A stretch of DNA of 49,310 bases from an uncultured Lachnospiraceae bacterium (GTDB lineage Bacteria > Bacillota > Clostridia > Lachnospirales > Lachnospiraceae): assembly GCA_947566705.1 (NCBI GenBank), contig CANOLA010000013.1, positions 1-49,310 on the forward strand, written 5' to 3'. The number at the start of each line of letters is the position of its first letter. The stretch's first letter is position 1. Below are positions 1 to 49,310 of the stretch, in pieces. The notes beneath the pieces are model-generated. The model searched no databases. It worked only from the letters and a program-made list of their open reading frames with translations, and was not told the origin of the DNA. The translations under genes were made by a program, and so were the position numbers.

Positions 1-51
1 AAATAAACACAAATTCATAGCATAAGTTGCGTTATTTAACTGCCAAAGTAA

Positions 52-633
52 TATGATAAACAGTTAGAACGACTGGGCACTGCTTATTCGGACAAATGGG
101 CGGGTGAAGTAATATCTGCCATTGGATATGAAAGTATCTGTTGTTTCGGAGGTTCATTCGGTGCCGGAATATTGGCGAAAGCAATGTGTGCTGCACCCAG
201 AAAAATCAGGCGGGCAGTATTATATGTGCCGGCAGGTATCAAAAACGCACCGGTGATTAACAGTATGAGTATGATGTTTCCGATGATTATGTACTGGATT
301 ACGCATGAAGACAGATGGCTGAAAAAGTGTATGCTTCCGATGGCTGTAACAGAAGAAAATATTACTGATGATATTTATGAAACAGCGAAACTAAGCATCA
401 GCTATGCAAAAGTAAAGGCAGGAATGCCTGGCAATGTTGCCGAAAAAGATATGAAAAAATGCAAAGCCCCGGCACTGGTTATGGCAGGAGAAAAAGATTG
501 TCTGTTTCCCGCAAAAAGAGTGCTGCCCACCGCAGAGCGAATCATTCAGAATGCCACTACTTATTTACTGGAGGGCAGAGGGCATATGAGCAGTCTGACG
601 GAAGGGGAGAAACAAATGATTACAGAGTTTTAA
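52..633 (+). pseudogene. alpha/beta hydrolase remnant, N-terminus missing
   Basis: The open frame begins right after an in-frame stop at 49-51 with no start codon. It already reads into the middle of an alpha/beta hydrolase. The nucleophile elbow GGSFG has its Ser at 154-156, the acid follows in GEKDCLFP, and the His is in GRGHMSS near the end. The catalytic half is therefore present, but the N-terminal strands (roughly 80-100 residues in this family) are gone. An internal ATG at 172 would drop the nucleophile. At the 3' end the frame stops after ITEF. One extra T in the TTTT run at 628-631 would extend it to EFLRRG and a stop at 642-644, just before the next gene, so a one-base deletion is likely. 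Inferred to be a dead gene; the original substrate is unknown. Confidence 0.6.
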
Positions 634-645
634 GACGAGGATGAG

Positions 646-1095
646 ATGAAGAAAATATATAGTTATGAACCATGGGTTTTTATATTTTTTGGAATATTCC
701 ATTTACATAGAATATGGGGACTTGTCGATAGAAAGTCTTACGCTGCATTTTGGATGAATGTAATGGAAAGTAAGGGAATATTTTATTTTGTACTAATGGG
801 CATATTAGCAGTACTTTGCGTGTGTGGAATCATTACGTTTTTTAGAAATCTGCATCACAACTATTGGTGGCGGTGGATATATCTGTGCGGCGGCGGATAT
901 GTGTTATTTGATCTGTTTGCTATCGCAACAGGGATAGAATTTTGGCATGATTTGTTACGGGCAATGTATGATGTGAATGCAGCTTACTGGAATCTGCTAT
1001 GGGGTGGATTTATTGTGCTGGGTGGTGCGGTGTTTGTGCTGGGATGTTTTTTGTTAAAAAGGAGAATAAATGAGACTAAGTACAGTGGAGGTTAG
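646..1095 (+). CDS. small four-helix membrane protein, unknown function
   Basis: 149 residues with about four hydrophobic segments (near 9-26, 46-66, 75-95 and 112-136) and a short charged tail. No recognised domain, catalytic motif or signal peptide cleavage site. It starts 12 bases after the hydrolase remnant, with a GAGG-like ribosome site inside the upstream end, so the two were probably one transcript. Its last roughly 120 bases are copied almost perfectly at 3235-3354. Function unknown; a family of integral membrane proteins restricted to related bacteria is the most that can be said. Confidence 0.6.
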   Translation: MKKIYSYEPWVFIFFGIFHLHRIWGLVDRKSYAAFWMNVMESKGIFYFVLMGILAVLCVCGIITFFRNLHHNYWWRWIYLCGGGYVLFDLFAIATGIEFWHDLLRAMYDVNAAYWNLLWGGFIVLGGAVFVLGCFLLKRRINETKYSGG

Positions 1096-1168
1096 ATGAA
1101 GTCAGTTAAAAGCCGTTTTGGATTGTATTGACAGAAATTTGGCATAATAATTTGGAAGGAGAAAAAAT

Positions 1169-2077
1169 ATGGAACCATTAAATGTAACAAGAGAAAATTT
1201 TCCTATGAGTACCGCTTCTGCGGCGGAAATGATACCCATGACCCCGAAAACCGATAATTATGAAATCTTCTACAAAGAAGATGTTCCATACCGGACTTGT
1301 GGGGACAGAACACTTTACCTGCAAATTATCGGTCCGACTGGCATACAGGAAGCCGTTCCCTGTATTGTTTATATTCCCGGATCTGCGTTTAAGGAACAGA
1401 ATGTTAAGGAACGGGTACCTCAGCTGGCATACCTGGCACAGATGGGGTATGTCGTTGCCGCGCTGGAATACCGTGGTTCTGAAACGGCTTCTTTTCCTGC
1501 ACAGGCGCTGGATGCAAAGGCGGGTGTAAGTTATATGAAAGAACATGCAGGGGAATACGGTATTCATCCGGATAAAATGTTTTTAATGGGAGACTCTTCC
1601 GGCGGACATACAGCTGTCACGGCCGCTTTTTCCTATGGGGTTGCCGGTATGGAAGAGGCAGATAATGCTTCCGGTGAACCAATTGTAAAAGGTGTGATTG
1701 ATTTATATGGTCCGACTAATTTCCTGACAATGAATGAGGAACCTTCTTCCCAGGACCATCGTGCACCGGACAGTCCGGAAGGGTGTGAAATCGGCGGGAA
1801 GGCAGTATTGGAACATCCTGAGCTTGCAGCCCCGGCGGTTCTTGCAAATTATGTGCAAAAAGAACGTAAGCTCCCGCCTATATTAATGTTTCACGGAACA
1901 AATGATGAGCTGGTTCCTTTTGGGCAAAGCTGCGAATTATGTAATGCCTTAACGGAAGCAGGAAAAGATGTTACCTTTTATCAGGTATTCGGAGCCCACC
2001 ACGGCGGCCCGGAATTCTGGACGAAGGAGGTTCTTTCCATAGAGGACAGTTTTATCAGACGCGTGTGTGGCGAATAG
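1169..2077 (+). CDS. alpha/beta hydrolase, acetyl-esterase/lipase type
   Basis: 302 residues, no signal peptide, so cytoplasmic. The fold resembles the BD-FAE/hormone-sensitive-lipase-like esterases: an early strand VYIPGSAF replaces the usual HGGG oxyanion segment, the nucleophile elbow is GDSSGG with Ser143, a HGTNDELVPF segment supplies the Asp, and GAHHGGPEFW supplies the His. These families hydrolyse short-chain acyl esters, often on deacetylated sugars or small metabolites. The substrate cannot be told here. A good AAGGAG site precedes the ATG. The neighbours are not functionally related, so no pathway is implied. The missing canonical HGGG oxyanion motif is slightly unusual. Confidence 0.8.
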   Translation: MEPLNVTRENFPMSTASAAEMIPMTPKTDNYEIFYKEDVPYRTCGDRTLYLQIIGPTGIQEAVPCIVYIPGSAFKEQNVKERVPQLAYLAQMGYVVAALEYRGSETASFPAQALDAKAGVSYMKEHAGEYGIHPDKMFLMGDSSGGHTAVTAAFSYGVAGMEEADNASGEPIVKGVIDLYGPTNFLTMNEEPSSQDHRAPDSPEGCEIGGKAVLEHPELAAPAVLANYVQKERKLPPILMFHGTNDELVPFGQSCELCNALTEAGKDVTFYQVFGAHHGGPEFWTKEVLSIEDSFIRRVCGE

Positions 2078-2216
2078 GAAATGGAATGGCATTGAAATTT
2101 GAAAGACAGGTTGAGGATAAGCAGAGATGACATTAAAAAGATATGGGAGTAGCATGATAGAAAGGTAATAGTGTTCGCGGTTTATATTAAAAGCACTGGA
2201 ATATCCCTGCCTGTGA

Positions 2217-2225
2217 TGCTATAAT
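2217..2225 (+). promoter_or_regulatory. extended -10 promoter for the nuclease-like gene
   Basis: TGC followed by TATAAT (2220-2225) forms an extended -10 element 19 bases before the ATG at 2244. The -35 position has only a weak match, as is common for extended -10 promoters. Confidence 0.45.
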
Positions 2226-2243
2226 GTCCATAAGGAGAACGGC

Positions 2244-3119
2244 ATGGAGAAGGATTTTGCAAAAGAAGATGAAAACAAAATACAGTGGCATCAGGCATTT
2301 GTAGGAGCAATGTACTGTGAGCTTGGTGATGATATTAATAGTGTGGAATTTAATCCGGAACACAGTATTACCAGAAAGCCATTGCAGATAGATCTTTTGA
2401 TTGTGAAAAAACTTACGAAAAACGGTGTTCAGGCAGAATTGTCCAGCAGTATAGGAAAAATGTTTAGCGCGTATAATATCATTGAATATAAGTCACCGGA
2501 CGATGAGCTTGGGATTGATGCTTTCTTTCAGGCGTACACTTATGCCTGTTATTATAAGAGCAGTGCTGACCGGGAAAATGAACGAAAGGACAGGGATATA
2601 ACAGTTATACTTGTTAAACAGAGATATCCTCTGTCGCTTGTCCGTTATCTGGAAAGCAGGGGCTGTGTTCTTACGGAGAAATTTCCGGGTATCAGTGCAG
2701 TTTCCGGAAGCCAGTTTTTTAAAATTGTCATTTTTACGACCGGGAGAATGAGTCCGGAGAATAATATGTGGCTGAATGCGCTGCGTGGAAATCTGGAACG
2801 TGAGAATTATGGCAGGCTTGCGCGGGAAAGTACAAGATTAAAAGGTAAGGCGGCTGAGTATGGTGAGGCTGTGTTGTCGGTTGTAGATAAGGCAAATTTT
2901 AAGCAGGTTCAGGAGTGGAAGGAGGACGAGGATATGGCATCATTATTATATGAAGCAAGGACACAGGGAATACAGCAGGGGATGCAGCAGGGAATACAGC
3001 AGGTTGCGATTGGAATGCTGAAAGCCAATAAATTATCTATAAATGAAATAGCCATGTATTCCGGACTGCCCGTTAAAGAGGTTGAAATGCTTGCGGATGA
3101 ATTGAAAAATCAGCGGTAA
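2244..3119 (+). CDS. Rpn-like PD-(D/E)XK nuclease family protein
   Basis: 291 residues. The N-terminal half shows a PD-(D/E)XK core: Asp50 in LQIDLLIVKK, then Glu81 and Lys83 in IEYKSP. The C-terminus carries the Q/G repeats (GIQQGMQQGIQQ, about 246-257) typical of Rpn/PDDEXK_2 'putative transposase' proteins, followed by a small helical module found at the end of many of them. Members of this group are recombination-promoting endonucleases, often multicopy. This is the first of three such proteins here (others at 18193 and 19415), and the only one keeping the E-x-K rather than E-x-Q form. It is flanked by an extended -10 promoter and a downstream hairpin, so it is its own transcription unit. 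Confidence 0.7.
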   Translation: MEKDFAKEDENKIQWHQAFVGAMYCELGDDINSVEFNPEHSITRKPLQIDLLIVKKLTKNGVQAELSSSIGKMFSAYNIIEYKSPDDELGIDAFFQAYTYACYYKSSADRENERKDRDITVILVKQRYPLSLVRYLESRGCVLTEKFPGISAVSGSQFFKIVIFTTGRMSPENNMWLNALRGNLERENYGRLARESTRLKGKAAEYGEAVLSVVDKANFKQVQEWKEDEDMASLLYEARTQGIQQGMQQGIQQVAIGMLKANKLSINEIAMYSGLPVKEVEMLADELKNQR

Positions 3120-3121
3120 TG

Positions 3122-3176
3122 CCTCCGACATGCGGAGGATACTGACAGAAGGCTATGCGTTAGCATGGCCTTCTGT
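3122..3176 (+). terminator. two hairpins after the Rpn-like gene
   Basis: A 6-bp stem CCTCCG/CGGAGG (3122-3138) is followed by a stronger stem, ACAGAAGGC (3145-3153) with GCCTTCTGT (3168-3176), with additional ATGC/GCAT pairing inside. There is no clean T-run, so termination strength is uncertain. Confidence 0.45.
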
Positions 3177-3182
3177 GTTATT

Positions 3183-3354
3183 GAGACAGCGAACTAAAGC
3201 ATCAGTTATTCAAAAGTAAAGTTGGGAAGACCTGGCAATGTATGATGTGAATGCAGCTTACTGGAATCTGCTATGGGGTGGATTTATTGTGCTGGGCGGT
3301 GCGGTGTTTGTGCTGGGATGTTTTTTGTTAAAAAGGAAAATAAGTGTGGCTGAG
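3183..3354 (+). repeat. chimeric copy of two upstream gene fragments
   Basis: Bases 3183-3240 match 379-436 of the hydrolase remnant at roughly 80%. Bases 3235-3354 match 961-1080 of the membrane-protein gene, nearly perfectly over the first 100 bases. The two parts join at the shared 8-mer GGCAATGT. This is a partial duplication with the intervening sequence deleted; it encodes nothing intact. Confidence 0.8.
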
Positions 3355-3375
3355 TTGAGAGGAGACTGATACATA

Positions 3376-4446
3376 ATGGAACAACAAAAAAAGGGAATAC
3401 GAAAACACTACATTGACAATCTGCGTAATTTAACAATTCTGCTGTTGTTTCCGGTACACACATTTATGATCTGGAATAATTTTGGTTCCCGTTTTTATAT
3501 CTGGCAGGGAGAAAACAAAATATTAAGCACATTGATTGTGTTAGTAAATCCATGGTTTATGCCGATACTTTTTGTCCTGGCAGGGATAAGTGCACGATAC
3601 GCCCTGGAAAAAAGATCAAATAAAGAATTTGTGATACAGAGGGCGGGCAAATTGCTGGTTCCGTTTATCAGTGGAATGATATTTCTTGTGCCGTTCCAGA
3701 CATTATATGCGAGAAAATTTTTTGACCATTATGAAGGAAGTCTTCTGGATAACTGGAAATACTTTTTTACACATCTTACGGACTTTAGTGGTTATGACGG
3801 GGCGTTTACTCCGGGGCATCTGTGGTTCATTCTGTTTTTATTTATCATCTCAATGATTACTTTGCTTTTGTTTCGTTTCGTACCATATGGGAAACTGGCA
3901 GCCAGTATGGAAAAGATGCCGGCATTTGGTGTACTGCTTTTATTTATTCCAATATGGCTGATGTATTATCTGGGAAATTTCGGCGGTTTCAGTATAGGAA
4001 AGGATCTTGCTTTATATTTGGCAGGATATTATGTGCTGAGTAATGACCAGGTAATAGAAAAACTGGAAAGAAACATAAAATGGCTTGCACTTTTATGTGT
4101 AACCGGGACAATTGCTTCTGTGGCAGTATATTACAGGTTTTCTTATTATGGGGATTGCTGGGTGAATTTTATTGGCTGGATTACGATTCTGGTTTTGCTT
4201 GTTGCAGGGAAAAGGTTTTTAAATCAGAAAACGGGTTTTACCAGGTATTTTAATCAGGCGTCTTATCCGGTTTATATTTTGCACCAGTCTATTCTGGTGG
4301 CGCTGGCGTATTATGTTGTGAAGATAAGTGATGTTTTATTTGTGCAGGCAGTTTCTGTCTGTATTGGCAGTTTTATATTGACTGTGCTGGTGTATCATTT
4401 GATAAAACTGATTCCGCTTGTCAGAAAACTGGCTGGAATAAAATAA
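3376..4446 (+). CDS. membrane acyltransferase, family 3 (Acyl_transf_3)
   Basis: 356 residues with about ten transmembrane helices. The N-terminus IDNLRNLTILLLFPVH with His28 in the first helix, and the later GHLWFILFLFI segment, are hallmarks of the acyltransferase-3 family (OafA/WecH/NRT-like). These enzymes transfer acetyl or other acyl groups to cell-surface polysaccharides, lipids or peptidoglycan. The acceptor cannot be predicted. It is followed four bases later by the ribosome site of a DUF3267 membrane zincin, so the two are probably co-transcribed. It lacks the extracytoplasmic SGNH domain of OatA-type enzymes. Confidence 0.85.
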   Translation: MEQQKKGIRKHYIDNLRNLTILLLFPVHTFMIWNNFGSRFYIWQGENKILSTLIVLVNPWFMPILFVLAGISARYALEKRSNKEFVIQRAGKLLVPFISGMIFLVPFQTLYARKFFDHYEGSLLDNWKYFFTHLTDFSGYDGAFTPGHLWFILFLFIISMITLLLFRFVPYGKLAASMEKMPAFGVLLLFIPIWLMYYLGNFGGFSIGKDLALYLAGYYVLSNDQVIEKLERNIKWLALLCVTGTIASVAVYYRFSYYGDCWVNFIGWITILVLLVAGKRFLNQKTGFTRYFNQASYPVYILHQSILVALAYYVVKISDVLFVQAVSVCIGSFILTVLVYHLIKLIPLVRKLAGIK

Positions 4447-4459
4447 GGAGGTGAAACGA

Positions 4460-5062
4460 ATGCCGGACATTAAATGGATAGGAATAGTAGACGGGGAAAT
4501 ATCCGAATATCAAAAAGGAAACTTGGATCCTAAAGCCAAAAAAATGAAGATGCCTGCAACCATGCAAAAAATGATGACAGCCGCCCTGCCGTTTGCAGTG
4601 ATTCCTTTTTTGCTTATTTTCTTTTCTATGTTTTTTAAAACATTTTTTGTAAAGCAGGTTGTAGTAAATCCTGTATTTATAGCGATTGGATTTATTTTAA
4701 GTTTTGCGGGTCTGTTTCTTCATGAATTATTGCATGCAATTGTGTATCCCAAAGAAGCGACTGTGTATATTGGCTTTTATCCGAAGGCATTTGCAGCGGT
4801 TGCGCTTGCATCTTATCCGGTAAAACGGGGCAGGTTTATATTAATGTCCCTGCTTCCCCTGTTACTGGGAATCGCGCCTCTGATCATATTCTGGTTCAGT
4901 CCGGCTGAATTTAAGACCTGGAATGGCTTCTGGTTTGGATTTTCGATTATGGGGTTAATTAGTCCGTATCCGGATTATTACAGTGTGTATCAGGTATTAA
5001 AACAGACACCCGGAGGTTGCAGGATACAATTCTGGGGTGATGATATATACTGGATTAAGTAA
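4460..5062 (+). CDS. DUF3267 membrane zincin-like protein
   Basis: 200 residues from the ATG at 4460. AAGGAGGTGA at 4445-4454 is positioned for this ATG; a GTG at 4451 lies inside the ribosome site and is not a credible start. Helices near 41-60 and 71-88 lead into HELLHA (His88, Glu89, His92), the HExxH zinc motif of DUF3267 'putative zincin peptidases', with further hydrophobic segments after it. It resembles site-2-protease-like membrane metalloproteases. The substrate is unknown. It closely follows the acyltransferase and likely shares its transcript. A weak AATGACG/CGTCATT stem with a T-run (5061-5101) may terminate the unit. Confidence 0.75.
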   Translation: MPDIKWIGIVDGEISEYQKGNLDPKAKKMKMPATMQKMMTAALPFAVIPFLLIFFSMFFKTFFVKQVVVNPVFIAIGFILSFAGLFLHELLHAIVYPKEATVYIGFYPKAFAAVALASYPVKRGRFILMSLLPLLLGIAPLIIFWFSPAEFKTWNGFWFGFSIMGLISPYPDYYSVYQVLKQTPGGCRIQFWGDDIYWIK

Positions 5063-5134
5063 TGACGGCGAATACACATACGGAAAAATAACGTCATTTT
5101 TGGAAATATACAAGTAGCAGGTTGAGGAGATTTT

Positions 5135-5788
5135 ATGGACTATTCGCAGTTATATCCATTCTGGACTTATTTAAATCCGGATGAAGAAGAGTATATAAAA
5201 AGTTCATTATATACTGAAAAATATGACAAAGGCATGATTATGCACCGCAGCGGGGAAAACTGTAAAGGGCTGATGACAGTATTGTCGGGACAGTTAAGAA
5301 CTTATATTTTATCAGATGAAGGACGGGAAGTAACCCTATTTCGGGTTTGGGCAAATGATGTATGTGTTCTTTCGGCGTCATGCCTGATGGATTCAATAGC
5401 ATTTGATGTTCTGGTTGAGGCGGCGGATATGACAGAAGTTTTAGTGATTCCGTCCGTTTGCCTGAACCAGGTTATAAAAAGTAATCCATACGTTGAATTA
5501 TATTTATATAAAGCTGCCGCAGAAAAATTTTCCGAGGTAATGTGGACGCTGCAGCAGATTATGTTTCTGAAGACGGACCAGCGGGTTGCCCGCTTTTTAT
5601 GGGATGAAAACATCAGGAGCGGCAGTACGGAATTGCAGATTACACATGATGAAATAGCAAAGTATATAGGAAGTGCAAGGGAAGTGGTTACCAGGGTGCT
5701 GAAATATTTTGCCGAGCATCAGGTGGTAGAAATAAAAAGGGGAAAAATTATTATTCTGAATAAAGAAAAGCTGAAAAGTTTTTTGTAA
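5135..5788 (+). CDS. Crp/Fnr family transcriptional regulator
   Basis: 217 residues. Residues about 20-120 form a cyclic-nucleotide-binding-like beta roll (GQLRTYILSDEGREVTLF), followed by the long dimer helix and a winged helix-turn-helix, ITHDEIAKYIGSAREVVTRV at about 168-187, characteristic of Crp/Fnr regulators. No N-terminal Cys cluster like that of E. coli Fnr is present. Similar proteins in anaerobes often sit beside thioredoxin and C_GCAxxG_C_C genes, as here, and are thought to answer redox or oxidative signals. A dyad ATGTAA-N5-TTACAT overlapping its stop codon is a candidate target site for control of the downstream thioredoxin. Confidence 0.85.
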   Translation: MDYSQLYPFWTYLNPDEEEYIKSSLYTEKYDKGMIMHRSGENCKGLMTVLSGQLRTYILSDEGREVTLFRVWANDVCVLSASCLMDSIAFDVLVEAADMTEVLVIPSVCLNQVIKSNPYVELYLYKAAAEKFSEVMWTLQQIMFLKTDQRVARFLWDENIRSGSTELQITHDEIAKYIGSAREVVTRVLKYFAEHQVVEIKRGKIIILNKEKLKSFL

Positions 5789-5804
5789 TGTAATTTAGTT
5801 ACAT
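5788..5804. promoter_or_regulatory. candidate Crp/Fnr-type operator
   Basis: Perfect dyad ATGTAA-N5-TTACAT. A GATAAT -10-like box lies at 5828-5833, placing the dyad centre about 44 bases before a likely start, close to the class II activator position. Inference from position and symmetry only. Confidence 0.4.
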
Positions 5805-5810
5805 ACACAG

Positions 5811-5851
5811 CCTCAGGTTTCTGTTAAGATAATTACATCAGAAACCTGAGG
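5811..5851. other. 13-bp perfect inverted repeat, terminator or operator
   Basis: CCTCAGGTTTCTG (5811-5823) is complemented exactly at 5839-5851, with 15 bases between that include GATAAT. Followed by a T-rich stretch. It could terminate the regulator transcript, or flank the thioredoxin promoter as an operator. Confidence 0.55.
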
Positions 5852-5911
5852 TTATTCATTTTAACGGGACAGATGCAGTATAAATGAATTATATGGAAAA
5901 GGAGATTGGAT

Positions 5912-6223
5912 ATGGCAGAGATTACATTAAACAAAAACAATTTCAGGAATGAGGTATTAGAACACCAGGGACTGGTGCTTGTTGATTTCTGGGCTGACTG
6001 GTGCGGACCATGTAAAATGCTTGCGCCGGTGATACATGAGGTGGCTGAAAGAAATGCAGGGACGGTAAAGGTTGGCAAGGTTAATGTGGATGAGGCGCTG
6101 GAACTTGCGCGGGAATACCATATTGCAAGCATTCCGACACTGATTCTTTTCAAAGACGGAAAGCCGGTGAAGCAGTCGGTAGGATACATAAGCAGAAATA
6201 AAATTGAAAAAATGTGGAGGTAG
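5912..6223 (+). CDS. trxA: thioredoxin
   Basis: 103 residues from ATG 5912, which has AAGGAG eight bases upstream; a TTG six bases earlier is less well placed. The active site WCGPCK has Cys31 and Cys34, followed by the conserved cis-Pro segment SIPTLILFKDGKP. Size and motifs fit a classical cytoplasmic thioredoxin, which reduces protein disulfides using thioredoxin reductase. No reductase gene is nearby. It sits between a Crp/Fnr regulator and a C_GCAxxG_C_C redox protein, suggesting a small redox-response unit rather than the housekeeping thioredoxin locus. Confidence 0.92.
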   Translation: MAEITLNKNNFRNEVLEHQGLVLVDFWADWCGPCKMLAPVIHEVAERNAGTVKVGKVNVDEALELAREYHIASIPTLILFKDGKPVKQSVGYISRNKIEKMWR

Positions 6224-6260
6224 CAGGAGGGAATCTGCATGTTGAAGAAAGGAAAAGAAA

Positions 6261-6671
6261 ATGAATAAACACATGAAAAGAGCAATGGAATTAAGAAATG
6301 AAACACCAATGGTAAACAACTGTGCACAGGCAATTCTGCGAACATATGCGGATGAGCTTAAGCTCAGTGAGGAGCAGGCGGCCGGGCTGGGTTGTAATTT
6401 TGGCGGCGGTATGAAATGCGGAGGGGTGTGCGGCGCTGTTACAAGCAGTTTGATGGTTCTGGGGGCAATGGGTGTCGGTGAACCGGACAGGATAAAGGAA
6501 TTCAGGCAGCGGATTACAGATAATCATGACGGTATGATAAACTGTGCGGATTTATTAAAAGCAAATGCTGCCAGGGGTGGTGTGAGAAAGGAACATTGTG
6601 ATGCTATGATATGTGAGGCAATTGGGCTTATTGATGAATTTGCGGGGCAGAAGGAGGAGACGGAAGAATAG
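6261..6671 (+). CDS. C_GCAxxG_C_C family redox protein
   Basis: 136 residues with the conserved cysteine pattern of the C_GCAxxG_C_C family: Cys21 (NNCAQAIL), Cys45 within LGCNFGGGMKCGGVCG, then Cys53 and Cys57, and later Cys95, Cys113 and Cys118. Members are small proteins common in anaerobes, often encoded near oxidoreductases or thioredoxins, and are presumed to bind a metal or FeS group or act in thiol redox chemistry. No reaction is established. It follows thioredoxin by about 37 bases on the same strand, with a purine-rich ribosome site, and is likely in the same operon. Confidence 0.85.
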   Translation: MNKHMKRAMELRNETPMVNNCAQAILRTYADELKLSEEQAAGLGCNFGGGMKCGGVCGAVTSSLMVLGAMGVGEPDRIKEFRQRITDNHDGMINCADLLKANAARGGVRKEHCDAMICEAIGLIDEFAGQKEETEE

Positions 6672-6706
6672 TTACTTTTCACGGGTCAGGAATGCGTAGT
6701 TACTGC

Positions 6707-6728
6707 TTAGAGAACTTTTAGAGGAATT
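6707..6728 (+). promoter_or_regulatory. tandem 11-bp response-regulator boxes (copy 1)
   Basis: TTAGAGAACTT (6707-6717) is directly followed by TTAGAGGAATT (6718-6728), an 11-bp-period direct repeat as bound by OmpR/PhoB-type dimers. The same pair recurs at 8868-8889. The second box sits where a -35 would be, and the -10 TATGAT starts 27 bases after its first base. Confidence 0.7.
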
Positions 6729-6744
6729 TCATTCCACAGTATGG

Positions 6745-6750
6745 TATGAT
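6745..6750 (+). promoter_or_regulatory. -10 box of the regulator operon
   Basis: TATGAT, exactly 27 bases after the start of the second 11-bp box, with no good -35. It likely depends on the activator. The start codon of the response regulator follows at 6781. Confidence 0.6.
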
Positions 6751-6780
6751 GAAATTATGACCGAAGGAGGGCCGTGCGGT

Positions 6781-7455
6781 ATGAAAGTCCTTATAATTGA
6801 AGATGATTCAAGCCTTGGAGAGCTGCTGCGCTACGGGCTGGAGGCGGAAGACTTTGAGGTTACAGTCTGCAGTGACGGCACGGACGGGCTTAAGAAAGCC
6901 ATGGAAAACAATCACGATATCATTTTGCTGGACCGTATGCTTCCCGGAATTTCCGGCGAGGAAGTTTTAAGAGAAATGCGCAGGGAAGAAGTGAATACGC
7001 CGGTAATTTTTATTACTGCCCTTGGGGAATCCACAGAAAAAATAGACTGTCTGGATCTGGGCGCGGATGATTATCTGGTAAAACCGTTTGATATGGGGGA
7101 GCTGCTGGCACGTATCCGCAGCGTGATGCGCAGAACGCTGGATCATACAGTATCTTTTCCGCTCCGGTTCGGGGACATCAGCTTCTGGGAAAAGGAATCC
7201 AGACTGGTGCATGGACAGCAGACATTTATACTGTCAAAAAAAGAAGCGGAACTGCTCTCTTTCTTCTTCCGGAATCCGGAGCAGGTATTGCCCAGAGAGA
7301 GGATTATAGAAAAAGTATGGGGTCCCTTTACCGAAATAGAAGACGGGAATCTGGATAATTATATTTATCTGCTGCGGAAGAAACTCAAAGCATTAAAAAC
7401 CAGTGTGCGGATTGTAACTATCCACCGTCAGGGGTACTGCCTGACCGTCCGTTAA
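6781..7455 (+). CDS. OmpR-family response regulator
   Basis: 224 residues from ATG 6781, preceded by GAAGGAGGG; an upstream ATG at 6757 overlaps that ribosome site and is rejected. The receiver domain has acidic residues Glu7-Asp8-Asp9 and phospho-acceptor Asp51 (LLDRMLPG), with Lys in LVKPFD. The C-terminal winged helix spans about 130-224, ending IVTIHRQGYCL. It pairs with the kinase encoded 54 bases downstream. Tandem boxes shared by its own promoter and the promoter at 8906 indicate it activates both its own operon and the lipoprotein/permease operon that follows. Confidence 0.93.
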   Translation: MKVLIIEDDSSLGELLRYGLEAEDFEVTVCSDGTDGLKKAMENNHDIILLDRMLPGISGEEVLREMRREEVNTPVIFITALGESTEKIDCLDLGADDYLVKPFDMGELLARIRSVMRRTLDHTVSFPLRFGDISFWEKESRLVHGQQTFILSKKEAELLSFFFRNPEQVLPRERIIEKVWGPFTEIEDGNLDNYIYLLRKKLKALKTSVRIVTIHRQGYCLTVR

Positions 7456-7508
7456 TGCTTCGCAGGTAACTATTCAGAATAAAGATAATCCGGAAGGGAA
7501 AACAGGAC

Positions 7509-8831
7509 ATGTTTCAAAAAATAAAAATCAGGCTCACATTAATCTGCAGTTGTTCTACGACACTTCTTGTACTTATCATTGTTCTCTGCTGCCTGAAGGT
7601 TTCAGAAGATAATATGTATGGGCAGGAAAAGGCGCTTTTCCTTCTCAGGGCAAACAGCATTTCGTCAGACCTGAATACAGAAAACCCGATAAGCATTCAC
7701 TGGTATACCAAAAATATGGGCAGTTCAAATATCCTTTGGCTGGAATTAAACGGCGAGCCTTCCTCGCTTTCTTCAGTAGTAATAAAAGATGAAAAGCTTT
7801 CCGCGGTCAGTGAGCTGAAAGATTATATGAAAAGAAAAAATACGCTTCCGGAATCAGAAACTTCTTCCATGGGTATCAGGCAGCGCATGTTTTACTGGAC
7901 ACAAACGGCACATCAAAACAGAAGGTTTCTGGTTATGGATGCGCAGGTATCCATGGGAACACAGGAAGCAGAGTATCTTTATTTATACAGTCTGGAAAAT
8001 TTATACAGCCGGATAAGGCAGCAGCGTATCCGGTTTTTTGCCATATGGTTTTTTTCCATGGTGGTTTTGTCCGCATTTTCTTACTTCTTTGCGTCCCTTG
8101 TCTTAAAGCCTGTGGTGGAAAATGACAAAAAACAGAGACATTTTGTTGCTGCTTCCTCACATGAACTCCGTTCCCCTCTTGCCGTATTTAAAACCGGACT
8201 TTCAATCTTAAAAACAGAACCGGATACGGAAAAAACCGGCCGGATTTTTACTTTAATCGACGGTGAAATATCCCGTATGGAAAGGTTAATCGGGGATCTT
8301 CTGTATCTGGCAAAAGCAGAACAAGCTTCCGTAAATTACCGGTTTCAGATGGTTTCCTTAAGAAAAATATTAAATTTGGTCTATGAAAAATACCTTCCCC
8401 TTGCAAAAGAACGGGGGATTTCCCTTTCTTTATCAGATGCAGACGCTGACTGCATCTGCGATCCGCAGCGAATTGAGCAGGTGATTATCATTCTGCTCGA
8501 TAATGCGCTGTCCTATACGCCGGCAGGAGGTAGCGTTCATTTGTCCCTTTTTTGTTCCCGCAACAGATGCTGCATACAGGTGGCGGATACTGGAAATGGA
8601 ATAGCCGATGCGGATAAAAAGAAGATATTTGACCGTTTTTACAGGAGCAGTTCCTCGCGTAGCAGCAAGGAACATTTCGGACTGGGACTTTCCATTGCAG
8701 CCGAAATCTGTAAGAGCCACAAAGCAAAAATTCTGGTCAGTGATACGAAAGGGGGAGGCAGTACCTTCACCATAATGCTTCGCGCACCCAAAAAATTCCC
8801 GGTTTGGCATTTCGGAACTTTGAAAAAATAA
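7509..8831 (+). CDS. sensor histidine kinase
   Basis: 440 residues. One transmembrane helix near 9-30, an extracytoplasmic sensor region of about 140 residues, a second helix near 177-198, then a HisKA domain with His218 in SSHELRSP, and a HATPase domain with the N box (IILLDNALSYTP), G1 (DTGNGIAD) and G2 (FGLGLSIA). Membrane-bound partner of the preceding response regulator. The sensor domain has no recognisable ligand motif. Its presumed target operon encodes a solute-binding lipoprotein and efflux-like components, so the signal is probably an extracellular compound or envelope stress. Confidence 0.92.
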   Translation: MFQKIKIRLTLICSCSTTLLVLIIVLCCLKVSEDNMYGQEKALFLLRANSISSDLNTENPISIHWYTKNMGSSNILWLELNGEPSSLSSVVIKDEKLSAVSELKDYMKRKNTLPESETSSMGIRQRMFYWTQTAHQNRRFLVMDAQVSMGTQEAEYLYLYSLENLYSRIRQQRIRFFAIWFFSMVVLSAFSYFFASLVLKPVVENDKKQRHFVAASSHELRSPLAVFKTGLSILKTEPDTEKTGRIFTLIDGEISRMERLIGDLLYLAKAEQASVNYRFQMVSLRKILNLVYEKYLPLAKERGISLSLSDADADCICDPQRIEQVIIILLDNALSYTPAGGSVHLSLFCSRNRCCIQVADTGNGIADADKKKIFDRFYRSSSSRSSKEHFGLGLSIAAEICKSHKAKILVSDTKGGGSTFTIMLRAPKKFPVWHFGTLKK

Positions 8832-8867
8832 CTCTACAATCTTGCAATGTTATCTTCTCAAAGTTCC

Positions 8868-8889
8868 TTAGAGAAATCTTAGAGGACTT
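8868..8889 (+). promoter_or_regulatory. tandem 11-bp response-regulator boxes (copy 2)
   Basis: TTAGAGAAATC (8868-8878) then TTAGAGGACTT (8879-8889). Same sequence and period as 6707-6728, upstream of the lipoprotein operon. Confidence 0.7.
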
Positions 8890-8905
8890 TAGGCCTGCTG
8901 TGTGC

Positions 8906-8911
8906 TATGTT
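8906..8911 (+). promoter_or_regulatory. -10 box of the lipoprotein operon
   Basis: TATGTT starts exactly 27 bases after the first base of the second 11-bp box, the same spacing as at 6745. Confidence 0.55.
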
Positions 8912-8940
8912 TATAACCAGCAGAAGGGAGAAGTAACAAG

Positions 8941-11157
8941 ATGAAAAGAAAAATAAGTAGTTTATTTTTAGGTGTGTTAGTGTTTTTCATTCTGTCGGGA
9001 TGTGCAGGAGACGACCGGGGTGAAACGAAAAGAGAAAATTCGGAAAATCAACAGACTGCCAGTGCAATGGGAAGGTATATAGAGGAAAAAATCGACCTTC
9101 CGGTTTCGGTCACAACTTTGTTTGACCTGCGTAGTGGGGAAGACGGGCAGATGAGGATGTTGTTTGAAGATGAGCCGGGCAGTCTGTATTTGTACGGGAG
9201 CAGTGATGAGGGTGCAAAGTGGAATGAGCAGAAGCTGAAGACGGACTGGCTGCCGGAAAATTACCGTGTGGCTGCTGGCTGTGTGGATGGGAATGGGAAT
9301 ATTTTTGTATGCGCCGGGGAAATGGCAAAAGATCCCATGGCACGAAAAACAGCAGTAGGGATTTACCATTATTACCAGATTGATAAAACAGGGAACGCCA
9401 AAGAGGTTTCGCTGGAGCTTCCGGCGGCGAAGGGAGAATACCTGCTGATGGGATACGGACTTATGCAGTCTGCCCTGGCAGATGACGGAAAGCTTTATGG
9501 CATACTGTACAAGGCTTCCGGGGAAGGCTCGTCTCCCGACAAGGTTTACTGCTTTGATTCTGAAAGCGGCAAAAAGATCTGGTCCGCCGATATGGGAAAC
9601 GTGGACCTTGCACTGTTTGACAACCAGCTATATGCATACGTATATGAAAAGGATATGTTAAAGCATATTGATACAGAAACCGGTAAGGAACTGGAAGAAA
9701 CAGAATGTCCGTATGATATCACAAATATAGATATTAAGCCGGAGAAAAACAGGGTTTATTACTGCGATGCGACAGGAATTTATGGAACTGATCCCGAAAT
9801 GGGAATCCGGGAACTTCTGGTGGACGGGGCACTCAGCAGTTTTTCAAGAATTGGTTATGATACAGGGGACTTATTTTGTGTGAAAGAGGACGTTTTTCTT
9901 CTTATGCTGGGCAGTGTCTCCGGTGACTGGGAATTATACCGGTATAAGTATGATCCCAGTGTTCCTACAAGGCCGGATAATGAACTGACTGTTTATGCCC
10001 TGAAAGAAAATCCGGACATAGATACGCTTGTTTCTGATTTTCAGGAAAAACACCCGGAGGTATATGTACGTTATGAGGTGGGAATGCAGAGCGAGAGTAT
10101 AAAAAATGAGTCGGATGCCATTAATGCTCTGAATACAGAAATTGCAGCGGGAAACGGACCGGATGTTCTGGTGCTGAATAATCTTCCGTGGGAGTCCTAT
10201 ATGGAAAAAGGTATACTGGCGGATTTGGGCAGCTGCTATGAGAAAAAGGAGGTATATGAAAATCTGTTCCTGCCGTTTGAAAGGGAGGGGATTACCCGTG
10301 CGGTTCCCGTTGCTTTTAAAATTCCTATGGCAGGAGGGGAAAAATCCACAGTGTCAAATATTCATTCCGCAGAGGAGCTTCTGGAAGAAGTAAAAGCCAC
10401 GGAGGAAACTGTTTTACCACTCTGCATATCGGAAGAAAAACTGATCCGGTTTATGTCCAGCGTTTACTGGCAGAATGTCCAGACAGAAGACGGTTCCCTG
10501 TCCAGGGAAAATTTAAGCAGACTGCTGGAAACGGTAAAACAGATTCAGGATTGTATCAAATCCAGTAAAAGTGAATATGCAAATAGTTTCTTTTGGGAGG
10601 AGGATGAAAACATGGACAGTTTTTATGAATATTTTGACGCCTCTTTTGCAAGCTCGGATATATTCGCTATGGGACTGGCCTATCTGGACGGCACAGATTC
10701 GCTGGCATATTTATACAATTATAATTCATCCTGGCAGGCACTTTCCGAGGGAACATTCAGTCCCCTTCTTGTGGGAATCAGCCAGAAATCGGAGCGTATG
10801 GATATTGCAGAAGAGTTTGTAAGGTTTAGTCTTAGTGAGGAAGAACAGAAAAGTTTTGACAGCCCCGACAACCGGGTTTTCTTTTCGGGATTTCCGGTTA
10901 ATAAAAAAGCCCTGAAAAATATGGAGAAAAAACCGTCCAAAAGTGACCTGGAGAAAAGACGCCTGCAATGGCCGCCAGAGGAAGCTTTTTTGGAGCTTGA
11001 AGAGCAGATTCAGAAATTAAAGACGCCCGCGATGGAGGACAATATTGTCATGAATACGATTGAGGACAGTGCAAAACCTTATCTGGCAGGGGAAAAGAGC
11101 CTGGATACTGCAGTAAATGAAATTATGCAGACGCTGGAACTTTATTTTGCCGAATAA
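8941..11157 (+). CDS. lipoprotein: propeller-like domain fused to ABC solute-binding domain
   Basis: 738 residues, about 300 longer than an ordinary family 1 solute-binding protein. The signal peptide ends in the lipobox LSGC with Cys21, so it is a surface lipoprotein. Residues about 55-340 contain repeated beta-strand units with PQQ/BNR-like phrases (SSDEGAKW, CFDSESGKKIWSA, HIDTETGKEL), suggesting a beta-propeller. From about 345 (ELTVYALKENPDIDTLVSDF...) to the end it reads as an extracellular solute-binding protein of sugar-ABC type. Two permeases follow directly. It is probably induced by the upstream two-component system. The ligand is unknown; the fused propeller could be a second binding or sensing module. 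Confidence 0.8.
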   Translation: MKRKISSLFLGVLVFFILSGCAGDDRGETKRENSENQQTASAMGRYIEEKIDLPVSVTTLFDLRSGEDGQMRMLFEDEPGSLYLYGSSDEGAKWNEQKLKTDWLPENYRVAAGCVDGNGNIFVCAGEMAKDPMARKTAVGIYHYYQIDKTGNAKEVSLELPAAKGEYLLMGYGLMQSALADDGKLYGILYKASGEGSSPDKVYCFDSESGKKIWSADMGNVDLALFDNQLYAYVYEKDMLKHIDTETGKELEETECPYDITNIDIKPEKNRVYYCDATGIYGTDPEMGIRELLVDGALSSFSRIGYDTGDLFCVKEDVFLLMLGSVSGDWELYRYKYDPSVPTRPDNELTVYALKENPDIDTLVSDFQEKHPEVYVRYEVGMQSESIKNESDAINALNTEIAAGNGPDVLVLNNLPWESYMEKGILADLGSCYEKKEVYENLFLPFEREGITRAVPVAFKIPMAGGEKSTVSNIHSAEELLEEVKATEETVLPLCISEEKLIRFMSSVYWQNVQTEDGSLSRENLSRLLETVKQIQDCIKSSKSEYANSFFWEEDENMDSFYEYFDASFASSDIFAMGLAYLDGTDSLAYLYNYNSSWQALSEGTFSPLLVGISQKSERMDIAEEFVRFSLSEEEQKSFDSPDNRVFFSGFPVNKKALKNMEKKPSKSDLEKRRLQWPPEEAFLELEEQIQKLKTPAMEDNIVMNTIEDSAKPYLAGEKSLDTAVNEIMQTLELYFAE

Positions 11158-11185
11158 GATTTACGGGAAGAGAAGGGAACTGCCC

Positions 11186-12028
11186 ATGAAAAAACGGTAT
11201 AAAAAGTTTAAATGTTTTTTATTTTTAGTTCCAAGTCTGGCAGGAGTTTCTGTTTTTGTATTTCTTCCATTTGGTGATGTCATACGCAGATCTTTTACCA
11301 GTACGACGGGGGAAGCTTTTACCGGCTTTCAGAATTACCATACTGTTTTTACAAATACCGCGTTTCGGCTGGCCGCATACAATACAGGCAGATTTCTTAT
11401 CGTATGCGTGCCTTTGCTGATGGCAGTTTCGCTGTTTCTGGCAAATATTGTGCATTTCCAGAAAAGGCAGTTTTACCGCAGGGTCTGCCTTCTGCCCATG
11501 GCTGTGCCGGTGGCCTCGCTGGTATTTGTCTGGAATATGCTGTTTCATAGGAACGGACTGCTGAACAGTTACCTGAAGCTTTCCGTGGACTGGCTTCATA
11601 CCTCGTCAGCTTTTGGGATTCTGGTGATTAGTTTTCTCTGGAAAAATACAGGATATTATGTAATTCTCTGGCTCACCGGACTGGAAGGGATTCCGGAAAG
11701 CCTGTATGAAGCTGCGGTACTGGACGGGGCGGGAACAATGGCGAAGTTTTTCCATATTACCCTTCCGGGGTTAAAACCCGTGGCTTCCGCAGTCCTGATT
11801 CTTGCACTGACAAATGTATTCAAGGTATACAGGGAATGTTATCTTCTGGCAGGCGAATATCCGGATAAAAGTATTTACATGATCCAGCATATATTCCATA
11901 ACTGGTTCAGGGATATGTCCATAGAAAAAATGGCGGCAGGAGCAGTTGTGGTGGTGTGTATTTTTACCGTTATTGTTTATCCATTCCGTAAAAAGGGAGG
12001 CGGGAATCTTGGGACGCTTTATAATTAA
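11186..12028 (+). CDS. carbohydrate-type ABC transporter permease (MalF/UgpA-like)
   Basis: 280 residues from ATG 11186, preceded by AGAAGGGAA; the upstream ATG at 11117 lies inside the lipoprotein gene. About six transmembrane helices and the EAA loop EAAVLDGAGTMAKFFHITLP near residue 180-200, which contacts the ATPase in CUT1 importers. It pairs with the next permease. No ATP-binding subunit is encoded in this operon; CUT1 importers in Firmicutes often share a distant MsmK-like ATPase, but that cannot be seen here. Confidence 0.88.
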   Translation: MKKRYKKFKCFLFLVPSLAGVSVFVFLPFGDVIRRSFTSTTGEAFTGFQNYHTVFTNTAFRLAAYNTGRFLIVCVPLLMAVSLFLANIVHFQKRQFYRRVCLLPMAVPVASLVFVWNMLFHRNGLLNSYLKLSVDWLHTSSAFGILVISFLWKNTGYYVILWLTGLEGIPESLYEAAVLDGAGTMAKFFHITLPGLKPVASAVLILALTNVFKVYRECYLLAGEYPDKSIYMIQHIFHNWFRDMSIEKMAAGAVVVVCIFTVIVYPFRKKGGGNLGTLYN

Positions 12029-12866
12029 GAAACTGACGTCTGTACTAATGGTTCTGGTATGTGTTCTTTCGTGTTTTCCGGTATTTGTACTGCTTACAGG
12101 TTCCCTTACGGGCAGGCAGGAGCTGCTGGATTACCTCAATGGCCTGTTTGCGGACAGCGGGCGCACGATGTTTATTCTGTTTCCGCCTTATCCAACATTG
12201 CGGGGATATCTGGAGGTTCTGCTGGATACGCCGGAATTTTACGTGGTATTCTGGAATTCCGTCAAACTTACATTTTGTATTGTTGCAGGGCAGCTTCTTG
12301 TGGCGGTTCCGGCAGCATGGGGGTTTTCAAGATGGCATGGAAAAATCAGCAGTATTTTGTTTTATCTTTACACAGTGCTTATGCTGCTTCCTTTTCAGGT
12401 GACTATGCTCTCCAGCTACCAGATATTAAACCAGTTAAAACTGCTGGATACCCATGCAGGGATTATTCTTCCGGCAGTATTTTCCACATTTCCGGTGTTT
12501 TTAGTTTACCGTTCTTTTATCGGGATACCGGAGGAGCTGTTTGAAGCTTATTCCCTTGAGAGTAAGAGTGAGTTTCTTCTGTTCTGGCATATCGGACTGC
12601 CGCTGGCAAAATCCGGAATCAAAGCCGCGGTCCTTTTAAGTGCGATTGAGTGCTGGAATATGCTGGAACAGCCGCTGTTGTTTTTAAAGACGCCAAAGCT
12701 CTGGCCGTTTTCCATTTACATACCGGATATCAGCAGCCGGAATGTGCAGTATAGTTTTGTTTTTTCGTTTCTTGTGGTAATTCCTGTGTTTCTGCTTCTG
12801 GCCTGGGGGAAGGACGAGATACAGGAGGGAATCGGAACAATGGCGGATTCCGCCGGAAAGGGGTAA
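12009..12866 (+). CDS. carbohydrate-type ABC transporter permease (MalG/UgpE-like)
   Basis: 285 residues if translation starts at TTG 12009, which sits eight bases after GGGAGG and overlaps the previous gene by 20 bases. The open frame extends upstream to an ATG at 11946, but without a ribosome site and within the other permease. About six helices. The EAA loop is degenerate (EAYSLESKSEFLLFWHIGLP), lacking the conserved Gly, so coupling to a standard ATPase may be altered. It forms a heterodimeric membrane pore with the preceding protein. Confidence 0.85.
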   Translation: MGRFIIKKLTSVLMVLVCVLSCFPVFVLLTGSLTGRQELLDYLNGLFADSGRTMFILFPPYPTLRGYLEVLLDTPEFYVVFWNSVKLTFCIVAGQLLVAVPAAWGFSRWHGKISSILFYLYTVLMLLPFQVTMLSSYQILNQLKLLDTHAGIILPAVFSTFPVFLVYRSFIGIPEELFEAYSLESKSEFLLFWHIGLPLAKSGIKAAVLLSAIECWNMLEQPLLFLKTPKLWPFSIYIPDISSRNVQYSFVFSFLVVIPVFLLLAWGKDEIQEGIGTMADSAGKG

Positions 12867-12872
12867 CTGGAT

Positions 12873-14675
12873 ATGAAGTTAAAAGGCAGGGGCTTGTTCG
12901 TTTTTCTGGCGGGTATGCTGATTTTTACCGGCATATCAAGGGCAGCGGCGTCATTTACGGTTGCGCAGGTTGAGGTGGAGGAACCACAGTCCAGAAGAAT
13001 CATACATACCGTTACCGGAAGCGGAATGGTGGACCAGATGAAAGAGCAGGCGGTTTATGCAGCGGCGGATGTGCTGGTTGAAGAAATTACGGTAAAGCAG
13101 GGACAGAATGTCCATAAGGGGGATGTGCTGGCGCGGCTGGACATGGACAGCATTCTGGAGAAGATGGACAGCCTTGCCGATGAAATTGAATTGCTGCGCC
13201 TGCAGAACATGGACCTTGCTGCGGCGCAGCAGAAAGAGCAGCGGGATAAAGCCAGGGCAAGGACGCGCGCGGGAGAGGATTATGAGTCTGTTGTATCCCA
13301 AAGTACACGTAATATAGAGGAAGCCAGACAGAGTGTAAAGGAGGGAGAAGAAAAATTAAAGGAAGCGAAAAAACAGGCAAAAAATCAGGCTGCAGAAGAA
13401 TACGAAAAAAAGCTGGAGGAACTGCAGGCGGCAGTCAAGGCAGCGGAGAAAGCGTATGACAAAGTAAAGGAACAGGAAGAAAACGAGGTTCTGCGGGCGA
13501 AGAGGGCGTTGGAGGATGCGCAGAAAACGCCTGCGGCAACTTATGATTCCGAAATTCTCCAGATTCAGATTAACCAGAAGCAGCAGGAACTAAGTGACCT
13601 TTACAGGAGAAAGAGGGAAGGGGAAACCGGGCTGGACAGGCAGATTAAGGACCTGGAAGATGAAATCAGGACATTAATACTGCGCCAGAAGGAAATGGAC
13701 AGCGCCGCAAGTAAGCAGGCTGAGGAGAGAAAACAGACGATTGCGCGTGCGCAGGAAGATTACAACAGTACGGTGAAGCAACAGGAAAGGCGTGTAAAAG
13801 AAGCAAAAGAAGAACTGGATACGGCAAATAAGAAACTGAAAGAATTTCTGGAAAGCGACGGGCAGAATATTTTAGAGGATGCCAGTGTGAAAGCGGCAGA
13901 GGAAGCATTAAAGGAAGCAAAAAAAGCGCTCAAAGAAGCAAAGCAGCAGGCGAAGGAGAAAAAGCGGCAGGCAAAACGAAATCTGGAGGACGCTTCGGCG
14001 GCAGATATTGTCAGCCACGATGCAGAAATTAACCGGATACAGATTGCAGAAAAGCAGCATACGCTTGCCATGCTGGAATCGGTAAAGAAGAACAGGGGAA
14101 AAATTACGGCGCCAATGGAGGGGACCGTTACACAGGTACAGCTTGAGATTGGGCAGAGGACGGTGGAAACAGCAGCTTTTTTTATATCGGATACATCCGG
14201 GGGGATGAGTTTTACTACGGAAATCAGCAAAGAGGATGCCGTATATGTAACAGCCGGAGATACGGTAATGCTGGTGACTGCAGATAAAGAATATGAGGAT
14301 TTTTCGGTTGTATCTGTGGAAACGGATGAAGAGGAGATTGTAAAGGTAACTGTTTTTGTTCCGGAAAATACCCTGTCACTTGGCGAGTATGCAGACATGG
14401 TGCTGGAAAAGGAGTCAAAGGAATATGGCATCACCCTGCCGCTTTCTGCCATACACACAGAAAAAGAAAAGAATTTCGTGTTCGTGATGGTAGATGACAC
14501 GGTACTCGGCGGACAGTATGTGGCGCAGCGCATGGACGTGGTTGTTGCGGAAAAGAATGAAACGTATGCGGCGCTGACAAACTCTGCCCTTGCATCGGAC
14601 AACCAGGTAATTGTCAGTTCCGACCAGATGATTTCTGCCGGGGAAACCGTGCGCTTACAGGACGTGGAGGAGTAA
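12873..14675 (+). CDS. HlyD/MacA-type efflux adaptor with very long coiled coil
   Basis: 600 residues. An N-terminal anchor helix (about 7-27) is followed by the lipoyl/barrel half (VYAAADVLVEEITVKQGQNVHKGDVLARL). A very long K/E/A/Q-rich alpha-helical hairpin runs about 85-385, then the second lipoyl half (GKITAPMEGTVTQVQLEIGQ) and a C-terminal beta domain. Such adaptors link an inner-membrane ABC or RND pump to export across the envelope. In Gram-positives they partner MacB-like permeases, and the next gene is a MacB-like core. The coiled coil is about twice the usual length. The reverse strand carries a long spurious frame caused by this composition. Confidence 0.85.
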   Translation: MKLKGRGLFVFLAGMLIFTGISRAAASFTVAQVEVEEPQSRRIIHTVTGSGMVDQMKEQAVYAAADVLVEEITVKQGQNVHKGDVLARLDMDSILEKMDSLADEIELLRLQNMDLAAAQQKEQRDKARARTRAGEDYESVVSQSTRNIEEARQSVKEGEEKLKEAKKQAKNQAAEEYEKKLEELQAAVKAAEKAYDKVKEQEENEVLRAKRALEDAQKTPAATYDSEILQIQINQKQQELSDLYRRKREGETGLDRQIKDLEDEIRTLILRQKEMDSAASKQAEERKQTIARAQEDYNSTVKQQERRVKEAKEELDTANKKLKEFLESDGQNILEDASVKAAEEALKEAKKALKEAKQQAKEKKRQAKRNLEDASAADIVSHDAEINRIQIAEKQHTLAMLESVKKNRGKITAPMEGTVTQVQLEIGQRTVETAAFFISDTSGGMSFTTEISKEDAVYVTAGDTVMLVTADKEYEDFSVVSVETDEEEIVKVTVFVPENTLSLGEYADMVLEKESKEYGITLPLSAIHTEKEKNFVFVMVDDTVLGGQYVAQRMDVVVAEKNETYAALTNSALASDNQVIVSSDQMISAGETVRLQDVEE

Positions 14676-14678
14676 AGA

Positions 14679-15605
14679 TTGAAAAAAATGTTTTTGAAAC
14701 GCTGGGGAAGCCTGATTTTAATGTTTGGCTTTCTGCTGGCGGCGGCAGCATCGGCCATAGGTGCACAGAAAGCAGCAAACCATGCGGATGCTACGGGCTC
14801 CGTAACGCTTTATCCTGATACGCCGTTGTCTGTAAAGGATTCACAGAACCTCCGCAGGCTGGGAGGTTCTGCGGCGTTTACTGTATGGGGGGAACTGCAG
14901 GATATGACAGTTGCAGACCCGGATCTGGGGAGCAAAGTACAGACGAATGCACTGGTGCTTGACGGTTCATCTGAGCTGGTCCTTCCGCTGGCGCCGGTTT
15001 TGCCGGCGGGGGATACAAACGGCTGTCTGCTTGGGGAACAGACAGCGTGGGAGCTGTTTGGCAGCACACAGGTGAAAGGAGACACAATTCTCATCGGAAA
15101 CCAGACACGGATTATCCGGGGAGTAGTGAGTCTGCCGCAGTCCGGAGTGGTAATCGAAGGAAGCGTAAATGGCATTACAGGAAGCGGGACGGACACGGCT
15201 GAGGAAAGCCGGTATTACAACCGAATTACAGTTGAAGGTGGGAAGGTGGAAGACGCTGAGCTTTTTTTGATGCAGGTCGGTTTGGAAGGAAAGGTTCTTA
15301 GGATGGATTACCTGCGCAGCCTGCGCTGGCTTACGGAACTGATACCTGGCAAATGGTCTGATTTTTCCGGCTGGAAAGAAAATTTTAAGCAGAAAAAACA
15401 GGATTTCGGGCTGTTATCAAAAATAGATAAAAACTGTGTGGAACTTTATTATGAAAGCCAGTGCCGTCTGTATATATGGGATACTGTGCTGGAAGCTGTC
15501 TGTGTCATGGGTGCACTGGTCTGTTTTCTCAGGTCGGGAATAGTTTCATCGGTGTATTCAGCACTTAATGCCGGACTGAAAAATAATTCATCAGTATCTC
15601 CTTAA
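14679..15605 (+). CDS. MacB-like permease core, 3' end cut off
   Basis: 308 residues from TTG 14679, eight bases after GGAGG at 14666-14670; ATG 14688 is too far from it. Structure: one N-terminal helix (SLILMFGFLLAAAASAIGA), about 220 residues resembling the MacB periplasmic core, then one helix (LEAVCVMGALVCFL) and an abrupt tail. FtsX-type permeases normally continue with two more helices. The last roughly 13 codons run through the antisense of the helicase C-terminus, a convergent overlap of 41 bases, suggesting the true end and any ATPase gene after it were deleted. It may be non-functional as a pump. Confidence 0.6.
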   Translation: MKKMFLKRWGSLILMFGFLLAAAASAIGAQKAANHADATGSVTLYPDTPLSVKDSQNLRRLGGSAAFTVWGELQDMTVADPDLGSKVQTNALVLDGSSELVLPLAPVLPAGDTNGCLLGEQTAWELFGSTQVKGDTILIGNQTRIIRGVVSLPQSGVVIEGSVNGITGSGTDTAEESRYYNRITVEGGKVEDAELFLMQVGLEGKVLRMDYLRSLRWLTELIPGKWSDFSGWKENFKQKKQDFGLLSKIDKNCVELYYESQCRLYIWDTVLEAVCVMGALVCFLRSGIVSSVYSALNAGLKNNSSVSP

Positions 15606-17196
15606 TATGATTATACCTTCTCGCATATGAATTCTCCACACGGATTAACTGCAGGTCATGAGTCCGGCAGATTTCATTTTTCTTTTTATCCCGCTGCATG
15701 ACCACTTCATCTTCATAATGCTCCTTTCCGTCCAGTTCAATTGCCAGGACAGGTATCTCGTTTTGACCCAGTACTTCATAGACTACAAAGTCAAACCGCC
15801 CGCTGTAAAACAGATCATTATAATCAGGATTATCCCGGAATACGTGTGAAATCGCCACCTCTTTTTGTATTTTATATTTACTTTGTGACAGCCAGATATT
15901 TTCGAGGGCATGTGTCAGGTTTTGTAAAAATGCATTTTCTGTGGCGGTGCTGAACGGCTTTACACCAAGCGCCCTTGAGTTTGCATGTTTTTGTGTTACT
16001 GTGGACTGTCCGTTGGTTTTTACATACTGTACCAGTTCAAATAAATCATCATCTGCATTGTTCTGGTGAAGGCGGTCCAGGTTTTGTGAGCTGGATAAAA
16101 TAATCAGTTTGCTTACTGCGCGGGAAGTAGCCACATTAAGCAGTTCCTTATTATTTTTCAGCCATTCATAAGTGCCTGTCCTGGTCTGGTTTGTAATTGC
16201 GGTGGAAAAAAGCACAACGTCTTTTTCATCTCCCTGAAAAGCGTGAACAGTACCGCAGGTTACGTTGGCGAGGTTTTCTTTTTTTACCATCTGTTCAATC
16301 AGAATTTTCTGGTTGGCAAAAGGCGTAATGACACCGATGGATTTGTCCGTATTTTGTGCTGCATAGCGTATGATTTCCACTGCCTCTGCAGGCGCGGTGT
16401 TTTTTTCGGCGGCATCATTCTCAGGTACATCAATGTAGAGCAGCGGTTCTTTTTCATTATTTTTTGTTAAAATATGCAGCATTGAGTTATAGTATTTTTT
16501 GTTGTTGAACTCAATAATCTGTTTATTACAGCGGTAATGGTTGTGCAGAAGTATTTCATCACTGACGGCATCGCAGGCTAAAAAAGTTTTGTAGACAGAA
16601 TTTTTCCGGTAATCGTATTCTTCGGAAATGCCGTATCTTTTTTTCAGCTTTTGGTTTACCAGCTCATCCAGCACGATTACAGGATTGAGCTGCTGCGGGT
16701 CGCCGACTAACATCAGGCTTTCCCCGCGTAAAACCGGAACAAGGGATACGGCGGTGTTGCACTGGCTTGCCTCGTCAATAATCGTCATATCAAACAGCGG
16801 TTCCGGCTCGCCCAGGCGGTGTGCGGAAATACAGGTGGTTGCAATAACCGGAAAAATCTTCTGCAGTTTTTTCAGGTTGCCCGAATCAGATAAATATTTT
16901 GCAAAGCTGCTTACCTGCATTTCATTGTTGTCCATCATGATGATATCTTTCAGATCTTTATTTTTCGGTTCGTTCAGCTTTTGAATATATTTTGCGGAGG
17001 TATAAAACAGGTATTTATTCAGTTCATCCAGATTATCATCCAGCAAAGACATTGCCTCTTCATCTGTGATATTTCCGGCTTTTTCTATTTCGCGGTTTAC
17101 CTGTTCAAGCTGGCGTCCGCTTAAGTCCGCCTGAAAAGGAATCATCTGCATTGTCTGCTTTCCCTTTTTTTCATATTCAAGCAGGCGGTTTATCAT
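15565..17196 (-). pseudogene. DNA2-like helicase, C-terminal part without Walker A, DUF2726 tail
   Basis: 543 residues as drawn. Helicase motifs from II onward are intact: IIDEASQ, LMLVGDPQQLNP, LLHNHYRCNKQIIEF, GTVHAFQGDEKDVVLF and NVATSRAVSKLIIL. A DUF2726-like nuclease-fold tail follows (FDFVVYE... AIELDGKEHYED). Motif I (GxxGxGKT) and the segment after it are absent; the N-terminus is only a short helical stretch. The missing start of the gene is at 17177-17626 in another frame. Together they are one superfamily 1 helicase (often over 1000 residues) with an internal deletion plus frameshift, so ATP binding is lost. Ends in a 41-base overlap with the plus-strand permease. Confidence 0.75.
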
Positions 17197-17626
17197 GAAA
17201 GCTTTCCCGGTCCAGCATACGGATTAATTTAAAATTGGAATGGTAGGGAACGGTATCCATACGGTTGCACATTTCCAGATAATTTAAAATTTTCAGATTT
17301 ACTGTATGGTCAAATAATGTTTTATATTTATGCGGATTTAAATTAATGTCCTTCACAAGGTCCGCGTTGACTGGACAGTAGGAACCTTCAATGACACTGG
17401 AAGAAAGAATGGAATCAATATAAATGCGGTCATAGGAATCAGTTACATACTTCATCAAATGAAGACCGTCCACCCTCAGGGAACGGCTCTTCATATTCAG
17501 GTCACGGATTCCAATCCAGTATTTTGTTGTTTGTCCGTTCCTGTTCCGGTATTCAATGCTTAACCATTTTCCCTCGTGGACTGCACGGAAAATGTCCCGG
17601 TAAATGGAATTCATGTTTGTATTCAT
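17177..17626 (-). pseudogene. N-terminal WYL-like fragment of the same helicase
   Basis: 149 residues. The segment HEGKWLSIEYRNRNGQTTKY followed by WIGIRDL and a strand-rich continuation (LRVDGLHLMKY, IYIDSILSSSVIEG) resembles the WYL-like N-terminal domain of large AAA/DNA2-like helicases. The frame stops at KPPA and overlaps the C-terminal fragment by 20 bases. The continuation of the protein lies in the neighbouring frame (MINRLLEYEKKGKQ...), consistent with a junction around 17180-17196. Read as a remnant, not a separate gene; a small stand-alone WYL-like protein is the alternative. Confidence 0.6.
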
Positions 17627-17759
17627 TTGCCTGTTATTCCCTTTCTTCCTGTGTGGTGGACTGCTTTTAGTATATCATAGGATGATGCATTATGATAGAT
17701 ATGAATGGATTAATGGGGATTTATCTAAAATGAGATTTTATATGTGATAAAAAGCATTG

Positions 17760-17788
17760 TTGTGGAGCGTCGGAAGATGTGCTATAAT
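17760..17788 (+). promoter_or_regulatory. promoter of plus-strand small RNA
   Basis: TTGTGG (17760-17765), 17 bases, TATAAT (17783-17788). It points into a structured 130-base segment. Confidence 0.6.
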
Positions 17789-17874
17789 TTCAAAAGAGCA
17801 ATCGTGTTTACGTTTTGTAAGTAGTCATACATAGCAAAACCACCCTGATACTTTGGTCGGTGTTTGGGTGGCAT
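17782..17874 (-). CDS. small ORF, candidate (truncated) type I toxin peptide
   Basis: 30 codons from ATG 17874. The better start is the internal ATG at 17832, seven bases after an AGGGTGG ribosome site, giving the 16-residue peptide MYDYLQNVNTIALLKL. The minus-strand RNA folds so that GGGTGG (17840-17845) pairs with CCACCC (17866-17871), hiding that ribosome site, as in many type I toxin mRNAs. Holin-like toxins of Firmicutes are longer, with a full membrane helix, so this copy is probably truncated. The resemblance to them is from memory and unverified. Confidence 0.4.
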   Translation of the reverse strand: MPPKHRPKYQGGFAMYDYLQNVNTIALLKL

Positions 17875-17925
17875 TGCTATCTTGATTTTATCGGTCAACC
17901 CCTTGTGGGCGGTTGCTCTCTTGAT
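17795..17925 (+). ncRNA. structured small RNA, candidate type I antitoxin
   Basis: Predicted transcript starting a few bases after the TATAAT. It can close with AGAGCAA near the start and TTGCTCT near 17912-17919. An internal stem AGCAA/CCACCC pairs with GGGTGG/TTGCT (17834-17878), and a short AACC...GGTT hairpin lies near 17897-17914. The opposite strand has its own inward promoter, so the two RNAs fully overlap, as in type I toxin-antitoxin loci. No protein frame of note on this strand. Confidence 0.5.
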
Positions 17926-17934
17926 TATGTCTAT

Positions 17935-17963
17935 AATATAGCATAGCTTGAATTTGGTTGCAA
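17935..17963 (-). promoter_or_regulatory. promoter of minus-strand small transcript
   Basis: Reading the minus strand: TTGCAA (17963-17958), 17 bases, TATATT (17940-17935). It faces the plus-strand promoter at 17760-17788 across the structured segment. Confidence 0.55.
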
Positions 17964-18008
17964 GAGCTTTTTATCTGTCTGGTACTATTCCGCAGTCTTG
18001 TATTTTAT

Positions 18009-18076
18009 AGTTTTTAATGAACAGGAAAAACAGCATGGAATGTCTTAAGGGAATATCTGGCACAGAAAGAAAATGA
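18009..18076 (+). repeat. scar copy of the 19415 gene with a 49-base internal deletion
   Basis: Bases 18009-18042 match 19951-19984 with one mismatch. Bases 18043-18076 match 20034-20067 with two mismatches. The missing 49 bases lie between two GGAATG copies present in the intact gene, so the deletion used that 6-base repeat and shifted the frame. Confidence 0.85.
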
Positions 18077-18192
18077 GTATTAGCTATTGAATGGAGACAT
18101 CTTATTTTCTGTCGTTTTTAACGGACACATATGAAATTTCTGTTGCATGAACATGGTTTTGGCTGTATGATTAAACCAGAGGAGAAATTACA

Positions 18193-19092
18193 ATGCGAAA
18201 TATAGATAAACCAAAGAAAATGGATTTTTCCAGTGAAAACAACGGTAACAGCGTGGATCAGGGAAAAATACAGAGGCACCGGCAATACCTGAAACGGCTT
18301 GAAAGGTTACGCCCGATAGATGATGATTTTATGCGCTGTGTCTTTAATGACAGTGAACGGCTGGGGGAATTTGTGCTGCGGATTATTCTGGACAGACCCG
18401 ATTTAATCATAACATCCATGCAGACACAGAAAGATATGAAAATGCTGGGCGGTGCGCGTTCCCTCTGTCTGGATGCATACGGGGAGGACAGTGATGGTAA
18501 GAAATATGATTTGGAAATCCAGCGTGATAACAGAGGTGCTGACCCGTATAGGGCAAGATACCATTCCAGTGCGATTGATGTGAGGAATCTGAAAGCAGGG
18601 CAGGAATTTACAGAGCTTCCGGAAACGTATGTTATATTCATTACAGAGCATGACATATTCCATGCAGGGGAACCGGTTTATCCGGTTGAGCGGATAAACC
18701 TGAAAACCGGACAGAGTTTTGATGATGGGGAGCATATTATTTATGTGAATGGTGAGTATGAGGGGACTTCCGATTTGGGGTGGCTCATTCATGATTTTAA
18801 ATGTACAAATGCTGCAGACATGCATTATAAAATGTTAAGGGACCGTGTAAAGTTTTTAAAAGAGAGTGAGGAGGGACAGGTATATATGTGCAGTGTAATG
18901 GAAGAAATAAGAACTGAGGGGATCGCTGAGGGAAGAACCGAGGGAATCGCCGAAGGAATCGCCAGGGGAATCCGGAAAAACATAGTTACTTTACGCCGCG
19001 TGGGTACTGCGGACGCCAAAATAAAATCTCTTTTAATGGAAGAATACCAGATTTCAGCGGAAGAAGCAGACTCATATCTGGGTTCCGTTTAG
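18193..19092 (+). CDS. Rpn/PDDEXK_2 family nuclease
   Basis: 299 residues. An N-terminal helical region (LKRLERLRPIDDDFMRCVFND) leads to the nuclease core: Asp94 in LCLDAYGEDSDGKKYDLEIQ with Glu108 and Gln110 forming the E-x-Q variant usual in PDDEXK_2, followed by RARYHSS. The C-terminus has the typical charged repeats, EGIAEGRTEGIAEG (about 238-251), and a short helical end. Rpn proteins are DNA endonucleases that promote RecA-independent recombination; many copies are annotated as putative transposases. A good AGGAG site precedes the ATG. The 103-bp repeat containing a terminator begins 47 bases after its stop. Confidence 0.85.
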   Translation: MRNIDKPKKMDFSSENNGNSVDQGKIQRHRQYLKRLERLRPIDDDFMRCVFNDSERLGEFVLRIILDRPDLIITSMQTQKDMKMLGGARSLCLDAYGEDSDGKKYDLEIQRDNRGADPYRARYHSSAIDVRNLKAGQEFTELPETYVIFITEHDIFHAGEPVYPVERINLKTGQSFDDGEHIIYVNGEYEGTSDLGWLIHDFKCTNAADMHYKMLRDRVKFLKESEEGQVYMCSVMEEIRTEGIAEGRTEGIAEGIARGIRKNIVTLRRVGTADAKIKSLLMEEYQISAEEADSYLGSV

Positions 19093-19139
19093 GGACTGGG
19101 AGAGTAACAAAAATAATAATTGGGATATGCAATGTATAT

Positions 19140-19242
19140 CTGGAAGAGTCGGAGCAATCCGGCTCTTTTGCTTTATAAAAACAAAACCGCCCTGCATACG
19201 AACATTCATCCAGCGCAGAATCTTCCGGAATTTAACCGCCGG
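19140..19242 (+). repeat. 103-bp direct repeat, copy 1 (contains a terminator)
   Basis: Differs from copy 2 (20332-20434) at only four positions. Begins with a rho-independent terminator, GAGTCGGA/TCCGGCTC with a GCAA loop and TTTT (19146-19169), followed by about 70 bases with no apparent gene. Confidence 0.9.
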
Positions 19243-19299
19243 GTTGCCCTGCTGATTCTGTACCCGTAAAATAATGGAAGAAATTCAATGTGAATTTTA

Positions 19300-19328
19300 T
19301 TGTAAAGGCAGGCGTTTTTTTGTATAAT
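19300..19328 (+). promoter_or_regulatory. promoter of the 19415 gene
   Basis: TTGTAA (19300-19305), 17 bases, TATAAT (19323-19328), about 85 bases before the GTG start. Confidence 0.65.
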
Positions 19329-19414
19329 TAAAGTGTGGCAAAAGTAAGCAATATCGTATTTTTGTCACATCATATGAAACATAAGCATGGACTTTTAGAA
19401 ACCGGGGTGATAAA

Positions 19415-20275
19415 GTGCAGAATGATACAAAGCAGGCACAGGAGATTATGGCAAAGCGAACTGTAAAAAACAGCGTATTCCTTGACCTTTTTCAAAATAA
19501 GAGTTATCTGCTGAAGCTGTATAAAACACTTCACCCGGAGGACACCGCAGCTACAGAGGACTCACTGACTGATGTAACAATAGAAAATGTGCTGACCGAC
19601 AATCTGTATAATGATTTAGGCTTTATTGTGGGTAATAAGCTGATGATCCTTATAGAAGCACAGTCTACCTGGACAATGAATATTTTAGTAAGAGTTTTGC
19701 TGTATCTGGCGCAAAGTTATCACGAATATTTTCAGCGCACCAGCCAAAACTATTACAAAAGCAAGAAAGTGAAAATGCCGAAGCCTGAACTTTATGTGAT
19801 TTTTACAGGAAACAAAGGACAAAAACCCGATAAAATATCCTTGTCCAAAGAATTTTTTGAGGGCATGGATATCGACCTTGAAGTAAAAGCAAAGGTTATC
19901 TATGAAAGCGGTAAGGACGACATCATCAATCAGTACATTGTTTTCTGCAAAGTTTTTAATGAACAGGCAAAACAGCATGGAATGACGGGGAAGGCGGTTA
20001 CGGAAACAATTCATGTATGCAAGGACAGGAATGTCTTGAGGGAATATCTGGCACAGAAAGAAAAGGAGGTTGTGACGATTATGATGAGTTTGTTTGATGA
20101 AGAACAGATTATGAAATCATTTATCAGAAGTGAAAGACATGATGCGGACAGGGAAACAGCAGAAAGAATGATTAAAATGGGAAAATTATCGCTTGATGAA
20201 ATTGCAGAATGTGTTCCCTCATTATCATTTGACGAATTAAAGGAACTTGAAGCAGAGGTCATGGAGTTAGCATAA
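19415..20275 (+). CDS. Rpn/PDDEXK-type nuclease, second subfamily
   Basis: 286 residues from GTG 19415, placed just after GGGGTGA. The N-terminus (NSVFLDLFQNKSYLLKLYKTLHP) and the core Asp67...Glu81-Ala-Gln83 (NDLGFIVGNKLMILIEAQST) match the Rpn/PDDEXK_2 group. The middle keeps PELYVIFTGNKG, and the C-terminus is the helical ERMIKMGKLSLDEIAE module. It is distinct in sequence from the 18193 protein. The gene plus its promoter lie between two near-identical 103-bp repeats, and a deleted fossil copy lies at 18009-18076, so this unit has been duplicated and lost locally. A recombinase gene follows the second repeat. Confidence 0.85.
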   Translation: MQNDTKQAQEIMAKRTVKNSVFLDLFQNKSYLLKLYKTLHPEDTAATEDSLTDVTIENVLTDNLYNDLGFIVGNKLMILIEAQSTWTMNILVRVLLYLAQSYHEYFQRTSQNYYKSKKVKMPKPELYVIFTGNKGQKPDKISLSKEFFEGMDIDLEVKAKVIYESGKDDIINQYIVFCKVFNEQAKQHGMTGKAVTETIHVCKDRNVLREYLAQKEKEVVTIMMSLFDEEQIMKSFIRSERHDADRETAERMIKMGKLSLDEIAECVPSLSFDELKELEAEVMELA

Positions 20276-20331
20276 TTGGCAAAACAATTTATGGAACTGT
20301 GTGGGACGTTTTGGATATTAATGACATAAAA

Positions 20332-20434
20332 CTGGGAGAGTCGGAGCAATCCGGCTCTTTTGCTTTATAAAAACAAAACCGCCCTGTATACGAACATTCA
20401 TCCTGTGCAGAATCTTCCGGAATTTAACCGCCGG
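20332..20434 (+). repeat. 103-bp direct repeat, copy 2 (contains a terminator)
   Basis: Second copy of the 19140-19242 sequence, 99 of 103 bases identical. The terminator stem at 20338-20361 follows the Rpn gene. Confidence 0.9.
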
Positions 20435-20466
20435 AGTAATATAATGACGGCTTTATTATTTTTTAA

Positions 20467-21099
<633 letters not shown>

Positions 21100-21112
21100 C
21101 AAAAAAAAACGG

Positions 21113-21140
21113 AGTGTCAAAAGGTATACTTTTTGACACT
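21113..21140. repeat. 28-bp near-perfect palindrome, copy 1
   Basis: AGTGTCAAAAGGTAT and its near-complement, one asymmetric pair. Starts 13 bases after the recombinase stop. A-run before and CTTTT after also make it a plausible terminator of the recombinase gene. Confidence 0.8.
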
Positions 21141-21268
21141 CTTTTACTGGCAAATATTTTATCACATTTTAATATAAAATGCAATATTTTTGCCGGATTT
21201 TGTCATCTTTCATGGAAAAAAATAGCATTTTTGCCATTTTTAAGTGCTGTTTTTGGGGCAGAATGGGG
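21141..21268. other. AT-rich spacer between palindromes
   Basis: 128 bases without a gene. Contains imperfect inverted motifs CTGGCAAATATT and AATATTTTTGCCGG (about 21147-21204) around ATTTTAATATAAAAT, possible accessory recombinase-binding subsites. Confidence 0.35.
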
Positions 21269-21296
21269 AGTGTCAAAAAGTATACTTTTTGACACT
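21269..21296. repeat. 28-bp perfect palindrome, copy 2
   Basis: Half-site AGTGTCAAAAAGTA followed by its exact reverse complement, centre dinucleotide AT. It has no T-run after it and no upstream gene to terminate, so a protein-binding or recombination site is more likely than a terminator. Confidence 0.8.
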
Positions 21297-21373
21297 TCAT
21301 ACTACAAACTTAAATGGAATTTCTGCAGATATTCTGGCGGAAAAATAAATTAAACAAACAAAGGAGATGCATT

Positions 21374-21703
21374 ATGAGAACAAGAAAATACCGGGAGTCA
21401 GTGGTCAAGGAGTTATTTGCAAAATCAGGAAACGTTTGTACGTTCCCAGGCTGTAACTGTACTTTGTACGATGGAAATGACGAAGAGGCGGAAGGCCATA
21501 TCTGTCATATTGTGGGACTTAAAGACATACGCCATGATCCGAACATGACAGAGGAGGAACTGAATGATTATGACAACCTGATTCTGATGTGTCCGAAGCA
21601 TCATGAGGAGATTGACAGCGATGAAGAAAAATATAAGGTTGATGTATTAAAGAAAATGAAAAAGGATCACGAGGCAGAAATTGCCAGAAAAGTCGCAAAT
21701 TAG
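21374..21703 (+). CDS. standalone HNH endonuclease domain
   Basis: 109 residues from ATG 21374 with AAGGAG seven bases upstream. Pattern: Cys22 and Cys27 (VCTFPGC), AEGHICHIVGL, then NLILMCPKHHEEIDSD, a zinc-supported HNH fold. It closely resembles the nuclease domain of HNH effectors that in CBASS Cap5 and other proteins are joined to a sensor such as SAVED; here the protein ends right after the nuclease helix (VLKKMKKDHEAEI). Could be a small mobile-element nuclease, a toxin-like effector, or a domain left after truncation. It lies directly after the recombinase palindromes. Confidence 0.8.
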   Translation: MRTRKYRESVVKELFAKSGNVCTFPGCNCTLYDGNDEEAEGHICHIVGLKDIRHDPNMTEEELNDYDNLILMCPKHHEEIDSDEEKYKVDVLKKMKKDHEAEIARKVAN

Positions 21704-21803
21704 GTTCTGGCATTTTCCGTACAGAGCAGGAAAGGTAAAAACCTTCCGGACTAAAAAACGAAACACGGTAATGAAAAAAATGAACGAAAGGGAGGTACTG
21801 CAT

Positions 21804-22781
21804 ATGAAAAGAATATTCAGTAACACATTGACACGAAAAATTATAAGCGCGTTCCTCGTGCTTGCAATGGTGGTAACCATTATTCCGGTAACGGACGCAG
21901 AGGCGAAGAAAAAGTACCAGTACAAACATGATTTTTACACAGTTGACGGCAGGAAGACAGATGGTCACAAGGAAGAAATCATAAACACCGAACATCTCGA
22001 AGGCTGCGACTACAAAGACTACCCGGAAAACGAATGCCCATACTGTGGAAAGTATGGCCTGTTTAACTGCTATAACTGTCTCTGGGGCACAGCAAAAGAC
22101 ATGTATGCATACGGTCTGAATGCGGACGAGGTGAAGCAGCTTGCGGCAGGAAAGACTGTGGTTATCCATGTTGACAGATGCAGGGTCCTGACAATTAGTA
22201 ACAGCACAAACGTGAATCTTAAGGAACTGTTCGTGGAAATGTCCTATACGGACAAGAAGGGGAAAAGGAAGGCTTTAAAAGACTTCGTGGAACCGCTCGG
22301 TGATAATGGCAGCGTCTTTAAACTCAATGCAAAGAACGGCTGCCCTGTTATCACGGACGTTGACATTACGCTCAGGCTTCCGTCAAAGGCAGTCTACAAA
22401 AAATACACGCGATTCGAGCTGCCGAAGGGTTACAAGGGTAAAAAGAACACCTATCTGGTATCCTTGTGGGTTGGTACGGAGGAGCAGTGCAGGAATAACC
22501 GTACACATATCTCAGCTGAAGGAATTGAGGAGCCGATTGAGTATTACCTTGGCAAGGGCAAGTGGGGAATGAAATATGCACCGCTTGGTGCATACGATGC
22601 TGTAAGCGGTATGTGTATAGATGATAAAACCATAAAGAACGGCTGGTCATTTACCATCAGGGGCAAGTACACGCACCGCAAACTGACTTACAAGGTCATT
22701 TTCACAAAGAAAAGAACTGGAAAGCTTGTGTATGACAAGTTCAAGCATGAGTCACAGCTTGGGGTAAAAGACGCAAAATAA
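21804..22781 (+). CDS. secreted protein, unknown function, Cys-rich N-terminal segment
   Basis: 325 residues from ATG 21804, nine bases after GGGAGG; the frame is open further upstream but overlaps the HNH gene. The signal peptide KRIFSNTLTRKIISAFLVLA... ends near DAEA. The mature start has CPYCGKYGLFNCYNC, resembling a zinc ribbon or disulfide pair. The rest is beta-rich with no recognised domain (ISNSTNVNLKELFVEMSYTD). Exported to the cell surface or outside. No sortase motif or membrane anchor at the C-terminus. A clear terminator follows at 22830-22863. No function assigned. Confidence 0.7.
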   Translation: MKRIFSNTLTRKIISAFLVLAMVVTIIPVTDAEAKKKYQYKHDFYTVDGRKTDGHKEEIINTEHLEGCDYKDYPENECPYCGKYGLFNCYNCLWGTAKDMYAYGLNADEVKQLAAGKTVVIHVDRCRVLTISNSTNVNLKELFVEMSYTDKKGKRKALKDFVEPLGDNGSVFKLNAKNGCPVITDVDITLRLPSKAVYKKYTRFELPKGYKGKKNTYLVSLWVGTEEQCRNNRTHISAEGIEEPIEYYLGKGKWGMKYAPLGAYDAVSGMCIDDKTIKNGWSFTIRGKYTHRKLTYKVIFTKKRTGKLVYDKFKHESQLGVKDAK

Positions 22782-22829
22782 CGGACATGCCAAAAAGTAG
22801 CACTGCAGACAATATCATCTTAAAAAACA

Positions 22830-22863
22830 AACTGCTGATTCATCAATAGAGTCAGCAGTTTTT
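22830..22863 (+). terminator. rho-independent terminator
   Basis: AACTGCTGA (22830-22838), loop, TCAGCAGTT (22852-22860), then TTT; ends the secreted-protein unit. Confidence 0.75.
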
Positions 22864-22982
22864 CTATACTGGAGAAAGAAAGTAACAAAGCAAAAATTTT
22901 TTATAAGACAAAATAAAGCATTAATTATCGGGAATTTTTCACATAAAAATGTTATACTCTTTATGATTGGAGGAATGCATTT

Positions 22983-23900
22983 ATGGAAGAATATATTTTA
23001 GAGCATTACAGAAAGCCGGGAACCTATACATATGCCGGTGCCTATTTAGATTATTTCCGTACCCTGCCGGATGATGTTTCCGTGCTTGGCAGGCTGGTAT
23101 GTGCGCAGGTAATTCACCGGGTAACATTAAAAGAAGGAAACACCAATGCAAACGCAAATCTTTTATATGGGGATATGAACTGTTATCCGTGGTACAGAAT
23201 GCGATGCGAGGATGATGTGTTTCTGACGGCTGCGGCACTTGCGGCTGAACTGTTCCGGCTGGATGAGCGGGGATTCGTGGCAGACAGAAAGGCAGAGAAT
23301 AAGCTTGTGGTAACATGCCGTTATGTGTCTGTACTTATGAGTGCAATTTTAAAAGCAAAAGGGATTCCTGCGAGAAGCCGTGCCGGGTTTGCGCCTTATT
23401 TCAAACAGGGGGTCAGCATGGACCACTGGATTAACCAGCATTACAGTGAAAAAGAAGGACGGTGGATTACGTTTGACGCAGATGGGTTTTATGAGGAGAA
23501 CGGTATGCCGCTTTCACAGTATGACATCCCGCAGGACAGCTTCGACTGGGCTGCGGAGGCTTATCTTGCCGTCAGGAGCGGGAAAACGGATGGGAAACAG
23601 TATCTGTATGCGGACGGACTGGGGACATGTTCGCTTCCTGCGTTAGTCCGTTATCTGGTTTATGATTTTCATGCGCTTATGAATCATGAACTGACCTATA
23701 CATTTCTGCCTGCTTATCTGGACGGGAGGCTTGACAGACTGACGGAACAGGAATTACAGGAACTGGATAAACTGGCAGAGCTGCTTTTAGAACCGGACAG
23801 GAATTTTGATAAGCTCTGTAAGTTCTGGAATACGGAAAGAAAATTCAGAATTATTCACAGTCCTCTTGTGGGGGCTGCCGATACAGACAAACTGATTTAG
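22983..23900 (+). CDS. transglutaminase-like (protease-fold) protein
   Basis: 305 residues, no signal peptide, presumably cytoplasmic. The transglutaminase-like triad is visible: Cys112 in TCRYVSVLMSAILKAKGIPAR, His148 in SMDHWINQHY and Asp165 in WITFDAD. In bacteria this fold serves as cysteine protease or amidase as often as cross-linker; the substrate is unknown. The next gene, an AraC/GyrI-type regulator, starts 11 bases later with its ribosome site overlapping this stop, so the two form an operon and the regulator may respond to the same compound. GGAGG lies nine bases before the ATG. Confidence 0.8.
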   Translation: MEEYILEHYRKPGTYTYAGAYLDYFRTLPDDVSVLGRLVCAQVIHRVTLKEGNTNANANLLYGDMNCYPWYRMRCEDDVFLTAAALAAELFRLDERGFVADRKAENKLVVTCRYVSVLMSAILKAKGIPARSRAGFAPYFKQGVSMDHWINQHYSEKEGRWITFDADGFYEENGMPLSQYDIPQDSFDWAAEAYLAVRSGKTDGKQYLYADGLGTCSLPALVRYLVYDFHALMNHELTYTFLPAYLDGRLDRLTEQELQELDKLAELLLEPDRNFDKLCKFWNTERKFRIIHSPLVGAADTDKLI

Positions 23901-23910
23901 GAGAAACTGT

Positions 23911-24765
23911 ATGGACTGGGTGAAAATGGTAGAGGCTGCACTTGAATACATCGAAAAAAATATTACAGGGGATTTGTCAGTCGGCAAAATAGCGCAGGAA
24001 ATGAACATTTCCCCGTTTTATTTTCAGAAAGGGTTTTCCATGCTGTGCGGGTATACCATAGGGGAATATATTAGAATGAGGCAGTTATCGCTGGCAGGCA
24101 GCGAACTGCTTGCATCGGATATTAAGGTGATGGAGCTTGCAGTAAAATACGGCTATGAATCGCCGGACAGTTTCACAAAGGCATTTACACGTTTTCATGG
24201 AAGCACCCCGACAGATGTACGGAAAAACGGAGCATCCCTGAAATCTTTTGCACCGCTGCACATCAGGCTGTCACTGGACGGAGGAACCATAATGGAATAC
24301 CGTATTGAGGAAAAACCTTCATTTAAAGTAATGGGTATATCAGAAATTTTTTCTTATGAAGCGGCAGACACAGATGTTCCCGGATACTGGGATAGGTTTC
24401 ATGTGCATGCAGAGGCAAAAGCTGTACTTGGAATGTATGGAATCTGCCTTGATGAGGAAATGTCGGGAAACCGGTTCAGGTATATGATTGCAGATGATTT
24501 TCAGGCGGAAGCTGCAGCCGGAAAAAATCTGGAGGAATATACCATTCCCTCCCATACATGGGCGGTTTTTCCGTGCAGGGGAGCAATGCCGTCCGCCATA
24601 CAGGAAGTCAACCGGAGAATTTTCTCCGAATGGCTTCCGGCAGGGCAGTACGGGATAGCCGGAGGCTATAACATTGAATATTACAGCAATCCTGCGGATT
24701 ATAAAGACGGTACGCAGGATTTGGAATATTATGCGGAAGTATGGATTCCGGTAAAAGAAAAGTAA
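23911..24765 (+). CDS. AraC-family regulator with GyrI-like effector domain
   Basis: 284 residues. Residues 1-105 carry two helix-turn-helix motifs (LSVGKIAQEMNISPFYFQKG and IKVMELAVKYGYESPDSFTK followed by AFTRFHGSTP), and about 125-284 form a GyrI/SOUL-like small-molecule-binding domain (MEYRIEEKPSFKVMG ... YAEVWIPVK). This is the layout of Rob/TipA/BmrR-related multidrug-type regulators, which bind hydrophobic compounds. Likely regulates itself and the upstream transglutaminase-like gene. It ends six bases from the convergent YiiX-like gene, with no obvious terminator between. Confidence 0.9.
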   Translation: MDWVKMVEAALEYIEKNITGDLSVGKIAQEMNISPFYFQKGFSMLCGYTIGEYIRMRQLSLAGSELLASDIKVMELAVKYGYESPDSFTKAFTRFHGSTPTDVRKNGASLKSFAPLHIRLSLDGGTIMEYRIEEKPSFKVMGISEIFSYEAADTDVPGYWDRFHVHAEAKAVLGMYGICLDEEMSGNRFRYMIADDFQAEAAAGKNLEEYTIPSHTWAVFPCRGAMPSAIQEVNRRIFSEWLPAGQYGIAGGYNIEYYSNPADYKDGTQDLEYYAEVWIPVKEK

Positions 24766-24771
24766 ATAACA

Positions 24772-25698
24772 TTAAATCCTTTTTAACGAACATTCTCCCT
24801 GCTTTTCCAGATTCACGGCATGATACGCCAGGTCCCCCGGTGTAATAAACATGGCTTCCAACGGCAGGTCACATTTCACTAATTCCAGAAAATATTTAAG
24901 CTTTGAGAGAAACTTTTCTGCCGCGGAAACAGTCTGGGAAAACTTTGCGGAGACATTTTCATCCGGTAAGGTATTATCCGTGTCCGGCAGAGCTTCAGAC
25001 TGGCACAGGGCTTCATACAGTATTTGCGCAAGCTGCTTGGCATTTTCCGGTGCAGGTGTGTTTTCATCTTCCGGGAAAGCAGTATCGTTTGTAAATGAAT
25101 CCGTATTTAAATTTTCAGGGGATAAGGAATCAGACAGCCTGAGGGTTCTGTCTGTTTCGTCAGTCAGGCGTCCTTCCCAGATACAGCCGTCTTCAATCTG
25201 AATCCGGTAGTCTTTCCCGCAGTCATAAAACACATTATATACAAATTCGGAACATACCATTGCCTGGTCTGTGTGGTGCAAAAGGACATGCTGAATCATC
25301 TCATCAAGCATAAAACAGCATACAGTCAGAATTTTATTACTGATGTGCAGGACATCATAGGTTGAAGGAATGCGTTTGTAAATAAGCATGCCTGCAAGAA
25401 TAAACAGGTCAGGATAATCATATCTGACGCCGGCATTTAAATACGCATCTGCAGAGGCAATTAAAGGCGCCGGGTCCATTTCAGGGACAAGACGCATGAC
25501 ATAAATTCCTTCTCCTTCTGAAACATCCACTTTGTCCACGCTGACGCCCCGTGCGCCAAGTTCCACAATGGAATCTTCGGAGTATGCCATTGCAGCGTGG
25601 CTGACATCAGACTGGGTAAACCATGCGATTGCCCGGCTGAGCCAGTCATCCTCCGCCTTAAAAAGAATAATGTCCCCTTTAGTAAGTTTTTTGTTCAT
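24772..25698 (-). CDS. YiiX/YebB-like permuted NlpC/P60 cysteine peptidase
   Basis: 308 residues. Starts KGDIILFKAEDDWLSRAIAW, with His34 in SDVSHAAMA, Glu46 in IVELGARG, and Cys149 in MVCSEFVYNVF. The His-before-Cys order is that of the circularly permuted papain-like YiiX/YebB group. These hydrolyse amide bonds in lipids, peptides or cell wall. The C-terminal third is acidic and probably flexible. Its start codon overlaps the end of the histidine kinase gene by 20 bases, with AAGGAGG placed inside it, so it is translationally coupled to the AgrC/AgrA-like pair. This coupling suggests a role in processing or sensing a peptide signal. Confidence 0.82.
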   Translation of the reverse strand: MNKKLTKGDIILFKAEDDWLSRAIAWFTQSDVSHAAMAYSEDSIVELGARGVSVDKVDVSEGEGIYVMRLVPEMDPAPLIASADAYLNAGVRYDYPDLFILAGMLIYKRIPSTYDVLHISNKILTVCCFMLDEMIQHVLLHHTDQAMVCSEFVYNVFYDCGKDYRIQIEDGCIWEGRLTDETDRTLRLSDSLSPENLNTDSFTNDTAFPEDENTPAPENAKQLAQILYEALCQSEALPDTDNTLPDENVSAKFSQTVSAAEKFLSKLKYFLELVKCDLPLEAMFITPGDLAYHAVNLEKQGECSLKRI

Positions 25699-27022
25699 AA
25701 GAATCCTCCTTTGTTTTGACAGGCAGCATCACAGAAGCATGAAACTGGCTGTCATCATATTGAAATTTCAGTATACCATTATATTTACTGACAATTTTTT
25801 TCACAGAGGCAGTGCCGATACCTTTCTGCCCGTTTTTGGAAGAAATAAAATCTTCCTCTTCTTTATGTATCTGTCCGGAATAAGAATTATCCAGTGTAAT
25901 AATAAGCATTCCCTGAAACTGTGTGATCCGAAGACGCACATATTTATCAGGAACCATCCTGCGAATACATGCTTCGATTGCATTTTCCATAAGATTGCCG
26001 AACAGGACAACGGCATCTGTATCTGAAAGAATAGATTCCGACGGATAGTACGCAGCTGCAGAAAATGTAATATTATTTTTCTGCGCCATGTCTGCATAGT
26101 AGACAAGCAGGGCATTCACAGCGGAATTTTCGCAGTAAAGCAGGGGGGTGTCTGCCGGCACTGTGGACATATAGTTATTTAAATAATTTAAAAGTCCTTC
26201 CTGGTTATTGCATAATGCAAAAGACTGAATTACAGCAAGACTCTGCCTGAAATCGTGTTTTGCCCGGCGGGCGTCTTCAATTCGTTCTTTTAAATTTTCG
26301 TACTGTAAAAACTGCATGGAAAGCTGGTAGTTTTCGGATTTAAGCTCTGAGTTTGCATTGATTTCATACAAAAAACGCATAATCAGCCAGGTGGAAAATA
26401 AGGCACCGAAATTAAAAAATACAGCAAACAATACATTATTTTTAGTCGCAGAAAATGCAGTAATTCCGCCGTTTGCATACAGATTATAGTAGTATGACAA
26501 ACAGAAAGTTGCAGGAAGCATCCAGAGGAATTTCCAGCAGCTGTTGTTTTCAGGAAAGCTGATCAAAGGCTGCAGGTCATGCATCATTTTATAAACAACA
26601 GGATAGCTTATCAGATAACACAGTCCCAGTACTGCAGTAGACGGCAGGGAATATGGATGACCGGTAATTCCCGCAAGCCGGTGATAGGCAAAGTAGCTGA
26701 AAATAACCACAATAAAGCTGGTATAATTTAAAATGGTAAGCAGAACAAACAGCAGCTTGGAAACCTGTGATTTTACGGAAATAATGTAAAAACCGAGATA
26801 GAGTATCATCCATAAAACAGTAAAAAATGCAGCGGCAGCAGGACTGCTTTGTGAAAGAATACGGCTTAATGCAAGTAGCAGATAAAGTATTATAATACAT
26901 AAAGCAAGTTTCTTTTTTGAAAAGCGGAGAAAATCCTTAAATGGTACCAGGGCGAGAATCAGGTTTGGGATTATATCCACTAATTCATAAATACATATTT
27001 CAAAAAATGCCGTAATATTCAT
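25679..27022 (-). CDS. AgrC-like GHKL sensor histidine kinase
   Basis: 447 residues. Six or so transmembrane helices occupy about 1-220, followed by a dimerisation helix with His256 in AKHDFRQSL and a GHKL ATPase domain (LFGNLMENAIEAC; KGIGTASVKKIVSKY). This architecture is that of AgrC/ComD/FsrC-type kinases that detect peptide signals. The ATG overlaps the LytTR regulator stop as ATGA. Together with the downstream YiiX-like peptidase it forms a three-gene unit divergent from the deiminase/radical SAM operon. Confidence 0.9.
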   Translation of the reverse strand: MNITAFFEICIYELVDIIPNLILALVPFKDFLRFSKKKLALCIIILYLLLALSRILSQSSPAAAAFFTVLWMILYLGFYIISVKSQVSKLLFVLLTILNYTSFIVVIFSYFAYHRLAGITGHPYSLPSTAVLGLCYLISYPVVYKMMHDLQPLISFPENNSCWKFLWMLPATFCLSYYYNLYANGGITAFSATKNNVLFAVFFNFGALFSTWLIMRFLYEINANSELKSENYQLSMQFLQYENLKERIEDARRAKHDFRQSLAVIQSFALCNNQEGLLNYLNNYMSTVPADTPLLYCENSAVNALLVYYADMAQKNNITFSAAAYYPSESILSDTDAVVLFGNLMENAIEACIRRMVPDKYVRLRITQFQGMLIITLDNSYSGQIHKEEEDFISSKNGQKGIGTASVKKIVSKYNGILKFQYDDSQFHASVMLPVKTKEDSYEQKTY

Positions 27023-27753
27023 ATGTCCTGCATCCTCACTTTTTTAAATAAAAATTCGGAGTAGGTTTTTAAAATTCCGGCCTGCTGCTTTCTGGAAAGG
27101 GGGATCCGTTCATTGCTGTTCATAACAAAAGTCAAATCATCCATATGGTCAATGCAGTTCATATTGATAATACAGCCCCTGTAACACGGAAGAAATTCAG
27201 AATAAGGTTCCAGCATCCGGCTTAAGCTGTTAAATGGCATGCGGGAACGCTGAAGTCCCAGATTCATGGTATGTATCTGCACATAATGTCCTGAAATATC
27301 ACAGTAAATAATATCATTTAACGGTATTTTAATCTGTTCATAACCGTTTTTAATCTGTATAAAGTGCTGTTCTTTTATTTTTTTTAAATCTACCAGAGAC
27401 ATGGTTTCAGAAAAATCTTCATAGGAAATGGGCTTTACCAGATAGCCGGAAGCACGTATTTTATAGCTGTCAACGGCAAAATCCCTGCTTGCCGTGGTAA
27501 AAATAATAATTACCGCCTGGTCAAGTTTACGGATGGCAAAGGCGGTATCAAGTCCTGATATTCCGTTCATGTAATGGTCAATAAAAATAAAATCAAATAA
27601 ATCCTGTTTAAAATTATATAAAAGTTTTTCCCCGTCTGGAAATATATGTATGGAAAGGGGCATATTGATGCAGTGGCATGAAAAGTACGTTTTTATATAT
27701 TTTGAAATAAGTTCTGCATCCGCTTTCAGGTCATCTATAATTGCTATTTTCAT
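27019..27753 (-). CDS. LytTR-family response regulator (AgrA-like)
   Basis: 244 residues. Receiver domain with acidic Asp7-Asp8 and phospho-acceptor Asp59 (FIFIDHYMNGISG). The C-terminal LytTR DNA-binding domain spans about 135-240 (YCDISGHYVQIHT, FLPCYRGCIINMNCIDHM). LytTR regulators bind paired direct repeats upstream of bacteriocin, autoinducer or virulence genes. First gene of its operon, AAGGAG before the ATG, with promoter TTGATA-N17-TATAAT. The shared divergent region makes the operon starting at 28039 its obvious candidate target. Confidence 0.92.
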   Translation of the reverse strand: MKIAIIDDLKADAELISKYIKTYFSCHCINMPLSIHIFPDGEKLLYNFKQDLFDFIFIDHYMNGISGLDTAFAIRKLDQAVIIIFTTASRDFAVDSYKIRASGYLVKPISYEDFSETMSLVDLKKIKEQHFIQIKNGYEQIKIPLNDIIYCDISGHYVQIHTMNLGLQRSRMPFNSLSRMLEPYSEFLPCYRGCIINMNCIDHMDDLTFVMNSNERIPLSRKQQAGILKTYSEFLFKKVRMQDI

Positions 27754-27784
27754 TTGTAAGAGCTCCTTTAAATATTCTAATTAT

Positions 27785-27813
27785 ATTATAAACGAGGTCT
27801 ATATGTTTATCAA
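27785..27813 (-). promoter_or_regulatory. promoter of the LytTR/AgrC/YiiX operon
   Basis: Minus strand: TTGATA (27813-27808), 17 bases, TATAAT (27790-27785). Confidence 0.7.
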
Positions 27814-27941
27814 ACATTATTGATGACGCAAACTACATCTGTAACAGGTAGAAATATCTGTGCAGAGTTGGAATGCTGTGTGCCATAAAATACCAGATTC
27901 TGCCGTTTGACGACATTTTAATACCACTTAAAGCCAATGTG

Positions 27942-27970
27942 TTGTTTTTATTACAGTTTTACATTATACA
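27942..27970 (+). promoter_or_regulatory. promoter of the deiminase/radical SAM operon
   Basis: TTGTTT (27942-27947), 17 bases, TATACA (27965-27970). The spacer holds ACAGTTTTA, which resembles half of an AgrA/LytTR site; a second half-site is not obvious. Confidence 0.55.
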
Positions 27971-28038
27971 TAAAATAATACACATTCATCCAGGATATTT
28001 TCAGGAAGATTATCTTTCATACATAAAGGGGGAAGCAT

Positions 28039-29151
28039 ATGCCGAAACGAATTTTACACAGCACACCAAAACAGGACGGCTTCCGTATGCCGGGGGAATT
28101 TGAACCGCAGGAAAAAATCTATATGCTATGGCCGCAGCGTCCGGACAACTGGAGAAACGGCGCAAAACCTGCACAGAAGGCATTTGCAGAGGTGGCAAAA
28201 GCTATCCGGAGGTTTGAACCGGTAACGGTTCTGGCATCCCCGGAACAGTTTTCCAACTGCAGGAATACGCTTCCGCCGGAAATTACGGTGCTGGAAATGA
28301 CCAGCAATGATGCATGGGTCAGGGACTGCGGTCCTACCTTTCTTGTAAATGATAAGGGAAGTCTCCGGGCATGTGACTGGAAATTTAACGCATGGGGAGG
28401 ACTGACAGACGGACTGTATTTTCCCTGGGACCAGGACGATCTTGTGGCAAGGAAAATCTGTGAACTGGAACATGCAGATTCCTACCGCACGGAGGATTTT
28501 GTACTGGAAGGCGGCTCCATTCATGTGGACGGTGAAGGAACTGTAATGACAACGGAAATGTGTCTGCTGAGCGCAGGGCGTAATCCTTCCATGACAAAAA
28601 AGCAGATTGGAAAAAAATTAAAGAATTATTTAAACTGTGATAAAGTTCTCTGGATTCCGAACGGAATTGACAAAAAAGAAACCAATGGACATGTGGATGA
28701 TATTGCATGTTTTATCCGTCCCGGTGAAGCAGCATGTATTTACACAGAAAATAAAAAACATCCGTTTTACGCTGTTTCGCAGGAAGTATACCGTACTCTG
28801 TCAGGTATGACAGATGCAAAGGGAAGAAAATTAAAAGTCCACAAAATCTGCTGCACCAAACATCCGGTTAAAATGAAAAAACAATTCTGTATTGACCAGG
28901 TGGAAGGTTCCAAACCAAGAAAAAAGGGGGAACTTTGTATTGCATCCTATCTGAATTTTCTGATTGTAAACGGAGGCGTAATCGTACCGCAGTATGATGA
29001 TGAAAATGATAAAAAAGCACTGAAACAGATACAGAAACTGTTCCCTGACCGCAGGGCGGTTGGTGTTCATACAAAAGAAATAGTTTATGGCGGTGGGAAT
29101 ATCCACTGTATTACCCAGCAGGTACCAAAGGTAAGGACAACAGCAAAATGA
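28039..29151 (+). CDS. aguA: agmatine deiminase
   Basis: 370 residues, the normal length for the family. Conserved guanidine-modifying-enzyme residues: Asp96 in WVRDCGP, Glu157 in LEGGSIHVDGEGT, His218 in TNGHVDD and catalytic Cys357 in GGGNIHCITQQ. Agmatine deiminase converts agmatine to N-carbamoylputrescine and ammonia in the cytoplasm. Normally the partners are AguB amidohydrolase, or carbamoyltransferase, antiporter and carbamate kinase; none is present here. Instead it heads an operon with a second deiminase, a pyruvoyl decarboxylase, a C69 peptidase, a repeat peptide and a radical SAM protein, so its real substrate may be a different guanidino compound. Confidence 0.9.
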   Translation: MPKRILHSTPKQDGFRMPGEFEPQEKIYMLWPQRPDNWRNGAKPAQKAFAEVAKAIRRFEPVTVLASPEQFSNCRNTLPPEITVLEMTSNDAWVRDCGPTFLVNDKGSLRACDWKFNAWGGLTDGLYFPWDQDDLVARKICELEHADSYRTEDFVLEGGSIHVDGEGTVMTTEMCLLSAGRNPSMTKKQIGKKLKNYLNCDKVLWIPNGIDKKETNGHVDDIACFIRPGEAACIYTENKKHPFYAVSQEVYRTLSGMTDAKGRKLKVHKICCTKHPVKMKKQFCIDQVEGSKPRKKGELCIASYLNFLIVNGGVIVPQYDDENDKKALKQIQKLFPDRRAVGVHTKEIVYGGGNIHCITQQVPKVRTTAK

Positions 29152-29167
29152 TTTGAAGGAGGACGTT

Positions 29168-30616
29168 ATGCAGAAAAAATTAAAGTTTGCAAAACCAACA
29201 ACTGAACAGCTGAACACGTTTTATGAAGAAAAAATGGGCAGCACGGCCCCTGAAAACAGAGAGTATGTATGCATGGAACCAAATCCGTTCCGGGCGGTGG
29301 CAGAATATGAAGAAATGGGAGGCGTGGTTTTTTCATATATTGGAACGAGGGAACCGGAAGATAAACACAAACAGCTGCCTCCGGGAGGCGAACGGACATT
29401 TGGCGTGCCTAATGAACTGATTGTACTGACACAGCAGAATGATTCGGATAAACCGGTACATACGTTTATATTCTGTGATGATGAAAAACAGCTGGATCCG
29501 ATTAATGCGTCCTTACAGAAGACCGCTGACGAAATGGGAGTTGCATTCAATCCTGACCATGTGCACCTGATTCCATGGGACACCGATACCTACTGGACAC
29601 GGGATTTTTCCCCGTGGTGGCTGTACAATGAAACAACCGGCGAGTACGGAATAGCCAAACACATATATACTTCCCTGGGCGGCGGCACGGTAGGACTGGT
29701 GGAAGGCTCGGAAAATGCGGCAGCAACCGGCGGTACAGGGATTTTCCGCGGAAATGATGATTACGGGGCAGTAAAACTTGCTGACTTTTTAAACGCTCCG
29801 ATTCGTCAGTGGAATAATGCCAGATGGCATGGCCAGCCAAACAAAGAAATGATTCCTGAAAACAGATGGTTTTTTACAGGAATGCTCCATGTGGGCGGAA
29901 ACTATATGTGCACGACAGACGGCAGGATTGCTTCTTCCTATCTGGTTGCGACACAGAATGAACTGCCTTCAGATAAATACTGTGATGGAAATATTACAAC
30001 AGATTCCATAGACAGGCGGATGAAATATATTATGAAACAGTCAAACCGTTTCCTTGGAGCACAGCGTTATTATGCACTGGTTGACCCGACCGGAACATAT
30101 ATTGGACATATTGACTGCTGGGGGAAATTTTTATCCGATAACATTCTGCTTCTGGCGGAAACCAGTGACGCAGCGATTAATGAAGGACTGTCTGAAATTG
30201 AAAAATTCTTAAAAGAATGCTTTGCAGATGACGCTGCAGGCAGCACACTTACGGTAAAACGTGTGAAATGTCCTGATATTTATGTCCCGGACGGCGGGGC
30301 AGAGTGTGCCACCACGGCTCCATATACCAACAGCCTGATTCTTAACAAATGCGTTTATGTTCCGATTGCCGATGAAAAATATGAGGAGGAGAATCAGGCA
30401 GCTTTAAAGGCATATGAAGAAGCTTATTCCGGACAATATAAAATTTACGGTATCCGCGGCAAAAAGGGAACCCCGTGGCTTGGAACAGATGCGCTGCACT
30501 GCAGGACAAATGCAATTCCAAGGACAGTGGTGGACAACTGGCTGAAAAGCCAGGGGCTGGACAGCAATACACCTAAAGTTCCGGTTATCCGGACAAAGCA
30601 GGCAGACAGAACATAA
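29168..30616 (+). CDS. PAD-family (peptidyl-arginine/agmatine deiminase-like) protein
   Basis: 482 residues from ATG 29168 after GAAGGAGG. About 110 residues longer than agmatine deiminases. Catalytic landmarks: Arg145-Asp146 in YWTRDFSPWW, His314-x-Asp316 in YIGHIDCWGKF and Cys445 in LHCRTNAI, matching the PAD_porph fold. This family includes agmatine deiminases and the Porphyromonas peptidylarginine deiminase. No signal peptide, so cytoplasmic. It starts 16 bases after aguA. Two different deiminases in tandem suggest related but distinct guanidino substrates, small molecule or peptide. Confidence 0.85.
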   Translation: MQKKLKFAKPTTEQLNTFYEEKMGSTAPENREYVCMEPNPFRAVAEYEEMGGVVFSYIGTREPEDKHKQLPPGGERTFGVPNELIVLTQQNDSDKPVHTFIFCDDEKQLDPINASLQKTADEMGVAFNPDHVHLIPWDTDTYWTRDFSPWWLYNETTGEYGIAKHIYTSLGGGTVGLVEGSENAAATGGTGIFRGNDDYGAVKLADFLNAPIRQWNNARWHGQPNKEMIPENRWFFTGMLHVGGNYMCTTDGRIASSYLVATQNELPSDKYCDGNITTDSIDRRMKYIMKQSNRFLGAQRYYALVDPTGTYIGHIDCWGKFLSDNILLLAETSDAAINEGLSEIEKFLKECFADDAAGSTLTVKRVKCPDIYVPDGGAECATTAPYTNSLILNKCVYVPIADEKYEEENQAALKAYEEAYSGQYKIYGIRGKKGTPWLGTDALHCRTNAIPRTVVDNWLKSQGLDSNTPKVPVIRTKQADRT

Positions 30617-30657
30617 AACCAAAAACATAAAACAACTGGCAGAAAAGGAGAAAAAAC

Positions 30658-32004
30658 ATGAAAATAGGACAAAGTTTTGGAGAATGGCTTCCGCAGGACC
30701 GCAGTGTGGTTACAGAATGGGTAAATAAACTGATTACTGACATAAAAGAAGAAGAGAAACCGGGAATGAATCTGAAAAACGCTGCCGTAAAAACAGCATC
30801 CCCAAAAATGGGATATAAAGAAATGGTAACTTTTAAACACCAGGAAGTCCTTGAATTTAAACAGAAGGTTATGGAAGATTCGACGCTGCGTCTTCTGGCA
30901 GAACAGATGATTGCACAGGGTTATGCATATAAAACGGAAGATCCGACGGGTAAACCCCAGATTCAGGATTTGGATACACTGTTTAAGCTGATAGATGTTA
31001 TTATTGAAACTGCACCTGAATACATGCAGCCGGAGGAAGATGGCAGGGGATTAATTGGGTTTCCAATCAATGCGGTACTGGACTGGTGTATGGGAACGCA
31101 GGCAGGGTATGCATTTTTTTTGAATGAGCAGGTAAATTCCTGTCTGAATAAGATATTAAAGAAATGGTGTGAATTTTTGAACAGTCCTGCGTCCACGAAA
31201 GTATTAAATAAAAGTAAAACGGGATGGCTGTGCGATGCGGCAGTTGAGGAACTCGCACTTGATGAGTACATAATAGACAAAGAGGATAAACATTTTGGCT
31301 TCAAATCATGGAATGATTTTTTTACCAGGCAGTTTAAGCCGGGGATGCGTAAAACGGAAGCACCGGATGACCCGTATGTGATTGTTAATGCCTGTGAATC
31401 AGCGGCATACCGCATTGCGAACCATGTAAAACCGGATACGAAATTCTGGCTGAAGGAACAGCCGTATGCCCTTGATTATATGCTGGACCACCATGAATAC
31501 ACAAACCGTTTTATCGGCGGAACGGTATACCAGGCATTTTTAAGCGCCACGCATTACCACTGCTGGCATGCACCGGTTGACGGAACTATTGCAGACGTAA
31601 AATTAATTCCGGGCACCTACTACGCGGAAATTAATGAATTTCCATATGATGAAGCCGGTCCGAATGACTCACAGGCATATATTACCCATGTGGCAGCGCG
31701 TGCGATTATCATGATTGAAGCTGATAATAAGGATATTGGAATGGTATGTTTTATGCCCGTCGGCATGAGCGAAGTGTCTTCCTGCGATGTGGCAGTGAAA
31801 AAGGGGGATAAGGTAAAAAAAGGAGATTTTATAGGAAGATTCCTTTTTGGCGGTTCCACACACTGTCTGATTTTTGAACCGAATGTGATTGAAGAATTTG
31901 CAGTTGACGCCATTCCGGCCCCTGATTTCAATGATTCCGCCATTCAGAAACTTGGCAGCAGACTGGCAACAGCAAGGAAAAAGAGAAAACGCAAAAGTTT
32001 TTAA
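30658..32004 (+). CDS. phosphatidylserine decarboxylase-like pyruvoyl decarboxylase (PsiD-type architecture)
   Basis: 448 residues. The N-terminal about 150 residues (GESWLP-like GEWLPQDR... YGFPINAVLD-type segment GFPINAVLDWCMGT) resemble the PSDC leader domain found before some phosphatidylserine decarboxylase domains. The catalytic domain includes FLSATHYHCWHAPVDGTI, PVGMSEVSSC and the self-processing site FGGSTH with Ser400. Cleavage there creates the pyruvoyl cofactor. PSDC-containing proteins include fungal L-tryptophan decarboxylase PsiD, so an amino-acid or peptide substrate is as plausible as phosphatidylserine. There is no membrane helix. It lies between two deiminases and a dipeptidase. 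Confidence 0.8.
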   Translation: MKIGQSFGEWLPQDRSVVTEWVNKLITDIKEEEKPGMNLKNAAVKTASPKMGYKEMVTFKHQEVLEFKQKVMEDSTLRLLAEQMIAQGYAYKTEDPTGKPQIQDLDTLFKLIDVIIETAPEYMQPEEDGRGLIGFPINAVLDWCMGTQAGYAFFLNEQVNSCLNKILKKWCEFLNSPASTKVLNKSKTGWLCDAAVEELALDEYIIDKEDKHFGFKSWNDFFTRQFKPGMRKTEAPDDPYVIVNACESAAYRIANHVKPDTKFWLKEQPYALDYMLDHHEYTNRFIGGTVYQAFLSATHYHCWHAPVDGTIADVKLIPGTYYAEINEFPYDEAGPNDSQAYITHVAARAIIMIEADNKDIGMVCFMPVGMSEVSSCDVAVKKGDKVKKGDFIGRFLFGGSTHCLIFEPNVIEEFAVDAIPAPDFNDSAIQKLGSRLATARKKRKRKSF

Positions 32005-32017
32005 AAGGAGGAAGACT

Positions 32018-33448
32018 ATGTGTACAAGTATTGCATGCGGTAAAAAAGCATCAGAGGGCGGTGTGGTACTGATTGCCAGAAACGAGGATTATCCGGAAAA
32101 CAACTGGAATAAATACATGAAATTCCGGAAATACCCGCCTTATACCAGGGGACAGGACAAATGGCAGCTTGGGAATGGTCTGACAGTCCCGACTCCGGAG
32201 AACTGCTTTTCCTACTGCTCCATGCCGGACGCGCAGGGGGCAGAGGAAGCTGTCTGTGATATTGGAGATCATTTTCTGTTTGAAGCAAGGGGAATCAATG
32301 AAAAAGATGTCGCGGTTACGGCAACAAATTCCATGCAGGCAAATGAAAAAGCCCTGGCAGCAGATCCGTTTCTTCCGTCTTCCGGTATAGAAGAATCTGT
32401 GATTGCCACACTTTTGCTGCCGCAGGCAGTAAATGCCCGGCATGCCGTTCGGTTACTGGGGCAGTATGTGACAGAATATGGCGCCACTGAGGCAAACGGC
32501 GTTCTGATGGCGGATGAGAATGAAGCATGGTATTTTGAAATTGGTTCCTGCCGGCACTGGATTGCCGTGCGGATTCCGGATGATAAATATCTGGTAGTTT
32601 CAAACAGTATGCGAATTCATGATGTGGACCTGACGGACACGGAACATGTGTTATCTTCTGACGGCCTGTTTGATTTTGTTATTGAACATGGTCTGCTTGA
32701 GAAACCAAAACAAAATAAGTTTGATTTTGCCACGGCATTTGGCCAGCAGGAAAAATCTGAATCCGGGCAGACAGACAAGTATTACAATACAGACCGAATC
32801 TGGCTGGCGCAAAATATTCTCTCACCGTCACAAAAACCGGAAATAAGGCAGGACACTTATGAACTGTTTCTGGCGCCGGATGAACCCATTACACCTGTAC
32901 ATGTCATGGAAGTGCTGCGCAGTACCTTTAAAGGAACACCGCTGGAACATGAACCTGATGCCACCCGGCCAATCGGCGTGGTACGGACCCTGCAGAGCCA
33001 TATTATGACAGTGGACGGCAGACTCCCCGCCGGACTTAAGGGCGTTATCTGGCAGGCTTTGGGCAGCCCGCTTAGCAGTGTTTATGTACCGTTTTATGCA
33101 CTGGCGGATGAAATTCCGGATTCGTATGCATTGGGTGATTCCACTTCCTTTACTGAGAAAAGCATATGGTGGATCTGGCGCGGGCTGTTTGCCCTGGCAG
33201 ACCAGATGGATGGGCAGAATAAGTCTGATGGGCTGTTAACTTACTGTAAAACCTGGGAAAATTATTTTATTGAATCCCAAAAAGCCATGAACCAAGTTCT
33301 GGAACAGTTTTCACAACCGGATGCTTCTGACGCGAAGTTAATGGCAAAGACTTACAGCACAAATAATCTGCGTTTAATGGCAGATGCCGCCATGCAGAAA
33401 TATGAATTAATGATGGCTGAACTTTCCGGAAGACAAAAAGACAGGTAG
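32018..33448 (+). CDS. C69-family dipeptidase (Ntn hydrolase)
   Basis: 476 residues from ATG 32018, with AAGGAGG upstream; earlier in-frame ATGs lie inside the decarboxylase gene. The N-terminus MCTSIACGKKASEGG followed by VLIARNEDYP is the C69 signature, with Cys2 expected to become the N-terminal nucleophile. The middle has ATNSMQANEKALAADPF and LMADENEAWYFEIGS, typical of PepD. These enzymes cleave dipeptides, and relatives include bile-salt and penicillin acylases. Cytoplasmic, since it lacks an export signal. It follows the decarboxylase by 13 bases and precedes the repeat protein, so it may trim modified peptide products. Confidence 0.88.
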   Translation: MCTSIACGKKASEGGVVLIARNEDYPENNWNKYMKFRKYPPYTRGQDKWQLGNGLTVPTPENCFSYCSMPDAQGAEEAVCDIGDHFLFEARGINEKDVAVTATNSMQANEKALAADPFLPSSGIEESVIATLLLPQAVNARHAVRLLGQYVTEYGATEANGVLMADENEAWYFEIGSCRHWIAVRIPDDKYLVVSNSMRIHDVDLTDTEHVLSSDGLFDFVIEHGLLEKPKQNKFDFATAFGQQEKSESGQTDKYYNTDRIWLAQNILSPSQKPEIRQDTYELFLAPDEPITPVHVMEVLRSTFKGTPLEHEPDATRPIGVVRTLQSHIMTVDGRLPAGLKGVIWQALGSPLSSVYVPFYALADEIPDSYALGDSTSFTEKSIWWIWRGLFALADQMDGQNKSDGLLTYCKTWENYFIESQKAMNQVLEQFSQPDASDAKLMAKTYSTNNLRLMADAAMQKYELMMAELSGRQKDR

Positions 33449-33494
33449 TCGGAAATAAAGCAAAATAAAGGAAAAACGAAAGGAGAAAGAAATT

Positions 33495-34343
33495 ATGGAA
33501 AAGGAGTATGTAGTACTGGAAGGAAAAGTTTTTGTGGTAGAACTTTTGTCAAATCTGGGTTCTGCAAATTACGGCTGGTGTATTTCAAAGCTTCCTGAGC
33601 AGCTCATTGTGATGGAAACAGAGAATATTCATGTTGGGGGCAGGGGCAGCGCGACAACACTGCAGAGGTTTTATTTCGGGGCAGTATCCGCAGAGCCAGT
33701 AAATGCTGAAATTTCTTTTACAATGAACTGCTGGTCAAAGCTTTCCGACGTGGCGGAAAACTTTACGGCAAAAGTGAGAATCGTTGCAAGTAATTCGGAG
33801 GAATTTGTATCTTACAGTGAAAATATGGAAAATATTGCAATACCTTATGGGTATATATATGCAAATAACAGTATACAGAATTCCTGCCAGGATTACGGAT
33901 TGCCATATGACAGACTGGATGTTGCAGAAAAGTACGGCTATCCATGCGGAGTACAGGATGCGAACTTAAAGTATGGCTATCCATGTGGAATGCAGGATGC
34001 AAACCTGAAATACGGCTATCCGTGTGGAGTACAGGATGCGAACTTAAAATACGGCTATCCATGCGGAATGCAGGATGCGAACTTAAAGTATGGCTATCCA
34101 TGTGGAATGCAGGATACTAATCTTAAATATGGCTATCCATGTGGAATGCAGGATGCAAACCTGAAATACGGTTATCCGTGTGGAATGCAGGATGCAAATC
34201 TGAAATACGGCTATCCATGCGGAGCGCAGGATGCAGTGCTGAAATACGGCTATCCGTGCGGAGCACCGGGTACAATCGTGGCATACGGCTATCCATGCAT
34301 GGAATACACGAAAGAAACACGCCCGTATGGTTTTCCATATTAG
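33495..34343 (+). CDS. chagasin-like protein with nine tandem KYGYPCG repeats (candidate RiPP precursor)
   Basis: 282 residues. Residues about 5-100 look like a chagasin/I42 cysteine-protease-inhibitor fold: GSANYGWCI replaces the NPTTGY loop, HVGGRGSATTLQRFYFGA the GxGG loop, and AEISFTMNCW the RPW strand. From Lys146 there are nine exact 13-residue units, consensus KYGYPCGMQDANL, then AYGYPC and a tail ending RPYGFPY. A degenerate unit (DYGLPYDRLDVAE) precedes them. One Cys per unit, ten in all. No signal peptide. A radical SAM/SPASM gene starts 18 bases later, so the repeats are inferred to be modification cores behind a leader-like domain. Alternative: a structural or inhibitor protein with a repetitive tail. 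Confidence 0.75.
   Translation: MEKEYVVLEGKVFVVELLSNLGSANYGWCISKLPEQLIVMETENIHVGGRGSATTLQRFYFGAVSAEPVNAEISFTMNCWSKLSDVAENFTAKVRIVASNSEEFVSYSENMENIAIPYGYIYANNSIQNSCQDYGLPYDRLDVAEKYGYPCGVQDANLKYGYPCGMQDANLKYGYPCGVQDANLKYGYPCGMQDANLKYGYPCGMQDTNLKYGYPCGMQDANLKYGYPCGMQDANLKYGYPCGAQDAVLKYGYPCGAPGTIVAYGYPCMEYTKETRPYGFPY
33930..34280 (+). repeat. nine tandem 39-bp coding repeats
   Basis: Each 39-bp unit encodes 13 residues. Units differ mostly at synonymous positions (AAG/AAA, TAC/TAT, TGC/TGT, CCA/CCG, AAC/AAT) and at Val/Met/Ala after CG. The protein sequence is therefore kept by selection rather than by very recent copying. Confidence 0.95.
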
Positions 34344-34361
34344 AGGAAAGGAGAAAGGCAT

Positions 34362-35798
34362 ATGAAATATCAGCCAATTACCTGCGTATGGGAAGTAACC
34401 ATGGGCTGCAATATGCACTGCGGACACTGCGGCTCTTCCTGTGCGAAACCTCTGGACGGGGAACTTACCACAGAAGAGGCACTGGATTTATGTGACCAGA
34501 TTGCAAAGCTTGGGCTGAAATGGGTGACACTTTCCGGCGGGGAACCTCTTACCAGACCGGATACTCCGGAACTGGTAAAACGGCTGTCCTCTCAGGGCGT
34601 TTCTGTTAATATCATTACCAATGGGTGGCTTCTTGATAAAGCCATGGCGGAAAGATTAAAAGACAATGGCATTGCAACAGTTGCAATCAGCATTGACGGA
34701 ACAAGGGAAATCCATAATGATATCCGAAAAGAAAAAGCTTTTGAGCATGCCGAAGAAAGCTTTCAGAATCTGAAGGAACTGGGAATCAGAACCGGAGCCG
34801 TTACGACCATAACCAACCGCAACATACAGATTCTTGGTGAATTAAAAGAAGAACTGATTTGCATGGGTGTAAAAACATGGCAGGTGCAGCTGGGACTTCC
34901 GATGGGGAATTTAAAAGACAGACCGGACTGGGTTCTTTCACCTGAAAAAGTGCAGGATATTATAGATTTCTGCTATGAAACAGCAAAAGAGGGAAGAATC
35001 AAAATTTATCCGGCGGACTGTCTTGGTTACTACACAAAAAAGGAACTGGAAATCAAAAAGATTTCCTACGAAACAGACATGGTTTCTTTATGGGACGGAT
35101 GCAATGCCGGAATCAGGGGGTTTGGAATTCTACATGACGGAAGGATTCTTGGCTGTACTTCCATACGGAATGAAGAGTTTATTGAAAAAGAGTCCGTCAG
35201 GGAACGCTCCCTGCGGGATATCTGGGAGAATGGAAAATGTTTTGAATGGCGCAGAAACTTTAAAAAAGAGGAATTAAAGGGCGACTGCAAAACCTGCATT
35301 TATGGAAGCAAATGTCTGGGAGGATGTCCGAATACCAGACTTACCATGAATGGAGATATTCATTCCGAAAACCAGTACTGTGCCTATAACCTGAAGCTGA
35401 AAGAAATGAAAGCGAAACAGCAGGAAATAACAGAATCAAAGGGCTTGTTTGAAAAGGCCGACGGCCTGATTAAGCTGGGAATTTACCAGGAAGCCGCCAT
35501 TGTTCTGTCGCGCCTGCTGGAGCTGGAACCGGAGCATGAAAAAGCACTGGTGGCAAAGGCATATGCGGAATATATGTGCGGCAATTATGAAATATGCAAA
35601 GAGGATAATGCAAAAGCGTTAGCACTGAATGAGGAAAACGCTGACGCATTAAGCGGGTATGCCATTGCACTTTTTAAACTGGGAGATGTACAGGACGGTA
35701 TTAAGAACATGAAAAAAGCCGTAGCTCTTTCCGGCGGCAGAAAGGACATGCAGAGTGATTTAGCCAGAATGATGGCTGCGGAGCAAATCCCATGTTAA
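34362..35798 (+). CDS. radical SAM/SPASM protein with C-terminal TPR domain
   Basis: 478 residues. The radical SAM cluster motif is CNMHCGHC (Cys16, Cys20, Cys23), followed by SGGEPL for SAM binding. A SPASM region has Cys247, Cys265, Cys309, Cys312, Cys318, Cys322 and Cys340 (KGDCKTCIYGSKCLGGCPN), enough for auxiliary FeS clusters. Residues about 360-460 form tetratricopeptide-like helices (GIYQEAAIVLSRLLELEPEH, NYEICKEDNAKALALNEENA). SPASM enzymes modify RiPP precursors, forming thioether, C-C or epimerised residues. Position after the Cys-repeat gene makes that protein its likely substrate. No RRE-like N-terminal domain is seen, so the TPR may recognise the leader. Confidence 0.88.
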   Translation: MKYQPITCVWEVTMGCNMHCGHCGSSCAKPLDGELTTEEALDLCDQIAKLGLKWVTLSGGEPLTRPDTPELVKRLSSQGVSVNIITNGWLLDKAMAERLKDNGIATVAISIDGTREIHNDIRKEKAFEHAEESFQNLKELGIRTGAVTTITNRNIQILGELKEELICMGVKTWQVQLGLPMGNLKDRPDWVLSPEKVQDIIDFCYETAKEGRIKIYPADCLGYYTKKELEIKKISYETDMVSLWDGCNAGIRGFGILHDGRILGCTSIRNEEFIEKESVRERSLRDIWENGKCFEWRRNFKKEELKGDCKTCIYGSKCLGGCPNTRLTMNGDIHSENQYCAYNLKLKEMKAKQQEITESKGLFEKADGLIKLGIYQEAAIVLSRLLELEPEHEKALVAKAYAEYMCGNYEICKEDNAKALALNEENADALSGYAIALFKLGDVQDGIKNMKKAVALSGGRKDMQSDLARMMAAEQIPC

Positions 35799-35828
35799 TT
35801 CACAGCGCGATAAATTAAATATTTCTGA

Positions 35829-35862
35829 TACAGACATGCGGTTTCTGCATGTCTGTATTTTT
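35829..35862 (+). terminator. rho-independent terminator of the deiminase/radical SAM operon
   Basis: 11-bp stem TACAGACATGC (35829-35839) with GCATGTCTGTA (35847-35857), then TTTTT. Confidence 0.85.
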
Positions 35863-35940
35863 GTCTGCAATCCTGCTGTTTCATGGTAAAAGCATCAATG
35901 ACGAATGGAACTGGTACTTTTATGGTGACCCTTTTTGTAA

Positions 35941-35946
35941 TATAAT
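35941..35946 (+). promoter_or_regulatory. -10 box before the second OmpR regulator
   Basis: TATAAT, 33 bases before the ATG at 35979. The -35 match is poor. Confidence 0.45.
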
Positions 35947-35978
35947 ACAAGAAGGAAAATTTAAGGAGAATAAATACG

Positions 35979-36650
35979 ATGAAAGAGATTCTGATTGTGG
36001 AAGATGACAGCAGGATTAATGAGATGATAAAAACTGGTTTATCAAAAGCAGGTTATTCATGTGTCAGTGCGTTTTCCGGCACGGAAGCAAAATTACTGCT
36101 GGAAAGCCGCTCATTTGATTTGATGATTCTGGATTTAATGCTTCCGGGAATAACCGGGGAACAATTGTTAGAAGAGATCAGAAAAAGCAGCGCCATGCCG
36201 GTAATTGTACTGTCCGCAAAAGATGAACTGGATACAAAAGTTGACCTTTTGACGCTTGGTGCGGATGATTATATCACAAAACCTTTTGAGTTAAAGGAAC
36301 TGGAGGCAAGGGTGCTCGTACAGCTTCGTAACCATGCACAGCGGGACAAAACAAACAGCCTGCTGGAATATAAAAATCTATGCCTGGATACAGAAAAGAA
36401 ACAGTTGTTTGTAAGTGAAAAGCCTGTTTCCCTGACCGCCAGGGAGTACCGGATTATGGAATTATTTTTAAAATATCCCCAGAAAGTTTTTTCCAAAAAC
36501 GAGCTGTATGAATATGCCTGGGAAGAATATTATATCGGGGAGGACAAGACAATCAATGTCCATATCAGCAATATCCGCGGGAAAATAAAAAAGGTTTCGG
36601 AGAGAGAATGTATTGAAACGGTCTGGGGACTGGGATTTAGGCTGCTGTAA
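35979..36650 (+). CDS. OmpR-family response regulator (antimicrobial-peptide resistance type)
   Basis: 223 residues. Receiver with Glu8-Asp9-Asp10, phospho-Asp52 (LDLMLPG) and Lys in ITKPFE, then a winged helix (about 130-223, KTINVHISNIRGKIKK...ETVWGLGFRLL). AAGGAG before ATG. It is followed by an ABC ATPase, ABC-2 permease and kinase, the gene order seen in bacitracin/lantibiotic detoxification and immunity modules. It probably binds TTAAC repeats in the gap before the ABC genes and induces them. Confidence 0.92.
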   Translation: MKEILIVEDDSRINEMIKTGLSKAGYSCVSAFSGTEAKLLLESRSFDLMILDLMLPGITGEQLLEEIRKSSAMPVIVLSAKDELDTKVDLLTLGADDYITKPFELKELEARVLVQLRNHAQRDKTNSLLEYKNLCLDTEKKQLFVSEKPVSLTAREYRIMELFLKYPQKVFSKNELYEYAWEEYYIGEDKTINVHISNIRGKIKKVSERECIETVWGLGFRLL

Positions 36651-36652
36651 AC

Positions 36653-36704
36653 TTTAACATTTCTTAACCCTTTTTTGACGTATGTTTAACCATTTCCTGT
36701 TAAT
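36653..36704 (+). promoter_or_regulatory. TTAAC repeat cluster before ABC genes
   Basis: TTTAAC (36653), TTAACC (36664), TTTAACC (36685) and TTAATC (36700) surround a TTGACG (36675-36680). Probable response-regulator boxes and promoter for the ABC pair. Spacing is irregular, so this is tentative. Confidence 0.35.
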
Positions 36705-36748
36705 CTGTTACTGCAGAGATGAAAATAACAGTGATAAAGGAGGAACTT

Positions 36749-37651
36749 ATGGAATATGTGGTAGACACTTGCGCGCTGACAAAACAGTTCCGAAAGCATA
36801 AAGCAGTAAACAATATCAGCCTGCATATCAAAAGAGGGGAAATCTACGGCTTTATTGGAAGAAACGGTGCCGGAAAAACAACTTTTATGAAGATGGTATG
36901 CGGGCTTTCTGTACCGACGTCAGGAGAACTGAAACTGTTTGGTGCGGCAGGAAAAGAAGCTGCAAAGTACCATAGCCGTATCGGCAACCTGATTGAACAG
37001 CCCGGATTGTACAGCGAGATGACTGCATGGGAAAATCTGCACATGAAATGCCTTGCGCTTGGAATCCATGAAGAAGACTATGAGAACAGGCTGCTTGCCA
37101 CCGTTGGACTGGCGGACGCAGGAAAGAAACGTGTCAGACAACTGTCCCTCGGAATGAAACAGCGTCTGGGAATTGCCATGGCACTGGTGGGAAAACCAGA
37201 CCTGCTGGTTCTGGACGAACCGGTCAATGGACTGGACCCACAGGGAATTGCAGAAGTCAGAAAGCTTTTATTAAAACTGAAAGCCGAGAAAAATATGACA
37301 ATTTTAATCTCCAGCCATATTCTGGAGGAACTTTATAAAGTGGCGGATACCTTTGGCATTATCCATAATGGAGTACTGATTCAGGAATTGTCAAAGGAAG
37401 AACTGGATGAAAAATGCAGCGACTACACCGAAATCCTCACGAAAGATGCAAAGAAAGCATGTCCGGTGATTGAGCAGACGGGCTGCCGGAATTACCAGGT
37501 AATGCCTGATAACAGTATTCGTATTTTTGACGTGATACCGGAACCCGGAAAACTGAATATGAAACTGGTAAATGAGGGCTGTATGGTAGAGTCCATGCAT
37601 ATGGTTTCCGGTAATCTGGAAGAGTATTTTCTGAATTTGACAAGGGATTAG
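36749..37651 (+). CDS. ABC transporter ATP-binding protein (BcrA/lantibiotic immunity type)
   Basis: 300 residues from ATG 36749 after AAAGGAGG; an in-frame ATG at 36719 lacks a ribosome site. Walker A GRNGAGKTT, Q loop, signature LSLGMKQRLG, Walker B LLVLDEPVNGLDP and H loop in LISSHILEE. The C-terminal 80 residues match the BcrA/NukF/LanF-type extension. It energises the following permease, expelling or removing a membrane-active compound. Encoded within an RR-ABC-permease-HK unit. Confidence 0.92.
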   Translation: MEYVVDTCALTKQFRKHKAVNNISLHIKRGEIYGFIGRNGAGKTTFMKMVCGLSVPTSGELKLFGAAGKEAAKYHSRIGNLIEQPGLYSEMTAWENLHMKCLALGIHEEDYENRLLATVGLADAGKKRVRQLSLGMKQRLGIAMALVGKPDLLVLDEPVNGLDPQGIAEVRKLLLKLKAEKNMTILISSHILEELYKVADTFGIIHNGVLIQELSKEELDEKCSDYTEILTKDAKKACPVIEQTGCRNYQVMPDNSIRIFDVIPEPGKLNMKLVNEGCMVESMHMVSGNLEEYFLNLTRD

Positions 37652-37662
37652 GGGGTGTCAGG

Positions 37663-38514
37663 ATGTTGAATTTAATCAGAATGCATTTATACCGGATGGC
37701 AAGATCAATCAGTTTATGGATAGTTATGGTTATCATGGTTGCGAGCTGTGCTTTTTCAAGCTGTATGCAAATAGTATCTCTGGATATTACAGGTCCTCTC
37801 TGGCCGGACTATGAAGAGTCAGAGAGTGGTTTTGGACTTTTCTTTTCTCCGCCGGCAGGTAAGTATGGGGAGGCTGCTTCTTTTCTGGAGTTTTATAGTT
37901 CCGATTTATCATCCGGGATTCTTCTTGTGTTCCTCTCTATCGCCTGTGCCATCTTTTACGGAGAGGAAATAAAAAGCGGTTTTTTGAAAAATATTACGGG
38001 GCAGACAAGAGATAAGACGGATATTTTTTGGTCAAAGGTTATCTTCACCATACTCCTTACCTTATTTATGATGCTGCTTTATGGCATAGCAAAGTTTATT
38101 GGGCTAAAGCTGCTGTTTCCCAAAGAATATACGCTGCGGTTTGCATCAGAATGCTGGCCGGCAATCCCATTTATATTGGTAGGAAATTTTATCCTGCATC
38201 TGGCGTTTGCAGGAGGAATTGTGTTACTTACCATGTTATCCAGAAGTACAACAGTAGGCAGTATTGTAGGAATATTTACTGCTCTGGGTCTGCCGGGAGG
38301 TGTTCTGGGTATGATGGAGGAATCGTACAACGTGGAGCTGGTAAAATATCTGATAACAACCAATGTACACAATATGCGGATTGCGACAATATATAATGAA
38401 TGGATTGGATATTCGGAAAAAGATATTTATTTTGCACTGGGTGCAGGTTTTTTCTTTTTCATTCTTTATGAAGTGCTGGGAGCGGTTTATTTTACTAAAA
38501 AAGATGTGGATTAA
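37663..38514 (+). CDS. ABC-2 type permease (lantibiotic immunity/bacitracin type)
   Basis: 283 residues with about six transmembrane helices; the ATG lies 11 bases after the ATPase stop. Long extracellular stretch after helix 1 (SLDITGPLWPDYEESESGFG...), then IACAIFYGEEIKSGFLKNI, the conserved coupling segment of ABC-2 immunity permeases. It forms the membrane half of the exporter. The substrate is predicted to be a peptide antibiotic, from family and from the flanking two-component genes, not from direct sequence evidence. Confidence 0.85.
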   Translation: MLNLIRMHLYRMARSISLWIVMVIMVASCAFSSCMQIVSLDITGPLWPDYEESESGFGLFFSPPAGKYGEAASFLEFYSSDLSSGILLVFLSIACAIFYGEEIKSGFLKNITGQTRDKTDIFWSKVIFTILLTLFMMLLYGIAKFIGLKLLFPKEYTLRFASECWPAIPFILVGNFILHLAFAGGIVLLTMLSRSTTVGSIVGIFTALGLPGGVLGMMEESYNVELVKYLITTNVHNMRIATIYNEWIGYSEKDIYFALGAGFFFFILYEVLGAVYFTKKDVD

Positions 38515-38528
38515 AGGCGGAAAATTTT

Positions 38529-39449
38529 ATGGAATGGTTTTGTCTCGGAACTGTTTTTTTACTGTTTGTTTTTATTTTGAAATACTGCATTTACCGGCGG
38601 CAGATTCATGAAATCTGCCGCCAGCTGGACTTTATGCAGAAAGAAACAACAAATAAAAGAATCCAGACAGATTTGTCCAGAAAAGAAATTATAAATCTTG
38701 CGGAGCAGATTAACTATATGGCGGACAGAAAGGAAGAAGAAAGTCTTTCCATTAAGAGTAAAGAGCAGCAGTTAAAGGAAACGCTGGCAAATATATCGCA
38801 TGATATCCGTACACCTCTCACATCCATGAAAGGTTTTTTTGAGTTATATACGCAGGAAGGAGAACCGGAAAAAAAGGAGTATTTTGAGCAGGTAATCCGG
38901 GAAAAAATGGATGATTTAACAGTTCTGCTGGAGGAACTTTTCACCTATACAAAACTGCAGAATGAAACCTATGAACTGCAGCTTGAGCAGCAGGATTTTA
39001 CAAAGCTGGTACTGGACAGTCTGTTTTCTTTTTACGGTCAGTGGAAGGAAAAAGGAATTTCCCCCGTGCTGTCTGTGGATGAAGATACGGTAATGGTTTT
39101 ATGTAATGACACGGCGGTCAGGCGTATCCTTACCAATGTTCTGCGCAATGCCATGCTGCATGGGGACGGGGAGATTGAAATACGCTATCAGGTGAAAAAA
39201 GACGGAGTGTTATTCCGGTGCTGTAACGGATTTCAAAGTGCAGGGGAACCCGACATGGAGCGTGTGTTTGAACGTTTTTATAAAGGGGACAGCGCCCGCC
39301 GGGAATCTTCCAGCGGACTGGGTCTGTCCATTGCAAAGGAGCTGGCGCTGCGGATGGACGGGAACATGGAAGCACGGGCAGAGGACGGGAGGTTTCTGGT
39401 TGAACTTGTATTTCCCCGCGCAGGGGCTGGGTTATTTTTTATGGGCTGA
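38529..39449 (+). CDS. sensor histidine kinase (intramembrane-sensing type)
   Basis: 306 residues. Only a short N-terminal hydrophobic stretch (about 2-22) precedes a coiled linker, so it lacks an extracellular sensor domain. HisKA has His91 in NISHDIRTPLTSM, and HATPase has the N box (ILTNVLRNAMLHG) and G2 (SSGLGLSIAKE). Kinases of this kind depend on their partner ABC transporter to sense antibiotic flux. Completes the unit begun by the response regulator at 35979. Its 3' end overlaps the convergent DUF2812 gene by 18 bases. Confidence 0.9.
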   Translation: MEWFCLGTVFLLFVFILKYCIYRRQIHEICRQLDFMQKETTNKRIQTDLSRKEIINLAEQINYMADRKEEESLSIKSKEQQLKETLANISHDIRTPLTSMKGFFELYTQEGEPEKKEYFEQVIREKMDDLTVLLEELFTYTKLQNETYELQLEQQDFTKLVLDSLFSFYGQWKEKGISPVLSVDEDTVMVLCNDTAVRRILTNVLRNAMLHGDGEIEIRYQVKKDGVLFRCCNGFQSAGEPDMERVFERFYKGDSARRESSSGLGLSIAKELALRMDGNMEARAEDGRFLVELVFPRAGAGLFFMG

Positions 39450-39986
39450 TTTATAATATTTCCAGTATGGAATTGCGAATGCTATAAACATTACCAGATA
39501 TACTACAAACATTACGCAGAAAAACACCAGTAAACCATAGTTGAAAGGTGTATGAACCCGGCTTTGCATAATAATTTGCGGGATAATTATCGAAAAGAAC
39601 ATTACAACAAGAGGTATCATACGCCCCGCAAAAACCCGTTTCATCATATCCAGCCGGGAAGCATCGTCACAGAAGATTTCTTCCTCTGTTTTTTCCATTT
39701 CAGAAGCTGCCTTGCGAAAATAACTGTAACCTACATAGTTCTGCAGATATTCCCAGCCGCAGTCGCTGAAGAGCTGAATATATTCGTATTTCTGGTAAAT
39801 GCTGTCCGGATTGTAGTCTAACTGGTAGATCATATCTTTTGGTTCACATTTTTTAAAATGGTACAGACAAAGACCATTAACCGCGACAAATTCCCAGCCT
39901 TTTTTATGCTGTTCCCTTAAATATTTTTCTTCTTTCTTCCATTCGGGAATAGAGAAAAATCTGATTTCGGTTTTGAAATTTTCCAT
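39432..39986 (-). CDS. DUF2812 membrane protein
   Basis: 184 residues from ATG 39986, with GGAGG upstream; an in-frame ATG at 40025 lies inside the PadR gene. Starts KTEIRFFSIPEWKKEEKYLR, the DUF2812 signature (FSIPDYEKEEKYL-like), then a soluble region (GWEFVAVNGLCLYHFKKCEP) and two transmembrane helices at the C-terminus (about 113-135 and 150-175). DUF2812 proteins are nearly always encoded with a PadR regulator, as here. The biochemical role is unknown; a membrane stress function has been proposed in general for such pairs. Confidence 0.85.
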   Translation of the reverse strand: MENFKTEIRFFSIPEWKKEEKYLREQHKKGWEFVAVNGLCLYHFKKCEPKDMIYQLDYNPDSIYQKYEYIQLFSDCGWEYLQNYVGYSYFRKAASEMEKTEEEIFCDDASRLDMMKRVFAGRMIPLVVMFFSIIIPQIIMQSRVHTPFNYGLLVFFCVMFVVYLVMFIAFAIPYWKYYKSAHKK

Positions 39987-39987
39987 A

Positions 39988-40302
39988 TTATTTTGCCTCC
40001 TCCATGCTTTCATATAAGCGCTCAATCCGCTTCATTTCCAAATCAAGCACTTGTTTTCCAAGCTCTGTAATGCAATAAATTTTGCGGTTTTCCTCTTCCC
40101 TGATAAATTGAATCAGACCGTCTTTTTCCATTTTTGACAGACTTCCGTACAACGTTCCCGGACTGATTTTTATTTCTCCGTGCGTTAACTGTTCTGTTTT
40201 TTTTACAATACCGTATCCATGTGCTTCTTCCCTCAGACACAGCAAAATGTAAAAACCTGTTTCGGTCATTGGTACATATACTTTTTTAATATGACTATCC
40301 AT
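39988..40302 (-). CDS. PadR-family transcriptional regulator
   Basis: 104 residues, the short subfamily. Winged helix: MTETGFYILLCLREEAHGYG, ISPGTLYGSLSKMEKDGLI, then a C-terminal dimer helix (GKQVLDLEMKRIERLYESM). Typically a repressor released by small molecules. Its stop lies one base from the DUF2812 start, so translation is coupled. Promoter TTGACA-N17-TATACT and a CGAA-centred palindrome at the likely transcription start indicate autorepression. Confidence 0.92.
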   Translation of the reverse strand: MDSHIKKVYVPMTETGFYILLCLREEAHGYGIVKKTEQLTHGEIKISPGTLYGSLSKMEKDGLIQFIREEENRKIYCITELGKQVLDLEMKRIERLYESMEEAK

Positions 40303-40328
40303 GATACCACCTTACTCAGCACTGCTAT

Positions 40329-40345
40329 ATATCGAACTTCGATAT
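40329..40345. promoter_or_regulatory. palindromic operator, likely PadR site
   Basis: ATATCGAACTTCGATAT, a perfect 17-bp dyad (8+1+8) just downstream of the -10. A further half-like GCGATATAG lies at 40361-40369 inside the promoter spacer. Confidence 0.65.
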
Positions 40346-40349
40346 GTGC

Positions 40350-40378
40350 AGTATAGCACTGCGATATAGTAATGTCAA
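40350..40378 (-). promoter_or_regulatory. promoter of padR/DUF2812
   Basis: Minus strand: TTGACA (40378-40373), 17 bases, TATACT (40355-40350). Near-consensus, flanked by CGATAT motifs. Confidence 0.8.
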
Positions 40379-40517
40379 GGGAAAAATGTTAAACAGATGG
40401 ACTGTTGTCAATAACATGCCAAAATGATATAATCAAGAAAATTACAGCATCATTGTCTGCAGCATATTTTAAGCAGTTGCGGCAATGGCGGAATAAAATA
40501 TCGGAGGAGGAAAAACA

Positions 40518-41000
40518 GTGTTTAAATTTGAAAAATCAGAAACAATGCTGGAAAACGGCGGGGGATTGAATATTGCGGATCTGCTTGATATTGATGATAC
40601 ACAAATGTACCAGGCTGCATTTTTAGGACGGTGTAAGACATTATTCGGCGAGCCGTACAGCACCAGTGATGACAATGAGGCTCTGTATTCCTATTACATA
40701 AAAGCACTGGAGGAAGATGGCAGTGAGGTAAATCTGGAGATATATTACGGTTCCGGCGGACCGTCAGTTGGCGTGGAGGACAGCGAAACCGGGGAACGGG
40801 CAGCCATTGAACTGGCAAAGCTGATTATGGAAGCAGAGCCGGCGGACTATAAGATTGCAAGCAGTTATGATGATCTTTCCGTGCGGATTGTAATGGGGGT
40901 GGAGAACGGAGAACCATTTTATAAAACGCTGCTGCCGGGAATGTCCGAGGATATGCCGGAAGAGGAAATGATGAAGGCAATGGAAGAGTTTTTTGGATAA
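40518..41000 (+). CDS. small acidic protein, unknown function
   Basis: 160 residues from GTG 40518, seven bases after GGAGGAGG; there is no upstream in-frame alternative. Very acidic, cytoplasmic, with no membrane segment and no recognised domain. Mixed alpha/beta pattern (NLEIYYGSGGPSVGVED... RAAIELAKLIMEAEPADY). It heads a row of small unconnected genes up to 43641. Could be an immunity-type or phage-derived protein; there is no direct evidence. Confidence 0.6.
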   Translation: MFKFEKSETMLENGGGLNIADLLDIDDTQMYQAAFLGRCKTLFGEPYSTSDDNEALYSYYIKALEEDGSEVNLEIYYGSGGPSVGVEDSETGERAAIELAKLIMEAEPADYKIASSYDDLSVRIVMGVENGEPFYKTLLPGMSEDMPEEEMMKAMEEFFG

Positions 41001-41046
41001 TCAGATGCAGCATTGTTCGGAATGATAGTCAGATAAATATGATTTT

Positions 41047-41196
41047 ATGTGTGAGGTTGCCCTGCCAAACAGGGAAATTTCTTTTGTCTATAACAAGGAA
41101 ATTTTTCAAAAGCTGGATATGGCTTTTAGTGGAAAAAAGGTCGAAATTGCAACAGAATCATTTGAATTACAGGAGGTAAGACATGAATTCATTTAA
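41047..41196 (+). pseudogene. fragment of AAA-ATPase-like/PDDEXK_9 protein
   Basis: A 49-codon open frame reading CEVALPNREISFVYNKEIFQ resembles the linker (…IPNREV…F) between the ATPase and nuclease domains of DUF1703-type (AAA-ATPase_like plus PDDEXK_9) proteins. No start signal of its own and nothing of the rest nearby. Its frame ends inside the next gene. Resemblance is from memory of the family. Confidence 0.4.
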
Positions 41197-41566
41197 GATA
41201 GGGGATACAGAATTTGGCGTAGGAAATGTTCATTTTTCGATTGAAAATAATCTGGTTAATCTTGAGATTAACGGAAATGAAAAGATACTGGATGAGCTGG
41301 CAGGGGAGGAAAACAGCAGATGGGGCTGGGCATTATATCCGCCACGGATTTATTTCCGCAGCGTGCCGTATGATGGTGAATGTATTGTGATTGATGAGAG
41401 TAATCTTTATGATTATGACATTTCACTTTATATGATGGAGCATAATGATTTTACAGGAACACTGAAAATTACAGATGAAAATATTCAGATTCAGGGGATG
41501 GCTGGTATGATGGACGGGGTGTTGCCGGTTTCTGTATGTGTTGAAAGAAATACTGCCGGGATTTGA
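41183..41566 (+). CDS. hypothetical beta-rich protein
   Basis: 127 residues, AGGAGG eight bases before the ATG. Acidic and aromatic, with an alternating beta-strand pattern (FKIGDTEFGVGNVHFSIEN, YFRSVPYDGECIVIDE). No recognised motif. Similar small proteins occur as immunity proteins in polymorphic toxin clusters, which fits the Imm49-like gene at 42200, but this is only contextual. Cytoplasmic. Confidence 0.6.
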   Translation: MNSFKIGDTEFGVGNVHFSIENNLVNLEINGNEKILDELAGEENSRWGWALYPPRIYFRSVPYDGECIVIDESNLYDYDISLYMMEHNDFTGTLKITDENIQIQGMAGMMDGVLPVSVCVERNTAGI

Positions 41567-41605
41567 GGAAGTAATATCATCTTATAAGATGGAGCAGGTG
41601 ACAGT

Positions 41606-42178
41606 ATGAGTTTATTTACTGATATAAAAAATTATCCCCCCGCAAATGAGCAGGAAGCACGGGACAAAGAGCAGATGCTTTTCTATATGGAACATAACAT
41701 AGATTACCTGTCCCGCGAAAACCAGACGGCACATTTTACAGCTTCCGCATGGACCATAAACAAAGAGTGCACGAAAACATTAATGGTATACCATAACATC
41801 TATCATTCCTGGTCATGGATTGGCGGTCACGCCGACGGAGAGGAAAATTTACGCTTAGTGGCAATGCGGGAGCTGCAGGAAGAAACGGGCGTTAAAAATG
41901 CACTTCTGGTAAATCCTGAAATTTTCAGTTTGGAATTACTGACAGTAAACGGGCATATAAGAAAAGGAATTTATGTACCGGGGCATCTGCATATGAATGT
42001 TACATATCTGGCAGAGGCGGATGAGAATGAAACGCTTACCGTAAACGAAGCAGAAAACCAGGCAGTAAAATGGTGGACGTTTGAGGATGCCCTGAAGGTG
42101 TCAGAAGAGCCGTGGTTTGTGGAATGGATTTATAAGAAACTGATTGCAAAGTGCAGACAGAAAACCGTAACATATTAG
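41606..42178 (+). CDS. Nudix hydrolase
   Basis: 190 residues. A complete Nudix box (G-x5-E-x7-REL-x-EETG) starts at the Gly of GGHADGEEN, around residue 75-97, with flanking HNIYHSWSWIGGH. Such enzymes hydrolyse nucleoside diphosphates linked to another group; the N-terminal extension (LFYMEHNIDYLSRENQTAHF) is typical of a subgroup annotated only as NUDIX domain protein. The C-terminal AVKWWTFEDAL is the usual end of this fold. The substrate is unknown. A second, unrelated Nudix gene lies 1.0 kb downstream. Confidence 0.9.
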   Translation: MSLFTDIKNYPPANEQEARDKEQMLFYMEHNIDYLSRENQTAHFTASAWTINKECTKTLMVYHNIYHSWSWIGGHADGEENLRLVAMRELQEETGVKNALLVNPEIFSLELLTVNGHIRKGIYVPGHLHMNVTYLAEADENETLTVNEAENQAVKWWTFEDALKVSEEPWFVEWIYKKLIAKCRQKTVTY

Positions 42179-42199
42179 AAGAGAAACAGGACAGGGAAA

Positions 42200-43138
42200 A
42201 TGGATAAAGAAAAGTATTTTAAAGAAAAATCAGCGGAGTACCAGAAATTTATAATTGAAATGACAAACAAAAACCAGGAATATTTTGGTGATGTGGAAAG
42301 AAGAAGTCTGGAGCTGTTTGGCATGCAGCCTCTGTTTTTTAATCCGGAGGAATATAAGGATGGATTTTATGAAGCAGTGTCGCAGAAGGACTGGCAGTCA
42401 GTAAATGATTTTTTATATCAGGAGATGTGTTACTGGCTGGTTCCGATGAGTGACGGAGGGGGCGGGTACGACCACTGTTTTTATTTTTATCAGGCAATGG
42501 AAGCTTATGCATGTAATGCAGAGCATGTACTGGAAAAAATATATCCATATAAACTGGGGCTTACAGAAAATGGATATCCTTTTTATGTGGCCGGTTCCAA
42601 CCTCATAATCGCAAAATATTATCATGACGGGGATATGTTAAAAAAGGCAGTGGAAAAGGCAGAAAAATTCTCAAAAAGCAGGGCTTCCAAATTTGAACGC
42701 CTTGTGGTTCAGTTTCTTCTGGATATCCTTAACGGGGATTTTGAATCAGCAAATGGTAATCTGTTAAATGTATGCAAAGGCTATGGCAGGATAGAAAAGC
42801 CAATGCAGGCAATTAAGGATATCTGTATTCCGGCACACGGACTTTACTGCATTGCAAAAAGCTGGCTGGCAAAAGAGGAATTTGCCAGTATAAAAATGCC
42901 GGAGCATAAAGCTTTTTTACAGGAATACGCGCAGTGGCGAATAAATACTTCTGATATCATCCTGAAACCGTATATGATATATCCGCAGGAGATGGACATA
43001 TTTAATAAAATCTATGCCATGCCGACAGCAGAAACACTGCTTACGCAGGAGCGTCTCACAGATAAATCAAAGCTCAGACCGGTCATTGATAACAAAAGGA
43101 TGCATCAGATTTTTACAGAGCAATTAAAAGGAGATTAA
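42200..43138 (+). CDS. helical protein, possibly Imm49-like
   Basis: 312 residues, mostly alpha-helical and soluble. The C-terminal stretch CIPAHGLYCIAKSWLAKEEF and KMPEHKAFLQEYAQW resembles immunity protein family 49, which protects against polymorphic toxins. The match is suggestive rather than certain, and no toxin gene is nearby. It starts 22 bases after the first Nudix gene and ends two bases before the second, so all three appear co-transcribed. Confidence 0.6.
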   Translation: MDKEKYFKEKSAEYQKFIIEMTNKNQEYFGDVERRSLELFGMQPLFFNPEEYKDGFYEAVSQKDWQSVNDFLYQEMCYWLVPMSDGGGGYDHCFYFYQAMEAYACNAEHVLEKIYPYKLGLTENGYPFYVAGSNLIIAKYYHDGDMLKKAVEKAEKFSKSRASKFERLVVQFLLDILNGDFESANGNLLNVCKGYGRIEKPMQAIKDICIPAHGLYCIAKSWLAKEEFASIKMPEHKAFLQEYAQWRINTSDIILKPYMIYPQEMDIFNKIYAMPTAETLLTQERLTDKSKLRPVIDNKRMHQIFTEQLKGD

Positions 43139-43140
43139 AA

Positions 43141-43641
43141 ATGGCAGAATTCTGGGAACTGGTTGATATAAATAAAAAGAAGACAGGAATCATACACGAA
43201 AGAAAAAAGGGGAATCCTGTTCCTGCAGGAATGTACCATCTTTCCGTGGATATCTGGGTGAAAAACAGCAAAGGGGAACTTCTGCTGACACAAAGGCATC
43301 CCAATAAACATTACGGACTGCTGTGGGAATGCAGTGGAGGGGCCGTGACTGCCGGGGAAAGCAGCATAGAAGGCGCCTGCAGGGAACTGTATGAAGAAAC
43401 CGGGATAAAGGCAGACTGCGGGGAGCTGGTTTATCTTGGTGACACCATAAAAAGTGATTACATTGTGGAAACCTATCTTTGCAAAAAGAATTATGAAAAT
43501 ATAGAACTGAAGCTGCAGAAAGAAGAAGTGGCGGATGCCCTGTGGATTTCACCGGAGCGGCTGGAAAGCAGCAAAGAAATGTTAGTGGATCTTGTCTGGG
43601 AAAGATACTGCCAGTTTAAAGATAAAATTAAAACTATGTAG
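43141..43641 (+). CDS. Nudix hydrolase (IPP-isomerase-like N-terminus)
   Basis: 166 residues, AAGGAG before the ATG. Opens EFWELVDINKKKTGIIHERK and HLSVDIWVKNSKGELLLTQR, the layout shared by Nudix proteins related to IPP isomerase. The Nudix box runs from GAVTAGESS with RELYEETGI. True Idi has an additional metal-binding His/Cys set that is not evident here, so it is better called a general Nudix hydrolase. Two bases after the preceding gene. Confidence 0.9.
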   Translation: MAEFWELVDINKKKTGIIHERKKGNPVPAGMYHLSVDIWVKNSKGELLLTQRHPNKHYGLLWECSGGAVTAGESSIEGACRELYEETGIKADCGELVYLGDTIKSDYIVETYLCKKNYENIELKLQKEEVADALWISPERLESSKEMLVDLVWERYCQFKDKIKTM

Positions 43642-43962
43642 GGAAGAAAAGCTGCACCGGGAAAACAGCGTAGAGTTTGCGGAATATTTACTGCGGTTAA
43701 TAAAAGAATAAATCTATATGGAATATAATTCCAGAACCGTCTGCGTTATACATGTCTGAAAAGTTTTCAAATTTTTTAAAAATCCCCGCACATTTCCCCT
43801 ATTCATTCGTTAAACATTATGGAAGGTGTCCTGCGAAGCAAATTTAGCATGGGCTGATGTTCAAGGAGGAAGGCAAATGCGAAGCATTTCTTAAAATGCC
43901 TTCCGACGCATGCCGCTGAGCAGAGCGAAGGGGCGATACCAAAAGGAGGAGGACAAATTTGT
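43642..43962 (+). other. 321-base leader of the ECF/ABC operon
   Basis: No gene seen. Contains a nested hairpin at 43868-43904: GGAAGGCA with TGCCTTCC outside, AAATGC with GCATTT inside. An upstream GGAGG and ATG (43865-43879) overlap this hairpin and may be a fossil or leader start. The ribosome site AAGGAGGAGG (43943-43952) serves the sigma gene. No confident ECF-type promoter found. Confidence 0.5.
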
Positions 43963-44421
43963 ATGTCAATTGATCTGGAAGAGCAGTATGACAAAATCTA
44001 CCGGTACTGTTACTATAAGCTTCGTCATACCCAGCTGGCAGAAGACATTACACAGGAGACCTTTCTTCGTTACCTTGAAAGCAGGGGTACAGAAGATGCC
44101 GGACGGCCGCTGGCATTTTTGTATACCATTGCTGGAAATCTCTGTATTGATGAATACCGGAAGCGGAAATTTTCGGAACTGCCAGAGGAGCTGCCGGGCG
44201 AGAATCCGGAAGGAGCCATGGTGGATTCTGTCATACTGGCGCAGGCATTGCATGAGCTGACTGAACAGGAACGGGAGCTGGTGCTTCTTAGGTATGTGAA
44301 TGAAGTACCGGTTGCAGACCTCGCAGGAATGTATGGAATTTCCCGCTTTGCACTGTACAGGGAAACAAAAAAAGTATTAAAAAAACTGGAAAGGAGGATT
44401 TCGGATGAACCGGATAAATAA
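43963..44421 (+). CDS. ECF-type RNA polymerase sigma factor
   Basis: 152 residues. Region 2: YDKIYRYCYYKLRHTQLAEDITQETFLRYLES. Region 4 begins LTEQERELVLLRYVNEVPVADLAGMYGISRFALYRETKKVLKKL. Directs RNA polymerase to a small regulon. Its stop overlaps the next membrane-protein start by 17 bases, and two ABC genes follow with further overlaps. Regulation of the exporter by this sigma, with the membrane protein as possible sensor/anti-sigma, is inferred from gene order. Confidence 0.9.
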   Translation: MSIDLEEQYDKIYRYCYYKLRHTQLAEDITQETFLRYLESRGTEDAGRPLAFLYTIAGNLCIDEYRKRKFSELPEELPGENPEGAMVDSVILAQALHELTEQERELVLLRYVNEVPVADLAGMYGISRFALYRETKKVLKKLERRISDEPDK

Positions 44422-45103
44422 AGAACAGCTGAAAAAACTGTATGAAGCGCCGGAACCCACCGGTAAAAGGGCGTTTTTCCGCGGACTGGAACTAAAGCCT
44501 TTAAATACAGGAAAAATCCTGTGGATGCAGTGCCGTTATATTTCATGGTGGGAATGGATTTTGTCAGTTTTTGTTCTTGGGGGAACTGTAATACTGGAAT
44601 TTTTTTACGGAAAAAATGTGTTAGGAATACTCCTTTCCGTTGTACCGCTTTTTGCAGTGATTGGCGTATCGGACAGCGTGCGTTCTGTCACATGGGGAAT
44701 GAGTGAGCTGGAAATGTCGGCAAGGTTTTCTTTAAAAAGTATTGTACTGGCAAGAATGGTTGTCGCAGGAATTGTAAACGCTGTTCTGGAATTGTTATTT
44801 GCTTTTCTGGCGGGCGGGGATTTTGGCAAAAATGTTTTGTATCTGCTGGTGCCGTTTCTGATAAGTGCATACGGAAGTCTGATTCTGGTAAGAAAAATTT
44901 CCGGAAGGGACGGAGTCTATGCATGTGCTGCATTTGGGATTACGGTAGGGATTGCTGCATCGTTTAGTGCATTACAGCTTAGCTGGCTCTACCAGGCGCA
45001 GTATACCGGCTTCTGGCTTCTGGCTGTCTGTTTTCTGCTGTGTCTGACATTTGTGGAAAGTAAACGCAACATCCGAAATCTGGAGGAAATCGTATGGAAT
45101 TAA
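44405..45103 (+). CDS. six-helix membrane protein, partner of ECF sigma
   Basis: 232 residues. A cytoplasmic N-terminus of about 45 residues (NKEQLKKLYEAPEPTGKRAFFRGL) is followed by about six transmembrane helices. The soluble start could bind the co-encoded sigma factor, but there is no recognised anti-sigma zinc motif (HxxxCxxC). AAGGAGG lies in the end of the sigma gene. The next ABC ATPase overlaps by 10 bases. Could be an anti-sigma factor or an accessory permease subunit. Confidence 0.7.
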   Translation: MNRINKEQLKKLYEAPEPTGKRAFFRGLELKPLNTGKILWMQCRYISWWEWILSVFVLGGTVILEFFYGKNVLGILLSVVPLFAVIGVSDSVRSVTWGMSELEMSARFSLKSIVLARMVVAGIVNAVLELLFAFLAGGDFGKNVLYLLVPFLISAYGSLILVRKISGRDGVYACAAFGITVGIAASFSALQLSWLYQAQYTGFWLLAVCFLLCLTFVESKRNIRNLEEIVWN

Positions 45104-45795
45104 AAGCAGACCGATTAACAAAACAGTATAAAAACAAGATTGCCGTAGACCGGATATCCTTTCGTTTTAAAGAAGGGGTATATGGGCTGTTAGGTGCAAA
45201 TGGAGCAGGGAAAACCACATTTATGCGGATGCTCTGCGGAATATTAACGCCGACCGGCGGGGAGGTGTCCTTTGACGGGATTCCGGCAGAAACAGAGGAA
45301 TACCGGGCATGCCTGGGTTATTTGCCGCAGGATTTCGGGTATTATCCTAATTTTACCGGCTGGGATTTTCTTATGTATATGGCGGCATTAAAGGGAATCA
45401 GCAAAAAACAGGCCATACGCAGGACAAAAGAACTTCTGGAGCTTGTTTCACTTACGGAAATGGCAAAGAAAAAAATAAAGACCTATTCCGGGGGAATGAA
45501 GCAGCGGCTTGGGATTGCCCAGGCGCTGTTAAACGATCCCAAAATTCTGATTCTGGATGAACCTACCGCCGGACTGGATCCAAAAGAGAGAGTGCGGTTT
45601 CGCAATCTGATTGAAGAAACCGGAAAGGATAGTATTGTTATTTTATCCACACATATTGTGTCCGACGTGGAGCATATTGCGGATACAATTTTAATGATGA
45701 AGGACGGCCGGATGATTTTCCAGGGTGCCAGGGAAGAAATCACGGAGGATCTGGAGGAGTTTTATCTGAAGGAGTTCGGGGATGGTAAAAACTGA
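45094..45795 (+). CDS. ABC transporter ATP-binding protein
   Basis: 233 residues. Walker A GANGAGKTTFM, signature YSGGMKQRLG, Walker B ILILDEPTAGLDP and H loop STHIVSD. Short exporter-type ATPase without C-terminal extension. Pairs with the permease whose start overlaps its end by 14 bases. Function presumed to be export or removal of a membrane-active compound, under the ECF sigma encoded two genes upstream. Confidence 0.93.
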   Translation: MELKADRLTKQYKNKIAVDRISFRFKEGVYGLLGANGAGKTTFMRMLCGILTPTGGEVSFDGIPAETEEYRACLGYLPQDFGYYPNFTGWDFLMYMAALKGISKKQAIRRTKELLELVSLTEMAKKKIKTYSGGMKQRLGIAQALLNDPKILILDEPTAGLDPKERVRFRNLIEETGKDSIVILSTHIVSDVEHIADTILMMKDGRMIFQGAREEITEDLEEFYLKEFGDGKN

Positions 45796-47026
45796 AAAAC
45801 ACAAAAATGACAGAAAGGATAAGATGCAGAAAATGGGACAGTTTCGTACATTGTTTTTTTATGAAATGAAAAAAATCTCACAGCGGAAAAATACATGGAT
45901 TACGTTCGGCGCTTTGCTGGTGTTATTTCTGGGTTTGATTGCAGGAAGACAGCTGGCTTCCACGTATATTGACGGTGAATTTCTGGAAACAAAAAAAGAG
46001 GGGTTTGCCATTGACCGGGAAAACGGGCTCGTGCTTTCCGGAAGAAAACTGGATGATACGCTGTTTACTGAAGTAAAAAATGCGTATGCGCTGGCTGCGG
46101 ATAAGGACATAAAGTATTTCCTGACTAAGGAGTACCAGAGCAGTGTAAGGCCGTATAGTGGGATATATGACATTATCCGTCTTACTTCCGAGCTTTCGTC
46201 TGTGACGGAAGAAAATTTTTACGCCGCGAGGGAAGCAGCATTAAAAGAAAGCCAGGATGATTATAAATTATCAGAAGCAGAAAAAGAATACTGGCGGGGG
46301 AAAGAAAAAAAAGTGGCGAAGCCTTTTACTTACCAGTATGCAGATGCGTACAGTTATCTGGACAGTATGAACGGTATTTACATGGTACTGTTAATGGTTT
46401 CCTTTATGCTTGCAATCTGTATGAGTAATGTGTTTACAGAAGAGCACGGGAGAAAGACCGACCAGTTAATTCTCTGCACCCGTCTGGGAAGAAAACAGAC
46501 GTATCTTGCGAAAATTCTCGCGGGGTCTGTCTTTTCGTTTGTGACAGGACTTTTGTTTCTTGCAATAGTTACCGTGGGTGCTTTTATTTCGTTTGGGATC
46601 GAAGGGTTTTCAGCAATGCTGCAGCTGATTGCTCCGAATTATTCCTATCCGATGACATTGGGGCAGGTGTTTTTCGTTATGGCGGGAATACATCTTCTGG
46701 CATGTATTCTGACCGGAGTTTTTGCCATGGTGCTTTCTGAAATCACAAAAAGCAGTATCGGAACCATGGCAACAGTTGTGGCAATTTTATTTCTGGCAAG
46801 ACTCATACCGGTTCCGCCGGACTGGAGGCTTTTACAGGCAGTGAATTTCTTTCCGATTAACATGTTAAAGCTGGATGCTGGCTTTACGGATATGCGTCTG
46901 CTGTCAATTTTTGGACTGAAATTTACATCGTGGCAGTTTGTCCCGTTTTTGTATATTTTTCTTATTGTGCTGCTGTTTTTTACTGGAAAAAAAGTGTACT
47001 GCAGGTTTCAGGTGCAGGGGAGATAA
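45782..47026 (+). CDS. ABC-2-like permease
   Basis: 414 residues from ATG 45782 (ribosome site in GAAGGAG of the ATPase); ATG 45824 is a possible later start. One N-terminal helix (ITFGALLVLFLGLIAG), a large charged extracytoplasmic domain of about 150 residues (residues 55-195), then about five helices from YLDSMNGIYMVLLMVSF on. The big external loop is as in exporters that contact peptides or lipids. Last gene of the sigma operon, followed by a strong terminator. Confidence 0.85.
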   Translation: MVKTEKHKNDRKDKMQKMGQFRTLFFYEMKKISQRKNTWITFGALLVLFLGLIAGRQLASTYIDGEFLETKKEGFAIDRENGLVLSGRKLDDTLFTEVKNAYALAADKDIKYFLTKEYQSSVRPYSGIYDIIRLTSELSSVTEENFYAAREAALKESQDDYKLSEAEKEYWRGKEKKVAKPFTYQYADAYSYLDSMNGIYMVLLMVSFMLAICMSNVFTEEHGRKTDQLILCTRLGRKQTYLAKILAGSVFSFVTGLLFLAIVTVGAFISFGIEGFSAMLQLIAPNYSYPMTLGQVFFVMAGIHLLACILTGVFAMVLSEITKSSIGTMATVVAILFLARLIPVPPDWRLLQAVNFFPINMLKLDAGFTDMRLLSIFGLKFTSWQFVPFLYIFLIVLLFFTGKKVYCRFQVQGR

Positions 47027-47051
47027 AAAAGTGTCTTCGGACACTTTTTTT
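47025..47051 (+). terminator. rho-independent terminator with TTCG tetraloop
   Basis: GTGTC-TTCG-GACAC (47031-47044) flanked by A-run and T-run. Overlaps the end of the permease stop codon. Confidence 0.9.
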
Positions 47052-47112
47052 ATATCATAGGAAAGACCTTGCTGATGTGAAGTGATAAAGTGTATGACTT
47101 TCCTATGATATA
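47051..47112. repeat. 15-bp perfect inverted repeat, 32-base loop
   Basis: TATATCATAGGAAAG (47051-47065) and its exact complement at 47098-47112. Starts right after the terminator T-run. Function unknown; possibly a second terminator, an operator for the next ECF unit or a mobile-element end. Confidence 0.75.
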
Positions 47113-47344
47113 AAAACTTTATGCGCACTCGCGTGAATGGAATATGTCAGCAAAAGCTGACCACGCTCGGCGCGGCAAAGTGTTCAAGCCACTCATGAAT
47201 GAGGGGTATGGGGAGCTGAAGTGGGCTTGTCCACTTTGTTCTATTTTTTTGATAGAAATGGGAAACCTCATTCGTATACTTAAGTGTAAAGCGAAATTTC
47301 CGGAAAGATTTACACGAGCCGAGGTTCAGGAGAAAGGATACCCG
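47113..47344 (+). other. leader before the second ECF sigma gene, with hairpin
   Basis: The open frame upstream of 47345 is not protein-like. It contains AAGTGG-GCTTGT-CCACTT (47219-47236) followed within 14 bases by TTTTTTT, a terminator or attenuator. No confident promoter was identified. Confidence 0.45.
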
Positions 47345-47887
47345 ATGAAGATAGATGAAGATAATTTTATTTATCAGTTACATATGAAAAATGAGGATGC
47401 ACTGATGTATGTAATTGATGAATACGGAGGTCTTATTAAGGCTGTAATCAGGAAAAATATGTCGTGTCTTAAATTGAAGCAGGATGAGTGTTTTAACGAT
47501 GTGCTTCTTTCAATTTGGGAGCATATAGATTCTTTTCAACCTGAAAATAACAGTTTCAGAAACTGGATTGCAGCAATTGCAAAGTATAAATCAATTGATT
47601 ATATGCGAAAGCACAGGTATGAGACTGACAGGATCGTTTATGACGAAATGGAAAATTATGAATTACTAAGTGAAGACAGAGTGGAGATTCTTGATCATGA
47701 AATTTCGGCACGAACGGAAGAACTGTTGTCAGTACTTAAACCTAAAGACCGGGAAATTCTGATAAGAATATATGCAAATGAGGAACCGGTGGAACAGGTA
47801 AGCCGGGATTTGAATATTGAAAAATCAGTTATCTACAACCGGGTTTCACGGGCAAAAAAGAAACTGCGAACACAAAAAGGAGTATAA
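47345..47887 (+). CDS. ECF-type RNA polymerase sigma factor
   Basis: 180 residues from ATG 47345, where the sigma-like sequence begins and AAAGGA precedes it. The open frame continues upstream to 47144, but that stretch crosses a terminator-like hairpin. Region 2 includes YVIDEYGGLIKAVI and NSFRNWIAAIAKYKSIDYM. Region 4 is LKPKDREILIRIYANEEPVE with SVIYNRVSRAKKKL. It is followed two bases later by a DUF4179 membrane protein, the usual anti-sigma partner of this Clostridia-type ECF group. Confidence 0.88.
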   Translation: MKIDEDNFIYQLHMKNEDALMYVIDEYGGLIKAVIRKNMSCLKLKQDECFNDVLLSIWEHIDSFQPENNSFRNWIAAIAKYKSIDYMRKHRYETDRIVYDEMENYELLSEDRVEILDHEISARTEELLSVLKPKDREILIRIYANEEPVEQVSRDLNIEKSVIYNRVSRAKKKLRTQKGV

Positions 47888-47889
47888 TT

Positions 47890-48891
47890 ATGGAAGATAT
47901 TTTTGAATTACTGAATCATGCCAAAATGGATCTGGAAGAGTTTGAAAACCAGAAATTATCCGATTACGAAAGTAAAATTGCTAAAAAGCAGATTTTAAAG
48001 GAAGTTCGGAAAATGGAAAACAGTAAAAAAACATGGAAAAAGACAGTTGCAGCCGCCGCCTGTGTCTGTGTAATATTAGGAATGGGAACTGTCAGCGTGG
48101 CGGCAGGATGGCTGCCGGTACCAGATTCTATTAAGACAATATTTAGAATTAATACAGATGATGAATTAGAGGTGGCCGGTAAAATGGGAACATCTACAGA
48201 TATTGTGGCTGAAGATAATGGCTATAAGATTTCTGCGGAAGGAATTATCGGCGATGGTAAAAACATAGGAATCGCTTTTAAGATTGAGAAATCTGACGGC
48301 AGTACCTTACTGGATAATGGCGAAGTGCCGGAGGCAGTTGATTTTTATCCAATAAATGACAGTGATGATTCATGGTCCCATGGTATAACTGGAAATGTTG
48401 ATGGCAGTAATAATGCAAACTGCATTGAATATTATATTGCATTTACTTACAGAGACAGTGTAGAAGACCATGTTTTTATATCCCTGGAAGATATGCAGTT
48501 ACGGGCTGGTGATGCGCAGACAGATATTTCAGGAACATGGGAATTTGATATTCCTTTTGAAACACAGGATTTATTTGTTAATCTTGCTAAAGGACAGGAG
48601 TTCGAATATGGTAACAGTAAAGGAACAATGGATGAACTTATGATATCCCCTATAGGATATTCTGTCAGGGTTACAACAGCAGATCCGCTGTCAGACAGCG
48701 ATTTTATTGATATGCCAATGGAAATTCATTTAAAAAATGGAGATGTGGTTGAACTTTGTGGTGGATGCGGACCTGAGGATAATGATGATGGAACCTGGTC
48801 CTGGAGGTCAGACGGAGTTTATGGGAATATGATACTTTTGGATAACATGGAAAGTGTTGTTATCGGAGATACGGAATTTGCAATGAGATAA
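47890..48891 (+). CDS. DUF4179 anti-sigma factor-like membrane protein
   Basis: 333 residues. A cytoplasmic N-terminus of about 50 residues, one transmembrane helix (TVAAAACVCVILGMGTVSVA, about 52-71), then GWLPVPDSIKTIF and a large extracellular beta-rich domain, the DUF4179 arrangement. The short N-terminal part presumably holds the ECF sigma factor until an outside signal is received. The outer domain has many Asp/Asn/Gly-rich strands; no ligand is known. AAGGAG before the ATG. A terminator follows directly. Confidence 0.85.
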   Translation: MEDIFELLNHAKMDLEEFENQKLSDYESKIAKKQILKEVRKMENSKKTWKKTVAAAACVCVILGMGTVSVAAGWLPVPDSIKTIFRINTDDELEVAGKMGTSTDIVAEDNGYKISAEGIIGDGKNIGIAFKIEKSDGSTLLDNGEVPEAVDFYPINDSDDSWSHGITGNVDGSNNANCIEYYIAFTYRDSVEDHVFISLEDMQLRAGDAQTDISGTWEFDIPFETQDLFVNLAKGQEFEYGNSKGTMDELMISPIGYSVRVTTADPLSDSDFIDMPMEIHLKNGDVVELCGGCGPEDNDDGTWSWRSDGVYGNMILLDNMESVVIGDTEFAMR

Positions 48892-48895
48892 AAGA

Positions 48896-48931
48896 CTGGA
48901 GCAGCTCAGCTTGAACTGCTCCGGTTTTTTT
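48896..48931 (+). terminator. rho-independent terminator
   Basis: GGAGCAG (48898-48904) with CTGCTCC (48916-48922), then GGTTTTTTT. Ends the sigma/anti-sigma unit. Confidence 0.88.
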
Positions 48932-49295
48932 GCGATGTGTTCTGTCGCACAGTCCTGTTTTAAATTATATGTCATGTATAATCCCCTTTTTTGTTTTCTG
49001 GTAATTACTGCTGAGGGGGATAAGAAGTTTACCCTCAGTGTAATATGGTCCATATTATATTAGTTTAAATATGGCACGGCAATGTCTGGCAGGCTGTACT
49101 TATGCCAGTTTTTATATTGGGCATTTACGAAATACTGAAAACTGCGGCTTAAACAAATTTTGTTGTTGATTATAAGAACATATCAGTATATAATTGAATT
49201 ATAAACATTGTAAATAAAATTAAAAAGGAATAAGCGTTATTTTATATATAATCAGTATTTAAAGAGAAATATCAGAAAGCAGAGGGGGAATAGGT
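48932..49295 (+). other. AT-rich intergenic region
   Basis: No supported gene; a short minus-strand frame overlaps the terminator and looks spurious. A 17-bp palindrome TAATATGG-T-CCATATTA lies at 49041-49057 and may be an operator for the gene starting at the window edge. Confidence 0.5.
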
Positions 49296-49310
49296 ATGGT
49301 TATAGGGGTA
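49296..49310 (+). CDS. start of a gene cut by the window end
   Basis: ATG followed by VIGV, eight bases after the purine-rich AGAGGGGG. Only five codons are visible; no function can be assigned. Confidence 0.35.

Follow-up and report, generated by a model that had tools for sequence, protein, structure and literature searches.

A two-gene module of an I42-fold repeat protein and a radical SAM/SPASM/TPR enzyme of putative splicease type in a Lachnospiraceae bacterium

A stretch of 49,310 nucleotides from an uncultured Lachnospiraceae bacterium (contig CANOLA010000013.1, here called the window) carries two adjacent genes that are best read, from their sequences, as a self-contained protein-modification module of splicease type. 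The first encodes a protein with an I42-fold (chagasin-like) domain and a long tail of K-Y-G repeats, and the second a radical SAM/SPASM/TPR enzyme that, as we consider fairly likely, excises tyramine at each K-Y-G of the intact protein to leave an array of ketoamides. Here, we describe the genes, their pairing, the predicted fold, the clade of the enzyme and the statistics of the motif, from which we infer a chemistry, an intact product and a function.

Table 1. Features of the two-gene module and of a possible partner operon (window positions)
Feature	Position	Strand	Remarks
Substrate protein, I42-like domain plus XYG repeat tail	33495..34343	+	282 aa ORF
I42 (chagasin-like) domain	33495..33824	+	residues 1-110
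Nine 39-base units, each KYGYPCG plus a 6-residue linker	33930..34280	+	predicted splice site K-Y-G in each unit
C-terminal tail AYGYPCMEYTKETRPYGFPY plus stop	34281..34343	+	one to two extra possible XYG sites
Radical SAM/SPASM/TPR enzyme, 478 aa	34362..35798	+	probable splicease-type, tyramine-excising
CNMHCGHC, radical SAM CX3CX2C motif	34407..34430	+	residues 16-23
SPASM region, seven invariant Cys	35100..35381	+	residues 247-340
C-terminal TPR region	35439..35729	+	about residues 360-456
Intrinsic-terminator-like hairpin, 15 pairs, T-rich tail, 3' of enzyme gene	35827..35859	+	consensus match only
308-aa protein with weak likeness to the C92 (YiiX) permuted papain-like peptidases	24772..25698	-	possible functional partner
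GHKL-type histidine kinase	25679..27022	-	same operon as C92-like protein
LytTR response regulator	27019..27753	-	same operon as C92-like protein

An earlier reading made from the letters of the DNA (the sequence-only reading) described the substrate as a chagasin-like domain followed by nine phased 13-residue units, and the open reading frame, the 39-base phase and the array reported by Tandem Repeats Finder (33929-34262, score 389) all agree with this; the other repeat rows within the window are short, with scores of 52-72. KYGYPCG is present in 9/9 units in perfect 39-base phase, and the full unit consensus KYGYPCGMQDANL is exact in four of the nine. The units are followed by a tenth site, AYGYPC, and then by a C-terminal PYGFPY, giving nine KYG plus one AYG and one PYG. 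Across the nine units the KYGYPCG part differs only synonymously (pN 0, pS 0.53), while the residues of the linker vary too (pN 0.21, pS 0.63), and this purifying pattern beside a changing linker means that the selection on the repeat peptide claimed earlier stands. The KYGYPC DNA pattern occurs ten times in the 3.4 Mb genome – nine times in the substrate gene and once elsewhere – and its reversed control not at all. In a scan of 33 sources (425 kb, VYAGP-group loci left out), the open reading frames with at least three Y[GA]xP motifs (17 rows, overlapping) are solely partner genes of the enzyme family.

The enzyme gene starts 18 bases after the substrate gene on the same strand, and its description as a radical SAM protein with seven SPASM-region cysteines is borne out by the reading frames and by an alignment of 12 enzymes, the window's included, in which Cys 16, 20 and 23 of the CX3CX2C motif and Cys 247, 265, 309, 312, 318, 322 and 340 of the SPASM region are invariant. 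Its top NCBIfam model is TIGR04103 with 213 bits, below the cut-off of 725, followed by TIGR03913 (191 bits), TIGR04133 (181) and AhbD (180); TIGR04103 is first and TIGR03913 second in all six relatives scanned. The ACGX-repeat peptide model TIGR04341 was rejected at 13.7 bits (cut-off 28). Hairpin sites of the type that follows the enzyme gene number 12 in the region and 8.4 in shuffles.

The substrate–enzyme pair is real. A scan of the contigs of named genomes gave 11 loci with enzyme homologues, and an I42-plus-YG-repeat protein adjoins the enzyme in ten of them, lying upstream in nine and downstream in one (L009, whose legible repeats, NIYAYPF, have no Cys after the motif). At the eleventh (L010, enzyme 43% identical) there is an XYA precursor with MMYAVRPP and a different leader, of the NHLP type and over the NCBIfam cut-off. 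The sequence-only reading had expected YGYPC-type repeat proteins to accompany homologues of the enzyme, and would have been undermined by homologues lying beside unrelated genes, a pattern that was not seen. Many of the compared loci are MAGs; Kineothrix alysoides is a cultured carrier. A search of 397 genomes from the window's family finds the enzyme profile in 19 at 1e-60 and the profile of the I42 domain in four, each time beside the enzyme and in the same genomes that have the best enzyme scores; all four domains were included in building this profile, and the result therefore means that no stray carrier was found and is not an independent test.

In a tree of 56 enzymes, in which several outgroup rows are long and ten inner forks are open, the window's enzyme shares a 48-row set (100/98) with a protein that is encoded on a Nostoc plasmid and annotated as TIGR04103. 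The eight rows outside this set are MftC, an AhbD-like protein (the one sub-cut-off protein found in 60 genomes), TIGR04347, TIGR04053, two Paenibacillus proteins and two paralogues from the window's own genome. The set also takes in TIGR03913, TIGR04133 and VYAGP-type enzymes, and it holds enzymes that have RPLYGIEP cores, similar to a published splice tag, in neighbouring genes; the lipoprotein partner of TIGR04133 carries CEYGSP. Within the set the window belongs to a 24-row subclade (92/93, unstarred), in which a 14-row I42 group (100/97) is nested, and the Nostoc protein groups not with this subclade but with GDL and VYAGP-type enzymes (97/86). The Nif11 precursor of the Nostoc protein ends in ALYGLPPELF, and its enzyme gene overlaps a small frame of 71 residues.

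A precursor with X-Y-G or X-Y-A lies near the enzyme in 21 of the 24 subclade loci; none was found near it in L039 and L041 (4 kb of DNA each) or in L052, and none was recognised outside the subclade at L022, L023, L027 and L030. The precursors of the I42 group and of L043 are of the I42 type. Those of L044 and L048 have a double-glycine leader (DEELLDMVGG-like) with RPLYGIEP or KPLYGIEP cores, that of L038 has a double-glycine leader with four XYG sites (also L066, about 2.3 kb downstream), L021 has short KYGVP repeats and L036 has AYAVVP. The double-glycine leaders of L044, L048 and L038 match no model over its cut-off, and a nif11-type label for them was dropped on that ground. Among four subclade enzymes scanned for TPRs, those of the window, L044 and L038 score over the cut-off and that of L021 weakly; the L052 enzyme, with 384 residues, is too short for a TPR region. 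The TPR may stand in for an RRE, as the sequence-only reading supposed. Its presence does not depend on the I42 domain, since the substrates of the TPR-bearing L044 and L038 enzymes have a double-glycine leader and no I42 domain. The repeat protein might instead be an unmodified structural or signalling protein while the enzyme has another substrate. We regard this as highly improbable, given that the pair is adjacent in 10/11 homologues and that seven of the ten other subclade loci have X-Y-G/A precursors, whose leaders are mostly unrelated.

Comparison of the substrates separates the residues that are constant from those that are not. The 15 I42-type proteins, among them that of the window, have 125 Y[GA]xP sites in all, with K as X at 97 and G at +1 at 119, and X-Y-G/A is constant where Cys varies. 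Cys follows the Pro at 85 of these sites; it follows the motif at 0/4 sites in L009, 0/4 in L020 (one of which has a Cys one residue later) and 1/9 in L043, and L002 mixes PC, PY and PF units. Since Cys is missing at many sites of the relatives, we regard it as belonging to the window's subgroup rather than to the reaction itself, although it matters in the window's own gene because KYGYPCG, Cys included, is unchanged among the nine units.

These counts bear directly on the Cys thioether that the sequence-only reading had suggested for each repeat. SPASM enzymes often form thioethers, and one Cys in each of nine units, unchanged within the gene, is what a ranthipeptide or sactipeptide cross-link would lead one to expect. 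Against it stand the absence of Cys at all four sites seen in L009 and all four in L020, the mixed units of L002, and the scores of the maturase models PapB (69 bits) and SkfB (86 bits) beside the 213 bits of TIGR04103. We dismissed a thioether as the core reaction on Cys conservation and think it very unlikely that one forms in each repeat; the chemistry proposed earlier is probably wrong.

Tyramine excision is suggested instead by the likeness of these substrates to those of PlpXY, the splicease of Pleurocapsa reportedly described, with its spliceotides, by Morinaka in 2018. We take IPR026482 to be TIGR04103, and PlpX hence to be a TIGR04103 member. The core of the L044 precursor, PIRPLYGIEP, is close to the tags derived from PlpA2. 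In the literature, PlpX is placed in IPR026482 (PMC11002830), it excises tyramine at XYG (PMC10533398, PMC11002830), the PlpA2-derived tags are PIRPLYGLPI and PIRPGYGLPI (PMC10533398), and inhibition of proteases is reported for the spliced products (PMC10373908, PMC11002830). PMC10533398 also presents the tags as context-dependent, with 2/16 FtsZ constructs modified, both GYG, and the listed LYG tags unmodified. Our literature searches found no paper on YGYPCG, on YGYP repeats with radical SAM enzymes or on chagasin with radical SAM enzymes, and only unrelated matches for VYAGP or YAGPE. The earlier statement that no described class fits is nevertheless too strong, the system resembling the spliceotides, and the survey of spliceases that Scott et al. 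published in 2022 (Chem) may already list it.

Several observations speak against a splicease. The TIGR04103 score is far under the cut-off and TIGR03913 is only 22 bits behind; the Nostoc TIGR04103 protein lies outside the window's subclade; and no PlpY-like small gene lies beside the enzyme. No open reading frame of at least 60 aa separates the enzyme from the next gene (at 35979), and among frames of 30-130 aa near the pair in the 11 loci none is common to more than five loci or similar to the small frame of 71 aa next to the Nostoc enzyme; those common to four or five loci overlap the substrate gene by position. The XYA substrates of the wider clade (L009, L010, L036 and the VYAGP group) are putative splice substrates at most. 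Because of the cut-off, the different type of leader and the lack of a small partner gene, we do not class the enzyme as a TIGR04103 member and propose only that it works like one.

Some weight falls on a different reaction of the enzyme at the Tyr or Gly of X-Y-G, such as a Tyr cross-link, beta-oxidation, epimerisation or cleavage that is not followed by rejoining, with the clade sharing substrate recognition and not chemistry. The clade is wide, and partners in the GDL/DUF1843 systems, the TIGR04133 lipoprotein (with its CEYGSP) and the VYAGP partners also present Y-G/A; XYA occurs alongside XYG, the TIGR04103 cut-off is missed, and in the tree the window has closer kin than the Nostoc member. 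On the other side, the L044 core almost equals a PlpA2-derived tag, and the published chemistry found for an XYG-directed enzyme near the clade is tyramine excision (PMC10533398, PMC11002830). We judge a different chemistry possible but unlikely.

The substrate domain is predicted to have the fold that the sequence-only reading had proposed for residues 1-110, and not the different fold that would have counted against that reading. The top eight VIA-align rows for the predicted structure are I42 inhibitors, Foldseek with the domain model ranks Amebosin second and chagasin twelfth, and the domain is a full predicted fold with nine invariant columns. Pfam PF09394 does not match the window's protein, and it matches the relative L043 with 49.1 bits (gathering score 27.2). 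The inhibitory loop of chagasin is of the NPTTG type. In 11 of the 15 I42-type proteins the BC loop reads GS(S/T/A)NYGW instead; L043 has VSTGYAW. Other matches were set aside: subtilisin on the N-terminal domain (E 0.37 or worse), Saxiphilin with profile A2 (E 0.3 or worse), and the 13-residue Pfam matches of OTU1_UBXL and XylR_N on the repeat tail, taken as chance.

Only the substrate and the enzyme are common to all 11 loci, as judged from frames of at least 80 aa within 9 kb. No third gene (exporter, peptidase or RRE) recurs throughout the compared loci, which makes it unlikely that the I42 domain is a leader to be removed. The response regulator, ABC and kinase genes downstream (35979-39449) were rejected as part of the module, with relatives scattered in L011 and the ABC ATPase also in L002 and L009, as were the upstream plus-strand genes, none of the four in that group being common to another locus; the upstream C69 and PSD-like proteins find no counterpart at 1e-6 in any other locus.

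These findings also bear on the alternative of a classical secreted RiPP, in which a protease removes the I42 domain as a leader and the repeats are freed as about ten short peptides; this concerns the product and not the chemistry, and is therefore compatible with tyramine excision. Multi-core RiPP precursors exist, K or linker residues could serve as cut sites, the ABC transporter and two-component genes at 35979-39449 would be at hand, and a C39 peptidase-type transporter adjoins L038, L039 and L041 (by eye). Secretion of this kind nevertheless seems quite unlikely, as no transporter or protease recurs across the 11 loci, the I42 domain is a complete predicted fold, and the leader is dispensable for PlpXY (PMC10533398).

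One neighbouring group does recur. A divergent operon of a C92-like protein, a GHKL kinase and a LytTR regulator is found in four of the 11 loci, the window included, two of the loci having little upstream DNA. The C92-like profile has four matches in the 397 family genomes, namely the window's own, G054, G148 and G087; in G054 (weak, 23% identical) and G148 the C92-like protein and the I42 system lie on different contigs. With the own genome left out, an overlap of at least two genomes has a chance of about 1e-4. The protein is present in 6/15 I42-type systems searched (four linked, two unlinked) and absent in nine; the Fisher test, which used 6/14 with L043 left out, is biased because four of the six carriers built the profile. 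Pfam PF05708 (C92) gives E values of 0.15 for the window, 0.03 for L074 and 0.026 for L075 and none for L073, all under the cut-off. The structure model of the window's C92-like protein is poor (pLDDT 46.9), and the best match of the C92-like profile to the PDB (E 0.075) was taken as chance.

For the splicease reading we propose the following course. The repeat protein presents nine in-phase K-Y-G sites and one A-Y-G, possibly also one P-Y-G, behind its I42-fold domain. The enzyme would take out tyramine at every KYG, so that alpha-keto-beta-homolysine groups remain; each site should then lose about 135 Da rather than the 2 Da of a cross-link, a difference that separates the two chemistries. 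The product would be the whole protein, in which an inhibitor-type domain is joined to a flexible tail with as many as ten electrophilic ketoamides, most of them with Lys side chains. The conserved Cys of the subgroup would be a secondary feature, e.g. trapping a neighbouring ketone or forming disulfides. A weaker step concerns function, for which protease trapping appears the most likely: the product may be a multivalent, reversible-covalent trap, whose likeliest targets are Lys-specific serine or cysteine peptidases.

A more far-reaching reading, possible but unlikely as a whole, draws all this together as a gene-encoded, polyvalent covalent protease trap. It would be an intact intracellular protein with an I42-fold domain and about ten alpha-keto-beta-amino warheads (nine with Lys), and the two-gene module behind it would use a TPR-type splicease for which an RRE is not needed. 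Some genomes would add a C92-like peptidase, controlled by a GHKL/LytTR two-component system, as the target of the trap or as a switch under its control. If the splicease reading is right, bacteria make whole proteins, and not just peptides, in which ketoamide beta-amino acids are arrayed behind the fold of a protease inhibitor. This would be a natural case of polyvalent covalent inhibition and of a splicease that serves many phased sites with neither a classical leader nor an RRE, and would offer a compact two-gene tool for installing many bioorthogonal ketones in one protein.

The system can be set beside four that are known. With the ranthipeptide and sactipeptide maturases PapB and SkfB it shares a radical SAM/SPASM enzyme and Cys-containing repeats, but the window's enzyme scores low on their models and the Cys is not conserved among its relatives. 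With the chagasin family (Pfam PF09394, MEROPS I42) the substrate shares the predicted I42 beta-sandwich fold, but it has a long repeat tail, no secretion signal (by eye), a sequence below Pfam detection and another BC loop. The GDL-motif systems (TIGR03913 with DUF1843 peptides) have enzymes in the same 48-row set, and their peptides carry LYG, PYG, LYA or MYA near the N-terminus in five of six read; unlike the window's substrate these have a single site, no repeats and no I42 domain. PlpXY differs from the window's pair in its nif11 or nitrile-hydratase leader in place of an I42-fold domain, and the window in turn has nine to ten phased sites with X mostly Lys, and a TPR fused to the enzyme with no PlpY-type small gene. 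Both enzymes are radical SAM/SPASM proteins of the wider TIGR04103-like clade acting, as we propose for the window, on substrates with several X-Y-G sites, often followed by x-P, and the spliceotides are a product class reported as protease-inhibiting.

The genes that end immediately 5′ of the substrate gene of the I42 system form a run that is not common to the other loci compared, and at a second locus (L008) the KYGYPC units of the repeat protein are followed by a second kind of repeat, NQPFLRNSCAPD. The C92-like protein occurs together with the I42 system, unlinked cases included (the window operon, L073, L075 and L074 were examined). Its gene comes after a kinase homologous to that of the window at L073 and after a response regulator of weak similarity at L075; the protein is also present at L074, in genome G087, where neither a homologous kinase nor the I42 system was detected.

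Features and loci discussed
Feature	Location	Strand
Agmatine deiminase, second PAD-like, phosphatidylserine-decarboxylase-like, C69 dipeptidase	window 28039-33448	+
Operon with C92-like gene	window 24772-27753	-
Repeat protein with two repeat kinds	L008:175-1098	
Short enzymes with VYAGPE-type partners	L024-L026, L028, L029, L031-L035, L037, L040, L042, L045-L047	

In the wider enzyme clade (L053, L054 and L055), an X-Y-G/A motif lies near the N-terminus of five of six DUF1843 peptides adjoining related enzymes, and likewise of a Bacteroidota lipoprotein (forms PYGAG, LYGGA and CEYGSP). Because these proteins bear the motif beside related enzymes, there are hints that the whole clade reads X-Y-G/A. 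At L023, a related radical SAM domain forms the C-terminal end of a 784-residue fusion protein. No YG repeats were seen at L022, where a related enzyme adjoins a 429-residue protein; a different substrate type is possible.

A large group of short radical SAM enzymes is also related to the window enzyme; at approximately 340 residues, they are too small to include a TPR. Adjoining proteins carry VYAGPE-type motifs at 16 of 18 loci, frequently in numerous copies, with YAPP or YAAP forms at L024 and L029, and several have a zinc-ribbon-like C-terminal end. A literature search with the motif found nothing relevant. The VYAGPE group is the YA counterpart of the XYG systems.
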